A model generated the notes under the pieces. That model saw nothing but the letters and a program-made list of their open reading frames with translations. It did not search any database and was not told the origin of the DNA. Below are positions 1 to 64,000 of a stretch of 64,000 nucleotides of DNA, one piece after another. A program made the position numbers and the translations under genes. Source of the stretch: [Eubacterium] cellulosolvens LD2006 (GTDB taxonomy: Bacteria; Bacillota; Clostridia; Lachnospirales; Lachnospiraceae); the NCBI RefSeq assembly GCF_000621585.1, contig NZ_KK211309.1:1-64000 (forward strand), in the 5' to 3' direction. Position 1 is the first letter of the stretch; every line of letters starts with the position of its first letter.

Positions 1-327
<327 letters not shown>

Positions 328-336
328 ATAGCAAGA

Positions 337-592
337 GGATCGGCTGAATCCGGACGGGTGCAGGCTGCAGGTACGAAGTATCTGCGAGACTGTAGACGGG
401 CGGATTCGGGAGTTTGCTTTGCAAACTTCATGAAGAAAACGCGAAGCGTTTTCGAATGACCGATCCGTAAGAGAATTCGGTTATGTTTGCTTTGCAAACT
501 TCACGAAAAAGCACGAAGTGCTTTGAGTGACCGATTCGAAAATCAAATCATGAAAAAAGTGCGAAGCACTTTTGAATGACTGATTCTGTAAA
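337..592. repeat. R2 hairpin repeats, three consecutive units
   Basis: Three related units follow the 23S gene. Unit 1 is bounded by inverted GGATCGG (337) and CCGATCC (460-466). It holds the hairpins GTTTGCTTTGCAAAC and AAAACGCGAAGCGTTTT. Unit 2 ends with TGACCGATTC near 534, and unit 3 with TGACTGATTC near 585. Units 2 and 3 repeat the hairpin plus GAATGACYGATTC theme. The same design recurs at 3409-3538. No coding potential is evident. The role is unknown; RNA hairpins behind the rRNA could aid processing or transcript ending. Confidence 0.8.
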
Positions 593-662
593 ATAAATGC
601 AGAAATTTGGAAAATTTGTGTTTTCAGTTTTGAAGGTATGTGTTATCATATCTTTGTAATAT

Positions 663-735
663 TCCTCGATAGCTCAGTCGGTAGAGCGCATGACTGTTAA
701 TCATGATGTCCCTGGTTCGAGTCCTGGTCGGGGAG
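663..735 (+). tRNA. tRNA-Asn (anticodon GTT)
   Basis: This is a 73-nt cloverleaf. The acceptor stem TCCTCGA (663-669) pairs with TCGGGGA (728-734), the D-loop contains AGCTCAGTCGGTAGAGC, the anticodon stem-loop is ATGACTGTTAATCAT with anticodon GTT, and the T-arm contains GGTTCGAGTCC. The discriminator base is G735. CCA is not encoded, because CCT follows. An intrinsic terminator follows at once. Confidence 0.97.
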
Positions 736-740
736 CCTCG

Positions 741-770
741 AGAGCACGATCGCAAGATCGTGCTCTTTTT
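741..770 (+). terminator. Intrinsic terminator of tRNA-Asn
   Basis: A perfect stem AGAGCACGATC / GATCGTGCTCT with a GCAA loop is followed by a T-run. It lies 5 bases behind the tRNA and abuts an R1 element. Confidence 0.93.
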
Positions 771-978
771 GTCTCATAGGAAATTGCTTCGCATTCCCTA
801 TGAGACAAAACGCTCCGCGGGATGCGCAGCTCGCAGATGGGAAGATCGCTTCGCGATTCTGCTCGCGCGCCTTTCGTCCGCTGCGCTCCCCTCAGGAATG
901 AGGGGCTGGGGGAGTCGAAGTCCGCTTGCGGACTTTGTTCCTGTGCTTTTTGTATAGGGATTACTCTGCAATCCCTAT
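771..978 (+). repeat. R1 dispersed repeat, full copy, plus a short trailing hairpin
   Basis: The element opens with an inverted pair GTCTCATAGG...CCTATGAGAC (771-806). Then come AAACGCTCCGCGGGATGCGC, a GATCGCTTCGCGATT hairpin, an AGGGGCTGGGGGAGTC segment, and a closing GTCCGCTTGCGGAC hairpin ending near 940. A second small hairpin, ATAGGGATT/AATCCCTAT, lies at 953-978. Longer copies occur at 2379, 49314 and 51457, and fragments elsewhere, all on this strand. Open frames crossing it are repeat-derived and not convincing genes. Confidence 0.85.
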
Positions 979-1002
979 CTTTCGGAGACAATCTTTTTCC
1001 CA

Positions 1003-1191
1003 TTAAAAACCCTGCTTGCGGGCAATCTGATACTCATCCCCGTTTCTGTAATACGGGCAGGAAGCGTGGTTGTCCTGCAGAAGTCTTGCGTAATCATCCT
1101 CATCCATATTTATGTCACAGACATACTGCTCATATTCCTCATCATAGACAAGGTAAGCGCAGGTATCGCAGCTGCCTTGCATCTTCTTCAT
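1003..1191 (-). CDS. Small Cys-rich protein, DUF6472-like
   Basis: This 62-residue protein has a perfect SD (TAGGAGGTC) 5 bases before ATG. It has an N-terminal CxxC (CDTC), a YDEEYEQYVCDINMDED core, a second Cys pair region (ASCPYY) and a conserved C-terminal DEYQIARKQ. This pattern matches the small DUF6472 family of Clostridia as I recall it. The four cysteines suggest metal binding, but that is inference. It stands alone on the minus strand, convergent with the R1 element. Confidence 0.75.
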   Translation of the reverse strand: MKKMQGSCDTCAYLVYDEEYEQYVCDINMDEDDYARLLQDNHASCPYYRNGDEYQIARKQGF

Positions 1192-1401
1192 AATTGACCT
1201 CCTAAAACTGTCTTACGCGTAGTCATTGATCTAAAACCGTTTCATTCGCGATGTAAGCATAGCACGCAGTCACAAAAATGGAAAGCTCCATACATCAAAG
1301 AAGAAAGAATGCAGGAAGGTTTTGCTGTTTCTGCGGGATTGATTCGTGCGTTTCCGTAGATTTCGCGGTATAATGTCCCCATGTGGAAGAATAGCGATTA
1401 T

Positions 1402-2319
1402 ATGAAAAAATGTATGACCTGTCCCAGGAAATGCGAAGTGGACAGGGAGAGCGGAAAAACCGGAGTCTGTGGAGTTCCCGCAGACATCTATGTTGCCCGT
1501 GCAGCCCTTCATTACTGGGAGGAACCTTGTATTTCCGGTTCGGAAGAAGCCGGAAACCGGAAAGGATCCGGCACGGTATTCTTTTCGGGTTGCGTTCTGA
1601 AATGTGTGTACTGTCAGAACTATGAAGTGGCTCATGCAGCTGTCGGAAGGAAAATTACAGTCGGAAGGCTGGCAGAGATTTTTTTCGAATTGCAGGAGAA
1701 GGGAGCGCACAATATCAATCTTGTGACGCCCACGCAGTATATCCCGCAAATCGCCGCGGCCATAGAAATCGCCAGGTCCAAAGGGTTTTCAATCCCCTTC
1801 GTGTGCAACTGCGGAGGATATGAGGATCCCGAGATGCTGAAACTTCTGGGTGGACTTGTGGACATCTACCTGACGGATTTCAAGTACATGGATGCGGAAG
1901 CTGCCGGGAAGTATTCCCGGGCAACCGACTATCCGGATCGGGCGAAGGAAGCGCTTTCGGAGATGGTGCGCCAGCAGCCGGAGGCTGTTTTTTCCACGGA
2001 CGGCCTGATGAAGAAGGGCGTGATTGTGAGGCATCTGGTGCTTCCGGGGATGGTACGGAACGCGAAGGAGGTTATCCGCTATGTCTACGGTACTTACGGG
2101 GACCGGGTATGGCTCAGCCTTATGAATCAGTACACTCCCTTCGAACGGGTCAAAGAGATGTATCCTGAGATCGGACGAAAGGTGACGCGCAGAGAATACA
2201 ACGAAGTTCTTGATTATGCCATTTCCCTTGGTGTGGAAAACGCTTTTATCCAGGAAGGAGCCACAGCGAAAGAAAGTTTCATACCTGTCTTTGACGGAGA
2301 AGGCGTAACGAAAGAATAA
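1402..2319 (+). CDS. Radical SAM protein, PflX/pyruvate-formate-lyase-activase-like
   Basis: This is a radical SAM enzyme of about 305 residues. The SAM cluster motif CVLKCVYCQN fits CxxxCxxC, and a Cys-rich N-terminus (CMTCPRKC, then GVCG) precedes it, as in the uncharacterised PflX group (COG1313). The substrate is unknown. An upstream ATG at 1381 is only 7 bases behind a TATAAT box (1369-1374), so transcription would begin about there. The ATG at 1402 is therefore the preferred start, although its SD (GGAAG at 1385) is distant. The gene appears monocistronic and is followed by an R1 element. Confidence 0.85.
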   Translation: MKKCMTCPRKCEVDRESGKTGVCGVPADIYVARAALHYWEEPCISGSEEAGNRKGSGTVFFSGCVLKCVYCQNYEVAHAAVGRKITVGRLAEIFFELQEKGAHNINLVTPTQYIPQIAAAIEIARSKGFSIPFVCNCGGYEDPEMLKLLGGLVDIYLTDFKYMDAEAAGKYSRATDYPDRAKEALSEMVRQQPEAVFSTDGLMKKGVIVRHLVLPGMVRNAKEVIRYVYGTYGDRVWLSLMNQYTPFERVKEMYPEIGRKVTRREYNEVLDYAISLGVENAFIQEGATAKESFIPVFDGEGVTKE

Positions 2320-2378
2320 AGGAACAAAGCAACATGTAATATAAAGAACAAAGAGAAACTCACGAGGGCGTTTTTTAT

Positions 2379-2547
2379 GTTATAGGAAATTCCTCCGGAA
2401 TTTCTATAACACAAAACGCTCCGCGGGATGCGCAGCTCGCAGATAAGAAGATCGCTTACGCGATTCTGCTCGCGCGCCAAAGTCCTGCTGCGCTCCCCTC
2501 AGGAGTGAGGGGCTGGGGGAGTCGAAGTCCGCTTGCGGACTTTGTTC
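2379..2547 (+). repeat. R1 dispersed repeat, full copy
   Basis: It starts TGTTATAGGAAATTCC with the matching arm GGAATTTCTATAACA, continues through AACGCTCCGCGGGATGCGC and the GATCGCTTACGCGATT hairpin, and ends in GTCCGCTTGCGGACTTTGTTC. It lies between a T-rich end (GGGCGTTTTTTA) behind the radical SAM gene and the RBS of proC. Confidence 0.85.
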
Positions 2548-2594
2548 TTTCCGGTGGGGTTTCGCAGAAGAATGAGGTTACGGAGGTAGCAAAA

Positions 2595-3395
2595 ATGAAG
2601 GGAACGATTGGTTTTATCGGCTGTGGAAATATGGCAAAGGCGATGCTTGGCGGGATTATCGCCGAGAAACTCACAGACAAGGATGCGCTGATGGCGAGCG
2701 CGAAGTCGGAGCAGACGATTCGCCAGGCTGCGGAGCAGTTCGGGATCCGGACGACAGTGGACAACCGTGAAGTGGCATCCTTTGCGGATATTCTGATTCT
2801 TGCGGTGAAGCCAGTCTATATGGAGGAAGTCATCCGTGAGATCCGGGATGTGGTGAATGAAACAAAAGTTGTTGTGACACTGGCACCTGGAAAAACACTT
2901 GCGTGGTTGAAGGAGACTTTCGGTAAAGATGTGAAACTGGTTCGCACTATGCCGAATACGCCGGCTGCTGTAGGAGCGGGAATGACAGCGCTCTGCCCTT
3001 CTGAGAATGTCGGGGAGGCGGATCTGAAGACTGTGACAGAGATCTTCTCCAGTTTCGGAGAGGCGGAGATTGTGACAGAAAATATGATCGATGTGGTGAC
3101 CGGTGTAAGCGGCAGTTCACCGGCCTATGTATTCATGTTTATTGAAGCCCTGGCGGACGCTGCCGTTCATGATGGCATGCCGAGAAAACAGGCGTACAAG
3201 TTTGCGGCGCAGACCGTTCTCGGAAGCGCAAAGATGGTGCTGGAGACAGGAAAACATCCGGGAGAGCTGAAGGATATGGTCTGCTCACCGGGAGGAACGA
3301 CCATCGAGGCTGTGCGTGTTCTGGAGAAAGAGGGCATGCGAAGCGCGGTGATGGAGGCCGTGAAGGCCTGTATCGAGAAGGCCAGAGGAATCTGA
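2595..3395 (+). CDS. proC: Pyrroline-5-carboxylate reductase
   Basis: ProC reduces 1-pyrroline-5-carboxylate to proline with NAD(P)H in the cytosol. The 266-residue product has the Rossmann motif GFIGCGNMAKAM at residues 5-16, the RTMPNTPAAVGAG segment near 115-127, and the C-terminal ProC signature around GVSGSSPAYVF and SPGGTTIEAV. Length is normal. The start at 2595 follows a strong GGAGGT (2582). An in-frame ATG 90 bases upstream lies inside an R1 repeat and is rejected. No other proline gene is adjacent. Confidence 0.95.
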   Translation: MKGTIGFIGCGNMAKAMLGGIIAEKLTDKDALMASAKSEQTIRQAAEQFGIRTTVDNREVASFADILILAVKPVYMEEVIREIRDVVNETKVVVTLAPGKTLAWLKETFGKDVKLVRTMPNTPAAVGAGMTALCPSENVGEADLKTVTEIFSSFGEAEIVTENMIDVVTGVSGSSPAYVFMFIEALADAAVHDGMPRKQAYKFAAQTVLGSAKMVLETGKHPGELKDMVCSPGGTTIEAVRVLEKEGMRSAVMEAVKACIEKARGI

Positions 3396-3408
3396 CTCGA
3401 AACACAAA

Positions 3409-3538
3409 GAATCGGTCGGATCCATTAGGCACAGGCGATAGATGCGAAGCGTTTCGGAGGCTGCGCCTGAACGGAGACGAAAGTTTGCTTTGAAAACTTC
3501 ATGAAGAAAGTGCGGAGCACTTTCGAATGACCGATTCT
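3409..3538. repeat. R2 element with 10-bp terminal inverted repeats
   Basis: The 130-bp element is bounded by AGAATCGGTC (3409-3418) and its perfect inverse GACCGATTCT (3529-3538). Inside are the hairpins GTTTGCTTTGAAAAC and GAAAGTGCGGAGCACTTTC, matching the units at 337-592. It fills most of the proC to DJ-1 spacer. The compact ends and lack of coding sequence suggest a miniature mobile or structured-RNA element. Confidence 0.8.
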
Positions 3539-3592
3539 GTAAAGCGAATCGAAATGACAGGAATAACAGTACGAACGAAAGGAGAGAGTGAA

Positions 3593-4156
3593 ATGGCAAA
3601 AGTATACAGTTTTTTCGCGGACGGATTTGAAGAGGTGGAGGCGCTGACACCGGTGGATCTCTTAAGAAGAACCGGAAACGATGTGGTTACGGTATCCATC
3701 ATGGGAAGAAAACAGATCCACGGATCACACGGGATTCTCGTTGAGGCAGATACCTGTTTCGAAGATCTCGGCTTCGAGGACGGTGATCTCTTCATTCTGC
3801 CGGGCGGCGGTGAAGGCACACAGAATCTTGCGAAATATGCGCCGCTGACGGAACTTCTGAAGAAGGTATACGGCGAGGGAAAAAGGGTCGCTGCGATCTG
3901 CGCTGCGCCGTCCATCTTTGGAACACTCGGATTTGTGAACGGAAAAAAGGCTACAGTATATCCCGGTATGGAGGGAACGCTTACAGGAGCGGATGCACTG
4001 GATCAGCCGGTGGTGACCGACGGAAAAGTGACGACCGGACGCGGAGCAGGAGCAGCGTTTGATTTTTCCCTGGAGCTGGTTAAATTGATGAACGGAGAAC
4101 AGGCAGCCAAAAAGCTGAAGGAGCAAACAGTCTTCCAGCATCACTCCGTTGTCTGA
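3593..4156 (+). CDS. DJ-1/PfpI family protein
   Basis: This 187-residue single-domain protein belongs to the DJ-1/ThiJ/PfpI superfamily. The nucleophile elbow is AAICAAPS with Cys103, and the N-terminal glutamate lies in FADGFEEVEALTPVD. The C-terminal TGRGAGAAFDFSLELV is typical of the DJ-1 (YajL/PARK7-like) branch, whose members act as protein or glyoxal deglycases or as oxidative-stress factors. The true activity cannot be read from sequence. The start is chosen for AAAGGAGAG 8 bases upstream; a longer frame begins in the R2 repeat and is rejected. Confidence 0.9.
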   Translation: MAKVYSFFADGFEEVEALTPVDLLRRTGNDVVTVSIMGRKQIHGSHGILVEADTCFEDLGFEDGDLFILPGGGEGTQNLAKYAPLTELLKKVYGEGKRVAAICAAPSIFGTLGFVNGKKATVYPGMEGTLTGADALDQPVVTDGKVTTGRGAGAAFDFSLELVKLMNGEQAAKKLKEQTVFQHHSVV

Positions 4157-4159
4157 TTG

Positions 4160-4194
4160 AAAAAGGGAACCGCATGGTGCGGCTCCCTTTTTTG
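4160..4194 (+). terminator. Intrinsic terminator behind the DJ-1 gene
   Basis: The stem AAAGGGAACCGCA / TGCGGCTCCCTTT has one internal mismatch and is followed by six T. It ends directly at an R1 fragment. Confidence 0.92.
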
Positions 4195-4231
4195 TGTTAT
4201 AGGAAATTCCTCCGGAATTCCCATGGCATAA
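4195..4231 (+). repeat. R1 fragment, opening hairpin only
   Basis: TGTTATAGGAAATTCC pairs with GGAATTCCCATGGCATA. It begins at the end of the T-run of the preceding terminator. The rest of R1 is absent. Confidence 0.75.
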
Positions 4232-4236
4232 AAATA

Positions 4237-4273
4237 GAAACAGCCGGGACTTCAGCAATGCCCCGGCCGTTTC
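4237..4273. other. GC-rich hairpin
   Basis: GAAACAGCCGGG pairs with CCCGGCCGTTTC across a 13-base loop, allowing a mismatch. It could be a second terminator, but only three T follow. From here to 4550 the DNA is AT-rich and I see no gene. Confidence 0.5.
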
Positions 4274-4550
4274 GTATTAAAGGAAGGAGTACCGATAATT
4301 ATCATTGATCGGTATATGAAAAAGAAACAAAATGTTTGTTGTTGTCTTGTGTAATATGTCTATGCATGTAGTATATCGAGGAATTATGTGCAAGGTTTTG
4401 TGGATTTGAAAACAAATTGTGAACGTTCTGTAAAAGTAAAAGTCACAATTGAAGAATGTAAACAAAATGGGGGTGAGGTGGAGTGACTGTGCGAAAAGAA
4501 GTGACCGGAAAGATCAGAATAGAAAACTCAGATATTAAGACATGTAAAAA

Positions 4551-4813
4551 CCGTGCGCCTCACTCTGTGCGAATTGGAGCAACCGCTTCTTCTGCAGTTA
4601 ACTCAGTCCAGGCTTCCTTACGGCACACGAAAGTCTCCCCTTAGTGCTGCTGCATTCCTGCCCTGACACGGTTCAAGGATTTCCGTTGCGTAAGACCCAT
4701 ACGTCAACATCACTTACAGAAGGCTGCATTGTCCCGCAAAGCCCTCGGATCGGCATGTCCCCTGCTATAGCGGATTTCAGGTATAGGGCGCCGCTAATGC
4801 CCCGGATGCACGG
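4551..4813 (-). ncRNA. ffs: Signal recognition particle RNA, large type
   Basis: Read on the minus strand, this RNA of about 263 nt carries the conserved SRP domain IV region TCAGGGCAGGAATGCAGCAG followed by CACTAAG. The GCCTGGACTGAGTTAACTGC stretch is typical of clostridial large SRP RNAs. The 5' CCGTGC and 3' GCACGG close the molecule. The 3' stem is followed by five T, which likely forms the terminator. With Ffh it targets secretory and membrane proteins to the membrane. Ends are set by the closing stem and are approximate. Confidence 0.92.
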
Positions 4814-4821
4814 TAATATGA

Positions 4822-4850
4822 AGTATAGCGTTTCTGTCTAAAAAAGTCAA
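4822..4850 (-). promoter_or_regulatory. Promoter of the SRP RNA gene
   Basis: On the minus strand TTGACT (4845-4850) is separated by exactly 17 bp from TATACT (4822-4827). The predicted start falls about 8 bases on, at the 5' end of the SRP RNA. Confidence 0.88.
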
Positions 4851-4856
4851 CTCATC

Positions 4857-4885
4857 TTGTACCTGATCCTGCTATGCCTTATAAT
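4857..4885 (+). promoter_or_regulatory. Promoter of the phosphofructokinase gene
   Basis: TTGTAC (4857-4862), a 17-bp spacer and TATAAT (4880-4885). It is back to back with the SRP RNA promoter, the two -35 boxes being 6 bp apart. It implies a 5' leader of about 88 nt. Confidence 0.75.
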
Positions 4886-4979
4886 TAAATAGTATTGTCG
4901 TGGTTTTTGTCTTTTTACAGAAAAAACACAAAACACGAAAAAACATAAAATAACGCAGAACAGAAAGGATGGCGGATTT

Positions 4980-6059
4980 ATGGTAAGAATCGGTTTACTG
5001 ACCAGCGGCGGAGATTGTCAGGCACTGAATGCGACAATGCGCGGTGTTGTCAAGGGACTCGCGAACAATGTCAACCAGCTTGAAGTATACGGCTTCATGA
5101 ACGGTTACAAGGGTCTCATTTACGGAGATTACAGAATGCTGACTTCACAGGATTTTTCCGGTATTTTGACCCGTGGAGGTACGATTCTCGGAACATCCCG
5201 TCAGCCGTTTAAACTCATGCGCACTCCGGATGAGAACGGTCTCGACAAGGTTGACGCGATGAAGCAGAACTATTATAAACTGCGTCTGGACTGTCTGGTT
5301 ATTCTCGGCGGAAACGGCACACAGAAGACGGCCAATTTGCTCCGGGAAGAAGGGCTGAATGTCATTCATCTGCCGAAGACCATTGACAATGACATCAGCG
5401 GAACAGATATGACGTTCGGATTCTACAGTGCTGTAAATATCGCTGCGGAAGCCATCGACTGTATTCATACGACGGCGTCTTCGCACAACCGCGTGTTTAT
5501 TGTTGAAGTTATGGGACATAAAGTCGGCTGGCTGACACTCTACGCAGGAATTGCCTCCGGTGCGGACGTTATTCTGATTCCGGAGATTCCCTATGATATC
5601 GACAAGATCATCTCCGCGATCAACAAGAGAAAAGAGCGCGGAAGCGGATTCACAATTCTGGCAGTGGCCGAGGGAGCGATTCCGAAGAAGATCGCTTCCC
5701 TTCCGAAAAAAGAGATGAAAAAAGAGATGGCAAAGATTCTTGAGAAGTATCCTTCCATTTCTTATAAAATTGCAGAGGATATCCAGAAGGAGACCGGTCT
5801 TGAGATCCGTGTAACTGTTCCGGGACATACCCAGCGAGGCGGAAGCCCGTGTCCGTATGACCGTATCCTCTCCACACGCCTCGGATCAGAGGCTGCCAAG
5901 CTGATTCTTGAGAAGGATTTCGGCTACATGGTTGCTCTTGTGAACGGCAAGATCAAGAAGGTGCCGCTCGAGGATGTGGCCGGTAAACTGAAGGGCGTCG
6001 ATCCGGAATGTCAGGAAATCGCGGATGCCAAGAGAATGGGTATCTCGTTCGGCGACTGA
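4980..6059 (+). CDS. 6-phosphofructokinase, group III (PfkA family)
   Basis: This enzyme phosphorylates fructose 6-phosphate in glycolysis. The 359-residue product has the N-terminal LTSGGDCQALN phosphoryl-donor loop, GGNGTQKTA near 105-113, the catalytic PKTIDNDI near 134-141, and GHTQRGGSPCPYDR near 282-295. The Gly in GGNG is the ATP-type residue, while Lys in PKTIDND is common in PPi-type enzymes. This pairing is known in group III ATP-dependent enzymes, so ATP is favoured but not proven. The RBS AAAGGA lies 12 bases before ATG. The next gene, dnaX, follows after 103 bases with hairpins. Confidence 0.93.
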   Translation: MVRIGLLTSGGDCQALNATMRGVVKGLANNVNQLEVYGFMNGYKGLIYGDYRMLTSQDFSGILTRGGTILGTSRQPFKLMRTPDENGLDKVDAMKQNYYKLRLDCLVILGGNGTQKTANLLREEGLNVIHLPKTIDNDISGTDMTFGFYSAVNIAAEAIDCIHTTASSHNRVFIVEVMGHKVGWLTLYAGIASGADVILIPEIPYDIDKIISAINKRKERGSGFTILAVAEGAIPKKIASLPKKEMKKEMAKILEKYPSISYKIAEDIQKETGLEIRVTVPGHTQRGGSPCPYDRILSTRLGSEAAKLILEKDFGYMVALVNGKIKKVPLEDVAGKLKGVDPECQEIADAKRMGISFGD

Positions 6060-6095
6060 TGAGAGAGTAATTGAAGGAGCGGATTTTTTCCGGTT

Positions 6096-6140
6096 ACCCG
6101 TGCACTCCCGACGGATGCACGGGTACGGGATCAGATCCCG
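6096..6140 (+). other. Two consecutive hairpins before dnaX
   Basis: ACCCGTGCA (6096-6104) pairs with TGCACGGGT (6116-6124), and CGGGATC pairs with GATCCCG (6126-6140). There is no T-run, so a terminator is unlikely. They could stabilise the pfk end or modulate dnaX expression. Confidence 0.55.
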
Positions 6141-6162
6141 TCACAGGTAAGGAGCATTGTAA

Positions 6163-7788
6163 ATGAGCTATCAGGCTCTGTATCGAAAATTCCGGCCCAC
6201 GACGTTTGACGAAGTTAAGGGTCAGGATCATATAGTAAAAACGCTGAAGAATCAGCTGCGCGCAAACCGGATCGGTCACGCCTACCTGTTCTGCGGTACC
6301 CGCGGAACAGGTAAGACGACCATCGCAAAGGTTTTTGCCAGAGCTGTGAACTGCGAACATCCTCTCGAGGACGGAAGCCCCTGCAATGAATGTGAGACTT
6401 GCAGGGGCATTCTAAAGGGCACTTCCAACAATGTGATCGAAATCGATGCGGCGTCCAACAACGGTGTGGACAATATCCGCGAGATCCGGGAGGAAGTCGG
6501 ATACCGTCCGACCCAGGGAAAGTATAAGGTCTACATCATCGATGAGGTTCATATGCTTTCCACGGGAGCCTTCAACGCGCTCTTGAAGACGCTGGAGGAA
6601 CCGCCGGAGTATGTGATTTTTATTCTAGCCACAACGGAAATCAACAAAATCCCGGTGACGATCCTGTCCAGATGTCAGAGATACAATTTCCACAGGATCA
6701 CGATTGACACGATCGCCGGAAGGCTCAGTGAGCTTCTGACAAGGGAGAAGGTGGAGGCGGAGGAGCGGGCGGTTCGCTACGTGGCAAAGACCGCGGATGG
6801 CTCCATGCGAGACGCCCTCAGCCTTTTGGATCAGTGTATCGCCTTTTATCTGGGCGAGAAACTGACCTATGAGAAGGTGCTGGAAGTACTCGGAACCGTG
6901 GACACGGACGTGTTCAGCCGTCTTCTTCGCTGCGTCATCGCAGGCGACGCGTCCTCCTCTGTCCGTATCCTCGGGGATATGGTGCGGGAGGGAAAAGAGA
7001 TGGGGCAGTTCGTCACGGACTTCATCTGGTACCTTCGCAACCTTATGCTCGTGCAAAACTCGGAAGATCTCGAGGATGTGCTGGATGTATCGACGGAGAA
7101 CCTCGAACAGCTCCGGGAAGAGAGCAAAATGATAGACAGCGAAGTTCTTATGCGGTATATTCGAATTCTCTCCGATCTCTCCGGACAGCTGCGGTTTGCG
7201 ACGCAGAAGCAGATTCTGGTGGAGAGCGCGCTGATCCGGCTCTGCCGGCCGCAGATGGACACCGATCTTTCCGGTGTGCTCGACAGAATCCGGCAGCTGG
7301 AGGAGAAACTCGAGAAGGGAACCTTTGTGCAGCAGGCCTCTCCCCAGAACCCGGGTGTTTCCGTATCCGCGGGAGCGGGCGTGCCGGCGCAGACGACCGA
7401 TGCGCCGGTTAAGGTGCAGAAAGCCGCGCCGGAGGATCTGGTGAAGATCCGTTCCATGTGGCGGAAGATTGTCGGCATGTGCGGACAGCCGCTTCGGGGC
7501 TGCCTGGATTCCGCGGTTCCCAAGTATGACGGAGCTGACGGAGGACAGAAGCTCTATATTGAAGTCGGCAACGCGATCGCGGCGGAACAGGTGAAGCTGG
7601 AGCAGCACATGGAAGAACTTCGGAATGTGATCATTCGCCTCACCGGTAAGGAAGCGATGATCGAAGTGGTGACGGCGTCATCCGGAGGACCCGGGACTCT
7701 GGCGGAGATCCCGCTGGAGGAACTGCTGGTTAGCGAGATCCAGGGAATTCCGATTGAGGATTTCGACGGCGCAGAGGAAGAATTTTAA
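6163..7788 (+). CDS. dnaX: DNA polymerase III subunit gamma/tau
   Basis: DnaX is the ATPase of the clamp loader that places the beta clamp on primed DNA. The 541-residue protein starts with the conserved YQALYRKFRPTTFDEVKGQ, has Walker A GTRGTGKTT near residues 46-54, a zinc module with Cys in NCEHPLEDGSPCNECETC, the DEVHML Walker B, and a sensor region with LSRCQRYNF. The C-terminal third is the tau-like part that contacts the polymerase. It heads the dnaX-ebfC-recR group, which is conserved in Firmicutes. ATG follows GTAAGGAGC. Confidence 0.97.
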   Translation: MSYQALYRKFRPTTFDEVKGQDHIVKTLKNQLRANRIGHAYLFCGTRGTGKTTIAKVFARAVNCEHPLEDGSPCNECETCRGILKGTSNNVIEIDAASNNGVDNIREIREEVGYRPTQGKYKVYIIDEVHMLSTGAFNALLKTLEEPPEYVIFILATTEINKIPVTILSRCQRYNFHRITIDTIAGRLSELLTREKVEAEERAVRYVAKTADGSMRDALSLLDQCIAFYLGEKLTYEKVLEVLGTVDTDVFSRLLRCVIAGDASSSVRILGDMVREGKEMGQFVTDFIWYLRNLMLVQNSEDLEDVLDVSTENLEQLREESKMIDSEVLMRYIRILSDLSGQLRFATQKQILVESALIRLCRPQMDTDLSGVLDRIRQLEEKLEKGTFVQQASPQNPGVSVSAGAGVPAQTTDAPVKVQKAAPEDLVKIRSMWRKIVGMCGQPLRGCLDSAVPKYDGADGGQKLYIEVGNAIAAEQVKLEQHMEELRNVIIRLTGKEAMIEVVTASSGGPGTLAEIPLEELLVSEIQGIPIEDFDGAEEEF

Positions 7789-7852
7789 GGAAGACAGAAG
7801 CTTTTGTTTTCCTGCAGAAGAACACAGTTTTACGTACAGGAGGATTTTTGAA

Positions 7853-8200
7853 ATGGCAAGAAGAGGTGGCTTTCAGGGAATGCCCGGAAATATGAACAAT
7901 CTGATGAAACAGGCACAGCGTATGCAGCGTCAGATGGAGGAGCAGCAGAAGGAGCTCGAGGAGAAGGAGTTCACTGCTTCCGCCGGCGGCGGTGTCATCG
8001 AGGTGACAGTCAGCGGTAAACGCGAGGTTACGAAAGTAAAAATCGATCCGGAAGCTGTCGACCCGGATGATGTAGAGATGCTGCAGGATCTGATCGTGGC
8101 AGCTACCAATGAGGCGCTCAAACAGGTTGAGGAGGCACAGGCTGCAAACATGAACAAAATGACAGGCGGACTCGGAAGCCTCGGAGGTTTCGGTCTCTGA
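7853..8200 (+). CDS. YbaB/EbfC family nucleoid-associated protein
   Basis: This small DNA-binding protein (115 residues) is nearly always encoded between dnaX and recR. The core SGGGVIEVTVSGK-type segment appears as GGGVIEVTVSGKREVTKVKI, preceded by a Met/Gln/Glu-rich helix and followed by a helix with DLIVAATNEAL. The Gly- and Met-rich tail is usual. The start at 7853 has AGGAGG 9 bases upstream; the frame extends upstream over the dnaX end but without an RBS. The stop overlaps the recR start by one base. Confidence 0.95.
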   Translation: MARRGGFQGMPGNMNNLMKQAQRMQRQMEEQQKELEEKEFTASAGGGVIEVTVSGKREVTKVKIDPEAVDPDDVEMLQDLIVAATNEALKQVEEAQAANMNKMTGGLGSLGGFGL

Positions 8201-8799
8201 TGGAATACTACAGTGACCACATCGGACGGCTGATCGAACAGATGGGCAGGCTTCCGGGAATCGGTCCGAAGACCGCCCAGCGGTTGGCGTTTCACATTAT
8301 CGGAATGTCCGAGGAACATGTGAGAGAACTTGCCTCCTCGATTACCGAGGCGAAGGCGAATGTACGCTACTGTAAGATCTGCGGTACGCTGACCGATCAG
8401 GAGGTCTGTCCGATCTGCGCGAATCCGGCCAGAAATCACAAAGAGATCATGGTCGTGGAAAATTCCCGCGACCTCGCCGCCTACGAAAAGACACAGAAGT
8501 ACGACGGCGTGTATCACGTACTCAACGGCGCGATCTCTCCGATGCTCGGAATCGGACCGGATGATATCCGTCTGAAGGAACTGATGCAGAGGCTCCAGGA
8601 GGATGTGGATGAGGTAATCATCGCGACAAACTCCAGCCTGGAGGGTGAGACGACGGCGATGTATATCAGCAAACTGATTCGTCCGACAGGCATAAAAGTG
8701 ACAAGGATTGCCAGCGGCGTACCGGTCGGAGGCGATCTGGAATATATCGACGAAGTGACGCTGCTGCGTGCCCTCGAGGGACGGACAGAGCTTCGCTGA
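8200..8799 (+). CDS. recR: Recombination protein RecR
   Basis: RecR works with RecO and RecF to load RecA on gapped DNA. The 199-residue protein has the N-terminal helix-hairpin-helix LPGIGPKTAQRLAFH, the four-Cys zinc finger CKICGTL...CPICA near 57-73, and a Toprim domain from about 80 with VVENSRDL and a late ATNSSLEGETTA. Length is standard. ATG overlaps the ebfC stop (ATGA), indicating translational coupling. A terminator follows immediately. Confidence 0.97.
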   Translation: MEYYSDHIGRLIEQMGRLPGIGPKTAQRLAFHIIGMSEEHVRELASSITEAKANVRYCKICGTLTDQEVCPICANPARNHKEIMVVENSRDLAAYEKTQKYDGVYHVLNGAISPMLGIGPDDIRLKELMQRLQEDVDEVIIATNSSLEGETTAMYISKLIRPTGIKVTRIASGVPVGGDLEYIDEVTLLRALEGRTELR

Positions 8800-8823
8800 A
8801 CGCGGGCTGCGCCTGCGTTTTTT
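8799..8823 (+). terminator. Intrinsic terminator of the dnaX-ebfC-recR operon
   Basis: AACGCGGGC pairs with GCCTGCGTT around a TGC loop and is followed by a T-run. A short R1 opening (CTCATAGGAAATT) sits right behind at 8825-8838. Confidence 0.85.
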
Positions 8824-8933
8824 ATCTCATAGGAAATTGGCCGGTTGTTTCGCGGACGGTGTACGTGTAGCGGATCGGGCCGTTCCTGACGGTGGAAGAT
8901 ACGCGGATGAGAATGTGTGAGAAAGGGGATAGT

Positions 8934-9590
8934 ATGAGATTTTTTCTTGATACAGCAAATGTCGAAGAAATTCGCGAAGCTGCGGAAATGGGTGTCATAA
9001 GCGGAGTAACAACCAACCCCTCACTGATCGCGAAAGAGGGGAGAGATTATGCGGCCGTTCTGAAAGAGATCGCGGAACTTGTCGACGGACCGGTCTCGGG
9101 AGAAGTGCGGGCGACGACGGAGGATGCGGAGGGGATGATCCGCGAGGGAAGAGAACTTGCGTCGCTCCATCCGAACATCGTGGTCAAGATTCCGATGACA
9201 CAGGAAGGTCTCAAGGCGATCCACGTTTTGGAAGCCGAGGGGATCCGGACGAACTGTACGCTGATCTTTTCGCCGAATCAGGCGCTGCTGGCCGCGAGAG
9301 CCGGCGCGTCTTATGTGTCTCCGTTCCTCGGCAGACTGGACGATATCAGCACGCCGGGGATTGAGATCATACAGGATATCAGCGAGATTTTCGGCGTGGC
9401 CGCGGACATCGATACAGAGATCATCGCGGCGTCGGTCAGGAACCCGATTCACGTCACACAATGCGCGCTCGCCGGGGCCGATATTGCGACAATTCCGTAT
9501 AAAATATTGAAATCGATGTTACATCATCCGCTTACGGATGAGGGAATTGTCAAATTCCGCGAGGATTACCGTAAAGTTTTTGGTGATTAG
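8934..9590 (+). CDS. Transaldolase, fructose-6-phosphate aldolase-like
   Basis: This enzyme moves a dihydroxyacetone unit between sugar phosphates in the non-oxidative pentose phosphate pathway. The short 218-residue form belongs to the TalC/FSA class. It begins [16 protein letters not shown], has [13 protein letters not shown] near 25-37, and the Schiff-base lysine in VVKIPMT near 83-88. The C-terminal [10 protein letters not shown] is characteristic. The start is set by GAAAGGGG 6 bases upstream. The transketolase pair downstream completes the pathway, although that pair has its own promoter. Confidence 0.93.
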
Positions 9591-9595
9591 TAAGA

Positions 9596-9624
9596 TTGAA
9601 TTTACACGTTTCGATGTGTATAAT
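9596..9624 (+). promoter_or_regulatory. Promoter of the transketolase pair
   Basis: TTGAAT (9596-9601), a 17-bp spacer and TATAAT (9619-9624) lie just behind the transaldolase stop. The leader up to the next ATG is about 160 nt. It contains a small ACTGA/TCAGT hairpin and a repeat-rich GTGATCATTAACCACTTGTG stretch, without a recognised riboswitch. Confidence 0.8.
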
Positions 9625-9791
9625 CGGCATTGGACTGACTTTTCAGTTCGGTTTTGCGCGCGGAGTACGTCTGGCTTTACGCGTAAAAATGTGATCATTA
9701 ACCACTTGTGATCATCTCAGCCGGATCTGTATCTACAGACACTATACAGGGCGGCTGTTTTGAAATATGTTATCCAAGATAAGGAGAAATC

Positions 9792-10634
9792 ATGGAGAAT
9801 CTGGAGTTACAGAAAATTGCGAACACCGTTCGCAAGGACATTGTGACAGCAGTGCATGCTGCGAAATCCGGCCATCCGGGCGGATCACTGTCCTCAGCAG
9901 ACATTATGATCTATCTCTACTATGAAGAGATGAAGAACATCGATCCGAGGGATCCGAAGAGAAGCGACCGCGACCGCTTCGTCCTCTCGAAGGGACATTG
10001 CGCGCCGGCACTCTATTCCGTACTCGCCGAGAAGGGATTTTTCCCGGTGGAGGATCTGAAGACACTTCGTCATGTGGGATCCATGCTGCAGGGACATCCG
10101 AATATGCTGGATGTTCCGGGCGTAGATATGTCCACAGGATCTCTTGGTCAGGGAATTTCCGCAGCTGTCGGAATGGCTATGTCTGCAAAGATTTACGGAG
10201 ACAGCTACCGCACATTTACACTGCTCGGTGACGGCGAGACAGAGGAAGGTCAGGTATGGGAGGCTGCAATGTTTGCGGGCAACCACGGACTGGACAACCT
10301 TGTTGCGATCGTTGACAACAACAACCTGCAGATCGACGGACCGATTACAGAAGTAAACTCTCCATATCCACTTGATAAAAAATTTGCCGCATTCAACTGG
10401 CACGTAATTCATGTGGCAGACGGCAACGACTTTGCACAGCTCCGTGCGGCCTTCGATGAGGCGGCGACTGTCAAAGGAATGCCCACAGTCATCATCTGCA
10501 AGACCGTAAAGGGAAAAGGTGTTTCCTTCATGGAGAATCAGGTAGGCTGGCACGGCAAGGCTCCGAGCGACGAAGAGTACAAGAAGGCCATGGAAGAACT
10601 TGAGAAAGCGGGTGAAGAATTATGTCAGAAGTAA
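9792..10634 (+). CDS. Transketolase, N-terminal (TPP-binding) subunit
   Basis: This is the first half of a split transketolase, which transfers two-carbon units in the pentose phosphate pathway. The 280 residues carry SGHPGGSLSSADI near 27-39, the FVLSKGHCAPALY segment, and the thiamine pyrophosphate motif GDGETEEGQVWEA with a later NNN (IVDNNNLQ). The AAGGAGA SD lies 5 bases before ATG. The gene overlaps the C-terminal subunit gene by 13 bases, so the two are co-translated. Confidence 0.96.
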   Translation: MENLELQKIANTVRKDIVTAVHAAKSGHPGGSLSSADIMIYLYYEEMKNIDPRDPKRSDRDRFVLSKGHCAPALYSVLAEKGFFPVEDLKTLRHVGSMLQGHPNMLDVPGVDMSTGSLGQGISAAVGMAMSAKIYGDSYRTFTLLGDGETEEGQVWEAAMFAGNHGLDNLVAIVDNNNLQIDGPITEVNSPYPLDKKFAAFNWHVIHVADGNDFAQLRAAFDEAATVKGMPTVIICKTVKGKGVSFMENQVGWHGKAPSDEEYKKAMEELEKAGEELCQK

Positions 10635-11560
10635 AGAAGATCGCAACCCGTGAGAGTTACGGAAATGCGCTGGTTGAACTTGGAAAAAAACATGACAACG
10701 TTGTAGTACTTGACGCAGATCTTGCGGAGTCCACAAAGACCGCAACGTTTGCGAAGGTATTTCCGGAGCGCCACATCGACTGCGGAATCGCTGAGGGAAA
10801 CATGATGAGTCTGGCTGCCGGTTTTGCCGCAGCCGGCAAGGTGGCGTTTGCGTCATCCTTCGCGATGTTTGCTGCCGGACGTGCTTTTGAGCAGATCCGC
10901 AACTCCATCGGCTATCCGCACCTGAATGTCAAGATCGGAGCTTCTCACGCGGGAATCTCTGTCGGTGAGGACGGAGCGACACATCAGTGCTGCGAGGATC
11001 TGGCGCTCATGCGTGTCATTCCGGGTATGACGGTCATCTGCCCGGCCGATGATATCGAGACAAAGGCTGCCGTTGAGGCTGCCTATGAGATTGACGGACC
11101 TGTGTACATCCGTACAGGAAGACTGGCGGTTCCGGTGATCAACGACAGACCGGATTACAAATTTGAGGTCGGCAAGGGAATCCTTCTTCGAGAGGGATCC
11201 GATGTCACGCTTGTGGCTACCGGACTGATGGTGGCTGCCGCGCTTGAGGCTGCGGACAAGCTTGCAGAGGATGGCATCAGCGCAGAGGTGATCAACATTC
11301 ACACGATCAAGCCGCTGGATGAAGATCTGATCGTAAGCTCTGCACAGAAGACCGGAAAAGTCGTGACGATCGAGGAGCATTCCGTGATCGGCGGACTCGG
11401 AAGCGCTGTCTGTGACGCGCTCAGCGAAAAGGCGCCGACAAAGACTCTGAAGATCGGTGTGAATGATGTATTCGGTTTCTCCGGTCCGGCAAACGAGCTT
11501 CTTCATGAGTTCGGACTTGACGGAGACGGCGTTTACGCGAAAGTGAAGAACTGGTTATAA
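10622..11560 (+). CDS. Transketolase, C-terminal (pyrimidine-binding) subunit
   Basis: This is the second half of the split transketolase (312 residues). It contains VVLDADLAESTKT near the N-terminus, the conserved glutamate in DCGIAEGNMMSLAAG that activates thiamine pyrophosphate, FASSFAMFAAGRAFEQIRN, and the transketolase C-terminal domain from about residue 185. ATG is inside the end of the preceding gene and has GAAGAA nearby. The split arrangement is common in Clostridia. The complex should be an alpha2-beta2 cytosolic enzyme. Confidence 0.96.
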   Translation: MSEVKKIATRESYGNALVELGKKHDNVVVLDADLAESTKTATFAKVFPERHIDCGIAEGNMMSLAAGFAAAGKVAFASSFAMFAAGRAFEQIRNSIGYPHLNVKIGASHAGISVGEDGATHQCCEDLALMRVIPGMTVICPADDIETKAAVEAAYEIDGPVYIRTGRLAVPVINDRPDYKFEVGKGILLREGSDVTLVATGLMVAAALEAADKLAEDGISAEVINIHTIKPLDEDLIVSSAQKTGKVVTIEEHSVIGGLGSAVCDALSEKAPTKTLKIGVNDVFGFSGPANELLHEFGLDGDGVYAKVKNWL

Positions 11561-11648
11561 AAGACGTTTGAGGAGCTGTCGCACGAGAAGCCTGCGTAAA
11601 TAGATCGGACTATTTATGAAAGGTTTTCCTGCGGCGGCTTCTTTCGTG

Positions 11649-11745
11649 TGTTACAGGAAATTCCCCGGGAATTTCTATAATACGAAAGAGCATGCGGGAT
11701 GCGCTTGCGCGAAGTGTGATGCTTCGCATCTGCACAGGAATAGAA
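11649..11745 (+). repeat. R1 fragment, diverged
   Basis: TGTTACAGGAAATTCCCC and GGGAATTTCTATAATACG form the R1 opening hairpin. CGGGATGCGC and further small hairpins (GTGATGCTTCGCATC) follow. The GTCCGC closing hairpin is missing. Confidence 0.7.
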
Positions 11746-11772
11746 AAAGAGGGGATGGTGAGGGAAAAGGAC

Positions 11773-13533
11773 ATGTCGAAGGATGAAAAAAATACGGAAG
11801 CCGGAACATCTCCCGTGAGCCGCACCGCGGAGGAAGCGGCCGAGAACAGCCGGATGGAGCTGGAATTCGAAGAGACGTTTTCCGGTTATCAGGGTTTCTC
11901 GGATCATATGTTTGAGGATGAGGTCTCCGCGGCGGCGGAAGCTGCTCTCAGCGCGGTAAAACGCGACGACGACAGGGCGGATACCCTTCCGGAAGAAGAG
12001 AAAAATCGGATGTCAGCCCCGACCCCGTCATCCGAACCTGACGCCGGCGGAGCAGAGAACGAAGAAGAGGGCGGGCCGGACAATGCGGAATTATCTTCTT
12101 CGGCAGCGGCACAGGTTTCCCGGCTGTTTGCGGACGCAGAAAAAGAAGCCGCCGAGGCGGAGCGAAAAGAGATGCGGCGAAAGAACGGATGGTTTTCCGG
12201 ACTGCTCGGCTCCTTAAAAAAACGGGAAGACCGGAGCATGGACGGGGAGGCGCCGGGATGGGATGAAGATCTGCCGGATGGATCCGGGGAAGAGGCAGAG
12301 GAAGAGAGGGCGACGAGGGGGAGTGTGTCCTGGGATGACGAGGACTGGGATGACGAAGGCTGGGAAGATGAGAACCGCGAACCGCTGCTTCACTTTTCGA
12401 ATATATCCCTTCCCCGGTTGAGCGGAAAGCAGAAGAAACGTCTGATCACCGGACTGTTCGCCGTCGTCCTTCTGGCCGGGGTTCTTGTCGCTGTCTACGC
12501 GATCGTGCACAGAGAATATGAACACTATCATGTGCTTTACACCAGGAGACAGGAAGATACGCTGTCGGCGAGCTATTGCAGAGTCGGGGAGAATATTCTC
12601 CGGTACGGCATGGACGGAGCGACTCTGACGAGGGTGACCGGAGACGTAATCTGGGATGCCGATTACACGATGAAAACTCCGGAGGTGGATGTTTTCGGGC
12701 AGAAAATCCTGATCTATGACAAGAACGGCACATCGATTGTTGTCTGCGGGGAGAAGGGAAAAGAGGACGCCTTCGACACGAGCTATCCGGTCATCCGCGC
12801 GAAGCTCACCGCGAAAGGATCTGTGGCTGCGCTGATGGAGAATTCGGAGAATACATACATCGAGTATTACAAGACGGACGGCACGATCATCGCAACGATC
12901 AAGTCGTCGATGGAAAATCCGGGATATCCCATGGATTTCGCAATTTCGCCGAACGGTCAGATGATTGCGGTGTCCTATCTTGCCTACGGAAGCAGCGGGC
13001 AGCAGAGCGTCGTTGATTTTTATAATTTCGGCAGCGCGGGTCAGGACAAGCGAGACAATAATGTCTCGTCCTTTGAGTATCCGGGGACGATTATACCGCA
13101 GCTTGACTATATCAGTGACACGACCTGCGTGGCTTACGGCGACAACTGCTGGATGCTCTATACGGGAACCAGTTCCATGAAAGAGCTGGCCACAGAGAAG
13201 ATTGAGGCCGAGGTTCGATCCGTGATCAGCGACGACCGCCATTTCGGCATCATCACCGGGAACAACGCGGGGCCGGGCTATCACATTTCGCTCTACGACA
13301 CGACGGGAAGAAAAAAACTCGAGAGGGAATTCGACTTTGACTTCCGGGAGGCCGAAATTGTCGGGGATGAAATCAGCTTTTACAACGGAGCATCGTTCTA
13401 TATGATGACAACCTCCGGAATCGATAAATACGATGGTGCATATCAGGGAAGCGTGCAGAATATTTTTTCAATGGGAGATATGAAGTACATCGTCGTCGCG
13501 GAAAATACGGTGGAAGAGCTTGAGCTGAAGTGA
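11773..13533 (+). CDS. DUF5711-like membrane protein with acidic cytosolic tail
   Basis: The product of about 586 residues has a very acidic, low-complexity N-terminus (residues 1-215, rich in Asp/Glu, with WDDEDWDDEGWEDE), a single transmembrane helix near 222-245 (LITGLFAVVLLAGVLVAVYA), and an extracytoplasmic beta-rich domain resembling DUF5711 proteins of Lachnospiraceae, with blade-like strands (GNILRYGMDG-type, MDFAISPNGQMIAVSYL). Function is unknown. Starts at 11755 and 11773 are both possible; 11773 has GAGG 9 bases upstream. It is unlinked in function to its neighbours. Confidence 0.75.
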   Translation: MSKDEKNTEAGTSPVSRTAEEAAENSRMELEFEETFSGYQGFSDHMFEDEVSAAAEAALSAVKRDDDRADTLPEEEKNRMSAPTPSSEPDAGGAENEEEGGPDNAELSSSAAAQVSRLFADAEKEAAEAERKEMRRKNGWFSGLLGSLKKREDRSMDGEAPGWDEDLPDGSGEEAEEERATRGSVSWDDEDWDDEGWEDENREPLLHFSNISLPRLSGKQKKRLITGLFAVVLLAGVLVAVYAIVHREYEHYHVLYTRRQEDTLSASYCRVGENILRYGMDGATLTRVTGDVIWDADYTMKTPEVDVFGQKILIYDKNGTSIVVCGEKGKEDAFDTSYPVIRAKLTAKGSVAALMENSENTYIEYYKTDGTIIATIKSSMENPGYPMDFAISPNGQMIAVSYLAYGSSGQQSVVDFYNFGSAGQDKRDNNVSSFEYPGTIIPQLDYISDTTCVAYGDNCWMLYTGTSSMKELATEKIEAEVRSVISDDRHFGIITGNNAGPGYHISLYDTTGRKKLEREFDFDFREAEIVGDEISFYNGASFYMMTTSGIDKYDGAYQGSVQNIFSMGDMKYIVVAENTVEELELK

Positions 13534-13535
13534 TG

Positions 13536-13564
13536 TTGCGTTTTAGAATTGTTTATGATATACT
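13536..13564 (+). promoter_or_regulatory. Promoter of tig
   Basis: TTGCGT (13536-13541), a 17-bp spacer and TATACT (13559-13564) are followed by a leader of about 80 nt that ends with the strong RBS AGGAGG at 13634. Confidence 0.8.
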
Positions 13565-13650
13565 CTCTTAATGGCTGTAAACGCCCTGAAACTGAGAATA
13601 ATCAGATATATTAAAAGAAGTTTTTACATATCAAGGAGGAATTGACACAG

Positions 13651-14973
13651 ATGAGCGTCAAAGTTGAAAATCTTGAGAATAGCATGGCTAAGCTCACCAT
13701 CGAAGTATCTGCAGAGGAGTTTGAGAAAGAACTTCAGAATGCATACCAGAAACAGAAGAAAAATATCAGCATCCCGGGCTTCCGTAAAGGAAAAGTTCCG
13801 AGAGCAATGGTTGAGAAGATGTACGGCCCGGCTGTTTTCTATGATGACGCTGCAAATGCTCTGATTCCGAAGGCATACATGGATGCGGAGAAGGAGAGCG
13901 GTCTTGATATCGTTTCCCGTCCGGAGATCGATGTTGTTCAGATCGAGAAGGGCAAAGCATTCATCTTTACTGCAGAGGTTGCCACAAAGCCGGAAGTTAC
14001 ACTTGGTGATTACAAGGGCGTAGAGGTGCCGAAGACAGATACAATTGTAACAGATGAGGATGTTCAGAAACGTCTTGAGCAGGAGCAGAGAAAGAACAGC
14101 CGTGAGATCACTCGTGAGGCTGATGACGCTGCACAGGATGGCGATACACTGACACTTGACTTCGAGGGCAAGATCGACGGTGTGGCATTCGACGGAGGCA
14201 CTGCTTCCAATCAGACTCTGAAGCTTGGCTCCAACAGCTTTATTCCGGGCTTCGAGGCTCAGCTCGTAGGCGTTAAGACAGGCGAGACAAAAGATATCAC
14301 AGTAACTTTCCCGGAGGACTACCACGCAGAGGAGCTCAAGGGCAAAGAGGCTGTATTCACATGTACCGTACACAAGATCACAGCTACAGAGCTTCCGGAG
14401 CTTGACGATGAGTTCGCAGGCGATGTATCCGAGTTCGATACACTGGATGAGTTCAAGGCAGACCTGAAGAAACAGCTCCAGGAGGAGAAGGATCGCGCTG
14501 CAAAGCAGGCAAAGAAAGACAACGGTCTGACAAAGGCTGCAGCAAACGCAACCATCGAGATCCCGCAGGCTATGATGGATACACGCTGTGACGATATGGT
14601 GGAGAACTTCGCAAGAAGACTTCAGTCTCAGGGAATGTCCCTGGAGCAGTACATGCAGTACACAGGATCTGATATGAACGCAATGCGCGCGCAGGTTAAA
14701 CCGCAGGCAGAGATTCAGATCAGAAACGAGCTTGTACTTGAGAAGATCGCAGAAGTTGAGAATATCACTGTAACTGACGACGATGTGAAGGGCGAGATGG
14801 AGAAAATGGCAAAAGCTTACAACATGAAGCTTGAGGACATTGAGAAGATGATCGGCGATGAGCAGAAAGAGATCATCAAGAAAGATCTTGCACTTCAGAA
14901 AGCAGCAGACCTGATCGCCGACAACGCAGTTGAGGTTGAGGCTAAGGCTGAGGAGAAGAAAGAAGAGGAATAA
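13651..14973 (+). CDS. tig: Trigger factor
   Basis: Trigger factor is the ribosome-bound chaperone and prolyl isomerase. The 440-residue product has the ribosome-binding N-domain with the signature GFRKGKVPRAMVEKMYG near 44-60, an FKBP-type domain near 150-240 (GDTLTLDFEGKIDGVAFDGG-like core), and the helical C-terminal chaperone domain. The ATG is 11 bases from AGGAGG; a TTG 9 bases earlier is too close to the SD. clpP follows after three bases, so the two are coupled. Confidence 0.97.
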   Translation: MSVKVENLENSMAKLTIEVSAEEFEKELQNAYQKQKKNISIPGFRKGKVPRAMVEKMYGPAVFYDDAANALIPKAYMDAEKESGLDIVSRPEIDVVQIEKGKAFIFTAEVATKPEVTLGDYKGVEVPKTDTIVTDEDVQKRLEQEQRKNSREITREADDAAQDGDTLTLDFEGKIDGVAFDGGTASNQTLKLGSNSFIPGFEAQLVGVKTGETKDITVTFPEDYHAEELKGKEAVFTCTVHKITATELPELDDEFAGDVSEFDTLDEFKADLKKQLQEEKDRAAKQAKKDNGLTKAAANATIEIPQAMMDTRCDDMVENFARRLQSQGMSLEQYMQYTGSDMNAMRAQVKPQAEIQIRNELVLEKIAEVENITVTDDDVKGEMEKMAKAYNMKLEDIEKMIGDEQKEIIKKDLALQKAADLIADNAVEVEAKAEEKKEEE

Positions 14974-14976
14974 TCC

Positions 14977-15558
14977 ATGCCGTTAATTCCATATGTCATC
15001 GAGCAGACAGGACGCGGAGAAAGATCATATGATATTTATTCCCGTCTGCTGAAGGACCGTATCATTTTTCTTGGAGAAGAAGTGAATGATGTATCTGCAA
15101 ACCTCGTAGTGGCACAGCTCCTGTTCCTCGAGTCCGAGGATCCGGGTAAGGATATCCATCTGTATATCAACAGCCCGGGCGGTTCTGTAACTGCAGGTAT
15201 GGCAATTTACGATACCATGCAGTATATCAAGTGTGATGTGTCCACAATCTGTCTCGGACTGGCAGCAAGTATGGGAGCTTTCCTGCTTGCCGGCGGAACC
15301 AAGGGTAAGAGACTGGCACTTCCGAATGCTGAGATCATGATTCATCAGCCTTCCGGCGGAGCACAGGGCAAGGCGTCCGATATCGAGATCGTTGCCGAGC
15401 AGATTCTCAAAATCAAGAAGCGCATGAACACGATTCTTGCCGAGAACACGGGTCAGACCTATGAAAAAGTGAAGGCTGATACAGAACTTGACAATTACCT
15501 GACTGCCGAGGAAGCAAAAGCATACGGAATCATTGATAGTGTAATCACAAACCGGTAA
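14977..15558 (+). CDS. clpP: ATP-dependent Clp protease proteolytic subunit
   Basis: ClpP is the serine protease barrel that degrades substrates fed by ClpX or another Clp ATPase. The 193-residue protein shows the catalytic serine in [10 protein letters not shown] near 98, the histidine in [15 protein letters not shown] near 123, and the oligomer motif [11 protein letters not shown]. It starts three bases after tig, and its RBS lies in the tig end (GAAGAGGAA). A weak hairpin AAAAGGCGC...TGCCCTTTT follows near 15592-15622, before clpX. Confidence 0.97.
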
Positions 15559-15670
15559 TGAAATCTGAGAGGGTATTCAGAGAAGTGACCTGAAAAGGCG
15601 CTTTTCTGGAATGCCCTTTTTATGCATATTATTAAAGACAGCATCCGATAAGAGAAAGTGAGGAATCCGA

Positions 15671-16972
15671 TTGGCTGGTAAAGGAAACAAAGAAATAGCC
15701 AGATGTTCATTCTGCGGAAAAACAGAGGATCAGGTCCGCAAGATGATCGCCGGCCCCGGTGGGGCGTATATCTGCGATGATTGTATTGCCATCTGCTCCG
15801 AGATCATCGACGAGGAACTGCAGACCGCGCAGAGTGCGACTGGTACAGAGATCAATCTGCTCAAACCTGCGGAGATCAAGGAGTTTCTCGACGAGTATGT
15901 CATTGGACAGAATGCTGCGAAGAGAGTACTCTCCGTTGCGGTTTATAACCATTACAAAAGAATACTGTCGGCCGCATCCTCGGATGTTGAACTTCAGAAG
16001 AGCAATATCCTGATGCTCGGACCGACCGGTTCCGGAAAAACACTGCTTGCGCAGACGCTTGCAAAACTGCTCAACGTACCGTTCGCCATCGCCGACGCGA
16101 CAACGCTCACGGAGGCCGGTTATGTCGGAGAGGATGTTGAGAATATTCTCCTGAAGCTGATTCAGGCCGCCGACTACGATGTGGAGCGCGCGGAGCACGG
16201 AATTATCTACATCGATGAGATCGACAAGATCACCAGAAAGTCGGAGAATCCGTCGATTACCCGTGATGTATCCGGAGAAGGCGTGCAGCAGGCACTTCTG
16301 AAGATTGTTGAGGGAACAGTCTCCAACGTTCCTCCGCAGGGCGGAAGAAAGCATCCGCACCAGGAATTTATTCAGGTGGATACCTCCAATATCCTCTTCA
16401 TCTGCGGAGGAGCTTTCGAGGGACTGGAGAGGATCATCGAGGCGAGAAAAGATACCAAGAGCCTCGGCTTTGAGGCTGATCTCGGCATTCACAGAAATAC
16501 AGATATCGGAGAGGTTCTTAAGGATGTAATGCCGGAGGATCTGGTGAAGTTCGGACTCATCCCGGAGTTTGTCGGACGTGTGCCGGTTGTTGTGACGCTC
16601 GAGGGACTGGATGAAGACGCCCTTGTCAGCATTCTCAAGGAGCCGAAGAACTCTCTTGTGAAGCAGTATCAGAAGCTCTTTGAGCTTGACGGTGTTGATC
16701 TGCAATTTGAGGACGAGGCTCTCCGCGCGATGGCAGCGGAGGCTGTGCGCCGCAAAACAGGAGCCAGAGGACTTCGCGCGATTATGGAGAACACCATGAT
16801 GGATGTTATGTACGAGACGCCGTCGGATGACACCATCGTAGAATGTGAGATCACGAAAGACGCGGTAGAGGGAAAGGGAAAACCTACGATTATTCACGGG
16901 GAACCGAAGCCTGTGCCGAGACGAAATATGAAAACGAAAAAGGGCAGAAAGAGAAACACGGAGACTGCCTGA
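15671..16972 (+). CDS. clpX: ATP-dependent Clp protease ATP-binding subunit ClpX
   Basis: ClpX is the AAA+ unfoldase partner of ClpP. The 433-residue product has the zinc-binding domain CSFCGK...CDDC within residues 12-40, Walker [13 protein letters not shown] near 117-128, Walker [11 protein letters not shown], and the pore and IGF-loop regions typical of ClpX. The start codon is TTG, supported by GTGAGGA 7 bases upstream and by the position of the zinc finger. The Lys/Arg-rich C-terminus is longer than usual. The tig-clpP-clpX-lon order is common in Firmicutes. Confidence 0.97.
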
Positions 16973-16980
16973 CAGAAATG

Positions 16981-17029
16981 GATACCTTCGCGCCCCGCGG
17001 TTACCGCCAGTGCCGCGAAGGTATCTTTG
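16981..17029 (+). terminator. Terminator between clpX and lon
   Basis: A perfect 12-bp stem GATACCTTCGCG (16981-16992) / CGCGAAGGTATC (17014-17025) is followed by TTTGTATTT. The loop is 21 bases. Confidence 0.8.
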
Positions 17030-17111
17030 TATTTGGAAAAGGTGATTTTTCCGAAAACATCTATGATACAAAAACACTGCAGACTGATTCGATAAAAATG
17101 AGGATGATAAG

Positions 17112-19442
17112 ATGAGAGAGAGTATGGAGCCGGTTGTACGAGTATTGCCGACAATTCCGCTCCGCGGAGTTGCCGTGCTTCCGGATATGGTTCGTCATTT
17201 CGATATAAGCAGAGAAAAATCCATGCGTGCCGTGGAAACGGCGATGCTTCACGATGAGATTGTCTTTCTTGTGACACAGCGCGATGTCAAGGTTCTTGAA
17301 CCGACGATGGATGATCTCTACAAGATCGGAACGATCGCCAGAATCAAACAGGTTGTCCGCCTCAGGCAGGGGCGCATCCGTGTTCTGGCAGAGGGACTGG
17401 AGAGAGCGGAACTGCTGGACTTTGACAATTCCGGAGAATACATCCGTTCGGAAGTGGGAACGTTTGCCATGCCGCAGGATGTCCCGGACGACATTCATCA
17501 GGAGGCGATGCTCCGTGAGCTGAAGGAGATTTTTTCGGCCTATGCCATGACCGGCTCCAAGGTCAGCAACGAACTCGTCGTTCAGATCCTGGAGATCAAC
17601 AATCTCGAAAAACTTGTGGATCAGATCTGTATCAACCTTCCACTGGATTATACGCGTCAGCAGAGACTGCTCACGGCGGTGGATCTCAGCGACCGCTTTG
17701 ATGTGCTCTGCGGCATGCTCGCGAACGAGGCGGAAATTCAGAAGATCCGCGCGGAACTGCAGGCAAAAGTCAAAGAGCGGATTGATAAAAATCAGAAGGA
17801 CTACATCCTGAGAGAACAGCTCCGTGAGATTCGTGAGGAACTCGGGGAGGACAGCATCGAATCCGAGATCCAGAAATTCCGGGATCAGACGGAGGCTCTG
17901 AAGGCGCCGAAGGAAGTCAAGGATACACTTTATGAGGAGATCCGGCGCTTCCGCAACATTATCAGCAATCCGTCGGAGAGCGGCGTGATCCGCGGTTACA
18001 TCGAGACCCTGCTCGGCCTTCCGTGGAATAAGATGTCCAAGGACAACAAGGATCTCAAGAAAGCCAGGGCAACGCTTGAGGAGGATCACTACGGTCTGGA
18101 AAAGGTGAAGGAGAGAATCCTCGAGTATCTCGCTGTCAGACTTGCGACAAAGAAGGGAGAGGCTCCGATCGTCTGTCTGGTGGGACCGCCCGGAACCGGA
18201 AAGACATCGATTTCCAAATCGATCGCGAAGGCGCTCAACAAGACCTTCGTCCGGATCAGTCTCGGCGGCGTGCGTGACGAGGCGGAGATCCGCGGACACA
18301 GAAGAACCTATATCGGCGCGATGCCGGGAAGGATTGCCCAGGGACTGCATCAGGCGGGGGTCAGAAATCCGCTGATGCTTCTGGATGAGATTGACAAGAC
18401 CAGCAGTGATTACAAGGGTGACATTTCGTCCGCCCTGCTCGAGGTTCTGGATCCGGAGGAGAACAGCCATTTCAGGGATCATTATGTGGAGGTTCCGCTT
18501 GATCTCTCGGACGTGCTCTTTATCGCGACGGCCAACGATATTCAGACGATTCCGAAGCCGCTTCTCGATCGCATGGAGCTGATTGAGATCAACAGCTACA
18601 CGGAGAATGAGAAAATCCACATCGCCAGAGAATATCTGATGCCAAAGCAGCTTCGCGCCAACGGACTGAAGAAGACGCAGCTGTCGATTGACGACGAGGC
18701 TCTTCACGAGATCATCGGCAGCTACACACGCGAAGCCGGCGTGCGTTCGCTGGAGAGACAGATCGGACATATCTGCAGAAAGACATCGCTTCGCATTCTT
18801 GAGAAGAATGAGAAAAAGATCGATGTCACGAAGGATACGCTGAAGGATTTCCTCGGCAGAGGCAAATACAAGGTAAACAAGGCAAATGACGAGCCGGAGA
18901 TCGGAATTGTCCGTGGACTGGCATGGACGAGTGTCGGCGGCGACACCCTCGAGATCGAGGTCAATGTCATGCCGGGAAAAGGCGAGTTTCTGCTCACCGG
19001 CCAACTCGGCGACGTCATGAAGGAATCCGCGCAGACCGGTATCAGCTTTATCCGCTCTGTCGCTGACGATTACAAGATCGAGGATGATTTCTTCAGCAAA
19101 CACGACATCCACATTCATATTCCGGAGGGAGCTGTTCCGAAGGACGGACCGTCCGCCGGAATCACGATGGCCACCGCGATGATCTCCGCGATCACGGGAA
19201 TTCCGGTCCGCTCCGATGTGGCGATGACCGGAGAGATCACCCTTCGCGGAAGGGTTCTTCCGATCGGAGGTCTCAAGGAAAAACTCCTCGCGGCGAAGAA
19301 GGCCGGAATTCTGGAAGTACTTGTCCCGGAAGAAAACGCACCGGACGTGGAGGAGATGGATGAGGAGATCACGGGCGGACTGACCGTGAAATATATGAAA
19401 ACCATGGCAGATGTTCTGTCGGAAGCACTGCGGAAGAAATGA
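17112..19442 (+). CDS. lon: ATP-dependent protease Lon (LonA)
   Basis: Lon is the single-chain AAA+ protease for misfolded and regulatory proteins. The 776-residue protein has an N-terminal LON substrate domain (residues 10-205), a coiled helical region, Walker A GPPGTGKTSISKS near 357-369, LLDEIDK Walker B, and the C-terminal protease domain with the catalytic serine in PKDGPSAG near 678 and the lysine in GGLKEKLLAAKKAG near 721. An ATG at 17124 is an alternative start. RBS is weak (GATAAG). engB follows 62 bases downstream, as in many Firmicutes. Confidence 0.97.
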   Translation: MRESMEPVVRVLPTIPLRGVAVLPDMVRHFDISREKSMRAVETAMLHDEIVFLVTQRDVKVLEPTMDDLYKIGTIARIKQVVRLRQGRIRVLAEGLERAELLDFDNSGEYIRSEVGTFAMPQDVPDDIHQEAMLRELKEIFSAYAMTGSKVSNELVVQILEINNLEKLVDQICINLPLDYTRQQRLLTAVDLSDRFDVLCGMLANEAEIQKIRAELQAKVKERIDKNQKDYILREQLREIREELGEDSIESEIQKFRDQTEALKAPKEVKDTLYEEIRRFRNIISNPSESGVIRGYIETLLGLPWNKMSKDNKDLKKARATLEEDHYGLEKVKERILEYLAVRLATKKGEAPIVCLVGPPGTGKTSISKSIAKALNKTFVRISLGGVRDEAEIRGHRRTYIGAMPGRIAQGLHQAGVRNPLMLLDEIDKTSSDYKGDISSALLEVLDPEENSHFRDHYVEVPLDLSDVLFIATANDIQTIPKPLLDRMELIEINSYTENEKIHIAREYLMPKQLRANGLKKTQLSIDDEALHEIIGSYTREAGVRSLERQIGHICRKTSLRILEKNEKKIDVTKDTLKDFLGRGKYKVNKANDEPEIGIVRGLAWTSVGGDTLEIEVNVMPGKGEFLLTGQLGDVMKESAQTGISFIRSVADDYKIEDDFFSKHDIHIHIPEGAVPKDGPSAGITMATAMISAITGIPVRSDVAMTGEITLRGRVLPIGGLKEKLLAAKKAGILEVLVPEENAPDVEEMDEEITGGLTVKYMKTMADVLSEALRKK

Positions 19443-19504
19443 CACCGCTTTGTTTTCGGAAAAGAGATAAGAAATATCGTTTTTTTTAGCCAAAGGAGAA
19501 CAGT

Positions 19505-20095
19505 ATGCAGATCAAAAGTGCCGCGCTTGACATTGTGTGCGGCGTCACCAGTAAACTCCCGGACACCGGGCAGGCGGAGATTGCTTTTGCGGGAAAATCA
19601 AACGTCGGAAAATCTTCCCTGATCAACGGTCTGATGAACAGAAAGTCACTGGCCAGAACCAGCTCCCAGCCGGGAAAAACGCAGACCATCAATTTTTATC
19701 ATATTAACGAGGCGTTCTACCTTGTGGATCTTCCCGGATACGGATATACGACGGCATCTGTCAATGTGCGTCAGTCCTGGGGAAGAATGATTGAGAGATA
19801 CCTGAAGACAGCCACAAATCTGAAGGCGGTTTTCCTGCTTCTGGATATCCGCCATGCTCCGAACGCGAACGACAAGCAGATGTATGACTGGGTGCTCAGC
19901 AATGGCTACACGCCGATCGTTATCGCGACCAAACTCGACAAGATCAAGAGAAGCCAGGTGCAGAAGCAGCTGAAACTCCTCCGGGATACGCTGGGCATGG
20001 AGAAGGGCGCGAAGCTCTTCCCTTACAGCTCGATCACAAAGGACGGAAGAGAAGAGATCTGGGATTTTATTGAAAAGGAGTGTCTGAACGGCTGA
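19505..20095 (+). CDS. engB: Ribosome biogenesis GTP-binding protein YsxC/EngB
   Basis: This essential small GTPase assists 50S assembly. The 196 residues contain G1 [12 protein letters not shown] near 31-42, the G2 [13 protein letters not shown] segment, G3 DLPGYGY near 77-83, and G4 TKLDKI near 139-144. Length matches the family. SD AAAGGAG lies 8 bases before ATG. The stop overlaps the start of ecfA1 (TGATG), linking it to the ECF transporter genes. Confidence 0.97.
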
Positions 20096-20988
20096 TGAGC
20101 ATTATCAAGGCAGATAAACTTGATTACGATTATCTGGAGTACAGCGAAGACGGTGAGCAACCGGAGATTACCCATGCGATTCAGGATGTGAGTCTGAAGA
20201 TTCACACCGGTCAGTTTATCGCGATTCTCGGACACAACGGAAGCGGAAAGTCCACGCTCGCCAAGCACATGAACGCCCTTCTGGTTCCCACGGACGGAAC
20301 GATGTGGGTGGATCAGATGGATACCCGCGAGGATACCGATATCTGGAATATCCGTCAGAAGGCCGGCATGGTTTTTCAGAATCCGGACAACCAGATCGTC
20401 GCCTCTGTCGTGGAGGAAGATGTGGGCTTCGGACCGGAGAATCTCGGTGTTCCCACGGACGAGATCTGGAGGCGTGTGGATGAGTGTCTGGAAAAGACCG
20501 GCATGATTGCCTACCGCAAACACTCTCCCAACAAGCTCTCCGGCGGACAGAAGCAGCGGATCGCGATCGCGGGCGTGATGGCGATGAAACCCAAGTGCAT
20601 CATTCTTGATGAGCCGACGGCCATGCTGGATCCGAACGGGCGCAGGGAAGTGATTGACGCGGTCAGTGAACTCAATCGCAAGGAAGGTGTGACGGTAATT
20701 CTGATCACACACTATATGGAGGAGGTCATCCGCGCGGACAAGGTTTTTGTCATGGACAAGGGACGACTGGTTATGGAGGGAATTCCGCGGGAGATTTTTT
20801 CACGCGTGGAGGAACTGCATGATCTTCGTCTGGATGTACCCCATGTCACCCGGCTCGGACATAAACTGCGTCAGGACGGCGTGCCGATTCCCGAGGGAAT
20901 TCTGACCATCGAGGAACTCGTGGACGCGCTCGTCCGGGTGAATGAAGGAAAGACGGTCCGCACACCGCAGATCGACGATGAGGATTAA
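20095..20988 (+). CDS. ecfA1: ECF transporter ATPase EcfA1
   Basis: This is one of two ATPases of the energy-coupling factor module that powers vitamin and metal uptake by interchangeable S-components. The 297-residue protein has Walker [14 protein letters not shown] near 46-58, the Q-loop FQNPDNQIV, signature [13 protein letters not shown] near 146-158, and Walker [14 protein letters not shown]. The start overlaps the engB stop. A GTG 15 bases upstream is possible but not needed. ecfA2 follows after 20 bases. Confidence 0.96.
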
Positions 20989-21008
20989 GGGAGGCGTGAC
21001 AGAGCAAC

Positions 21009-21944
21009 ATGTCAATTAAGTTAGAACATGTCACATATACATACAGCCCCGGAACGGCCTACGAGATGCACGCGCTGGACGATGTCTCGCTGGAGATCCC
21101 CCAGGGGCAGTTCGTCGGTGTCATCGGACACACCGGATCGGGAAAGTCGACGCTGATCCAGCATTTCAATGCTCTGATGCAGCCGACGAAGGGCACGGTG
21201 TACTTCAACGGAGAGGACATCTGGGCGGAAAAATATGACCGGCGGCAGCTGCGTTTCCATGTCGGACTGGTATTTCAGTACCCGGAATACCAGTTGTTTG
21301 AGACAGATGTGCTCACGGATGTAATGTTCGGCCCGAAAAACCAGGGGCTTTCGGCAGCGGAGCAGGAGCAGCGGGCAAGAGAAGCCCTGGAGCAGGTTGG
21401 CGTTCCGGAAAAGTTTTTCCGGAAGTCCCCCTTTGATCTCTCGGGCGGACAGAAGAGGAGAGTGGCGATCGCCGGAGTTCTTGCGATGAACCCGGATGTG
21501 CTCGTGCTCGATGAGCCGACGGCGGGGCTTGACCCTGCGGGAAGAGACGAGATCCTCGGACAGGTGCGGGAACTTCAGAAGAAGAGGGGGATCACGGTAA
21601 TCCTTGTCTCCCACAGTATGGAGGACGTGGCCACCTACGTGGAGCGTCTGATTGTGATGAATCACGGACGCAAGGAATATGACGCCGCGCCGCGAGAGGT
21701 TTTTTCTCATTACAAAGAGTTGGAGAAAATCGGACTTGCCGCTCCGCAGATGACTTATATCATGCACGCGCTGGAAGAACACGGACTTGCCGTGGATGCG
21801 CAGGCGACGACGATGGAAGAAGCCGAGCGGACAATTCTGAAGGCACTGGAAGGAAAGTATGTGCCTGTAAAGCAGGGGGACAGACTTCCCGGATCTGCTG
21901 AAGAAGAAAATGCGATCGGGGAAGAAACAGAGGTAGAGAAATGA
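21009..21944 (+). CDS. ecfA2: ECF transporter ATPase EcfA2
   Basis: The second ATPase of the energy-coupling factor module (311 residues). Walker A is GHTGSGKSTLIQH near 42-54, the Q-loop FQYPEYQLF is typical of EcfA2, the signature is LSGGQKRRVAIAG, and Walker B is VLVLDEPTAGLDP. The C-terminal tail is Glu-rich and longer than most. RBS GGGAGGCG lies upstream. Its stop overlaps ecfT by four bases (ATGA). Confidence 0.96.
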   Translation: MSIKLEHVTYTYSPGTAYEMHALDDVSLEIPQGQFVGVIGHTGSGKSTLIQHFNALMQPTKGTVYFNGEDIWAEKYDRRQLRFHVGLVFQYPEYQLFETDVLTDVMFGPKNQGLSAAEQEQRAREALEQVGVPEKFFRKSPFDLSGGQKRRVAIAGVLAMNPDVLVLDEPTAGLDPAGRDEILGQVRELQKKRGITVILVSHSMEDVATYVERLIVMNHGRKEYDAAPREVFSHYKELEKIGLAAPQMTYIMHALEEHGLAVDAQATTMEEAERTILKALEGKYVPVKQGDRLPGSAEEENAIGEETEVEK

Positions 21945-22744
21945 TACGAGATATTACGATTGGCCAGTACTATCCGGCGGATTCCCTTATTCACCGGCTG
22001 GATCCCAGGGTCAAGTTTGTGGGCACGGTTTTTTACATCGCGTCGCTGTTTATTTTTCACACCTGGGGATATATTCTGGGGACGGTATTTCTGGTTTCGT
22101 CCATTCTGTTGTCGAAGGTACCGTTTTCCTTTATGGTGAAGGGACTGAAAGCGATCTGGATGCTGCTGATCTTTACGATGGCGCTGAACCTGCTGTTTAC
22201 ACCGGGCACCTATGTGTGGCAGTGGAAGTTTCTGCATGTCAGTGAGGAGGGAATCCGCATCGCCGTAAAGATGGCGGTACGCCTGGTTTATCTGATCATC
22301 GGCTGTTCGATTATGACGCTCACGACGACGCCGAACAAGCTGACGGATGCCATGGAGTCCCTGTTTGCTCCGTTGAAAGTGATTCATATGCCGGTGCATG
22401 AGATTTCGATGATGATGTCCATCGCCCTCCGGTTCATACCGATTCTTCTGGAGGAGACGGACAAAATCATGAAGGCACAGCAGGCGAGAGGCGCGGATTT
22501 TGAGACCGGCGGAGTGTTCCGAAGAGTCCGGGCGATGATTCCACTGCTGGTTCCGCTCTTTGTGTCCGCGTTCCGGAGAGCGAATGATCTGGCGATGGCC
22601 ATGGAAGCCCGCTGCTATCATGGCGGTGACGGCCGCACACAGATGAAACCCCTTCGGTATGAGAAGAGAGATTATCTGACGTATCTTGTGCTTCTGGTTT
22701 ATCTGACGGCAGCCATCGTACTTCGAATCGTCATGCACTGGTGA
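21941..22744 (+). CDS. ecfT: ECF transporter transmembrane protein EcfT
   Basis: EcfT is the membrane scaffold joining S-components to EcfA1/A2. The 267 residues begin with IGQYYPADSLIHRLDPRVKF, the usual EcfT start, and show several hydrophobic helices. The two ATPase-coupling Ala-Arg motifs are in QQARGADF and MEARCYHGG. The gene overlaps ecfA2 upstream and touches truA downstream, so the set is one operon. No S-component gene is in the window, which fits a shared group II ECF module. Confidence 0.96.
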   Translation: MIRDITIGQYYPADSLIHRLDPRVKFVGTVFYIASLFIFHTWGYILGTVFLVSSILLSKVPFSFMVKGLKAIWMLLIFTMALNLLFTPGTYVWQWKFLHVSEEGIRIAVKMAVRLVYLIIGCSIMTLTTTPNKLTDAMESLFAPLKVIHMPVHEISMMMSIALRFIPILLEETDKIMKAQQARGADFETGGVFRRVRAMIPLLVPLFVSAFRRANDLAMAMEARCYHGGDGRTQMKPLRYEKRDYLTYLVLLVYLTAAIVLRIVMHW

Positions 22745-22749
22745 ACATC

Positions 22750-23553
22750 ATGAAGCGGATTATGTTGATAATTGCATACGACGGAACGAACTATTGTGGA
22801 TTTCAGGTTCAGCCGAACGGCGTGACGGTGCAGGAACTTGTGAACCGCGCAGTGTCGGATCTGACAGGAGAGGTGATACACACCATCGGCGCCAGCCGCA
22901 CCGATGCGGGCGTTCACGCGAGAGGAAATGTGGTGGTCTTTGACACAGAGGCGCGTATGCCGGGAGACAAGTACTCCTATGCGCTCAATCCGAGGCTTCC
23001 GGATGACATCAAGGTACAGCTCTCAAGGGAAGTGCCGCCGGATTTTCATCCCCGCTACACGGATACGATCAAGACCTATGAATACAGGATTCTGAACCGG
23101 AGAATGCCGGATCCGACGCGAAGGCTGAACACGCTGTTCAATTATTTTTCTCTCGACGCGGACCGGATGAATACGGCTGCGAAGTATCTGGAGGGAACGC
23201 ATGATTTCCGCAGCTTTCAGGCATCCGGGGAGACAAACCCGGACAAGGAGACGGTGCGGACCATTTACCGCGCGTCGGTGACCAGGGGGAGCGCGGAGGA
23301 CGGAAACGAGGATCTGATTACGTTTCGGATCACGGGAAACGGCTTTCTCTACAACATGGTGCGGATCCTTGCCGGCACACTGATCGAGATCGGCAGAGGC
23401 AAGATCGACCCGGAACAGATGGAGAAGATTATCGAGGCCCGCTCCCGGGAGGCTGCAGGTCCGACGGCACCGCCCCAGGGGCTGACGCTGGTGGAGATCC
23501 GATATCCTGAGTGGGAGCCGGATTTTTGTGAAAAACACGAAGCTGAGGTTTGA
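22750..23553 (+). CDS. truA: tRNA pseudouridine synthase A
   Basis: TruA makes pseudouridine at positions 38-40 of tRNA anticodon stems. The product of about 267 residues starts MKRIMLIIAYDGTNYCGFQ and has the catalytic aspartate in GASRTDAGVHARGN near 51-64 and a late NGFLYNMVRILAGTLIEIG. A GTG at 22741 overlapping the ecfT stop would add three residues; ATG 22750 is preferred by the usual family start. It ends the ecf operon. The next promoter belongs to rplM. Confidence 0.95.
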   Translation: MKRIMLIIAYDGTNYCGFQVQPNGVTVQELVNRAVSDLTGEVIHTIGASRTDAGVHARGNVVVFDTEARMPGDKYSYALNPRLPDDIKVQLSREVPPDFHPRYTDTIKTYEYRILNRRMPDPTRRLNTLFNYFSLDADRMNTAAKYLEGTHDFRSFQASGETNPDKETVRTIYRASVTRGSAEDGNEDLITFRITGNGFLYNMVRILAGTLIEIGRGKIDPEQMEKIIEARSREAAGPTAPPQGLTLVEIRYPEWEPDFCEKHEAEV

Positions 23554-23583
23554 AAAACGGCGGAAATCAAGCGTTTTTTATAC

Positions 23584-23612
23584 TTGACACCATAAAACCC
23601 ATATAATACAAT
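23584..23612 (+). promoter_or_regulatory. Promoter of rplM-rpsI
   Basis: Consensus TTGACA (23584-23589), a 17-bp spacer and TACAAT (23607-23612). A TATAAT also occurs inside the spacer at 23602, but it would be only 12 bp from TTGACA. Confidence 0.85.
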
Positions 23613-23833
23613 AGTTAGGTGTGACGCGGACTCAGTGGGTCTTGACGGTCTCCCAAACCGAAGAGAGTTGCGAAGCCGCGAAAACAACAGGGCATCCTGT
23701 AACGCCTGAAGCCCCAGGCTGGATGTTCGATGCAGAGGCCATCCGGACAGTGGCGCTGTATCAAGTAGTTCTAATCACATTAAGAATTGTACAGATGTTT
23801 TATCTGTATGACATTCATCAGGAGGTTATTACC
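23613..23833 (+). promoter_or_regulatory. Long leader of rplM-rpsI, possible autoregulatory RNA
   Basis: The leader is about 215 nt and has no convincing ORF of its own. It shows several potential pairings, for example GCGG near 23627 with CCGC near 23677, and GGCATCCTG/CAGG-rich segments. The length and position suggest a ribosomal-protein leader that binds L13 or S9, as other r-protein operons do. I cannot match it to a named leader family. The RBS CAGGAGGT lies just before the rplM ATG. Confidence 0.45.
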
Positions 23834-24262
23834 ATGAAGACATATATGCCTAATCCGGATAAGTTAGAGAAGAAATGGTATATCGTTGACGCTTCCGGTC
23901 TTGTACTTGGACGCGTGGCATCTGAGATCGCTAAAGTTCTTAGAGGAAAAAATAAACCGGAGTTCACACCGAACGTTGATACAGGTGATTACGTAGTTGT
24001 AATCAACGCTGAGAAGATCAAAGTTACCGGTAAGAAACTTGATCAGAAGATCTACTACAGACATTCTGATTACGTAGGAAGCCTTAAGGAGACAACTCTC
24101 AAAGAGCTTCTTGAGAAACATCCGGAGAGAGCTATTGAGTTCGCTGTTAAGGGAATGCTCCCGAGCGGACCTCTTGGAAGAAAAATGCTGACAAAGCTTC
24201 ACGTGTACGCTGGTGCTGAGCATCCTCATGCCGCTCAGAAGCCGGAAGTACTTACATTCTAA
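23834..24262 (+). CDS. rplM: 50S ribosomal protein L13
   Basis: L13 is an early-assembly protein of the large subunit. The 142-residue product has the family core [18 protein letters not shown] near 13-30, YYRHSDYVG, and the C-terminal [27 protein letters not shown] precedes ATG by 9 bases; the open frame extends upstream through the leader but the ATG at 23834 matches the family. It forms an operon with rpsI, 16 bases on. Confidence 0.98.
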
Positions 24263-24278
24263 GGAGGGGTAGAATACA

Positions 24279-24668
24279 ATGGCTAATAAATTTTATGGAA
24301 CAGGAAGAAGAAAAAAATCTGTTGCTAGAGTATATCTTGTAGCTGGTACAGGTAAGATCACTGTAAACAAGAGAGACATCGATGATTACTTCGGTCTTGA
24401 GACTCTGAAGACAATCATTCGTCAGCCGCTCACAGCAACTGAGAATACAGAGAAGTTCGACGTTCTTGTTAACGTTCACGGCGGTGGTCTTGCAGGACAG
24501 GCCGGTGCGATCCGTCACGGAATCGCTCGTGCCCTTCTTCAGGCAGATGCTGAGAACAGACCGACTCTTAAGGCTGAGGGATACCTTACACGTGATCCTC
24601 GTATGAAAGAGCGTAAGAAATACGGTCTCAAGAAAGCTCGTCGCGCTCCGCAGTTCAGCAAACGATAA
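24279..24668 (+). CDS. rpsI: 30S ribosomal protein S9
   Basis: S9 lies in the small-subunit head and its C-terminal Lys/Arg tail reaches the P-site tRNA. The 129 residues start [19 protein letters not shown] and end with the conserved [12 protein letters not shown]. The RBS AAGGAGGGG is strong. A terminator follows within 30 bases, closing the two-gene operon. Confidence 0.98.
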
Positions 24669-24695
24669 TGCGCGTAGCAATGAGCCATGCGCTTG

Positions 24696-24746
24696 TAAAA
24701 AAGACACTCAGGACGGATGCTTGCATCCGATCCCGGGTGTCTTTTT
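24696..24746 (+). terminator. Intrinsic terminator of rplM-rpsI
   Basis: AAAAAGACAC pairs with GTGTCTTTTTT, with an inner CGGATGC/GCATCCG stem. It ends in a T-run. Confidence 0.93.
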
Positions 24747-24817
24747 TTGCAAGCATACGGCGAACGCCGCGACAACGAGGAATGCGAAGCATTCTGAGTT
24801 TGTCGGCATGGCGGATG

Positions 24818-24865
24818 AAAGAGGACAATCCTGCAAGTTTACTTGCGGGGATGTCCTCTTTTTTG
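24818..24865. terminator. Second strong hairpin with T-run
   Basis: AAAGAGGACA(A)TCCTGCAAG pairs with CTTGCGGGGATGTCCTCTTT around TTTA and is followed by T. Both flanks can serve as a terminator in either direction. It is at the border of the accessory island. A further small hairpin GAATGCGAAGCATTC lies at 24780-24794. Confidence 0.75.
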
Positions 24866-24881
24866 TATTTATAGCGCGACA

Positions 24882-25287
24882 GCGCGACATGAGCAAGACG
24901 CGAAGCGTCTGCGAATGGCATCGCTTGTAGAAACGTTTCGGTTTGCGACTGCGCACATGCACGCAAACACGTCGTCTCGTTGGAAGCGCTGCGCCACCTA
25001 TTAGCCGCCGGTTCCGGAAACTTGCGCACTTGTTCGTTTATTCGAGTGTCAGGCGGTGATGTGCGCTCGGACAGTCCTCCACCGGCGGCGTTATGCTCGC
25101 GCTTCCGTCCTCGACTTCCTATCGTTTGCGTTGCCTGCACACAGCCGCAAACCTCAAGTTAACGCTAGAAAATATCCGCAACAATACTATATGACATGTT
25201 TCGTTTTTATTTTGTATATGTCCTGGCTGTTTTCTTTCATAATATTTAAATATGTGTCAACTTACTGACTGTATTTTTGTAAAGAAA
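24882..25287 (+). repeat. R3 repeat, copy a: 406-bp block including a gene leader
   Basis: This block is nearly identical to 29039-29445. It runs from GCGCGACATGAGCA through CGTTTCGGTTTGCGACTGCG, a TTCCGGAAAC segment, CCTCCACCGGCGG, and an AT-rich leader (CAACAATACTATATGACATG ... TGTAAAGAAA). Only here is it followed by the secreted-protein gene at 25298. Parts recur inverted at 31358 and 37768. Minus-strand open frames cross it, but they are conserved only because the DNA copies are. Confidence 0.85.
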
Positions 25288-25297
25288 GGGAGAAGCT

Positions 25298-26524
25298 ATG
25301 GGAAAAAAGAAGATTCTTGCAGTAATTGCTACGTGTCTGCTTGTGATGGCATGTCCTTATGTTGTGACAGCGGGCGAGGTTGGAGAAGAGGACGTATCCG
25401 TTGAGATGCAGTCCGCGTCAGGCGAGGAGCAGGATATAACGGTCGAGGAACAGGATGGTGCAGATGAGGTATATGGATCGCCGGAGAGCGTCATTTGTTC
25501 CGGAGATTGTTCTGCATCTTCCAGAGACAATGTGAAATGGCGAGTGGTCAAAACTGAAGATGGAGAATTGAAACTGATCGTCTCCGGGACTGGAAGAATG
25601 TTCGATACACCTTTAAAGTCTGAGTTAAGATATACGGGGGTCTATGACTACTATGTTAATGGGTATACTTTGCTGGATCGGGCTTATGAAAAACTAAAAA
25701 AGATAAATGCATATAAAAATTCATACATTGAGGAAGTAGAGATATGTGAAGGTGTTCTCAATGTGGGAAATGGTGCTTTTTCGGATGGTAAAGGCTGTGG
25801 TAATCAGGAGTATAGAGCTAACAAAATCACCTGGGTTATTTTGCCGGATGGTCTCTCGGAAATTGGAAATAGAGCTTTTTCTACGTCGATGGAATGGATT
25901 TATATTCCAAGAAGCGTTACCCGCCTGGGATCGTTTGCGTTGCAATGGTATGGTGAGAGCTTAGTTGACGTATACTACGAAGGAACTTACGACGAGTACC
26001 GGAAGATTAGTCAATCGCGTTCGTCCTGGGGGAATTATCATATAGATGGGCAGCTTTCGGGGCATCCTCGGACGGATTTTCATTGGCTTGGATTGAAGAA
26101 GAAACAAGTGGCCATGCAGAGGTTGTACAATTCATTTACCAAAGAACATTTCTATACTACCTCCACGTATGAGCGGGATGTGCTCTACAACGGAGGATGG
26201 AAGTATGAAGGTGTGGGCTGGTATGCGCCCGTAAAGTCAGGAACACCGGTTTACCGTTTGTACAATCCGTTTGTCAGGGATCATCACTATACAACGGATG
26301 CGCACGAGAAAGATGTGTTGTCCTCGAAATACGGCTGGAAGTATGAGGGCATCGGCTGGTATTCGGATGACTCGAAGGGCGTTCCGTTGTACCGAAGATA
26401 CTGCCCGGGGCTTAAAACCGGCGCTCATCACTATACGAAGGACAGCGGAGAAGCGAAGCATCTGGTTAAGGTAGGATGGAGAGACGAGGGGATCGCCTGG
26501 TACGGACAGGAGAAGAAAGACTAA
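25298..26524 (+). CDS. Secreted protein with LRR remnant and DUF5648-type repeats
   Basis: The 408-residue protein has a signal peptide (1-26, KKILAVIATCLLVMACPYVV). A conserved segment SVICSGDCSASSRDNVKW...LIVSGTGRMFD (about 68-105) often precedes BspA-type LRRs. A single degenerate LRR stretch (LSEIGNRAFSTSMEWIYIPR) follows near 186-205, then VDVYYEGTYDEYRKI. The C-terminal 135 residues are three units with KEHFYTT, DHHYTTDAHEKDVL and GAHHYTKD, each ending in GW.YEG.(G/A)WY. These match the DUF5648 repeat. It is related to the 34287 gene from leader to C-terminus. A cell-surface or secreted role is inferred; no enzyme domain is seen. RBS AAAGGGAGAAG. Confidence 0.85.
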   Translation: MGKKKILAVIATCLLVMACPYVVTAGEVGEEDVSVEMQSASGEEQDITVEEQDGADEVYGSPESVICSGDCSASSRDNVKWRVVKTEDGELKLIVSGTGRMFDTPLKSELRYTGVYDYYVNGYTLLDRAYEKLKKINAYKNSYIEEVEICEGVLNVGNGAFSDGKGCGNQEYRANKITWVILPDGLSEIGNRAFSTSMEWIYIPRSVTRLGSFALQWYGESLVDVYYEGTYDEYRKISQSRSSWGNYHIDGQLSGHPRTDFHWLGLKKKQVAMQRLYNSFTKEHFYTTSTYERDVLYNGGWKYEGVGWYAPVKSGTPVYRLYNPFVRDHHYTTDAHEKDVLSSKYGWKYEGIGWYSDDSKGVPLYRRYCPGLKTGAHHYTKDSGEAKHLVKVGWRDEGIAWYGQEKKD

Positions 26525-26581
26525 AGATTTTTCAAAACAACCATCTGATTATTACTTAACACCAGGGAGACAAAAAGTTTT

Positions 26582-27415
26582 ATGAAAAGACGAATGATTC
26601 CAGTTATTCTCGGAGTAATGACAGTATGCATATGTGCCTGTGGAAAACAGACGAGTTCCGGCAGTGCAGATTCTTCATCTGCGGATCAGTCTGTGACTTC
26701 TAGCAGCGTGAGCAATTCATCTGTGAAAAAGACAGCAGATGTTTCCGTTGACTCTACCGACGGCACATCGCAAAATGGGGATATGAACACGCTCTCGAAT
26801 TCAACGCAAGTGGATGAAAAGAAATTGGAAAACAAAAGTACGGTTGATTACACTCCGTATCAGGAACTGATCGCTAAAATTTCCGATTCCGTTGCCAAAG
26901 TATTAAATGGTGAAGAATATGATCAGGAAGAGATGACACGCATGACAAATTCATTTCAACAATTTGCCATTGGCGTTCATGAGAATCATGACAATACAAA
27001 CTATGGTTATTTTATGCAAGATCTTGATGGGGATGGCATAGATGAACTGCTGATAGGATTCTCCGATAGTTATGTTTGGGAAGTGTACACAATACAGAAC
27101 GATGAATTAGTGAACGTATATCTAACTGCGTGGAGAGGGGGGCTTCAGCTTTGTACAAACGGAAAGATTGAGACTTCTGCCAGCGGAGGGCAATTATATA
27201 GTGCATGGACGTATTCTGAATTTCAAAACGGAGCATTGAATCCTATCGAAACCGTCTTTACCAAATGTGAAGAAAATGATTTTTCAGCCCATCACTGGTA
27301 TTATTCTGAGGGGGATGGATCAAATCAAGATCTTTCAACCGAGATATCTGAGAGTGAGGGAGAAGCAATCAAAGCAAAATATTCGCATCAACAGATGAAC
27401 TTTACTCTGTTTTAA
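26582..27415 (+). CDS. Putative lipoprotein with DxDxDG motif
   Basis: This 277-residue protein has a lipoprotein signal with lipobox ICAC (Cys20). A Ser-rich low-complexity linker (22-80) and a folded C-terminal domain follow. That domain contains QDLDGDGIDELLIGF near 148-162, a calcium-loop-like motif seen in many clostridial surface lipoproteins. No known catalytic domain is recognised. It follows the DUF5648 protein by 57 bases and precedes another lipoprotein by 56 bases, so the three may be one transcript. Confidence 0.75.
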   Translation: MKRRMIPVILGVMTVCICACGKQTSSGSADSSSADQSVTSSSVSNSSVKKTADVSVDSTDGTSQNGDMNTLSNSTQVDEKKLENKSTVDYTPYQELIAKISDSVAKVLNGEEYDQEEMTRMTNSFQQFAIGVHENHDNTNYGYFMQDLDGDGIDELLIGFSDSYVWEVYTIQNDELVNVYLTAWRGGLQLCTNGKIETSASGGQLYSAWTYSEFQNGALNPIETVFTKCEENDFSAHHWYYSEGDGSNQDLSTEISESEGEAIKAKYSHQQMNFTLF

Positions 27416-27471
27416 AGGGCACTTGATCTGTCGCAAGAAAACTCGTGTTGATATAAGAAAGGGAAAATGAT

Positions 27472-28284
27472 GTGATTAAACCAAAAGTATTACCTGGAAT
27501 TCTTCTTGTTTCGATGACCTTATCGTTAACATCTTGCGGAACAACATCGGCTAAGGAAGCGTCGACGGCGGAGGTGCCGAACACCATATCTGTCAAAGAT
27601 ACATTATCTCCTACTTCATCCCCTACTCCGGAGGTGACAGAAGAACCGGAAAACACGGCAACACCGACGCCGTCACCGACACCAACGCCGGAACCTACGG
27701 AAGAAGTCGTAGAAACAGTCAACTTCACACAGGACACGTTTGATCAGATGAGCAAAGGACTTAGCTATCTGCTTTATAATGTCTACGTAAACAGAGAACC
27801 ACCATATGCTTCCGGCGCTGGCTTTCTCACGGATGCAGATGAGGTTTATTTCGACCGGAACAGTTTGCCGGAAGACGTGATCATGAATTGGATGCAATCC
27901 ATGATTATAGGTCTGCATGATTCCTTGTTATATGATGAAAATCATAATTTTTCTGTAACAACTGTTCAGAACTACATGGCGTCTATGATTGGATGGAATA
28001 GCGAAGATCCTCTCTATGGAAGAATGCAGCAGAATAACGGGTATTATCAGGCAGTACAAGCTTCGGGCGCCCCAGGATGGGCTTTGCGTTATATAAGTCA
28101 GGAAAGCGACGGAGAGAATGTGACCGTCACAGCTCAGTTGATTCAAGATTATGTAGTGTACGGTGAAGTGGACAGAGGCGATTTTGCGATGACTTTTCAG
28201 GCAGATGAGAACAGCATGTTTGGCGTACATCTTGTGAAAGTACAGAGAGTACGAGAGGGCGAGACCATGGATCCGTCAAAATAA
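27472..28284 (+). CDS. Putative lipoprotein with Pro/Thr linker
   Basis: This 270-residue protein has the lipobox LTSC (Cys22), a TPTPSPTPTPEPTEE-type spacer (residues 45-78) that should cross the cell wall, and a C-terminal domain of about 185 residues that I do not recognise. The start is GTG; a nearby ATGATGTGA cannot be used because of the stop. AGAAAGGG lies 9 bases upstream. A strong terminator follows at 28346. Confidence 0.75.
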   Translation: MIKPKVLPGILLVSMTLSLTSCGTTSAKEASTAEVPNTISVKDTLSPTSSPTPEVTEEPENTATPTPSPTPTPEPTEEVVETVNFTQDTFDQMSKGLSYLLYNVYVNREPPYASGAGFLTDADEVYFDRNSLPEDVIMNWMQSMIIGLHDSLLYDENHNFSVTTVQNYMASMIGWNSEDPLYGRMQQNNGYYQAVQASGAPGWALRYISQESDGENVTVTAQLIQDYVVYGEVDRGDFAMTFQADENSMFGVHLVKVQRVREGETMDPSK

Positions 28285-28345
28285 GAAAATTGAAGAACTG
28301 GCGGAAAGGGTGGTTCTCCTTTCTGCCGGCATCGAGTAGTTTTTG

Positions 28346-28372
28346 ACCGCGGCTGATGCCGCGGGTTTTTTT
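28346..28372 (+). terminator. Intrinsic terminator of the lipoprotein genes
   Basis: Perfect CCGCGGC (28347-28353) / GCCGCGG (28358-28364) with a TGAT loop, then GGTTTTTTT-like T-run. Confidence 0.95.
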
Positions 28373-28375
28373 AGT

Positions 28376-28510
28376 AAACATCACATAAATTATAAAATAC
28401 TAAAAACATAATAAAAACAATAAAATAAACAGGTACTATACATTGTGTTTATTCTTTGCTATAATGAAAACAAGGAAATCGATACTCATAGTAATTGTGT
28501 TGCTGAAGAC
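28376..28510 (+). promoter_or_regulatory. Leader shared with the Rpn gene, extended -10 promoter
   Basis: This AT-rich segment from AAACATCACATAAATTA to ACATGATGTTAAT is nearly the same as 31518-31660. Both contain TGCTATAATG, an extended -10 box (TATAAT at 28460-28465), followed by AAACAAGGAAATCGATACTC. The duplication of this promoter is what allows the deletion paralogue downstream to be expressed. Confidence 0.7.
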
Positions 28511-28846
28511 ATGATGTTAATTGGAAAACTGGCGCATGATTTCAATTGCATGAATCCGGAGCTGATTTATTTTAAACCGCTTGCGGATGGAATCAGACAT
28601 TTCAAGGAAACAGAGGAGGGACGTGGAAATATGTGTGAAGCATTTGAGAAATTGGCAGAGAAAGTTGCAGACGAAAGAGCGGAGCAGGTAACGAAGCAGG
28701 TGACCAATCGAGTAACCAAGCAAGTGACAAATAAGTATTTAGAAGCTATTATGAAGAGCGGGAAAATCTCTCTGGAAGAGGCTTTTGATATGCTTGAAAT
28801 CACTGGTAAAGATCGCGCAATGTACGCAATATATTTTGCGAAGTAG
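28511..28846 (+). CDS. C-terminal-only Rpn paralogue (internal deletion)
   Basis: The frame from ATG 28511 gives about 111 residues that align with the last 105 or so of the full Rpn protein at 31683 (LAHDFNCMNPELIYFKPLAD, then EAFEKLAEKVADERAEQ). Relative to that gene about 580 bases are missing, including the start and all of the PD-(D/E)XK core, with a junction in TTAATTGGAAA. A better RBS lies inside: GGAGGG (28615-28620), 10 bases, then ATG 28631, giving 71 residues. The full-length gene has the same internal start. It could be a dead remnant or a working C-terminal protein; known Rpn genes make small inhibitors from the C-terminal region. Confidence 0.7.
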   Translation: MMLIGKLAHDFNCMNPELIYFKPLADGIRHFKETEEGRGNMCEAFEKLAEKVADERAEQVTKQVTNRVTKQVTNKYLEAIMKSGKISLEEAFDMLEITGKDRAMYAIYFAK

Positions 28847-28932
28847 AAACACATCATGTTCATTGCATTCGGTTTTGTGGTTCCTCGAGTTAAAGCGCAT
28901 GGAGACTACAAGAAAGCATGATAATTACAAAG

Positions 28933-28960
28933 AGAAACCTTGTGTGAGGTTTCTTTTTTT
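28933..28960 (+). terminator. Intrinsic terminator behind the Rpn paralogue
   Basis: AGAAACCT pairs with AGGTTTCT around TGTGTG, followed by T-run. An R1 fragment begins four bases later. Confidence 0.88.
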
Positions 28961-28963
28961 TCG

Positions 28964-29036
28964 TGTTATAGCTTTCTCCGGGATTTCTATGCCACAAAAC
29001 ACTAAAACGCTCCGTCGGGATGTGCACTCGCGCGAT
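28964..29036 (+). repeat. R1 fragment
   Basis: TGTTATAGCTTTCTCCGGG and GGGATTTCTATGCCACA recall the R1 opening; AACGCTCCGTCGGGATGTGC follows. It runs directly into R3 copy b. Confidence 0.65.
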
Positions 29037-29038
29037 GA

Positions 29039-29445
29039 GCGCGACATGAGCAGGGTGCGAAGTGGCTTGCGAATGGTATCGCTTGTAGAAACGTTTCGGT
29101 TTGCGACTGCGCACATGCACGCAAACACGTCGTCTCGTCGGAAGTGCTGCGCCACCTATTTGCCGCCGGTTCCGGAAACTTGCGCACTTGTTCGTTTATT
29201 CGAGTGTCAGACGGTGATGTGCGCTCGGACAGTCCTCCACCGGCGGCGTTATGCTCGCGCTTCCGTCCTCGACTTCCTATCGTTTGCGTTGCCTGCACAC
29301 AGCCGCAAACCTCAAGTTAACGCTAGAAAATATCTGCAACAATACTATATGACATGTTTTGTTTTTATTTTGTATATGTCCTGGCTGTTTTCTTTCATAA
29401 TATTTAAATATGTGTCAACTTACTGACTGTATTTTTGTAAAGAAA
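29039..29445 (+). repeat. R3 repeat, copy b, with an orphan leader
   Basis: This 407-bp block matches 24882-25287 with few differences. It includes the AT-rich leader up to GTAAAGAAA, but the secreted-protein gene that should follow is missing. The sequence then diverges (GGATCTGGTCCTTTTTC) and leads to an AT-rich acyltransferase gene. Confidence 0.85.
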
Positions 29446-29510
29446 AGGATCTGGTCCTTTTTCTATACACTTGAAAGATGAAAGTAGAAAAATCTGTAAC
29501 AGTAGTATCC

Positions 29511-29547
29511 ATGCGGGTTTCACCCGCATTCACCGAACTTCGGTGAA
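29511..29547. other. Two adjoining hairpins
   Basis: ATGCGGGT/ACCCGCAT (29511-29529) and TTCACCG/CGGTGAA (29529-29547). A direct repeat AATTCAGGAT occurs twice just downstream. They lie in the leader of the acyltransferase gene. Confidence 0.6.
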
Positions 29548-29611
29548 TAATTCAGGATAAGAGAAAATATATATAATTCAGGATTAATTTTGGTTGGGGA
29601 AGGAAAGATTG

Positions 29612-30646
29612 ATGAGTGGAAAATCTAGGATAGTAGAAATAGATATATTAAAGGGTTTGTGTATGTTGTTTGTTGTTCTAGGACATGCTGGTTTTTTCAA
29701 AAGTATAGGTGTTATGTGGATGTTTTCTGCTTTTTATATGCCGTGTTTTTTTCTGCTTTCGGGTCTGCTGGCAAACTTTGATAAATATAATTTTAAAACC
29801 TATGTAAATAAACAAATTAAAAGATTGATTATTCCTTATTTTTTTTGGGCGTTCTTTCATCTACTAATTATGATAGTTGTAAATAGTATTAGACATGATA
29901 CGAATTCAACTGAATATATTAAAGGTGTATTTTGGGATAATAATATTCATTTTCCTATTGCTGGGGCGTTGTGGTTTGTAAGTAGTGTCTTTTTTGTAAG
30001 TATTGGTTGCTTTCTTTTATATAGCGTTGTAGGGAGTGTATATCTTCGGGTAACTATTATTATTATTGTTGTTTATATTGGATTGTATGTGAGACCTTTT
30101 TTACCGTGGTCAATGGATTCAGGATTGGTTGCATTTGGCTTTTTTAGTGTAGGATTCTTCTGGAAAAACATGATTATGAAATTCATGAAGAAAAGTGAAA
30201 ATGGATATATGCTGTTTTTCCTAAAATATGGGATAGTTGTTGCGTTGACGTATTTTATAATTAGTTATTTTAATAGATATGTTAATGTTAGAATATGCGA
30301 ATATGGAAAGAATCCGATGGTCTTCTTTGTGAACGCTTTATTGGGATGTGTGTTTTTTGGGCTTGTGTCTTGTGGATTAAGCAAACTAGGAAGAAAGAGT
30401 AGAATTTTCAAATCAATAATTGTTGATTGGCTTGCAAGTGTAGGCAAAAATTCTATGATATATATCTGCATAAACCAAATCATTGTTATAGCGGTGAGAA
30501 AGATCTTTCAAGTGGGGGAAAGCACAATTAGAATGCTTTTTTGTGGTATTATAACAATGGTAATTATTCATTTTTTCAATAGTTTTTTGCTAAATTTTCC
30601 GAATAAGCAAATACGTGATAATTATAAAATAATAGTTGGTGCATAA
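29612..30646 (+). CDS. Acyltransferase family 3 membrane protein
   Basis: The product of about 344 residues has the family hallmark EIDILKGLCMLFVVLGHAG at 8-26, with the catalytic histidine in LGHAG, followed by roughly ten hydrophobic helices. Members O-acetylate or otherwise acylate surface polysaccharides and lipids; the acceptor here is unknown. ATG 29612 has GGAAGGAAAG upstream; a TTG 18 bases earlier lacks an RBS. The gene is much richer in A/T than its neighbours, which points to recent acquisition, and it sits between a duplicated leader and a transposase remnant. Confidence 0.85.
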   Translation: MSGKSRIVEIDILKGLCMLFVVLGHAGFFKSIGVMWMFSAFYMPCFFLLSGLLANFDKYNFKTYVNKQIKRLIIPYFFWAFFHLLIMIVVNSIRHDTNSTEYIKGVFWDNNIHFPIAGALWFVSSVFFVSIGCFLLYSVVGSVYLRVTIIIIVVYIGLYVRPFLPWSMDSGLVAFGFFSVGFFWKNMIMKFMKKSENGYMLFFLKYGIVVALTYFIISYFNRYVNVRICEYGKNPMVFFVNALLGCVFFGLVSCGLSKLGRKSRIFKSIIVDWLASVGKNSMIYICINQIIVIAVRKIFQVGESTIRMLFCGIITMVIIHFFNSFLLNFPNKQIRDNYKIIVGA

Positions 30647-30670
30647 TTAAATGGATTAGATAATATTAAA

Positions 30671-31357
30671 GGCTCTTCTGGCATAGGTGTGGAAGCGTAA
30701 CCCCCACTTTTCCCTACGCCGCATGAGAAAAAACGCCTCTCCGAGTACCTCGATTTGGCAACGGGATTTTCAGGTCAGAACAATACAGCGTGACCATGTG
30801 AATCATATTGTCGATATCACGAAATCCGTAAGCCTGTCGGATAAGCAGTTTTATCTTGTTGTTGGTTGCTTCGATACGTGCGTTGCTGACATCAAGCCGT
30901 ATCGTGTTCAGGATATGATCCTTTTGCCGCATGATCTTTCTCTGCAGTTCTACGAACTCAGGTATGCGGCAATGCCGGGCCCATTTAACCCAAGCAATGA
31001 GTTCCTGCTCCGCCTCATCGACGTCTTCGATCCGGAAGATCAACCGCAGCTTTTCTTTTAGAAGGTATGCTCGATACAGCTGATTATCAGACTTGGCGAT
31101 TATTTCGAGGCGGACTGCCTGATTCGATGTCAGGTGTTCTGGTGCCTTGCCCAGGGAGTACATGGACTTTTTGATCTGGTCAGCTTTCTTCTTGGCAGCC
31201 GCTGCGATCTGGGCTTCTGTATCGTTCTTCCTGGGACGGCCTTTGCCTCTGTATACAGCAACGGCCTTTGCGGCCTCCTGTGCTCTTCGCCAGGCGGCGA
31301 CACGTACCTTGTCAAGCGCTTCGGTTGCCCACTCCACAACGTGGAACGGATCAACAG
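30671..31357 (-). mobile_element. ISL3-family insertion sequence remnant
   Basis: One end is kept: GGCTCTTCTGGCATAGGTG (30671-30689) resembles ISL3-family terminal inverted repeats, and the transposase C-terminal part reads inward from 31357. The other end and the transposase N-terminus are gone. At about 31356-31358 the sequence switches abruptly into an inverted R3 segment. Confidence 0.8.
30714..31357 (-). pseudogene. Truncated ISL3-family transposase
   Basis: About 214 residues of the DDE transposase of the IS204/IS1001/IS1096/IS1165 (ISL3) type remain. They begin at VDPFHVVEWATEALDKVR, include KGRPRKN-type linker and NKIKLLIRQAYGFRDIDNMI near the C-terminus, and an ARIEATNN segment with the last acidic catalytic residue. 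The first half, with the zinc finger and helix-turn-helix, is missing. The open frame continues upstream into R3 DNA, giving a meaningless N-terminal 56 residues. Confidence 0.85.
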
Positions 31358-31517
31358 AGAAGCGCGAGCATAGCGGAGCCGGTGGAGGCCTGTCTGAGCG
31401 AACAATGCGTAAATTATATAATGAAAGAAAGTTCGCGAGTTTCCGGAACCGGCTCCAAATAAGCGGCGCAGCGATTCCAACGAGACGACGTGTTCGCCCG
31501 ACATGTCGCGAGGACGC
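31358..31517 (-). repeat. R3 partial inverted copy c
   Basis: Read on the minus strand this matches the middle of R3 (CGTCTCGTTGGAA, TTCCGGAAAC, CTCCACCGGC, ATGCTCGCGCTTC), with an AT-rich ATTATATAATGAAAGAAAG insert region that also appears at 37768-37939. It joins the ISL3 remnant on one side and the Rpn leader on the other. Confidence 0.75.
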
Positions 31518-31660
31518 AAACATCACATAAATTACAAAATACTAAAAACATAATAATAGGATTAAAATAAACTAATACTATACATCTTGTTTGTTCTTTG
31601 CTATAATGAAAACAAGGAAATCGATACTCATAGTAATTGTGTTGCAGGAAACATGATGTT
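31518..31660 (+). promoter_or_regulatory. Leader and extended -10 promoter of the Rpn gene
   Basis: Matches 28376-28510. TGC-TATAAT (TATAAT at 31602-31607) is an extended -10 box. The start codon lies about 75 bases further on, after GGGAAGAGG. Confidence 0.7.
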
Positions 31661-31682
31661 AATATGAAATCGAGGGAAGAGG

Positions 31683-32558
31683 ATGGCAAAGAAGGTTACA
31701 GGTAAGAAAGGCTGTAAGATTGAACTTAGCCGGGAAATCAGCGCTGAGCTGGAAAAGACGCTGGACGATCTGACTTTATTTGATGATGACCTTATGGGGA
31801 AAGTCTTTGATGGGAACACGGAAGCTACGGAACTTCTGCTTCAGATAATTCTGGAACGCAAAGACTTTCGTATAATACGGGTAAAGGGGCAGGTTGAATT
31901 TCGAAGTCCCTATGCCAAAGGCAGAACGATCCGGCTGGACATTCTTGCAACGGGAGAAGACGGGACAGAGTTTAACGTTGAAGTTCAGCGGAATACAAAA
32001 GGATCACATATCCGCAGGGCGAGATATCATCAGAGTATGATTGATGCGAGATTGCTGAAGCGGAATCAGGATTTCCAGGAACTGAAAGACACGTATGTGA
32101 TTTTCATATGTCAGCATGACAAGTTTAAGCAGAACAAGCCGGTCTATCATGTCGATAAGACGATCAGAGAAACCGGGAAGAATTTCGATGACGGCGCTCA
32201 TGTCATCTATGTAAATGGAGGGTACAGGGGCGACGACGATTTTGGAAAGCTGGCGCATGACTTCAACTGCAAAAATCCGGAGCTGATCTACTACAAACCG
32301 TTAGCGGATGGTGTCAGACATATCAAGGGAACAGAGAAAGGACGTGGGAATATGTGTGAGGCATTTGAGAGACTGGCAGAGAAAGTTGCGGATGAAAGAG
32401 CTGAACAGGTAACGAAGCAGGTAACCAGGCAAATGACAAATAAGTATCTAGAAGCGATTATGAAGAGCGGGAAAATTTCTTTGGCGGAAGCTCTTGATAT
32501 GTTCGATATTACAGGGAAAGATCGTGAAATGTACGAGAAACAGTTTGCAGAGTATTAA
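31683..32558 (+). CDS. Rpn/PD-(D/E)XK nuclease family protein (PDDEXK_2)
   Basis: This 291-residue protein belongs to the Rpn family, once annotated as PD-(D/E)XK transposases and now seen as DNA nucleases with recombination or anti-phage roles. DDLTLFDDDLMGKVF opens the domain. The active site is visible as RLDILATGEDG (Asp near 80) and VEVQR (Glu/Gln near 92-94). The C-terminal region has a repeated TKQVT segment. An internal RBS and ATG at 32352 would make a 68-residue C-terminal product. RBS GAAGAGG. It has a terminator (R4) behind it and sits next to mobile elements. Confidence 0.85.
   Translation: MAKKVTGKKGCKIELSREISAELEKTLDDLTLFDDDLMGKVFDGNTEATELLLQIILERKDFRIIRVKGQVEFRSPYAKGRTIRLDILATGEDGTEFNVEVQRNTKGSHIRRARYHQSMIDARLLKRNQDFQELKDTYVIFICQHDKFKQNKPVYHVDKTIRETGKNFDDGAHVIYVNGGYRGDDDFGKLAHDFNCKNPELIYYKPLADGVRHIKGTEKGRGNMCEAFERLAEKVADERAEQVTKQVTRQMTNKYLEAIMKSGKISLAEALDMFDITGKDREMYEKQFAEY
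32337..32558 (+). other. Internal RBS and start for a C-terminal Rpn product
   Basis: AAAGGA (32337-32342), 9 bases, ATG 32352, in frame with the Rpn gene. The predicted product is 68 residues (MCEAFERLAEKVADERAEQ...). The same RBS and ATG are conserved in the deletion paralogue at 28615-28633. Whether it is used is unknown. Confidence 0.5.
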
Positions 32559-32574
32559 GAGAAGGGATCGCGCA

Positions 32575-32622
32575 GCGGTCGGCAGAGAATCGGTAAAGAG
32601 CCGAATCTGCCGGCCGCTTTTT
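32575..32622 (+). terminator. R4 terminator behind Rpn
   Basis: GCGGTCGGCAGA...TCGG pairs with CCGA...TCTGCCGGCCGC and is followed by TTTTT. The same hairpin with small changes is at 37627-37675. Confidence 0.85.
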
Positions 32623-32839
32623 GCTGCCAAGAGAAATGCTAGATAACCATTCGTGAACCCAAACATTACATCGCCCGTTTGCGGCGGCTGATCCAACTAC
32701 ACGGTGATCATGTTCATTAGCCAAAACATTCCGATACTCGTTTGCGGACTTGTTATATGCCGGTCGAACGGTAGGAAAACATTCTGAACAATACTATATG
32801 ACACGTTTCGTTTTTTTTTGTATATGTCCTGGCTTTTTT
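32623..32839 (+). repeat. Mosaic of R4 tail and R3 leader
   Basis: TGCTGCCAAG...ATTACATCGCCCGTTTGCGG matches 37670-37735. From CGAACGGTAGGAA it switches into the R3-type leader GAACAATACTATATGACACG and TGTATATGTCCTGGCTTTTTT. The leader is cut here by the IS256-family element and resumes at 34217. Confidence 0.75.
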
Positions 32840-34216
32840 GATGACGTACAATAAGTTTCGCAAATTCCATTTCATAATAAAAATAGACATAGTCTATTGC
32901 CGTCGGTAAAATTAAGTTACCACACAAAACCCACCGAGGAGGCAATAGCTATGTCTGATAACATTATACAGCTCAATGAGGATCTCATAAAGAACAATCT
33001 TAAGGACTTGGTTCGAAACAGTGTCGAGGAAACACTGAATGCTCTTCTAGATCATGAGGCTGATGAACTCATAAACGCTGAGAAATATGAGCGTTCAAGC
33101 GATAGAAAAGGATATCGTTCAGGTCATTACGAGCGTAACTTTTCTACAACTGCCGGTGATGTTACTCTCAAAATGCCAAAGCTCAAAGGCATCCAGTTTG
33201 AGACTGCTATTATCGAACGCTACAAACGCCGTGAATGTTCTGTGGAAGAAGCGCTCATTGAGATGTACCTCGCCGGTGTTTCTGTGCGTCGCGTTGAGGA
33301 CATTACCGAAGCACTTTGGGGATCCAAAGTGTCTCCCGGAACAATTAGTAACCTTAACAAAAAAGCATACGTGCACATTGAGGAATGGCGCAACCGTCAA
33401 CTTTCAGAGGAGTACCCGTATGTTTATGTGGACGGCGTTTACCTCAAGCGTAGTTGGGGCGGTGAAGTTCAAAACGTTTCCGTTCTTGTTGCCATCGGCG
33501 TTAATAACGAAGGCTACCGCGAGATCATCGGGGCCGCTGAAGGCATGAAAGAGGATCATGAAAGTTGGAAAAACTTTTTTGTAAGCCTCAAAGAACGTGG
33601 TTTACAAGGGGTTCGCCTCATCATTGGAGACAAATGTCTAGGAATGCTCGAAAGCATCCCGGAAGTGTTTCCTTCTGCGAAGTATCAGCGTTGCACGGTT
33701 CATTTTTACAGAAATGTATTTACGGTAACTCCACGGACAAAAATGAAAAATGTAGCCAGAATGCTGAAAGCCATTCATGCTCAGGAAAGTAAGTCAGCTG
33801 CTCGTGAAAAAGCCATAAAGGTAGTTGAAGAGCTTCGCGCCATGAAGCTTTCTGCAGCTGCAAAAAAGGTTGAAGAAAGCATAGAAGAAACACTGACCTA
33901 TATGGACTTTCCAGCAGAGCATTGGCTTCGGATCAGAACGAATAACACAACAGAACGAGTAAATCGTCAGATCAAGCGGAGAACCCGGGCTATCGGAGCT
34001 TTTCCAGATGGACAAAGCGCTCTAATGCTTGTTTGTGCAAGATTACGCCATGTCGCAGCTTCAGAGTGGGGTTCAAAGCGTTATCTCAACATGCACCATC
34101 TGTATGAACTTGAATTTCAGAAACGCTTTGATGAACAGTCAGCTGCTCAAACAGAAGTTGGATGATCTACTAACCGACGGTCAAAATTGAATTTGCGAAA
34201 AAATGTTGACACCATC
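32840..34216 (+). mobile_element. IS256-family insertion sequence, apparently complete
   Basis: About 1.38 kb. The ends are imperfect inverted repeats: GATGACGTACAATAAGTTTC at 32840 and, inverted, GATGGTGTCAACATTTTTTC ending at 34216, both running into TCGCAAATTC. CTTTTTT stands on both flanks (32833-32839 and 34217-34223), consistent with a target duplication, although the T-run makes its exact length unclear. The flanks together rebuild the leader seen at 25180-25290. Confidence 0.85.
32951..34165 (+). CDS. IS256-family transposase
   Basis: The 404-residue mutator-type DDE transposase is full length. It has SDRKGYRSGHYERNFSTTAG near the N-terminal third, the first Asp in YVYVDGVYLKRSW, the second in RLIIGDKCLGML, a CTVHFYRNVF segment, and the late NNTTERVNRQIKRRTRAIG with the last acidic residue. 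ATG 32951 follows GAGGAGGC; an upstream GTG-like frame start at 32897 is not needed. No frameshift or stop is present, so the element may be active. Confidence 0.93.
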   Translation: MSDNIIQLNEDLIKNNLKDLVRNSVEETLNALLDHEADELINAEKYERSSDRKGYRSGHYERNFSTTAGDVTLKMPKLKGIQFETAIIERYKRRECSVEEALIEMYLAGVSVRRVEDITEALWGSKVSPGTISNLNKKAYVHIEEWRNRQLSEEYPYVYVDGVYLKRSWGGEVQNVSVLVAIGVNNEGYREIIGAAEGMKEDHESWKNFFVSLKERGLQGVRLIIGDKCLGMLESIPEVFPSAKYQRCTVHFYRNVFTVTPRTKMKNVARMLKAIHAQESKSAAREKAIKVVEELRAMKLSAAAKKVEESIEETLTYMDFPAEHWLRIRTNNTTERVNRQIKRRTRAIGAFPDGQSALMLVCARLRHVAASEWGSKRYLNMHHLYELEFQKRFDEQSAAQTEVG

Positions 34217-34233
34217 CTTTTTTTCTATACAAT
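34206..34233 (+). promoter_or_regulatory. Possible hybrid promoter at the IS256 end
   Basis: TTGACA (34206-34211) lies in the right end of the insertion sequence and points outward. TACAAT (34228-34233) lies in the resident leader, 16 bp further. The start would be about 45 bases before the LRR gene ATG. Outward -35 boxes in IS256-type ends are known to make hybrid promoters. Confidence 0.6.
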
Positions 34234-34286
34234 AATGAAATATATGTCAACTTAAGACAGTATTTTCATCAGGGAAAGGAGAAGCT

Positions 34287-37200
34287 ATGGGAAAAAAGAA
34301 GATTTTAGCTGTAATTGCTACTTGTCTGCTTGCGATGGCGTGTCCTTATATCGTGACAGCGGGCGAAGCTGAAAAACAGGACGTATCCGTTGAGACACAG
34401 AACGGCACAGAGATGATAAATGGAGCGTCTGACGTCATTTGTTCCGGGGATTGTTCTGCAACATCAGAAGATCATGTGAAGTGGAAAGTTGTAGGAAAAC
34501 AAAACGGGAAGATGAAATTGATCGTTTACGGATCGGGAAGAATGTACGATGCTATTACGAAGAAGGATAATTGCGTGACTTATTATCGTTCCTTGCTAGA
34601 GCTTGCTCAAGTTCAATTTAATCAACAAGATAAAAATCAACTTGATCGACAAGCGCTTGAGGTTGAGGAAATTGAAATTTGTCAGGGCGTGAAAAACGTT
34701 GGTAGTGGCGTTTTTCGGGGTGGGTACTCCGACGGAAGAGGAGGGTATGTGTGCTTCGCCGATAACGTTAAGGAGATACGGCTTCCTAAAGGATTGACAT
34801 CGGTCGGAGATGAGGCGTTTAAGGATATGGGGAACCTAAAAAAATTAACATTTCAAGAGGGATTAACATCAATCGGTGATTCCGTATTCGATGGGTGCGG
34901 AATTGAAGAGGTGGATCTTCCTGAGGGATTAACATCGATTCCCAGTTACACATTTCATGGTTGTCCGCTTGTAAAAGTAAGTATTCCCAAAAGTGTGACG
35001 AAAATTGAAGTTGGTACATTTAGAGACTGTGGCGCCCTTGAAGAGATAGAACTTCCGGAAGGATTAACTTCAATCGCTTCACACGCATTTAGCGGTTGTC
35101 GTAGTCTTAAGGAGATCACTCTTCCGTCAAGCTTGACTTCAATCGATGCTTACGCATTTTACGGTTGTAGCAGTCTCAAGGAGATCGCCCTTCCGGAAGG
35201 AATAACATCAATCAGTGATGACGCATTTTGCGGTTGTAGCAGTCTCAAGGAGATCGCCCTTCCGGAAGGAATAACATCAATCAGTGATGACGCATTTTGC
35301 GGTTGTAGCAGTCTCAAGGAGATCACCCTTCCGGAAGGAATAACATCAATCAGTGATAACGCATTTTCCGGTTGTAGTAGTCTCAAGGAGATCACTCTTC
35401 CAGAAGTAATAACATCAATCGCGAATCTCGCATTTTACGGTTGTAGTAGTCTCAAGGAGATCACTCTTCCTGAAGGAATAACATCAATCAGTGATGGCGC
35501 ATTTTACGATTGCAGTAGTCTCAAGGAGATCGCTCTTCCAAAAGGATTAACTTCAATCGGTCGTGATGCATTTTACGGTTGTAGTGGTTTGGAAAAAGTG
35601 AGTATTCCAAGCGGAGCGAAAACGTATGAGCTAGATGATTGGCCATTTCATGGGTGTTGTATTAAAGAGTTGGTTACTGAAACATATTGGGAGGGTATGG
35701 GAAGTTCTTTTATTGGAGACAATTTTGAAAAAGTGACCATATTAGCGAATATAACGAAAATTGAAGATCTTGCATTTTGTCAACGTAGCAATTTGAAAGA
35801 GATAATACTTCCGGCAAGCTTGACTTCAATCGGGAATAGAGCATTTATCGATTGTAGCAGTCTCAAGGAGATCACCCTTCCGGAAGGAATAACATCAATC
35901 AGTGAAGATACATTTGAGCGTTGTAGCAGTCTCAAGGAGATCATTCTTCCGGAAGGAATAACATCAATCGGGAATGGAGCATTTGCCGGTTGTAGTAGTC
36001 TCAAGGAGATCACCCTTCCGGAAAGCTTGACTACAATCGGGAATGCAGCATTTAGGGATTGTAGTAGTCTCAAGGAGATCACCCTTCCTGAAGGAATAAC
36101 ATCAATCAGTGATGGTGCATTTAACGGTTGTATCAGTCTCGAGGAGATCAATCTTCCGGAAGGATTAACTTCGATCGGAGATGATGCATTTGATGCTTGT
36201 AGTAGTCTCGAGGAGATCAATCTTCCGGAAAGCTTGACTTCAATCGGTCGCGGTGCGTTTAATTTCTGCAGCAGTCTCAAGGAGATCGCCCTTCCGGAAG
36301 GAATAACATCAATCAGTGATGACGCATTTGGCGGTTGTAGTAGTCTCAAGGAGATCACTCTTCCGGAAGGAATAACATCAATCGGTTCTAGTGCATTTTC
36401 CGGTTGTAGTAGTCTCAAGGATATCACTCTTCCGAAAGGATTAACTTCAATCGATAGGTATGCATTTGCTGACTGCACCAGCCTTGAAAAGATTGTTATT
36501 CCTACGGGAGTATCGGAACTTGGAAAAGCCGTTTTTGAAGGATGTAGTTCTCTCGAATGTGTGAGCCTGCCCAAAGGACTTACGTCTATCGATCAATATG
36601 CATTTCGTTTATGTGAGAAGTTGAAAGAGATTGATATTCCGACAGGTGTAAATTATGTGGGGCGTAGAGCATTTGAAGGGTGCAGTAGCCTGAAAGAGTT
36701 GAGTTTTCCTGAAGGAGTGAAAAAAATTTGTGAGAGCGTATGTTCGCACTGTACAAATTTAAGAACTCTTCGATTGCCACACTCTTTGGAGCTGATTTAT
36801 ATTGTAAATGGTCCTACTGATTATGGAGACAATGTTAAAGGATTCAAGGAAGCAAATTCATTAACAGATATTTATTACAATGGAACAAAAGAGGAGTGGA
36901 GAAAAGCTAAAAAGGCGTTTGTTCAACCGGTGGCCAGATACGGAATTGGGCCTCAGGGCACCCCAGATCCTTATGATGAGGCAGAATATGTAACTGATTA
37001 TACAGAGGAGGGAGTTACCATACATTTCCTCGGTTCGGAGAATCCTTCGGCATCGCCGTCTGTGAAACCGACGACAAAACCAGCTGCGACAGGAACACCA
37101 AAGCCTACAGTGGCACCATCGGAAGTGAAGACGGTTGCGATGCGACGGTTATATAATTCGTATACCAAGGAACACTTCTATACTTCGGATACGCATGAGA

Positions 37201-37547
37201 AAGATGTTCTTGTGAAAAACGGATGGAAATATGAGGGAATCGGTTGGTATGCGCCGTCGAATTCCGGAACTCCCGTTTATCGACTTTACAATCCTATCGT
37301 CAAGGATCATCACTATACAACCGACGCTCATGAGAAAGATGTTTTGTCATCGAAATACGGATGGAAGTATGAGGGTATCGGCTGGTATTCGGATGACTCG
37401 AAGGGTATTCCGCTGTACCGCAGATACTGTCCCGGTCTTAAAACCGGCGCACATCATTATACGAAGGATCTTGGAGAAGCGAAGCATCTGGTTACTGTAG
37501 GATGGAGAGACGAGGGTGTTGCCTGGTACGGATTGAAGAGTAGCTAA
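34287..37547 (+). CDS. BspA-like leucine-rich repeat surface protein with DUF5648 repeats
   Basis: The 1086-residue secreted protein has a signal peptide (1-26) nearly identical to the 25298 product. Next come VICSGDCSATSEDHVKW and IVYGSGRMYD, then about 30 LRR_5 units of 23 residues (pattern CSSLKEI.LPEGITSI...AF.G) from about 140 to 850. A Ser/Thr/Pro linker with PTTKPAATGTPKPTVAP follows near 925-945, then three DUF5648-type units (KEHFYTSDTHEKDVL, DHHYTTDAHEKDVL, GAHHYTKD) to the end. Such LRRs bind host or environmental ligands; here plant fibre or mucin is only a guess. No LPXTG or dockerin is seen. Expression may depend on the upstream insertion sequence. Confidence 0.92.
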   Translation: MGKKKILAVIATCLLAMACPYIVTAGEAEKQDVSVETQNGTEMINGASDVICSGDCSATSEDHVKWKVVGKQNGKMKLIVYGSGRMYDAITKKDNCVTYYRSLLELAQVQFNQQDKNQLDRQALEVEEIEICQGVKNVGSGVFRGGYSDGRGGYVCFADNVKEIRLPKGLTSVGDEAFKDMGNLKKLTFQEGLTSIGDSVFDGCGIEEVDLPEGLTSIPSYTFHGCPLVKVSIPKSVTKIEVGTFRDCGALEEIELPEGLTSIASHAFSGCRSLKEITLPSSLTSIDAYAFYGCSSLKEIALPEGITSISDDAFCGCSSLKEIALPEGITSISDDAFCGCSSLKEITLPEGITSISDNAFSGCSSLKEITLPEVITSIANLAFYGCSSLKEITLPEGITSISDGAFYDCSSLKEIALPKGLTSIGRDAFYGCSGLEKVSIPSGAKTYELDDWPFHGCCIKELVTETYWEGMGSSFIGDNFEKVTILANITKIEDLAFCQRSNLKEIILPASLTSIGNRAFIDCSSLKEITLPEGITSISEDTFERCSSLKEIILPEGITSIGNGAFAGCSSLKEITLPESLTTIGNAAFRDCSSLKEITLPEGITSISDGAFNGCISLEEINLPEGLTSIGDDAFDACSSLEEINLPESLTSIGRGAFNFCSSLKEIALPEGITSISDDAFGGCSSLKEITLPEGITSIGSSAFSGCSSLKDITLPKGLTSIDRYAFADCTSLEKIVIPTGVSELGKAVFEGCSSLECVSLPKGLTSIDQYAFRLCEKLKEIDIPTGVNYVGRRAFEGCSSLKELSFPEGVKKICESVCSHCTNLRTLRLPHSLELIYIVNGPTDYGDNVKGFKEANSLTDIYYNGTKEEWRKAKKAFVQPVARYGIGPQGTPDPYDEAEYVTDYTEEGVTIHFLGSENPSASPSVKPTTKPAATGTPKPTVAPSEVKTVAMRRLYNSYTKEHFYTSDTHEKDVLVKNGWKYEGIGWYAPSNSGTPVYRLYNPIVKDHHYTTDAHEKDVLSSKYGWKYEGIGWYSDDSKGIPLYRRYCPGLKTGAHHYTKDLGEAKHLVTVGWRDEGVAWYGLKSS
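35166..35303 (+). repeat. Exact 69-bp tandem duplication inside the LRR gene
   Basis: Units 35166-35234 and 35235-35303 appear identical base for base and each encodes one 23-residue LRR. Unit 35304-35372 differs slightly, and 36267-36335 is another near copy. Such recent duplications can expand or contract by slippage while keeping frame. Confidence 0.88.
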
Positions 37548-37626
37548 AGAGTCTGCAGTTAACGGCACAATGAGAACACGATACCGGCAACGCGCTTATA
37601 ATATGTGAACATAGATGGATCGCATA

Positions 37627-37675
37627 GCGGTCGGCAGAGATTCGGTAGAGAGCCGGATCTTCCGGCCGCTTTTTG
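37627..37675 (+). terminator. R4 terminator behind the LRR gene
   Basis: GCGGTCGGCAGA...TTCGG pairs with CCGGA...TCTTCCGGCCGC, followed by TTTTT. Close copy of 32575-32622. Confidence 0.85.
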
Positions 37676-37939
37676 CTGCCAAGGGAAATTCTAGATATCC
37701 ATTCGTGAGCCAAAACATTACATCGCCCGTTTGCGGACTTGTGATATGCCGGGCGAACGGTAGGAAGTCGAGGAGAGAAGCGCGAGCATAGCGGAGCCGG
37801 TGGAGGACTGTCTGAGCGAACAATGCGTAAATTATATAATGAAAGAAAGTTCGCGAGTTTCCGGAAACGGCTCCAAATAAGCGGCGGAGCGTTTCCAACG
37901 AGACGACGTGTTCGCCCGACATGTCGCAAGGCCGCAAAC
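37676..37939 (-). repeat. R4 tail plus R3 partial inverted copy d
   Basis: 37676-37765 repeats the TGCTGCCAAG...CATTACATCGCCCGTTTGCGG block found at 32623. From GTCGAGG (37768) to 37939 it is the inverse of the R3 middle, like 31358-31517. No gene is visible; minus-strand frames are repeat-derived. The remaining 37940-38057 holds nothing recognised before the next gene. Confidence 0.75.
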
Positions 37940-38057
37940 TACTTTCCAAAACCGGTCATCTATATATCTTGAACGCACTCACCCTGAGGTCTATCATAGG
38001 TACTGTATGTATTGGCAATTGCTTGTAACAACAGAAAGGTAATAAAGTGGTCGGGTT

Positions 38058-38597
38058 ATGGAAAACATTTTGTATATGAACGCTGTTCTCCCCTATACGT
38101 ACATGCTGGTGATTTATCTGCTCAGTAAGAATACGGAACTCTGGAAGGAGATCGGCATGAGGGTTTATGGAGTCTGCGGCATCGGTATCCTTGTGCAGAT
38201 TCTGGTGACGCTGATTGTCACGGTGCTCTCTGTGGACGCAAAAAAGCTGGCAGAGGTGAATCTGAGGGTCAAACTCATACAGATTCCGTTTTACATCATT
38301 TATTTTTTGATGGCGTCGATGCTCTTCGCCCTGCTGATGGCTCTGATGGGAATTGGTATTTTCTTCCTTCCGGTTCTTCTGGCAGTGGACGCCGCTATTT
38401 TTGCAACTACACTGATACCCGCGGAGTTCTGCGCGGTTGCGCTTAAGACGGTCAACAGGATCTCCGCCGGAAGGATGGTTGCCTATCTGATTTTCAGTTC
38501 CTGGTACTGCGTGGATCTTATTCCTGCGTTCATGATGCGCCACGATTTCAGAAAACAGACAAAACTTCTGTACCCGCCTCAGAATCCGTGGAGATAA
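38058..38597 (+). CDS. Hypothetical integral membrane protein
   Basis: This 179-residue protein has about four hydrophobic segments: residues 9-22, 38-60, 75-105 with a long LMASMLFALLMALMGIGIFF run, and 110-135. A C-terminal region of mixed character ends RKQTKLLYPPQNPWR. I do not recognise the family. The RBS is weak (AAAGGTAATAAAG upstream). It marks the end of the repeat-rich island and shares no evident function with the CapA-like gene 150 bases on. Confidence 0.65.
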   Translation: MENILYMNAVLPYTYMLVIYLLSKNTELWKEIGMRVYGVCGIGILVQILVTLIVTVLSVDAKKLAEVNLRVKLIQIPFYIIYFLMASMLFALLMALMGIGIFFLPVLLAVDAAIFATTLIPAEFCAVALKTVNRISAGRMVAYLIFSSWYCVDLIPAFMMRHDFRKQTKLLYPPQNPWR

Positions 38598-38753
38598 AGC
38601 AAAGTAGTGATTTTCGGATGTTTATCCCGGTCTTGGCGTTATTTGGAAAAACCTGATATCAGTTTTGTGCTTTTTAGGGTATAATGATGTGATGTGAAGC
38701 AACCGCTTCCCGAAAACAGGCTGTACAAACAGTAAATGACAGGAGACGGAAGT

Positions 38754-40334
38754 ATGACGGATAATAATAAAACACAGGACGTCAGGGCGGACAGGCTGAA
38801 TCGTCCAAGAAAGCTTTCTGCGATGGAGGAAGTTGATCTTCAGGAAGAGCTCCGGGAGATGGAGCAGGAGGAAGAACTGATCCGGAGGGAAGCCAAGGCC
38901 AGAAGAGAAAAGCGGGAGCAGCGTCGTCTCCGGGAAGAAAAACAGGAGAATTTTTTGAGACGTATCATATGCACTGCGTTTCTGGTGACGGTGGCGGTTA
39001 TCCTGATCGTTCTTCTTGCTGTATATATAAGAACCGGGAGTAAACACAGCGGCAGGGCAGAGGAAACCCTTGCCGGAAACGGTTCTGTGACAGGTGTCAG
39101 TGACGATGGAGTATCCGGAAAGACCGGAAGTGCATCTTTGAGAGAGGTCATCGGAAAGGGCGAGAAGACAGAAGCAGATCAGGTGAAACTGTCCGCGGTC
39201 GGGGACAATCTGATTTCACAGAGAATCCTGGATCAGGCGTTGGAGAGAGGAAATGGCACGTATGATTTCGCATATGTGTACGCGGATATGGCGGAGTTCT
39301 TCGGCGCGCATGAGCTGAACTGGGTGGATGTGGAGACAGTCATCAATGAAAAAATCGAGCCGGCGGGGTATCCGACGTTCTCCACGCCGTCGCAGGACGG
39401 CCGGGATTTAAGGGCGGCGGGACTGAATATCTTCAGCCTCAGCAACAATCACACGAATGATCTCGGACTTGAGGGAATCGAGGCGGCCGGCGATTTCTGG
39501 ACGAAGTTTACGTCGTCCGATAAAAATATCCTCACGACGGGACTTTGGAAAACAAAGAACGGAAGCGGACAACTCTCGGGGTTGACGTCTTCTTATGAGC
39601 AAAAAGGACTCCACGCCCAGCCGGATGTCTATGCGTATGAGATTCCGGTGTATACCTGTGAGAATGGCCGGAAGGTGGCTTTTCTCTCTTATGCCGAAAT
39701 GTCGAATCTGGATGAGACCGGAGATATTTACGGAACGCCGGAGGGCGCGTCCTCGCGGATTATCTACACATACGAGACGGATCTTATCCGTGCGCAGATT
39801 CAAAAGGCAAAAGAGCTGGCGGATGCGGTTGTTGTATCCTGCCACTGGGGTGAGGAAGACAGTCATGAGGTCAATGACACGCAGAAGAGTCTGGCGGCGA
39901 ATCTCGCTGAGTGGGGGGCCGATCTCATCATCGGCGATCATCCGCATGTTGTGCAGGACGGAGCCTGGATCAGCGCGTCAGACGGACGGAGAGTATTCTG
40001 CGTGTACTCGCTGGGGAATTTTGTCTCGACACAGGAACAGCCGGATGAGATCATCGGAGTCGCTCTGGACTGCACCCTGAGTTTTACGGGAGAGGGGGAG
40101 AAGACTTCTGTTGAAATAAAGGAGCCGAAACTTGTCCCGATCGTGACCCATTACGGCGAGGGCGGGACCGACGTGAAAGTCTGCCTTTTTTCGGAGTACA
40201 CCGAAGAACAGGCGGCATCCAACGGCATGAACGCGCTTCTTAAAGAGAACGGATCGACAGAAATGTTCACCCTGAAGTATATCCGCAGTATTCTCGAGAA
40301 AAACATCAGCAAAGAATTTCTGAAAATAGAATAG
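38754..40334 (+). CDS. CapA-family protein (PGA_cap metallophosphatase fold)
   Basis: This 526-residue protein has a charged, helical cytosolic N-terminus (1-65, rich in Glu/Arg), one transmembrane helix near 70-92, and an extracytoplasmic CapA domain. Visible motifs are SAVGDNLIS near 145, SNNHTNDLG, CHWGEEDSHEV, GDHPHVVQ and YSLGNFVS. CapA proteins act in poly-gamma-glutamate or other capsule export, and many relatives have unknown roles. No capB or capC is nearby, so poly-gamma-glutamate is not implied. ATG 38754 follows AGGAGACGG; a TATAAT box lies at 38680. Confidence 0.9.
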   Translation: MTDNNKTQDVRADRLNRPRKLSAMEEVDLQEELREMEQEEELIRREAKARREKREQRRLREEKQENFLRRIICTAFLVTVAVILIVLLAVYIRTGSKHSGRAEETLAGNGSVTGVSDDGVSGKTGSASLREVIGKGEKTEADQVKLSAVGDNLISQRILDQALERGNGTYDFAYVYADMAEFFGAHELNWVDVETVINEKIEPAGYPTFSTPSQDGRDLRAAGLNIFSLSNNHTNDLGLEGIEAAGDFWTKFTSSDKNILTTGLWKTKNGSGQLSGLTSSYEQKGLHAQPDVYAYEIPVYTCENGRKVAFLSYAEMSNLDETGDIYGTPEGASSRIIYTYETDLIRAQIQKAKELADAVVVSCHWGEEDSHEVNDTQKSLAANLAEWGADLIIGDHPHVVQDGAWISASDGRRVFCVYSLGNFVSTQEQPDEIIGVALDCTLSFTGEGEKTSVEIKEPKLVPIVTHYGEGGTDVKVCLFSEYTEEQAASNGMNALLKENGSTEMFTLKYIRSILEKNISKEFLKIE

Positions 40335-40350
40335 GATCGGAACGAAGAAA

Positions 40351-40381
40351 AGGGATATGCCCCGCAGGCATGTCCCTTTTA
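40351..40381 (+). terminator. Intrinsic terminator behind the CapA gene
   Basis: AGGGATATGCC pairs with GGCATGTCCCT around CCGCA with one G-T pair, followed by TTTT. Confidence 0.9.
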
Positions 40382-40432
40382 AATTACAGAAAACTTCCGA
40401 TATTTTTTTTCGAAACCGTATTCGTCAAGAAC

Positions 40433-40461
40433 TGGACATTGAATTGGCAGAATATTATAAT
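40433..40461 (+). promoter_or_regulatory. Promoter of the radical SAM gene
   Basis: TGGACA (40433-40438), a 17-bp spacer and TATAAT (40456-40461). The TTGGAGGG RBS lies about 25 bases behind. Confidence 0.78.
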
Positions 40462-40504
40462 AATATTGTGTAATAAATGAAAACTATTGGAGGGTTTTAT
40501 TAAA

Positions 40505-41908
40505 ATGGCAAACGCAATTGTGCATGCTGCAGAGCGAAAAGCCTTTGAACTTGTGCTCAGCCAGGTGATCAAGACGGCGGGTAAAGATGGGGGATATCTC
40601 AAAGTTATTGATATGGCGCAGAAATTTCTCGGCGATACCTGGGCGCCCGAGGCGTTTGAAAAACTGAGGACAAATTTTGGTAAAGGACAGAAATGGGCAA
40701 ATTTCTTTGACCGTGTCCTTCAGAATATTGATCCGGATGTATTGAAGGGAATGTTTCTCTCCTTTGGCTTTGAGATGGGCTATGTGGGATACCACGAGAC
40801 CAGAAAGAATGCTGAGAAATACGGAGTGAACGTGCCGTGGGTAATCCTTTTCGATCCGACGTCGGCCTGCAATCTCCGCTGCAAGGGATGCTGGGCCGCG
40901 GAGTACAGTCATCAGCTGAATCTTTCTTTTGAAGATATGGACAGGATTGTAACCGAGGGAAAAGCGCTTGGCACGCACGGCTATGTGATGACGGGCGGCG
41001 AGCCGACCATCCGCAGAGATGATATTTTCCGGTTGGCGAAAAAACACAAAGATTGCGGCTTTATGATTTTTACGAACGGAACACTGGTGGATCAGTCGTT
41101 CTGCGACGAAATAAAGGCCTGCAAAAACATTTTGCTCTCGCTGTCGATCGAGGGGCTGGAGACGGCCACGGACAGCAGAAGAGGAGAGGGTGTATTTGAC
41201 AAGGTTATGGCGACGATGGATCTGCTTCGCGAGAACCGTCTGCCTTACGGAACCTCGATCTGCTACACCAGTCAGAATTATCAGGCAGTCACTTCGGACG
41301 AATTCTATGACTTCCTGATTGAAAAGGGCGTTCTCTTCAGCTGGTACTTCCACTTCATGCCGACCGGCAACAACACGACGATGGATCTTGTGCCGACGCC
41401 GGAACAGAGGGAGTATATGTATCACCGTGTCCGTGAGATCAGAGGCTTTGAGGGCGGAAAGGAAATCTTCCTGATGGATTTCCAGAACGACGGAGAGTGG
41501 GTATCCGGCTGTATCGCCGGCGGAAAGGCATACTGCCATATCAATCCGGCAGGAGATGTGGAGCCCTGTGTGTTCATACATTACTCCGGGGCAAATATCC
41601 ACGACAAGAGTCTTCTGGAATGCCTGCAGCAGCCGCTGTTCCGGGCATATCACGACGGACAGCCGTTCAGCGATAATCTGCTTCGTCCCTGCCCGATGCT
41701 GGAAAATCCGGCGAAGCTCTACAAGATGGTTCACGATACCGGAGCAAAGTCCACCGATATGCAGGATCCGGAGGAGGTCGATCATCTGGCGAGAAAAGTG
41801 GAACAGTACGCAAAGGACTGGGCACCGGTGGCCGAGAAGCTCTGGGCTTCGGATCACCCGGATTACAGACAGAAGGAAGAATCCGAAATCGAAGGCGTTG
41901 TTTTTTGA
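40505..41908 (+). CDS. Radical SAM protein with Cys-rich C-terminal region
   Basis: This 467-residue protein has a helical N-terminal region of about 115 residues, then the radical SAM core with DPTSACNLRCKGCW near 118-131 (CxxxCxxC) and VMTGGEPTIRRDD. The C-terminal part has GCIAGGKAYCHINPAGDVEPC near 337-357, a SPASM-like arrangement that usually holds extra Fe-S clusters, as in peptide- and protein-modifying enzymes. No precursor peptide gene is seen beside it. The substrate is unknown. ATG 40505 follows TTGGAGGG; a TTG inside the SD is rejected. It has its own promoter and no operon partners. Confidence 0.88.
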   Translation: MANAIVHAAERKAFELVLSQVIKTAGKDGGYLKVIDMAQKFLGDTWAPEAFEKLRTNFGKGQKWANFFDRVLQNIDPDVLKGMFLSFGFEMGYVGYHETRKNAEKYGVNVPWVILFDPTSACNLRCKGCWAAEYSHQLNLSFEDMDRIVTEGKALGTHGYVMTGGEPTIRRDDIFRLAKKHKDCGFMIFTNGTLVDQSFCDEIKACKNILLSLSIEGLETATDSRRGEGVFDKVMATMDLLRENRLPYGTSICYTSQNYQAVTSDEFYDFLIEKGVLFSWYFHFMPTGNNTTMDLVPTPEQREYMYHRVREIRGFEGGKEIFLMDFQNDGEWVSGCIAGGKAYCHINPAGDVEPCVFIHYSGANIHDKSLLECLQQPLFRAYHDGQPFSDNLLRPCPMLENPAKLYKMVHDTGAKSTDMQDPEEVDHLARKVEQYAKDWAPVAEKLWASDHPDYRQKEESEIEGVVF

Positions 41909-42208
41909 GGGACGGGGAAGGATTCCCGCCTGCGAAAAATAAAAGACCCGGCAGAACAACGGCGTAAACCTACACGCGCGGCAGGCCGGCTTTGCAAATA
42001 TTGCACAAATTCAAAGTAAATAATTTGGGACAGATCGGAGAAAATTTTTATACGTAATCAGAAGATCGTAATATAAAACGATGCATCCGGATGTTACCAT
42101 ATTTTTATTGTCCTGCAGTGCCGTTTGTGCAAGAAAGACGGACATAAAACTGCGGACGCAACTATTCACGGGGGGTCCCCAAAGCGGGGACAGAAATTGG
42201 AGGTAGAT
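41909..42208 (+). other. 300-base leader before the first GH9 gene
   Basis: No gene is seen. Near the end, GCAGT (42116) can pair with ACTGC (42151), enclosing CCGTTT/AGACGG. A second hairpin GGTCCCC/GGGGAC lies at 42173-42192, just before the RBS TTGGAGGT. A possible promoter is TTGGGA near 42026 with TTATAC 17 bp on. The fold could control the cellulase gene, but no known riboswitch class fits. Confidence 0.45.
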
Positions 42209-45200
42209 ATGTTACATATCAAGAAAAATGGCCTGGCCAGAAAAATCCTGATGTGCGGACTGTCTCTTGCGATGGCTTTTTCAGGGGTGAGCATGATGCC
42301 GGCTTCTGCGGAGGCGGCAAAGAACAGCAGCTACGATTACGGAGATGCACTGGCAAAGTCACTGCTTTTCTATCAGCTGCAGGAGTCCGGAAAGCTCAGT
42401 GAGGAGACAAAATCGCGATGCAACTGGCGTGATGACGCCTGTGTAACCGACGGACAGCCTTATGGCATCGATCTGTCCGGTGGATGGAACGATGCGGGAG
42501 ATAACGTGAAGTTCAATCTTCCGGCTGCCTACACGGGTATGATGCTCGCGTGGTCCTATCTGAACAACCCGAAGGCTTATCAGACATCCGGACAGGAGAA
42601 GTGGATGCTTCATGACCTGAAGTGGGTCAACGACTACTTCGTAAAGTGTAATCCGGATTCCAAGACATACTGGTATCAGTGCGGAGACGGTGGACTGGAT
42701 CACAACTACTGGGCTGCTGTCGAGACGATTGAGACAAGAATGCCTGATCGCGAGTGCTACAAGGTAGACGACACATCCGCAGGAGGCGGTTCCGCTGTCG
42801 AGGCGGAGACATCCGCATCTCTAGCGGCGGCGTCGATGGCGTTTAAGAAATCAGATCCGAAGCTCGCGGCTACGTACCTGGAGCACGCGAGAACACTGTT
42901 CGACATGGCATGGAAGGCAAAGAGCGACAAGGGTTATACTGCCGCAAACGGTTTCTACAATTCCTGGAGCGGATTCTGGGATGAACTGGCCCTCTCCGCC
43001 TGCTGGCTCTACAACGCGACCGGTGAGGAGGAGTACCTCGACAAGGCAAAAGAGGCAGCGACACATTTCGGTTATGAGTTCCAGGGAAACAGCGGCCCGA
43101 TCGCATACAACTGGCCGCTCGGCTGGGATGATGTACATCTGGGCGCGGAGTACTGGCTTGCGAAATTCACCGGTGAGAAGCAGTACTATGAGGTTCTCGA
43201 GAACAACATGGATTACTGGCTCGGCGAGAAGACTGCAAACAAGACACTGCAGACAACACCGAATGGTCTTGTAGTCTGCGACACCTGGGGATCCATCCGC
43301 TATGCCTGCAACGAGGCGTTCACGATGATGCTCTACGGACAGCTGCCGAAGGCAGATGCCACAAGAGCTGCCAAGGGTGAGAAATTTGCAGAGTCTCAGA
43401 TCAACTTTGCCCTCGGAAGCGGAGGAAGAAGCTATCAGGTAGGTTACGATGAGACTTCTCCGCGCGACGTTCACCACAGAACGGCACACGGATGCTGGAG
43501 AAACAAATTCTCGGATATCCCGGAGCACAACAGACACGTGCTGGTGGGAGCTGTCGTCGGAGGACCCAGCTCTTCGGATGAGAGCACTTACATTGATACA
43601 CGTGACAACTACCAGACCAACGAGGTGGCAGACGACTACAATGCAGGTTTTACTGCTGTCGCAGCCATGATGTATGAGAAATACGGTCAGGGAAAGAAAG
43701 TCAAAGATCCGGATGCCATTGAGGAACCGGACGGTCAGGAGTGGGTTGTTGATGAGGCCATCAACGGCTTTGACAACACAAACAAGATCAACTTTGTTGA
43801 GCTGAAAGTAGTAGTAAACAACCGCACGGCATGGCCGGCTGTTGTAACAGACAAGCTTGTATTGAGAGAGTACTTCGATCTCTCCGATATCATCGCCCAG
43901 GGCATTGATCCGAAGGATATGACGGTTGAGGCGAAATACCAGCAGCGTCCGGTTACCATGAAGCCGTTTGAGTACAGTGGTCTTGATGGTATTTACTACA
44001 CAGATATGGATATGACCGGCGATGTTGTTTATCCGGGCGGACAGAGCGAGAGCAAACAGGAAGTACAGTTCCGTGTTTCCGCGCCTGGAAAATGGGATTA
44101 CTCCAACAGTCCGTGTCTGATGGGACTTGAGGGAACCGATAACAGCCATATGGGTACAGCGCAGGGCTGTGTACTCTACAGTGACGGTGAGATCGTTTAC
44201 GGTCAGGAGATCGGAGAGAACAACCCGCTTCCCACACCGCTCCCGACAAAGGCACCGACAAAAGCGCCGACAAAGGCTCCTACACCGACACCGGATCCTT
44301 CCAAACCTACACCGACACCGGATCCGAACGCAAGAGCCGGCGAGCCGGGTGAGGTTTCCGGAAGCCAGGTGCCGAAGGCCCTTCAGGGCGATATGGTAGA
44401 GGTCTTCTTCAAGAACGAGAAGGGCACCAATATCGATGCGCATCAGTGCAGAATCGGCGATACAGTAAAACCGGCAGAGTGGATTACAACCAATTCCTAC
44501 CATGAGAAAAACGGCTGGGGAAGCCAGGTGGAGACCTACCGCTTTATCGGCTGGAGAAGCTCTACAACCGGAAATATCTATGCGTCGGACAAGATTCCGA
44601 CCGTAACGGAGCCGGTATCCTATTACGCAACCTTTGAGGATGTCAACGCGACGCCGACACCCACAAAGAAACCGACAGCCACACCGAAGCCTACGGCTAC
44701 CCAGAAGCCTACGGCTACACCGACAAAGGCACCGACCAAAGCACCGACAAAGACTCCTACAAAAGCGCCGACGAAGACTCCGACTCCGGGAACAGCACGG
44801 ATTAAGATTTCCGGAAAGAACCTGGAGCTTCAGGGTAAGATCGGAGTTGCCGTTTACGCAGATGTGATCGGTGATCTTGCTTCGGAAGATGTATATGCAG
44901 TGACGACGATCAACGGAGAAGAGATTTCGAGCGAAGCAGAGACCTACGATGGCGGACTGACGGTCACCACCTTTGTAAAACCGAAAGAACTTCATGATGA
45001 AATTACACTCGAATTCAGAAGAGTTTCAGATGACAGTATCGTGTTACTGAAGGACGGAAGTTCTTCTGTATCCTACAGTGTTGCAGCCATCGCAAAACTG
45101 TATCAGAACAAGAACTACGATACAGAGACACAGGAACTTGCCGAGGCAATCGTCAACTACGGCAGCTACGCGCAGAAAATGCTGAAGTACAACACATCAT

Positions 45201-45655
45201 CTGCGAAGGTGACCGATACTCTCAGTGATATCTCCCGTGCGGATGTTGAGGACTACAAGACCGAGACGAGCGGAAAGGTGACGGGAATAAGCTATCAGGG
45301 TAACGGTTTGACGCTGAACGCGGATACAGTTCTCGGCGTATACTTCAAGGTTTCCAAGGGATACGATCTTGCTGACTACAGCTTCACGCTGGACGGCAGA
45401 AAGGTTGAGCCGGTCGATGCCGGCAGCGGCTACTGCTATCTGGAGATCGAAGGAATCAAGGCAAAAGATCTCGGAAAGAACTACACGATTGTGGTGAAGA
45501 AGGGAAGTTCGAAATTTGAAGTGAAGACAAGTGTGCTTTCCTGGGCTGAGCAGGTTCTCGGAGGAAAAGGAAATGACACTGCAACTGTAAACATGGCGAA
45601 GATGGTATACAGATACAGCGAGAAAGCAACAGCATATTTTGCTGCAAAGGAATGA
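42209..45655 (+). CDS. Secreted GH9 cellulase with CBM3, InlB-like repeat and unnamed C-terminal domain
   Basis: A 1148-residue endoglucanase or processive cellulase. Signal peptide 1-36. GH9 domain about 42-510, with the two aspartates in GGWNDAGDNVKF near 93-104, HHRTAHGCW near 421, and the acid glutamate in NYQTNEVADDYNAGF near 472. A CBM3 domain (family 3c-like) spans about 525-670 with VVVNNRTAWPAV. A PT linker leads to an InlB B-repeat-like unit (727-810, YRFIGWRSS...YYATFE), then a PTK linker and a C-terminal domain (865-1148) that I cannot name. No dockerin, so it is not cellulosomal. ATG 42209 has TTGGAGGT upstream. Confidence 0.93.
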   Translation: MLHIKKNGLARKILMCGLSLAMAFSGVSMMPASAEAAKNSSYDYGDALAKSLLFYQLQESGKLSEETKSRCNWRDDACVTDGQPYGIDLSGGWNDAGDNVKFNLPAAYTGMMLAWSYLNNPKAYQTSGQEKWMLHDLKWVNDYFVKCNPDSKTYWYQCGDGGLDHNYWAAVETIETRMPDRECYKVDDTSAGGGSAVEAETSASLAAASMAFKKSDPKLAATYLEHARTLFDMAWKAKSDKGYTAANGFYNSWSGFWDELALSACWLYNATGEEEYLDKAKEAATHFGYEFQGNSGPIAYNWPLGWDDVHLGAEYWLAKFTGEKQYYEVLENNMDYWLGEKTANKTLQTTPNGLVVCDTWGSIRYACNEAFTMMLYGQLPKADATRAAKGEKFAESQINFALGSGGRSYQVGYDETSPRDVHHRTAHGCWRNKFSDIPEHNRHVLVGAVVGGPSSSDESTYIDTRDNYQTNEVADDYNAGFTAVAAMMYEKYGQGKKVKDPDAIEEPDGQEWVVDEAINGFDNTNKINFVELKVVVNNRTAWPAVVTDKLVLREYFDLSDIIAQGIDPKDMTVEAKYQQRPVTMKPFEYSGLDGIYYTDMDMTGDVVYPGGQSESKQEVQFRVSAPGKWDYSNSPCLMGLEGTDNSHMGTAQGCVLYSDGEIVYGQEIGENNPLPTPLPTKAPTKAPTKAPTPTPDPSKPTPTPDPNARAGEPGEVSGSQVPKALQGDMVEVFFKNEKGTNIDAHQCRIGDTVKPAEWITTNSYHEKNGWGSQVETYRFIGWRSSTTGNIYASDKIPTVTEPVSYYATFEDVNATPTPTKKPTATPKPTATQKPTATPTKAPTKAPTKTPTKAPTKTPTPGTARIKISGKNLELQGKIGVAVYADVIGDLASEDVYAVTTINGEEISSEAETYDGGLTVTTFVKPKELHDEITLEFRRVSDDSIVLLKDGSSSVSYSVAAIAKLYQNKNYDTETQELAEAIVNYGSYAQKMLKYNTSSAKVTDTLSDISRADVEDYKTETSGKVTGISYQGNGLTLNADTVLGVYFKVSKGYDLADYSFTLDGRKVEPVDAGSGYCYLEIEGIKAKDLGKNYTIVVKKGSSKFEVKTSVLSWAEQVLGGKGNDTATVNMAKMVYRYSEKATAYFAAKE

Positions 45656-45672
45656 TTTTTTTAGTCTGCAGA

Positions 45673-45700
45673 CGCGGTTCCCGTGAGGGAATCGCGTTTT
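45673..45700 (+). terminator. Intrinsic terminator between the GH9 genes
   Basis: CGCGGTTCCC / GGGAATCGCG with a GTGA loop and TTTT. The same stem recurs behind the second GH9 gene. Confidence 0.9.
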
Positions 45701-45777
45701 CTAAAATAAAAATGAAATACAAAATATAAACGAAACACAGCAGCAGGTAAATCAAAAAAGATCAAGGGGGATTTTTC

Positions 45778-48700
45778 ATGCGAAGGAAGAAAAAAACAGC
45801 AAAGAGAGCAGCGGCCTGTGTGCTCTCACTTGCGATGGCATTCGGCGGTGCCGGCGTCGCTCCTGCGACTGCAATGGCAGCGGAAAAATACGACTATGGT
45901 GACGCGCTCTCCAAGTCTCTGCTTTTCTATCAGCTGCAGGAGGCGGGAACAATGAGTGAGGAGACACTGTCGCGCTGTAACTGGAAGGGCGATTCCTGTG
46001 AACACGATGGACAGGACGTGGGCCTGGATCTTTCCGGCGGCTGGTATGACGCCGGAGACAACGCGAAGTTTAACCTGCCAATGGCATATTCATCTATGCT
46101 TCTCGGCTGGTCGTATCTGAACAATCCGGAGGCGTACAAAAATTCCGGACAGGAGAAGTGGATGTTTCATGACCTGAAGTGGGCGAACGATTATTTTGTC
46201 AAGTGCAATCCGGATGCTCATACCTACTATTATCAGGTCGGAAACGGCGGACATGATCACGCGTTCTGGTCCGCGGCCGAGTGTGTGGAAGCAGCGCTGA
46301 ACACGACAGCCTATGCATCCAGACCTTCCTACAAAGTAGGAGACGAGACCGCAAACGGCGGAACCGGAGTTACTGCGGAGGCGGCAAGTTCTCTGGCTGT
46401 AGCGTCCATGGTTCTCAAAGATTCGGATCCGGAGAGAAGTGAATTGTATCTGGAGCACGCCAGAACACTCTTTACCATCGCGAACAAGGCGAGAAGTGAA
46501 AAGGGTTACACCATGGCCAACGGATATTACAGCTCCTTCAACGGATTCTGGGATGAGCTCGGCATGGCTGCCTGCTGGCTCTATGAGGCGACAGGCGAAA
46601 AGACATACCTGGATGTGGCGGAGGAATGCGTGCCGAAATTCGGCACAGAGGATCCGGGAACAAAGGATCAGGCGTATTCCTGGCCGCTTTGCTGGGATGA
46701 TGTACATCTGGCTGCCAATCTGAAACTTGCCGAGTTCACCGGCAAGAAAGAATACTATGAGATTCTTGAGAAAAACATCGATTTCTGGCTCGGAAGAATT
46801 TCCGGAAGCCACACCATCACCTACTCACCGAAGGGACTTGCGGTCTGCGATACCTGGGGATCTGCCCGCTACGCTTGTAACGAGGCCTTCCTCTGCTTCA
46901 TGTACTCGGAGCTTCCGGGAGCGGATGCGTCCTACAAGAAAGACGCGACGAAATTCGCGGAGCAGCAGATCAATTATGTACTCGGTGACGGAGGACACAG
47001 CTATCAGGTCGGCTTCGGTAAAGACTATCCGGTCAACCCGCATCACAGAACCGCTCACGGTTCCTGGCTCGGCGAGCTGACAAAACTTCCGAAGACAAAC
47101 CGTCATCTTCTCGTGGGAGCGCTTGTCGGAGGACCGGCCTCTGCCGACGATGACGATTATGAGGATACAAGAAGCAACTATCAGACCAACGAGGTAGCCT
47201 GCGACTACAACGCCGCATTTACCGGAGATCTTGCGATTATGTACGATAAGTACAGCGGAGGCAAGAAGGTGGAGGATGCAAGCGCCATTGAGACGCCGGA
47301 CGGCGAAGAGTACCTTGTCACCGGTCTGATCCAGTCCCAGAATTCCTCCGATTCCGGAAGCTCTGTGGAACTGATGATCCACTTTGAGAACCGCACGGCA
47401 TGGCCGGCAGTTCCGACGGACTCTCTGGTTGTGAGAACCTATCTGGACATCAGCGATGTCCTTGAGAAGGGATACGAGCCCTCCGACATCAAGACGAGTA
47501 CAAACTTTGCCCAGGGCTCTGCTGTTATTTCAGGGCTGAAGCCTACCGGCAAAAACGGTATTTACTATTGCGACCTCGACCTCACCGGTACCTATATTCT
47601 TCCGGCGGGAGAGAGTCTGAACAGCAAGGAGTTCACTTATAAGATCACAGCACCCTGCAAGTGGAAATACACAAACAGCCCGTCCCTGAAGGATCTTCTG
47701 AAGACCGATTATAATCATCAGGCAGATCCGGTGAACATTGCGTTCTATAACAGAGGCGTTCTGGTTCATGGTCAGGAGTACAGCGGCAGCGGAGCGGCTA
47801 CGCCGACACCGACACCCCGTCCGACGGAGAGCGCCGGCGGTGAAGAGCCGGTACCGGAAGGCGATTACGGTGAACTTGAAGGCACAAAGATTCCGGGTAT
47901 GACGCAGGACGGAAAAATTCAGATCTTCTTCAAAGACGACGCCGGCAAATATCTGGATGAGCACGCCTGCGTGGAGGGCGAGGCCGTAGAGCCTGCGGCA
48001 TGGATCGTATCCAATACCTATCATGACAAAAACGGCTGGAGTGGCGAAGCGGAGAGATATGAGTTCATCGGCTGGAGAAGCACATTGAACGGACGATACT
48101 ACGCAAGTGACAAGATTCCGGCGGCAACCGAGCCCTGCTCCTACTACGCGATTTTCCGTGACACGGAGGCACCGGCAACACCGACGCCTGCGAAGAAGCC
48201 GACAGCAACACCGAAACCGACGGCGACCGTAAAACCTACGACAAAGCCGACAGCGACACCGAAACCGACGGCAACGGTAAAACCTACGACAAAGCCGACG
48301 GCGACACCGAAACCGACAGCAACGGTAAAACCTACGACAAAACCGACGGCGACTCCAAAGCCTATAAAAACTCCGACAAAGTGGCCGAATCCGCTTGCAC
48401 CGAGTGCACAGCGCGTGAAGGTGATCGGTAAAAACCTGGAACTTCAGGGAAAGATCGGTGTTTCCATTTATGCAGAGACATATGCTCTATGTAATCGGGC
48501 TTATGCTGTGACAACCATCAACGGTGACGAGATCGAGAGTGAGATTGAGCAGACGTATAACGGACTGATCGTCACAGTCTTTGTGAAACCGAAGGAACTT
48601 CATGATGAAATCACGATGAGATTCTATGGGTCGGGAACCCCGATACCGCTTATAACCGGAGAGGAGGAACTGACCTTCAGTGTGGCCGACATCGCGAAGC

Positions 48701-49251
48701 AGTATCAGAACAAAGTTTTTGATAAGGAGACACAGGAGCTTGCCGAGGCAATCGTGAACTACGGAAGCTACGCGCAGAAGATGCTGAAGTATAACACTTC
48801 GTCGGCGCAGGTAACCGATACCCTCGGTGATGTAACCAAAGCGGATGTTGCGGATTACAAGACGGTAACGTCCGGAAAGGTAACGGGACTTACATATCAG
48901 GGCAACGGTCTGACGCTGAATGCGGACACGGTGTTGGGCGTATACTTCAAGGTTTCCAGGGGATACGATCTTGCTGACTACAGTTTCACACTGGATGGAA
49001 AAAAGATCGAACCGGTTGACGCCGGAAGCGGCTTCTGCTATCTGGAGATCGAGGGAATCAAGGCAAAAGATCTGGGAAAGAATTACAGTATTGTCGTGAA
49101 GAAAGGCAGTTCAAAATTTGAAGTGAAGACCAGTGTCCTTTCCTGGGCTGAGCAGGTTCTCGGAGGAAACGGCAGCGACACTGCCACTGTAAACATGGCG
49201 AAGATGGTTTACAGATACAGCGAGAAGGCAACAGCTTATTTCGAAAAATAA
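45778..49251 (+). CDS. Secreted GH9 cellulase, paralogue of the preceding gene
   Basis: This 1157-residue enzyme has the same layout as its neighbour: signal peptide 1-35, GH9 about 38-510 with GGWYDAGDNAKF near 87-98, HHRTAHGSW near 422 and NYQTNEVACDYNAAF near 467; CBM3-like 529-666; InlB-like unit 711-794 (FIGWRSTLNGRYYA); a long KPTATVKPTT linker; and the C-terminal domain from about 880. The pair differ enough to be an old duplication with different substrates or modes. RBS AAGGGGG lies 8 bases before ATG. No dockerin or SLH is present. Confidence 0.93.
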   Translation: MRRKKKTAKRAAACVLSLAMAFGGAGVAPATAMAAEKYDYGDALSKSLLFYQLQEAGTMSEETLSRCNWKGDSCEHDGQDVGLDLSGGWYDAGDNAKFNLPMAYSSMLLGWSYLNNPEAYKNSGQEKWMFHDLKWANDYFVKCNPDAHTYYYQVGNGGHDHAFWSAAECVEAALNTTAYASRPSYKVGDETANGGTGVTAEAASSLAVASMVLKDSDPERSELYLEHARTLFTIANKARSEKGYTMANGYYSSFNGFWDELGMAACWLYEATGEKTYLDVAEECVPKFGTEDPGTKDQAYSWPLCWDDVHLAANLKLAEFTGKKEYYEILEKNIDFWLGRISGSHTITYSPKGLAVCDTWGSARYACNEAFLCFMYSELPGADASYKKDATKFAEQQINYVLGDGGHSYQVGFGKDYPVNPHHRTAHGSWLGELTKLPKTNRHLLVGALVGGPASADDDDYEDTRSNYQTNEVACDYNAAFTGDLAIMYDKYSGGKKVEDASAIETPDGEEYLVTGLIQSQNSSDSGSSVELMIHFENRTAWPAVPTDSLVVRTYLDISDVLEKGYEPSDIKTSTNFAQGSAVISGLKPTGKNGIYYCDLDLTGTYILPAGESLNSKEFTYKITAPCKWKYTNSPSLKDLLKTDYNHQADPVNIAFYNRGVLVHGQEYSGSGAATPTPTPRPTESAGGEEPVPEGDYGELEGTKIPGMTQDGKIQIFFKDDAGKYLDEHACVEGEAVEPAAWIVSNTYHDKNGWSGEAERYEFIGWRSTLNGRYYASDKIPAATEPCSYYAIFRDTEAPATPTPAKKPTATPKPTATVKPTTKPTATPKPTATVKPTTKPTATPKPTATVKPTTKPTATPKPIKTPTKWPNPLAPSAQRVKVIGKNLELQGKIGVSIYAETYALCNRAYAVTTINGDEIESEIEQTYNGLIVTVFVKPKELHDEITMRFYGSGTPIPLITGEEELTFSVADIAKQYQNKVFDKETQELAEAIVNYGSYAQKMLKYNTSSAQVTDTLGDVTKADVADYKTVTSGKVTGLTYQGNGLTLNADTVLGVYFKVSRGYDLADYSFTLDGKKIEPVDAGSGFCYLEIEGIKAKDLGKNYSIVVKKGSSKFEVKTSVLSWAEQVLGGNGSDTATVNMAKMVYRYSEKATAYFEK
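48214..48357 (+). repeat. Three 48-bp tandem repeats in the linker
   Basis: Units at 48214, 48262 and 48310 encode KPTATVKPTTKPTATP three times with a few silent changes. They form a Pro/Thr linker likely to be O-glycosylated. Confidence 0.9.
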
Positions 49252-49282
49252 AGGAACTCTTTGGTGGTTCTGATCTATCTGG

Positions 49283-49311
49283 CGCGGTTCCCGAACGGGA
49301 ACCGCGTTTTT
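49283..49311 (+). terminator. Intrinsic terminator behind the second GH9 gene
   Basis: CGCGGTTCCC (49283-49292) / GGGAACCGCG (49297-49306) with a GAAC loop and TTTTT. R1 starts three bases later. Confidence 0.94.
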
Positions 49312-49313
49312 CA

Positions 49314-49485
49314 TGTTATAGGAAATTCCTTCGGAATTTCTATAACATGAAACGCTCCGCTTAGATGCGCAGCTCGCAGAGGAGAAGATCGCTAACGCGA
49401 TTCTGCTCGCGCGCCTTTCGTCCGCGGCGCTCACCGGGAGGATTGAGGGAATGGGGGAGTCGAAGTCCGCTTGCGGACTTTGTTC
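49314..49485 (+). repeat. R1 dispersed repeat, full copy
   Basis: Opens TGTTATAGGAAATTCC / GGAATTTCTATAACA, contains ATGCGCAGCTCGCAGA, GATCGCTAACGCGATT and ends GTCCGCTTGCGGACTTTGTTC. Confidence 0.85.
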
Positions 49486-49611
49486 TGGTATAGGAAATTC
49501 CTTCGGAATTTCTATAACATGAAACGCTCCGCTTAGATGCGCACTCGCGCGATATGTAGATGCGTTGCATCCGCGCTCGGCGCGAGAATGTCGCTAGCGA
49601 CATTCTTTTTT
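49486..49611 (+). repeat. R1 second tandem copy with a different tail
   Basis: It opens TATAGGAAATTCC / GGAATTTCTATAAC and AAACGCTCCGCTTAGATGCGC, then diverges to GATGCGTTGCATC and a strong AATGTCGCTAGCGACATT hairpin followed by CTTTTTT, which may act as a terminator. Confidence 0.75.
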
Positions 49612-49625
49612 ACACGGAAGGAATA

Positions 49626-49634
49626 TGATATAAT
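49626..49634 (+). promoter_or_regulatory. Extended -10 promoter of the lysozyme gene
   Basis: TGATATAAT (TG, one base, TATAAT 49629-49634). No good -35 is seen, as expected for an extended -10 promoter. Confidence 0.65.
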
Positions 49635-49664
49635 GTCTGAAATGTCTGGGGAGGGATAACGTAT

Positions 49665-50528
49665 TTGAGAAGACGAAAAAGAGCAGCGCTGCATGTTGCG
49701 ATGTTTTGGGCAGGAGTTCTGGCTGTCATTGCTGCCGGATGCGGAAAAAAGGTAAACAAGGGAAACTCGTATTCCGAAAAGGAGCAACTGTTCACATCCT
49801 CGTATGAAACGGGTGATCTGTACAATTACTATGAACCCAGGTATTACGTACGCGATGGAGAAAAGATGACGTATACCGATGACGAGAATTATGAATATCG
49901 TCTCGGGATCGATGTATCGGAACACAACGGAACGGAGATTGACTGGAAGAAGGTTCGCGACGACGGATATGAGTTTGTGTTTATACGTCTCGGATACAGA
50001 GGGTATTCGGAAGAAGGAGCACTCAAAGAGGATCCGAATTTTGAGGCAAACTACAAGGGGGCACGGGATGCCGGGCTTGATGTCGGCGTCTATTTTTTCT
50101 CCCAGGCGGTAAATGCAGGGGAGGCCGCCGAAGAGGCGGAGTACGTCCTCAAAAAGCTTGAGGGCAGGGAACTTCAGATGCCTGTGACCTATGATCTGGA
50201 GAGTATCGAAAATGACACGGCAAGAGCCGATGAGGTGAGCAGTGAGCAGCACACTGAGAATATTAAAGCGTTCTCGATGAAGATCATCGAGGGTGGATAC
50301 GACGTCATGCTTTACACAAACCTGATGTGGGAGACGTTTAAGCTCCATATGAGAGAACTCTATGATCTTCCTGTCTGGTTTTCGGGATATGCCGACACTC
50401 CGCAGACAACGTATGATTTTTCCATCTGGCAGTACAGCAACACCGGTACGGTGGACGGGATCAGTGGAAATGTGGATCTGAATATCGAGATGATTCCAAA
50501 GAAAAAGAACGAAGGAACCGCGGGCTGA
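49665..50528 (+). CDS. GH25 lysozyme-like lipoprotein
   Basis: This 287-residue protein likely cleaves peptidoglycan. The lipoprotein signal ends at IAAGC (Cys26). A linker follows, then the GH25 domain with GIDVSEHNG (Asp83), WKKVRDDGYEFVFIRLGYRG, and the catalytic pair in YDLESIEND (Asp177, Glu179). The C-terminal ISGNVDLNI is typical. The start is TTG, supported by GGGGAGGG 10 bases upstream and by the signal sequence. Its stop lies within a bidirectional terminator shared with the convergent regulator gene. Confidence 0.9.
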   Translation: MRRRKRAALHVAMFWAGVLAVIAAGCGKKVNKGNSYSEKEQLFTSSYETGDLYNYYEPRYYVRDGEKMTYTDDENYEYRLGIDVSEHNGTEIDWKKVRDDGYEFVFIRLGYRGYSEEGALKEDPNFEANYKGARDAGLDVGVYFFSQAVNAGEAAEEAEYVLKKLEGRELQMPVTYDLESIENDTARADEVSSEQHTENIKAFSMKIIEGGYDVMLYTNLMWETFKLHMRELYDLPVWFSGYADTPQTTYDFSIWQYSNTGTVDGISGNVDLNIEMIPKKKNEGTAG

Positions 50529-50553
50529 TCTGTGGTTCCTTCGTTCTTTTTTT
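50507..50553. terminator. Terminator at the end of the lysozyme gene, possibly bidirectional
   Basis: A perfect 13-bp stem GAACGAAGGAACC (50507-50519) / GGTTCCTTCGTTC (50534-50546) begins inside the coding end. T follows on the + strand, and AAAGAAAAAG before it gives T on the minus strand. A degenerate R1 opening (CAACTCCCTTCGGTATTTC) follows to 50590. Confidence 0.9.
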
Positions 50554-50590
50554 GTATGACAACTCCCTTCGGTATTTCAATGACATAAAA

Positions 50591-51328
50591 CTATTCTGTA
50601 ACAGTCAGTCGCTTTCTTGTGACCGTGTCGTAGAAATTGAAATACTCCGGGTGATGTCTGGACTGATTCCACTCGAACATGACGCCGTTGGCGTTATAGG
50701 TTTGGCCTGTGATCACAGAGACAAAGTCATAGCTTTTGAGATCGATGTATTTGCAGTCGATTTGCGTGGCTTTTTCGGCTGTAATTCTTCGCTTGCAGGT
50801 CACAATCTGCATGCCGAGATCGTTTTCCAGATAGTTGTAGATCGATTGTGAGGCAATCGCAGGTGTCAGTCCCGGTACTTCGGAGGCGCGGAAGATGTTG
50901 ATATCGAAGATCACAGGTCTGTTGTTGAGGTACCGAATGCGCTGGATAAAGAATACCGGTGTGCCGACGGGAAAACCTGTTCGCTTGCTGAGCCGGTCAT
51001 CCGTGATGAGATCGGTGAACTGAATGACCCGGGTATCTGCGTGCAGATGATTCCGTCTGGCGGACTCGCTGAATGTCTCTATGCCGCCGATGGTGAATGT
51101 GGAATTTTGAAGAGGACGGTAAATGACCTGTACGCCTTTGCCGTGCATGGTCTGAATATAACCCTCGCCGGACAGAATAGAAAGGGCACGTCTTACTGTG
51201 TTGCGTGAACACAGATATTCGTCTGTGAACTGTGTTTCAGACGGGAGAAATGTTCCGAACGGGTAGGTTTTGTTTTCGATCTTCAGTTTGATATCCTTGT
51301 AAATATTTTGAAATTTTCCGGCTGGCAT
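50591..51328 (-). CDS. GntR-family regulator with UTRA domain (HutC/TreR-like)
   Basis: This 245-residue repressor has a winged helix N-terminal domain (residues 5-70, with GTFLPSETQFTDEYLCSRNTVRRAL) and a C-terminal UTRA ligand domain (about 90-240). The overall look is close to trehalose repressor TreR, but no trehalose PTS or hydrolase is in the window, so the ligand is unknown. ATG has AAGGA 9 bases upstream. A palindrome abuts the -35 box of its own promoter, suggesting autoregulation. Confidence 0.88.
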   Translation of the reverse strand: MPAGKFQNIYKDIKLKIENKTYPFGTFLPSETQFTDEYLCSRNTVRRALSILSGEGYIQTMHGKGVQVIYRPLQNSTFTIGGIETFSESARRNHLHADTRVIQFTDLITDDRLSKRTGFPVGTPVFFIQRIRYLNNRPVIFDINIFRASEVPGLTPAIASQSIYNYLENDLGMQIVTCKRRITAEKATQIDCKYIDLKSYDFVSVITGQTYNANGVMFEWNQSRHHPEYFNFYDTVTRKRLTVTE

Positions 51329-51404
51329 ACTAAAATCCTTGCTGTTTTTGGATGGATTCTTCCTGTTTTCTGCGAAAATGGAGAAATTGTTTTATTACCA
51401 GGAA

Positions 51405-51433
51405 ATATTAACATATTTGAGAGAATAATACAA
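51405..51433 (-). promoter_or_regulatory. Promoter of the GntR-type regulator
   Basis: On the minus strand TTGTAT (51428-51433), a 17-bp spacer and TAATAT (51405-51410). The leader is about 70 nt. Confidence 0.7.
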
Positions 51434-51447
51434 CTTGTTCAAACAAG
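51434..51447. promoter_or_regulatory. Candidate operator, 14-bp palindrome
   Basis: CTTGTTCAAACAAG is a perfect palindrome of the TTGT-N4-ACAA type, matching the style of TreR/HutC operators. It touches the -35 box of the regulator promoter. Confidence 0.5.
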
Positions 51448-51456
51448 CATTTTCGG

Positions 51457-51624
51457 TATGGGAAATTCCGACGGAATTTTCATAACAAAAAACGCTCTGC
51501 CGGGATGCGCAGCTCGCAGATAAGAAGATCGCTGACGCGATTCTGCTCGCGCGACTTTCGTCCTGCGTTGCTCATCGGGGGGAGCGAGGGGATGGGGGGC
51601 GACGTCCGCTTGCGGACTTTGAGC
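51457..51624 (+). repeat. R1 dispersed repeat, full copy
   Basis: TATGGGAAATTCC / GGAATTTTCATAAC opening, AACGCTCTGCCGGGATGCGC, GATCGCTGACGCGATT and GTCCGCTTGCGGAC. It lies between the divergent regulator and protease genes. Confidence 0.82.
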
Positions 51625-51882
51625 GAATATACCTGCCGGTGGCTGCTGTGGAAGCGGAAAGACATAAAAGGAATACTGCAAAAAACCAAAGAATAAGGTA
51701 TAATTAAACAAAAAGAAACTGTGATATATCACGTTTTTCTAATATTGTTATACGAAATGTACGATAATAAAAATATAGTAATGGTATTCGAAATTATGGG
51801 TGAGACGATCCGGAAACGGAATGGAATGGGGCTTTTACGGACAAAGGAAATGTGTGTTTTTTGAGAAGGACGCAGGAGTCTT

Positions 51883-54258
51883 ATGAAAAATAAAAAAAAT
51901 TTTAAAAAGAAGTTCTCGAAAGTGATGGCAGTGATTTTATCTGCCGGAATGATGATGCCCCTGACTGCAGCGACAGGGAAGGCCTATGCGGATAATCCGC
52001 CGGAGACGGATGGCGGTTATATTGCGATGGAAGGCGGCTGGGATGACGGCGTACCCGCTGCGGCGGAAGACGTAGATCTTTTGGACGCGGATGTGATACA
52101 TCTTGAAGAGGAGGAGCTGCCGGAAGATACTGTGGTGCAGGAGGTCGCGTCCGGAATGCTTTCATTCCCTTCCGGGGATTCGGAGGAAACGTCGCCGGTC
52201 ATGGTTGAAGAAGAGGCGTTATACGGAAACGGATCGGATGGAACGGACGAATCTGAAGGGGGCGGTGAACCGCAGGCGTTTGTCACGGAAGAAGAGATTT
52301 CCGGCGATTCTGCGCTCACGGCGTGGCCGTTCACAGCATCGCAGGCGGCGTCGGACACAAGCTGTTCCCTGCTGAACCGCTTCCCAGAGATCCGGGATCA
52401 GGAGTATTACAATACCTGCTGGTCATTCACGGCGATCGGCATGATGGAAATGAGCATGATCAGTCAGGGGAAAGCCCGGACCGGTGTGGATTACAGTGAG
52501 CTGGCGCTTGCATACAGTTCCTACCACATTCCGTCCGATCCATTCGGAGGTCTGGCCGGGGACGGAAACGGACTGACAAACGGAAAGGACTTTCTGACCG
52601 GCGGAGGCAACATGGTGATCGCGCTTCCGACACTCTTTACGTGGGCCGGAGCGGTGAGTGAAAAAGATGTTCCGTACAGTACTGCTTCCGGCGTACAGCA
52701 GTCCGGGCTTTCCGAAAGCGTGCAGCGAAAGGATCAGGCGCATATCACGGAACTGAGGCTCTTTAATCTTCAGGAGAATCCCAATGCTGTCAAGAAATGG
52801 ATCCGAGAAAACGGAGCGGCAAGTTTTACGTTGTATAAGCCGTCGGATTACCAGTCCTATTACAACGGGGCGCATAACGCGTATTATTGCAACACGGCAT
52901 TTCCTGCGAACCATGCAGTCGATGTTGTCGGCTGGGATGACGCGTTTCCGGCAAAGGCCTTCGCCAATACACACAACCGGAACGGTGCTCCGACGAATGG
53001 AGCCTGGCTTGTGAGAAACAGCTACGGAAAGAATAAGTACCATTTTTATGGTTATTTCTGGATTTCCTATGCAGACGCAACGATCGGAGATACGGTTTAC
53101 GGTATCAGGGCTTCCGAAGCGAATAATTATGAAAATAACTATCAGTATGACGGAGCCGGTTATTCCGTGAATATTGATGCAGTAGAGGCGGCTAATATTT
53201 TTAAAGCACAGGCCGGCAGCAGTGGTGAGATCCTTCGGGCAGTAGCGGTCGGAGTGGCCGGGGAAAGGAAAAACGCCCATAGCGACTATACGGTTCGGAT
53301 CTACAGGAATCTGAGCAATCTGTCCGATCCGACAAGCGGTCAGCTCTGTGAGAGTGCGACGACATCAGGTGACACGGACCAGTCCGGTGTGTATACGGTG
53401 AAACTCGCGAATCCGGTGCAGCTGAATAAGGGCGAGTATTATTCCGTTGTCGTCGAAGTATCCGGCAGCAGACCGAAAGTTATGGCGGAGTCGTCTTATG
53501 ACAGAGGGGAGCTGAAGATCACGGCTTCCATGAAACAGCAGCAGAGTTTTGTAAAAGTAAGAAACAGTTCCGAATGGGTTGATTTGAAGGGCGGATGGAA
53601 ATCCATCTACAATTATTCCGACGGAGGCAACCTTCGGATCAAGGCGTTCACTGACAAGGTTGCTGCATCGAACAATCCGTCCAATGGAAGCGGACAGCAG
53701 AGCGGATCGAATACCGCTGTGACGCCGGATCCAAACAAATCCGAGGCAAACCAGTCGAATACAACAAATTCCAATCCGGCGAAAACGACTGACAAAACCC
53801 CGTCCGGAAAGTCCGGGGATGTGGATGTTTCGTCAGTTAAGGACAGTGTGAAGATGTACCGGCTGTATAATCGTGGAAACAAAGAACATTTCTACACAGC
53901 GAGTGCGCATGAGAGGTCAGTGCTTGTTTCGCTTGGTTGGAATTATGAGGGGATCGGCTGGTATGCTCCGGCGACCGGAGATCCGGTATATCGTTTGTAT
54001 AACAAATATCTGAGGGATCACCATTATACAATGAGCAGGACGGAGAAGGATTATCTCGTATCTGTCGGTTGGAACTATGAAGGAGTCGGCTGGTATTCCG
54101 ATCCGGAACGGGAAGTGCCTCTGTACCGTCAGTATAATCCGTATCTGACCTCAGGTTCGCATAACTACACGACCAGCAGTTACGAGGCGTCGGTTCTGAT
54201 CTCCCGGGGCTGGATCGATGAAAAGATCGGGTGGTATGGCGTAAAAGCTGAAAGATGA
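51883..54258 (+). CDS. Secreted papain-like (C1A) protease with DUF5648 repeats
   Basis: This 791-residue protein has a signal peptide (about 1-36), an acidic propeptide-like region to about 160, and a C1A peptidase domain with Cys179 in YYNTCWSF, His344 in NHAVDVVGWDD and Asn379 in VRNSYG. A beta-rich lectin-like domain (about 420-600) follows, as in clostridial C1A surface proteases. A Ser/Asn/Pro linker leads to three DUF5648-type units (650-791: KEHFYTASAHERSVL, DHHYTMSRTEKDYL, SHNYTTSSYEASVL). A TATAAT box at 51699 gives a leader of about 175 nt. RBS AGAAGGACGCAGGAG. Confidence 0.9.
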   Translation: MKNKKNFKKKFSKVMAVILSAGMMMPLTAATGKAYADNPPETDGGYIAMEGGWDDGVPAAAEDVDLLDADVIHLEEEELPEDTVVQEVASGMLSFPSGDSEETSPVMVEEEALYGNGSDGTDESEGGGEPQAFVTEEEISGDSALTAWPFTASQAASDTSCSLLNRFPEIRDQEYYNTCWSFTAIGMMEMSMISQGKARTGVDYSELALAYSSYHIPSDPFGGLAGDGNGLTNGKDFLTGGGNMVIALPTLFTWAGAVSEKDVPYSTASGVQQSGLSESVQRKDQAHITELRLFNLQENPNAVKKWIRENGAASFTLYKPSDYQSYYNGAHNAYYCNTAFPANHAVDVVGWDDAFPAKAFANTHNRNGAPTNGAWLVRNSYGKNKYHFYGYFWISYADATIGDTVYGIRASEANNYENNYQYDGAGYSVNIDAVEAANIFKAQAGSSGEILRAVAVGVAGERKNAHSDYTVRIYRNLSNLSDPTSGQLCESATTSGDTDQSGVYTVKLANPVQLNKGEYYSVVVEVSGSRPKVMAESSYDRGELKITASMKQQQSFVKVRNSSEWVDLKGGWKSIYNYSDGGNLRIKAFTDKVAASNNPSNGSGQQSGSNTAVTPDPNKSEANQSNTTNSNPAKTTDKTPSGKSGDVDVSSVKDSVKMYRLYNRGNKEHFYTASAHERSVLVSLGWNYEGIGWYAPATGDPVYRLYNKYLRDHHYTMSRTEKDYLVSVGWNYEGVGWYSDPEREVPLYRQYNPYLTSGSHNYTTSSYEASVLISRGWIDEKIGWYGVKAER

Positions 54259-54357
54259 AGCTGTCGAAGATGAAAGAGAGACGAATGCCGGCGTGAGAGG
54301 ACGTTTCGTAAGCAGCCGGTGGCTTTTGGGGAAGGGAAAGAACTTTCGTCACAGATG

Positions 54358-54386
54358 TTGCGCCACGAATGAGAAAGTTGTATAAT
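54358..54386 (+). promoter_or_regulatory. Promoter of the GtrA gene
   Basis: TTGCGC (54358-54363), a 17-bp spacer and TATAAT (54381-54386). It places transcription start near 54393 and so rules out an ATG at 54369. Confidence 0.75.
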
Positions 54387-54461
54387 TTTCATAAACAATT
54401 CGAGGAAAATGAGAAATATTTCCGGGGATTTTACACGAAAGAAAGCAGAAGGGGATTTATC

Positions 54462-54962
54462 TTGAAACTATATAAGAAGTATTATGAGGTCATTGCCTAT
54501 TTATTTTGGGGAGTTATGTGCACGCTTGTCAGCTTCAGCACCTATGCGCTGTTTATACGTATGTTCCGGGGGATGAGAAATTCTACAATCAGCCTGTTGG
54601 GATCCGCGTTCGCCATGCATATTTTCTGGGCGACGGCACTCTCCTGGTTCTGTGCAGTATCCTTCGCCTTTGTGACGAACAAACTCCGTGTATTCCGGAG
54701 TCCTTCCTGGGCGCCGGGCGTTGTAATTCCTGAGTTGTTCAAATTCTTCGGGGCGAGAATCGTCACAGGTATTGTTGAGATTGTCGGCGTGCCGCTTCTT
54801 GTTTCTCTGGGTATGAATCAGGTGCTCTTTCACACAGAAGGCTTCCTGGCCAAGATCGTGATCAATGTGATTGTGATTATTCTGAATTATGTGTTCAGCA
54901 AACTGTTTGTTTTTCGTGAGGATGCGAAGAGCGACCGGAACGCGGACAGCACAGCCTGCTGA
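54462..54962 (+). CDS. GtrA family membrane protein
   Basis: This protein of about 166 residues has four hydrophobic helices and the GtrA core (LFWGVMCTLVSFSTYALF at the start, LNYVFSKLFVFRE at the end). GtrA-like proteins are thought to flip or position polyprenyl-linked sugars for cell-surface glycosylation. The start is TTG with AGAAGGGG 8 bases upstream; the promoter at 54358 supports it. An ATG 93 bases upstream is before the predicted transcript start. Its partner glycosyltransferases may be those at 57264 or 61130. Confidence 0.85.
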   Translation: MKLYKKYYEVIAYLFWGVMCTLVSFSTYALFIRMFRGMRNSTISLLGSAFAMHIFWATALSWFCAVSFAFVTNKLRVFRSPSWAPGVVIPELFKFFGARIVTGIVEIVGVPLLVSLGMNQVLFHTEGFLAKIVINVIVIILNYVFSKLFVFREDAKSDRNADSTAC

Positions 54963-55051
54963 ATATATTAAGGGATGGATGTCTGTCATACAGGCTCATG
55001 GCGGAGAGGCTGCCGCAAGAGAGCATTGATACATCGAAATTGAAAAGATAC

Positions 55052-55100
55052 AAAAGCAGGCGGTATGCCCGGGACAAACCGGACGTGCCGCCTGCTTTTG
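55052..55100. terminator. Bidirectional terminator between gtrA and the HPr-LDH gene
   Basis: AAAAGCAGGCGG pairs with CCGCCTGCTTTT, with inner pairing across the loop. T or A runs on both sides serve both converging genes. Confidence 0.88.
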
Positions 55101-55119
55101 TATGATATGCGTGCTCTTT

Positions 55120-56418
55120 TCACTTTACTTCCGCAGGTCCGTAGGAGAGCGACTCATTGTAGTTCCGCGCATTTTCCATCGTGACGGCGGCAATTGCCTG
55201 CAGCGCTTCTCTTGTGAAGAAGGCCTGATGAGAGGTGAGGATGAGATTCGGGAACATCATCAGACGGGCAACGGTATCGTCGCTCAGATAGTCGTCCGAG
55301 TGATCGGTGTACACATTTTCGTTTTCGCCTTCATACACATCGAGTGCGACGGCATGGAATTTTCCGTCTTTGAGTCCCTGAATCAGAGCTTCCACGTCGA
55401 CGAGAGGGCCGCGTGATGTGTTGACAAGCATGACATTGTCTTTCATCTGGGCAATTGCTGCCGCGTCAATCAGATGATGAGTTCCGCCTTCACCCATGAT
55501 CAACGGTGCGTGCAGGGAGATGAGGTCGGATTTCCGGAGAAGTTCATCCTTCGATACGTAGGTGAGAAGTCCTTCTTCTTCGAGGGATTTGTTCGGGAAG
55601 GCATCCCAGCCGAGAACCGTCATGCCGTAACCTTTGCAGATTCTCGCCATGCAGACGCCGATGCGTCCGGTACCCATAATACCGGCCACTTTGTTGTGAA
55701 GGTCAATGCCGAGAAGTCCGCTGAGGGCGAAATTGTTATCCCGCACTTTGTTGTAAGCCTTCGGGATTCTGCGGTTTGCGGCCTGGATGATGGTCATGGC
55801 GTGTTCCGCAACTGCGTACGGAGAGTAGGCGGGTACGCGGAGAACGGTCATGCCGTATTCCTTTGCCGCCTTGAGATCTACGTTGTTGAAACCTGCGCAG
55901 CGGAGAAGAATCAGATTCACGCCGCATTTGTGCAGGATTTCAATGACGGAGCGGGGGGCTTCATCATTTACAAAGATGCAGACCGCTTCGAAACCGTCGG
56001 CGAGGTGAGCGGTCTCCTTTGTGAGACGGCTCTCAAAGTAGTGGATATCCACGTTGTAGGCTCCGACACCGCGATCCTTGCTTAGTTCGCTGAAGAAGAT
56101 GCGGTCGTAATCCTTTGTTCCGAAGAAGGCGATTTTCAGGACGTCCACCTTCTTGTTTTTCGGGGCCATATCAGAGAGCACGCTGAGAATGCCTGCCATG
56201 GCCTCTTCTTCATCCGGACCGTCAACTTCGATATGAAGAACGGATCCTTTGATGGCGTCCAGTTTAAGGATTTGAAGAACATTTTTGCCGGAGGCGGTCG
56301 CGTCGTCGAGACGGATCGTCACCTGACTGCTGTAATTGGTACATGCCTGCGCGAGCATAGCGGCCGGTCGGGCATGGATTCCAAGGGGGTTGAGTACAGT
56401 ATAGTCGGTAGTTTTCAT
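55120..56418 (-). CDS. HPr domain fused to LdhA-type D-lactate dehydrogenase
   Basis: This 432-residue protein has two domains. Residues 1-90 are an HPr-like PTS phosphocarrier with His15 in GIHARP and Arg17, the EI/EII phosphorylation site. Position 46, the HPr kinase serine of Firmicutes, is Asn (SGKNVL). Residues 96-432 align with E. coli-type LdhA: CIFVNDEAPR, LRCAGFNNVDL, the Rossmann GIMGTGRIG, Arg in NTSRGPLVD, Glu in DVYEGENEN, His in SHQAFFT. It should reduce pyruvate to D-lactate with NADH. The start with GGAAAGGG 8 bases upstream gives the canonical HPr numbering. The fusion suggests that PTS phosphorylation state acts on fermentation. Confidence 0.93.
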   Translation of the reverse strand: MKTTDYTVLNPLGIHARPAAMLAQACTNYSSQVTIRLDDATASGKNVLQILKLDAIKGSVLHIEVDGPDEEEAMAGILSVLSDMAPKNKKVDVLKIAFFGTKDYDRIFFSELSKDRGVGAYNVDIHYFESRLTKETAHLADGFEAVCIFVNDEAPRSVIEILHKCGVNLILLRCAGFNNVDLKAAKEYGMTVLRVPAYSPYAVAEHAMTIIQAANRRIPKAYNKVRDNNFALSGLLGIDLHNKVAGIMGTGRIGVCMARICKGYGMTVLGWDAFPNKSLEEEGLLTYVSKDELLRKSDLISLHAPLIMGEGGTHHLIDAAAIAQMKDNVMLVNTSRGPLVDVEALIQGLKDGKFHAVALDVYEGENENVYTDHSDDYLSDDTVARLMMFPNLILTSHQAFFTREALQAIAAVTMENARNYNESLSYGPAEVK

Positions 56419-56618
56419 AATTATCCCTTTCCTTTGCATATGAATGCGCTGTTTTGGTTTACTTTATATTATGACACAAATAATGCCGGAATTACACATG
56501 AATTTGTTATAAATAAAAAAAACATGATATCATTTGCGGAGTGATGCTGATGAGGGGGATTGCGGCGAGGAAGCTGTGCTCAAGGCAGCGGGGGATAAAA
56601 ACGGGAAGGAGTAAAGAA

Positions 56619-57251
56619 ATGAGATATTATATTGCGGATCTGCATTTTTTTGACGGAAGGGTGATGTCGGACATGGATCACAGACCCTTCGAGTCCCTGG
56701 AAGAAATGCATTCCTGTCTGATTGAGCGTTGGAATAGTAAGGTGAAGAAAAGAGATGAAGTGTTTGTGCTTGGGGATATGTTTTCGTGGAAGGAGGCGGA
56801 TGTCTCGTCGATCAACAGAATTCTCGCGCAGCTGAAAGGAAAGATCTATCTGGTCACCGGGAATCACGACGGGAGCTGGCTTCACAGGGAGGGGATCAAC
56901 CTGGACAGATTCCGGTGGATCCGTCCATACGCGGAAATCACGGATCAGAACAGAAATGTAGTGCTCTGCCACTATCCGATTCCGTTCTTCGGGAAGAATC
57001 ACATGAGAGACAGTAATGGCAAGCTGAAGACATTCATGGTGCACGGTCATGTGCACGACACGGCGGAGGCCGCGCTTCTCTACCGGTTTGAGGAAATGAG
57101 CCGGATGGAAAAAATAACCACAGCGGCAGGAGATGTGGAGAGCATGGAATGCAATCTCATCAACTGCTTCTGTGGTTATTCGGATTATCAGCCGTTGAGT
57201 CTTGACGAGTGGATCGTACTCAGAGCAGGTGGATTCGGCCGGGGTATTTAG
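56619..57251 (+). CDS. Calcineurin-like metallophosphoesterase
   Basis: The 210-residue protein has the metal-binding motifs of this superfamily: ADLHFFD at 5-11, VLGDMFSW near 50, TGNHDGSW near 79, CHYPIPFF near 115, and VHGHVHDT near 138. It matches the single-domain bacterial phosphoesterases whose substrates are unknown. ATG 56619 has GGAAGGAG 8 bases upstream; earlier ATGs lack an RBS. It is divergent from the HPr-LDH gene and ends 12 bases from the convergent glycosyltransferase. Confidence 0.88.
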   Translation: MRYYIADLHFFDGRVMSDMDHRPFESLEEMHSCLIERWNSKVKKRDEVFVLGDMFSWKEADVSSINRILAQLKGKIYLVTGNHDGSWLHREGINLDRFRWIRPYAEITDQNRNVVLCHYPIPFFGKNHMRDSNGKLKTFMVHGHVHDTAEAALLYRFEEMSRMEKITTAAGDVESMECNLINCFCGYSDYQPLSLDEWIVLRAGGFGRGI

Positions 57252-57263
57252 AATGAAACGGTC

Positions 57264-58478
57264 TCAGTGCCTTGGCGGCCTGCGGTAAAGATCCAGCGTT
57301 TTTTTGACAATTTCATCCCAGTTGTACTTTTTGCAGATGAAATCGGCGGCCTCTTTCTTGTATTTCCCGACGAGAGCCGGGTTGTCCAGAAGACGCTGGA
57401 GATGCAGCCGGAGATCCTCGACATCGCTCTTCCGGAAGGACTCCGCGTGGGATTCGACAACATCCGTACATTCGGTGATGTCGCTGGTGAGACAGCAATT
57501 TCCGAAACTCATCGCCTCCAGAAGACTTAAGGGCATACCTTCCAGATCAGAGGGAAGCGTATAGATATAAGCGTTGCTGTATAGCTCTTCGAGAATCCTT
57601 CCCTGAATGAAACCGGTGAAAATGACGTTTTCGCCGGCTGCTTCTTTGAGTTCCTGCATAAATTCGTCTGTGTCGGAGCTGCCTCCCGCAATGACGAGTT
57701 TTTTGCCGGTATGAATCTGATTCCACGCATGAATCAGGTAGCGGAGACCCTTCTCCGGGACGATCCGTCCCAGATAGAGCACATAATCATCTTTTTTGAG
57801 ACCGTAGTTTTCGGTGATGAGTTTTGCGTCAACCTTTTCCGGACGGTTGACGCCGTTAGGAATAAATACTGTCTCCCGGCCATAAGTGTCCATGAAATAC
57901 TGCTGAACGCCCCGGCTGAGTACAATGATCTGATCCGCATGCTTGGCGGCCTGCCGCTCGCCGGTGCGGATGTACCAGGAGGCGAAACCGCCCCATTTTG
58001 CCCGCTGCCAGTCAAGACCGTGTATGGTGACGATGACTCTCTTGCGCAGAAGTTTCGGAAGTAGACACATAAATGCCGGTCCTTCGGCATGAATATGAAC
58101 GACATCAAAGCGTTTCATCGCTGTGATCAAAGCGCCGGTGAAAGAACTGGATACGGCGGCCATTCCCTTGCGGTCGATGGTCGGTACTTTTCGTACGCGC
58201 ACGCCCCGGTACATGCCGGTTTTCTCGGTTTCTTCCATTTCAGATGAGGCGAATTCGGCACCGGATACGTGCCGTCCCCCTCTGTTGTATACCGTGACGT
58301 GATGTCCCAGTCCTGCCATTCGCGTGGATAATTCATCGACAACGACTTCTATGCCGCCCTCGCGGGAAGGGATTCGCTTGTGCCCAAACATAGCGATCCG
58401 AAGCGGCGCACTGCCGGAAGACGTTGCGCCGGATCTATGCCGTTTTTTCTTGCATTTGTCTGTGTGGTTGCTGTTCAA
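57264..58478 (-). CDS. Glycosyltransferase family 4 (GT-B)
   Basis: This protein of about 404 residues has the GT4 fold. The N-terminal domain has KRIPSREGGIEVVVDELS, VVHIHAEGPAFM and HGLDWQRAKWG; the C-terminal domain has YLGRIVPEKGLRYLIHAW and the ExxxxxxxE-type motif DLEGMPLSLLEAMSFGN. It resembles polysaccharide transferases that use UDP-sugars. The start is uncertain: TTG at 58478 with CAGG 6 bases upstream, or TTG 58496 without an RBS. The first 30 residues are a Lys/Ser-rich extension. Confidence 0.87.
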   Translation of the reverse strand: MNSNHTDKCKKKRHRSGATSSGSAPLRIAMFGHKRIPSREGGIEVVVDELSTRMAGLGHHVTVYNRGGRHVSGAEFASSEMEETEKTGMYRGVRVRKVPTIDRKGMAAVSSSFTGALITAMKRFDVVHIHAEGPAFMCLLPKLLRKRVIVTIHGLDWQRAKWGGFASWYIRTGERQAAKHADQIIVLSRGVQQYFMDTYGRETVFIPNGVNRPEKVDAKLITENYGLKKDDYVLYLGRIVPEKGLRYLIHAWNQIHTGKKLVIAGGSSDTDEFMQELKEAAGENVIFTGFIQGRILEELYSNAYIYTLPSDLEGMPLSLLEAMSFGNCCLTSDITECTDVVESHAESFRKSDVEDLRLHLQRLLDNPALVGKYKKEAADFICKKYNWDEIVKKTLDLYRRPPRH

Positions 58479-58614
58479 AGTTACCTGATCCCCCAAAAAA
58501 CTTTGGATTTATTATCTCACATTTGAATGAAAAACGCCACAGGGACCATCTGTACATTTCCTCAATTGTTACAGGAAGTTCCTCCGTTTGTGTGCGAAGG
58601 GGGAAGGGGCCGGA

Positions 58615-58869
58615 TTAGTTCTGTGTGATTGCTTCGGAGAGTGCGCGTGCGAGCTGATCCGGACAGGAAGTGTTTTTGAAGCCGCAGGTGGTTCCCTTGA
58701 GGAGTTCGGCGACTTCCGCGGCCGGACGTCCCTCGACCAGACGGCTGATACCCTTCAGGTTTCCGTTGCATCCGCCGGTAAACGTTACGTTGCGGATGAT
58801 GTCGTCATCGAGATCGAATTCGATCTGTGTGGAACAGGTTCCCCGTGTGCGGTACTGCATGTGTTTCAT
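58615..58869 (-). CDS. TSCPD-domain protein (TIGR03905-like)
   Basis: This 84-residue single-domain protein ends with the pattern NTSCPDQLARAL and has GGCNGNLKGI in the middle, the TSCPD signature also found at the end of vitamin B12-dependent ribonucleotide reductases and in small free-standing proteins. Function is unknown; conserved cysteines may bind metal. ATG has AAGGAG 8 bases upstream. Confidence 0.88.
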   Translation of the reverse strand: MKHMQYRTRGTCSTQIEFDLDDDIIRNVTFTGGCNGNLKGISRLVEGRPAAEVAELLKGTTCGFKNTSCPDQLARALSEAITQN

Positions 58870-58956
58870 AGGTAAATCTCCTTGCTTTTGATAATGGTTG
58901 CCGGTGGAATGCTGCTGTGCTGACAAAGACGTTTTGTCAGAGGTACCGCCGGCGGT

Positions 58957-59682
58957 TCAGTGATTCGTGTGACGGATCAGTTCCGGGAGCTCGCGGATGT
59001 CCATGAGAACAGAATCCGGAGCGTCGACTTCGCCAAAGCCGTAGGCTGCCCAGATAAAAGATATCTTCGCTTCCGGATCAGCGGCTGACAGCGCCCTTCC
59101 TGCTTCTCTTGCCGCGTTGCAGTCATTCTGAATGTCGCCGATGTATACGGCGTTCTTCAGGTGGTGTTTCTCGGCGATCAGACGGATGTTGTCGCCTTTC
59201 AGAAGGTTCGTGTCTCCCGGACACAGATGGTCTTCAAAATACTCTTCCAGAGCTGTTGCCGCAAGAAAAGTCTCGATATATCCCGACTGACAGTTGCTGA
59301 CGATGTAGAGGGGATATTGCTGGCTGCGGAGCGTCTCCAGTGTATCTCTAAGCCCCGGAAAAGCGTCCGGAGCGTTTTGGGCCAATACAGTATCCTCGGC
59401 AAGATACCATTTCTCCATCAGAGCTGCTTTTTTGTCGTCGGAGAGCGCCGGAAGAAGATCGTCGATGATGTCAGACAACGTTTTTCCAAACTCTTTTTTC
59501 AGGTCATCGGCACTGAGGAGGGGGCTGTCGCTGCCGCCTCCCGGATGATGGATGTGTACGCCTTCCGGGAAATCTTTGCGGAGCACATCGTTCCAGGCGT
59601 CGGCAACGATGGCTGTCGAGTCCCACATTGTTCCGTCAACATCGAAAATGATGCCGTCGGTTTTGATAATTCTGTTGTTCAA
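58957..59682 (-). CDS. HAD-superfamily hydrolase, phosphoglycolate phosphatase-like
   Basis: The 241-residue protein has HAD motif I DVDGTMWDS near 12-20, motif II in YIVSNCQSG near 121, and motifs III-IV with LLKGDNIRLIAEKH and YIGDIQNDC. It is a sugar-phosphate or phosphoglycolate phosphatase-like enzyme with no assigned substrate. The start is TTG 59682 with GGAGG 6 bases upstream; a longer TTG start at 59718 has no RBS. It is divergent from mutY. Confidence 0.85.
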   Translation of the reverse strand: MNNRIIKTDGIIFDVDGTMWDSTAIVADAWNDVLRKDFPEGVHIHHPGGGSDSPLLSADDLKKEFGKTLSDIIDDLLPALSDDKKAALMEKWYLAEDTVLAQNAPDAFPGLRDTLETLRSQQYPLYIVSNCQSGYIETFLAATALEEYFEDHLCPGDTNLLKGDNIRLIAEKHHLKNAVYIGDIQNDCNAAREAGRALSAADPEAKISFIWAAYGFGEVDAPDSVLMDIRELPELIRHTNH

Positions 59683-59895
59683 TACTGCCTCCAGATCTGT
59701 TGTAGGTTGTAGCAACAATCGAATGAATACATGTTCTCATTGAATTATACTTCTTTGCGCGGCGGATGCAAGTGGCAAAAAGGAATGCTTTGTGCGATAA
59801 TCGTAAAGAAAAAACACAGGAAACAGCGCCGTCTTAACCGGGAAAAACGGGGCGCACGCGGCGCAAAGGAAAATGGACACAGACGGGAGGGTATC

Positions 59896-61038
59896 ATGTC
59901 CGGAAATGAACAGAAATACGGAAAATTTCAGGAGGAACCGGCGGTGGATCTCTCCCGGATCGTGGATCCGCTTTGCAGCTGGTACGATGTCCGCAAACGG
60001 GATCTGCCATGGAGACGGGATCGGGAGCCCTATCATATCTGGGTCTCGGAAATTATGCTACAGCAGACCAGGGTGGAGGCGGTGAAGCCTTTTTACGAGA
60101 GGTTTCTGAGGGAACTGCCAACGGTGAACGACCTTGCTGTCTGCGGGGAAGAGCGCCTGATGAAGCTTTGGGAAGGTCTTGGCTACTACAGCCGTGTGCG
60201 GAATATGCAGGCTGCGGCGAGGCAGATTATGGAGGAACAGGGGGGGATTTTTCCTGATAATAAGGAAGAGCTTTTGAAGCTGAAGGGGATCGGAGCCTAC
60301 ACGGCAGGAGCGATTGCCTCCATTGCGTTCGGAGAACCGGTGGCAGCGGTCGACGGAAATGTTCTCCGCGTGATCACCAGGCTGGAGATGGACGCAAGGG
60401 ACATCATGAAACAGTCGGTGCGCACGGAATTTGACCGGAGAATCACGAGGGCGCTTCGGAAGAAATGCGCAGCCGGTGCATCCTCGCCGTCGGCGTTCAA
60501 TCAGGGCATGATGGATCTCGGTGCGGGCGTCTGCCTGCCAAATGCGGCTCCTCTCTGTGAGGAGTGTCCGCTGTCCTCCTTCTGTCAGGCGCACGCGAAT
60601 GGCGTCGAGACGGATTATCCGAAAAAGAAAGGGGCAAAGCCCAGGCGGATCGAAAACAGGACGGTTCTTCTGATCCGGGACGGAGAGAGAATTCTGATCC
60701 GGAAGAGGGAGAAAAAGGGGTTGCTCGCCGGTCTCTGGGAGTTTCCGAATCCGGAGGGACATCTCGACAGGGATGAGGCGGTTTCCTACGCCGCCGGTCT
60801 CGGCCTCGAACCGGTCCGGATCCGTGAACTCGCGCCGGCCAGACATATTTTTTCTCATATCGAATGGCACATGACAGGATATGAGATCCGCGTGGCCTCT
60901 TTTGGAGAGGAGGCGGAGCAGCCCTACGTGCTCATTGATACAGAACAGGTCCGGCGTGAATATGCGATTCCGACTGCTTTTTCCGCCTACTACAACTGGC
61001 TGGCGAAACACGGGGCGAATGCGGATGCGGACGTCTGA
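59896..61038 (+). CDS. mutY: A/G-specific adenine glycosylase
   Basis: MutY removes adenine paired with 8-oxoguanine. The 380-residue protein has the glutamate-bearing WVSEIMLQQTRVEAVKPFY near 50-68, the helix-hairpin-helix LKLKGIGAYTAGAIASIAFG with the catalytic aspartate in AVDGNVLRV, an Fe-S cluster with spacing C-x6-C-x2-C-x5-C (CLPNAAPLCEECPLSSFC), and a C-terminal NUDIX-like recognition domain from about 250. ATG 59896 follows GGGAGGG; an open frame extends to 59731 without an RBS. Confidence 0.95.
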   Translation: MSGNEQKYGKFQEEPAVDLSRIVDPLCSWYDVRKRDLPWRRDREPYHIWVSEIMLQQTRVEAVKPFYERFLRELPTVNDLAVCGEERLMKLWEGLGYYSRVRNMQAAARQIMEEQGGIFPDNKEELLKLKGIGAYTAGAIASIAFGEPVAAVDGNVLRVITRLEMDARDIMKQSVRTEFDRRITRALRKKCAAGASSPSAFNQGMMDLGAGVCLPNAAPLCEECPLSSFCQAHANGVETDYPKKKGAKPRRIENRTVLLIRDGERILIRKREKKGLLAGLWEFPNPEGHLDRDEAVSYAAGLGLEPVRIRELAPARHIFSHIEWHMTGYEIRVASFGEEAEQPYVLIDTEQVRREYAIPTAFSAYYNWLAKHGANADADV

Positions 61039-61129
61039 TTCATTGCTTTTTTGGCTGATTTGTGGCATTATAGGCTAGATGTATTATTTTTTAAAGGAAT
61101 GATTTCATTACAAAACAGGGAGCATAATC

Positions 61130-62161
61130 ATGAAACTACTGAGTGTGACGATACCATGCTATAACTCTGAGGCGTACATGAGACACTGTATCGAATCATT
61201 ACTCCCGGGCGGGGAGGATGTCGAGATCCTGATCGTTGACGACGGTTCCACGAAGGATCGAACGCTTGAGATTGCGCAGGAGTATCAGGAGAAATATCCG
61301 ACGATCGTCCGGGCAATTCATCAGGAGAATAAGGGACACGGAGGAGCTGTCAACACAGGTATAGATCATGCCACCGGTCTTTATTTTAAAGTCGTGGACA
61401 GCGACGACTGGGTGGATGCGGAGGCTTATTCGAAGATCCTCGAGGTTCTCAATAAGATTGTCCGCGGTCCGGAGACGGTCGATGTTGTCTTTTCCAATTA
61501 TGTATATGAAAAAGAAAACAGCAGGCGCAGAAAAAAATATGTGATGCGGTATTCCCGCTTTATGCCGGAGGACAGAATCTTCGGCTGGAACGAGATGAAG
61601 CGGATTGACGCGGCGCATTATGTACTGATGCACTCGGTGATTTTCCGCACGGAGCTCCTTCGGGAGACAAATCTGAGGCTGCCGGAGCATACGTTTTATG
61701 TAGATAACATCTTTGCATTCAAGCCTTTTGTAAAAGTAGAGAAGATGTATTACTGCAATGTGAATCTGTATCGGTACTTCATCGGACGCGCGGATCAGAG
61801 TGTCAACCAGGAAGTCATGATGAGGCGCTTTCCGCAGCAGCTGGCGGTCAACGAGATTATGATCGACTATCTCGGAGAGATCAGGGGAATGGCGCTGCAT
61901 AAACACCAGCGGCAGTTCCTCTATCACGCGATGTCCATCATCATGCTCATCACGACGACGATGATGATCCGGTCACATGATCCGGAGATCTACGCGAACA
62001 AGAAGGCCCTCTGGCAGCGGCTGAAGGAGGCGGATCCCAGGGGCTACCGGCTGATCCGCGGAAGTCTGCAGGGCATTTCGATGCATCTGCCTGGAAGAGG
62101 CGGCCGCAAGATCGTGGAAAAAGGATACCGCATCGCAGAGAAGATTTATGGCTTTGACTGA
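61130..62161 (+). CDS. Glycosyltransferase family 2 (GT-A)
   Basis: The 343-residue protein has the GT2 core: VTIPCYNSEAYMRHCIESLL, ILIVDDGSTKDRT, NKGHGGAVNTGIDHA and the DxD-type VVDSDDWVD near 93-101. A C-terminal region of about 120 residues lacks clear transmembrane helices, so it is likely a cytosolic transferase for cell-wall or capsule sugars. RBS AGGGAG lies upstream. ispF follows after 15 bases. Confidence 0.9.
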   Translation: MKLLSVTIPCYNSEAYMRHCIESLLPGGEDVEILIVDDGSTKDRTLEIAQEYQEKYPTIVRAIHQENKGHGGAVNTGIDHATGLYFKVVDSDDWVDAEAYSKILEVLNKIVRGPETVDVVFSNYVYEKENSRRRKKYVMRYSRFMPEDRIFGWNEMKRIDAAHYVLMHSVIFRTELLRETNLRLPEHTFYVDNIFAFKPFVKVEKMYYCNVNLYRYFIGRADQSVNQEVMMRRFPQQLAVNEIMIDYLGEIRGMALHKHQRQFLYHAMSIIMLITTTMMIRSHDPEIYANKKALWQRLKEADPRGYRLIRGSLQGISMHLPGRGGRKIVEKGYRIAEKIYGFD

Positions 62162-62176
62162 CAGAGAGGAGAGCCG

Positions 62177-62791
62177 ATGAGAATTGGAACAGGATACGAC
62201 GTACATCGGCTGGTGGAGGGTAGAAAACTGATCCTCTGCGGCGTTGAGATTCCGTATGAACTGGGGCTTCTCGGACATTCCGACGCGGATGTCGCGCTGC
62301 ATGCTATCATGGATGCGCTGCTCGGCGCGGCTGCCCTTAAGGATATCGGTTATCATTTTCCGGATACCGATCCGGCATACAAGGGCGCCTCGAGCATAGA
62401 ACTGCTCCGAAACGTCGGGGACATGCTCGATGAAAAGATGTATGTCATTTCAAATATAGATTGCACGATCATCTGTCAGAGACCGAAGCTTCGGCCCTAT
62501 CTTGACCGGATGGTCACGAATGTGGCGGAGGCGCTCGGCATCGAAGAAGACCGGGTAAACATCAAGGCCACAACCGAGGAAGGACTCGGGTTCACCGGAA
62601 CGGGTGAGGGGATCTCTTCGCAGGCCGTGTGCCTTTTGGAGAATGCCCTGGACGGACCGGTGCGAACCATTGATCCGGAAGAGAGCCATCGGGAAAACCC
62701 CGGAGGAGGCTGTGCGGCCTGCCCGATGCGGGGGAAACATCCGGATCAGGCAGAGATTGATCTGCTGAATAAATCGGAAGAAACAAGCTAG
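62177..62791 (+). CDS. ispF: 2-C-methyl-D-erythritol 2,4-cyclodiphosphate synthase with C-terminal extension
   Basis: IspF forms the cyclodiphosphate in the MEP isoprenoid pathway. The core (residues 1-157) has [21 protein letters not shown], the metal ligands in [21 protein letters not shown], and the CDP pocket with [16 protein letters not shown]. The family ends near 157-160; here about 45 more residues follow, with [31 protein letters not shown]. cysS is 45 bases downstream, a linkage common in Lachnospiraceae. Confidence 0.95.
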
Positions 62792-62835
62792 TCTGCGGAA
62801 AATGCAGTACGGTGGGTGTAGAAGGAGAGCTGGAA

Positions 62836-64000
62836 ATGGCATTAAGATTTTATAATACGATGACGAAATCCATACAGGAATTCAAACCGATCCGCGAGGG
62901 TGAGGTTTCCATGTATGTGTGCGGACCTACGGTCTACAATCTGATTCACATCGGCAATGCGCGTCCGATGATCGTTTTTGACACCGCGCGCAGATATATG
63001 GAGTACAAGGGATATCGCGTGAACTATGTGTCCAACTTTACGGATGTGGATGACAAGATCATCAAAAAGGCAAACGAAGAGGGCGTGACAAGTGAGGAAA
63101 TCTCTCAGCGCTATATCAAAGAGACGATGAAGGATATGGCGGATATGAATGTCCGTCCGGCCACAACACATCCCCTGGCAACGGAAGAGATCGGTGGAAT
63201 GATCGAGCTGATCCGCGATCTTCAGGAGAAGGGCTATGCCTATGAAGTGAACGGAACGGTCTACTTCCGCACGCGAAAAGACGAAAGGTATGGCAAACTT
63301 TCCCATAAGAATCTCGATGATCTTCGCTCCGGTTTCCGTGATCTGAAGGTTTCCGGCGAGGATCAGAAAGAAGATCCGCTGGATTTCGTGCTCTGGAAGC
63401 CGAAAAAACCGGGAGAGCCTTTCTGGGAGAGCCCGTGGGGAGACGGACGTCCGGGCTGGCACACCGAGTGCTGCGTCATGTCCCGCAAATATCTCCATGC
63501 GACGACAATCGATATCCATGCCGGCGGAGAGGACCTGATCTTCCCGCATCACGAAAATGAGATCGCGCAGGTGGAGTGCTCGACGGGAGATGAGTTCGCG
63601 CACTACTGGCTGCACAACGCGTTCCTGAATATTGACAATGTAAAGATGTCCAAGTCGCTGGGCAACTTCCGCACAGTGCGTGAGATCGGAGAACACTATG
63701 ATCTTCAGATTCTTCGCTTCTTTATGCTCTCCGCGCATTACCGGAGAGTCCTGAATTTCAGTGCCGAGAGTATGGAGTCCGCAAAAGCGTCTCTTGGAAG
63801 AATCCGCACCGCAGTCAAGGCGCTTGGTGACCGCGCGAAAGCGGCATCTGCGCAGGAACTGACGAATCAGGAGCGAGCAAGACTTGGCGTTGACGCGAAC
63901 GGAGCAGTGCTTCCGTTCGAGGTGACTTCGGATCCGGTGACAGGGGCGCAGGTAAAACCGGACGATATGCGTGTGTTCCGCTATGACTTTGAGCAGGCCA
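62836..64000 (+). CDS. cysS: Cysteinyl-tRNA synthetase, cut by the window end
   Basis: The first 388 residues of this class I synthetase are present. It starts [12 protein letters not shown], and has the zinc Cys in YVCGPTVYN, the HIGH-like [17 protein letters not shown], the zinc histidines in [10 protein letters not shown] and KMSKSLGNF. The C-terminal anticodon region lies beyond 64000. RBS AGAAGGAGAG. Confidence 0.96.

Follow-up and report, generated by a model that had tools for sequence, protein, structure and literature searches.

A conserved fusion of the phosphocarrier HPr with an LdhA-type D-lactate dehydrogenase, a candidate PTS-responsive enzyme

A single reading frame joins HPr to a D-lactate dehydrogenase

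The window (the whole stretch of DNA that was analysed, 64,000 nucleotides) contains one uninterrupted minus-strand frame at 55120-56418, stop codon included, which encodes in 432 amino acids an HPr domain connected by a short linker to a full LdhA-type D-lactate dehydrogenase (LDH; Table 1). The initial annotation had described this frame as HPr fused to D-lactate dehydrogenase, and both the single open reading frame and the Pfam domains bear this out. At E ≤ 0.001 the only Pfam matches were to HPr and 2-hydroxyacid dehydrogenase domains: PTS-HPr (PF00381) at residues 4-81 (E 1.5e-22; 79.9 bits against a curated cut-off of 23), 2-Hacid_dh_C at residues 210-399 (E 1.3e-44) and 2-Hacid_dh at residues 122-422 (E 3.8e-28), the latter two also above their curated cut-offs. 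TIGR01003 matched residues 1-81 with 70.8 bits (cut-off 47.9).

Table 1. Features of the fusion gene and its flanks (positions in the window)
Feature	Position	Strand	Basis
HPr-D-lactate dehydrogenase fusion gene, 432 codons plus stop	55120-56418	-	Single ORF; Pfam domains
HPr domain, residues 1-84	56167-56418	-	PF00381, TIGR01003, model secondary structure, PDB sequence matches
His15 codon, predicted phosphorylation site	56374-56376	-	Sequence; invariant in 58/58 fusions
Asn46 codon, replaces regulatory Ser46	56281-56283	-	Sequence; N48 D5 S3 G1 E1 of 58
Linker, residues 85-93	56140-56166	-	pLDDT drop; low conservation
LdhA-type D-lactate dehydrogenase domain, residues 94-432	55123-56139	-	
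Purine-rich leader before ATG, probable ribosome-binding region	56419-56436	-	Read from sequence; inference
Probable intrinsic terminator 3′ of fusion gene, perfect 16-bp inverted repeat with T-rich end	55048-55103	.	By eye

In the predicted structure the N-terminal part has the HPr-like order of strands and helices. The last HPr helix occupies residues 70-82, pLDDT drops to 67 at residues 81-90, and the LDH part begins with a strand at residues 94-99. The proposal that the N-terminal 90 residues constitute HPr was thus right in identity, while in the model the domain ends nearer residue 84. His15 and Arg17 were present at the numbers assigned to them, as was Asn46 in place of Ser46. Because the structural matches in most cases span residues 92-432, the HPr part was compared with PDB entries by sequence; 33 were found at E ≤ 1e-5, named HPr, NPr, HPr-related, histidine-containing (phosphocarrier) protein or Crh.

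The remainder of the protein matches PF00389/PF02826 and has the full-length fold of a fermentative D-lactate dehydrogenase of the LdhA type. The GxGxxG NAD-binding motif is present as GTGRIG at residues 249-254, and all three predicted catalytic residues were found, as Arg336, Glu363 and His397, positions which we take to be catalytic from the motifs presumed for D-2-hydroxyacid dehydrogenases. The Arg/Glu/His residues and the NAD-binding motif are common to the best structural matches, the fermentative D-LDHs of Escherichia coli, Salmonella, Pseudomonas aeruginosa and Fusobacterium nucleatum, which are alike over the whole catalytic part with 45-48% identity. The fusion differs from these enzymes in its N-terminal HPr, and the structural matches listed reach model residue 83 at most. 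Since 2-hydroxyacid dehydrogenases vary, the enzyme might act on another 2-keto acid, in which case the regulated step would not be pyruvate to D-lactate. Such a specificity appears highly improbable given that its nearest structural neighbours are fermentative D-LDHs along the entire domain; moreover, the best NCBIfam models were VanH and D-LDH, though both were far below their cut-offs.

The arms of the probable terminator, read by eye, lie at 55048-55063 and 55088-55103. A hairpin scan of this stretch reported only a 5-bp stem (55057-55071), with a regional count of 3 against a shuffle mean of 2.1. Elsewhere in the window, positions 51883-54258 encode a large secreted protein that by eye resembles a papain-like cysteine peptidase and whose C-terminal region carries 'YRLYNxxxxxHFYT' repeats in tandem.

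The fusion recurs in three bacterial classes

Genome searches recovered 58 distinct full-length fusions from Lachnospiraceae, Selenomonadaceae (Mitsuokella, Selenomonas) and Erysipelotrichia (Sharpea). The domain pair had been suggested as one to look for across genomes, and named loci with an assigned class place it in the Clostridia, Negativicutes and Erysipelotrichia. Cultured carriers include Sharpea azabuensis DSM 18934, Mitsuokella multacida DSM 20544 and Lachnospiraceae NK4A144; further named carriers are Sharpea porci, M. jalaludinii, Bilifractor porci, a Selenomonas bovis metagenome-assembled genome (MAG) and several Lachnospiraceae isolates. It had been envisaged that the fusion might be restricted to one assembly and explained by an assembly join. 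The many assemblies in which it occurs, cultured strains among them, rule this out.

The total was assembled as follows. A contig scan gave 51 relatives, comprising 45 fusions over residues 1 to 431/432, three loci cut by contig ends (L067, L072, L074) and three without HPr (L073, L075, L076), and a search of relatives gave nine fusions in 61 genomes. Merging and de-duplicating both searches yielded 51 distinct proteins, to which a family sample added seven. One of the 45 is L063 (6001-7203, from the S. bovis MAG), counted despite an internal deletion of ~31 residues that removes catalytic His397; either this copy is defective or the assembly is wrong at that point.

The distribution of the fusion is patchy. 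Within the window's genus it was found in 8 of 16 genomes. An even sample of the family contained it in 13 of 397 genomes, with a close but unfused LDH in four more (E ≤ 1e-120), and in a class sample of 391 genomes only the window's own genome carried it (E ≤ 1e-120).

The phosphotransfer site is invariant and the HPr part is under purifying selection

Across the 58 fusions the invariant HPr residues are Gly13, His15, Ala16, Arg17, Pro18, Ala20, Leu48, Gly67 and Glu70, so that the check proposed for His15 conservation gave a uniform answer. Position 46 is Asn in 48 proteins, Asp in five, Ser in three (L053, L066, L125), Gly in one and Glu in one. The expected absence of Ser46 therefore holds for 55 of 58, and the corollary that HPr kinase should not act on the domain stands for most members; it does not extend to the three that retain Ser46, and a further six carry Asp or Glu there. 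Among the catalytic residues of the LDH part, Arg336 and Glu363 were present in 58/58 and His397 in 57/58, L063 being deleted at that position.

Mean pairwise identity among the first 51 fusions was 55% for the HPr part (minimum 32%) and 78% for the LDH part. Residues 86-95 were conserved less than either of these parts, with a mean identity of 44%, and the linker is short and nearly constant in length. Selection was estimated by the Nei-Gojobori method in 137 pairs with an LDH dS of 0.05-1.5; for the HPr part 32 of these were dropped owing to a dS that was zero or saturated. The median dN/dS was 0.10 for the LDH part (137 pairs) and 0.13 for the HPr part (105 pairs), with no HPr value reaching 1. 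The HPr part is under purifying selection. A relic HPr domain is ruled out by these ratios together with the invariant active site.

We then compared the invariant positions with the surface that HPr presents to enzyme I. Among 16 contact positions, which we presume from the E. coli complex, 7 were invariant, compared with 6 of 69 other positions (Fisher p 0.002; 51 fusions). This enrichment is equally what an ordinary HPr would show. It does bear on the idea that HPr has become a structural module, aiding solubility or oligomerization, in which phosphorylation is no longer relevant. The faster evolution of the HPr part relative to the LDH part would fit such a role, but the four active-site residues do not vary, enzyme I contact positions are over-represented among the invariant ones, and a Crh-like protein of the same genome offers a contrast in lacking His15; we regard a purely structural role as very unlikely. 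The Crh-like HPr paralogue in question (L001, on contig C10 of the same assembly) has Glu at the place of His15 but Ser46 within an AKSIM motif, and so shows the opposite His15/Ser46 pattern to the fused HPr.

Gene context and origin of the fusion

Taking open reading frames of at least 90 amino acids and requiring no same-strand neighbour within 80 bases, 37 of 46 fusion loci were apparently monocistronic, the 46 being those among 51 whose neighbours could be seen on either side. The neighbours, compared by strand and size, vary in both. A PTS operon context was looked for and none was seen, as the loci mostly stand alone and their neighbours differ.

Upstream regions were scanned with Rex and cre consensus sequences that we assume to apply. 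Rex-like boxes (up to three mismatches) were found before 14 of 51 fusions (2.2 expected in mononucleotide shuffles) and cre-like sites before 4 of 51 (1.1 expected in mononucleotide shuffles). Since the window's own fusion gene has neither a Rex-like nor a cre-like site upstream and the consensus sequences are presumed ones, we do not claim control by Rex or CcpA. Rex-like operators with two mismatches to the presumed TTGTTAANNNNTTAACAA precede the fusion in L027, L028, L029, L031, L034, L046, L061 and L065.

LDH trees place the fused proteins in a single clade (support 100/100 with 51 fusions; 100/99 with 29 of 58), and the 51 fused HPrs formed one group in the first HPr tree (99/89). Two genomes of one related Lachnospiraceae genus present a different arrangement, in which a separate HPr gene lies upstream of an unfused D-LDH on the same strand (L126, 1471-2852, and L127, 1468-2859, both minus strand), at a spacing of 80 and 102 bases, respectively. 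Their HPr keeps His15-Ala16-Arg17 and has Cys18 and Gln46. It joins the fused HPrs against standalone HPrs (95/65, unstarred) and in most trees falls inside them rather than beside them, a grouping of fused HPrs only being recovered in 8% of bootstraps. The accompanying LDH falls outside the fused-LDH clade. Two other close unfused LDHs, L128 and L081, had no HPr in their 1.5 kb flanks. In both L126 and L127 the HPr-LDH pair is followed by a same-strand frame that by eye encodes a helix-turn-helix regulator.

A two-gene HPr and LDH arrangement is plausible as the ancestral state, and the simplest reading would be that an HPr gene dedicated to LDH arose first and was joined to it later. Alternatively, fission or separate acquisition may lie behind the two-gene arrangement. 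The Selenomonadaceae fusions nest among those of Lachnospiraceae, which suggests lateral transfer of the fusion. Standalone HPrs of fusion-carrying Lachnospiraceae isolates (L097-L100) form a long branch next to the fused HPrs (97/66).

PTS components and lactate dehydrogenases of carrier genomes

The window's genome encodes one enzyme I, adjoining a canonical ptsH with His15 and Ser46, and one HPr kinase above cut-off. Further HPr matches are L003 and, as a weak fifth, L005 (28.8 bits). The fused HPr might be one more phosphocarrier for the EIIs, with LDH as a passenger or a device for co-expression. Its phosphotransfer residues are kept, and with other HPrs in this genome additional carriers would be normal there; the proposal is nevertheless unlikely, in that a canonical ptsH with Ser46 already stands beside enzyme I, the genes flanking the fusion differ in orientation and length from locus to locus, and the fused LDH parts constitute a single clade kept across three named classes.

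Enzyme I was present in all 20 carriers examined. Within the window's genus it was found in 8/8 carriers and 3/8 non-carriers (p 0.026), an association that is only suggestive because the non-carriers are less complete (67-94%) and the genomes are related. HPr kinase was above cut-off in 18 of 20 carriers and absent from both Mitsuokella genomes, indicating that the fusion does not need HPr kinase.

The constant presence of enzyme I is also relevant to what we see as the main rival to regulation by phosphorylation, namely that HPr docks LDH on enzyme I. Enzyme I releases one pyruvate for each phosphate passed, and PTS-derived pyruvate would then be reduced on the spot, with control by location and not by allostery. 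The conserved enzyme I face of HPr and the short linker of nearly constant length are likewise consistent with tethering. Against this, pyruvate diffuses fast, making any gain doubtful, and the contact of HPr with enzyme I is transient, such that a tethered HPr would still need unloading. Channelling of this kind therefore seems rather unlikely, less so than a role as an additional phosphocarrier.

Among lactate-forming enzymes, Ldh_1_N (the L-lactate/malate dehydrogenase family) had no match in the window's genome, and the other 2-hydroxyacid dehydrogenases were at most 35% identical to the query among the matches listed (3 of 6). On both grounds the fusion looks like the only lactate dehydrogenase of this genome. 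In the same genus, Ldh_1_N was above cut-off in 0/8 carriers and 2/8 non-carriers (G005, G006); one carrier (G008) had a match below cut-off. Of the carriers reached through named loci, 7/11 had an Ldh_1_N protein above cut-off, showing that the fusion is not always the sole LDH.

A proposed PTS sensor within the D-lactate dehydrogenase

That the fused HPr domain is a conserved substrate of enzyme I is well supported by the sequence comparisons. From this we propose that enzyme I phosphorylates His15 and that the phosphorylation state sets LDH activity, the enzyme being active when unphosphorylated, under high sugar influx; we give this an even chance of being correct as a whole, and within it both the effect of phosphorylation on LDH and its direction are inferred. 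Enzyme I, charged by PEP, would phosphorylate His15, and the phosphate would be removed by sugar-specific EIIs, by other HPrs or by back-transfer to enzyme I and pyruvate. The phosphorylation state would alter how HPr seats on the LdhA-type enzyme, which is probably tetrameric, or on its subunit interfaces. LDH would most likely be favoured with HPr unphosphorylated, when sugar influx is fast and PEP:pyruvate low, and restrained with HPr phosphorylated, so that only an abundance of sugar would send surplus pyruvate and NADH into D-lactate. Loss of Ser46 would uncouple the fused HPr from HPr kinase and CcpA, leaving it to report the enzyme I/PEP state only. The HPr domain would thus serve D-LDH as fructose-1,6-bisphosphate (FBP) serves many bacterial L-LDHs. 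Also in favour of this reading are enzyme I in every carrier examined, the lack of Ldh_1_N matches above cut-off in the eight carriers of the genus, and the two-gene counterpart in L126 and L127. The link between PTS and pyruvate reduction suggested in the initial annotation would agree with these results.

Several observations count against a sensor, among them the PTS operon context that was looked for and not seen at the fusion loci and the Ldh_1_N proteins of some carriers. The invariance of His15 is equally expected of a pure phosphocarrier, and three fusions keep Ser46. Additionally, S46D HPr, a phospho-Ser mimic, is phosphorylated more weakly by enzyme I, and Asp or Glu at position 46 in 6/58 fusions could weaken phosphorylation if it acts in the same way.

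Activation in the unphosphorylated state is favoured because dephosphorylated HPr stimulates pyruvate kinase A of Vibrio vulnificus, as described in the cited part of PMC5987630. The same work finds no such stimulation of PykA by HPr in E. coli, so such HPr contacts are not general. A second reason is the allostery of this type of D-LDH: the cited part of PMC4230899 describes the E. coli, P. aeruginosa and F. nucleatum enzymes as allosteric tetramers, with FBP and Mg2+ as activators of the latter two.

Relation to known systems

Comparison with characterized proteins places the fusion beside several families without equating it to any. It has His15, Arg17 and the strand/helix order in common with HPr/NPr phosphocarriers (PF00381), and differs from them in being joined to an oxidoreductase and in having Ser46 replaced in 55/58; the Ser46 site marks the HPr-kinase-controlled subgroup and not the whole HPr family. 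Multiphosphoryl transfer proteins of the FPr/FruB and DhaM types also carry an HPr module in a longer chain (PMC2405797, cited part), where it is joined to EI or EIIA domains, whereas the partner here is a metabolic enzyme; the fusion has HPr with neither EI nor EIIA and does not belong to that group. In V. vulnificus the state of HPr likewise controls an enzyme of the pyruvate node, as far as the cited part of PMC5987630 describes it, but HPr acts there in trans and on the preceding step, while the fusion would act in cis and on the following one. FBP-activated bacterial L-LDH shares the proposed logic, in that lactate forms when glycolytic flux is high (the need for FBP is described in the cited part of PMC4230899), and differs in being an unrelated protein with a small-molecule effector.

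The fusion is real and conserved. Neither domain is new in itself, nor is the principle of HPr control; the domain combination and the cis arrangement appear to be. We found no description of an HPr-LDH fusion in open-access papers, and most subscription journals, outside the search, may hold one. Cases of HPr acting in trans on metabolic enzymes are known, and a conserved fusion would wire the PTS state and a fermentation branch into one polypeptide, providing a clean and genetically simple case. A broader claim, that a cis-acting PTS switch replaces FBP control of D-lactate formation and has spread through Bacillota of the rumen and gut, Sharpea among them, we hold tentatively, at slightly below an even chance.

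Carriers include rumen lactate formers. The D-LDH gene of Sharpea azabuensis was strongly expressed, with transcript levels 12-fold higher in low-methane sheep, according to the cited part of Kamke et al. 2016 (PMC5069950). In the Sharpea genome searched, the fusion (L054) is 69% identical to the query and the next dehydrogenase 33%. As the search of that genome turned up no close relative of the query's LDH part besides L054, the D-LDH transcript described in the cited part of PMC5069950 is probably that of the fusion gene.
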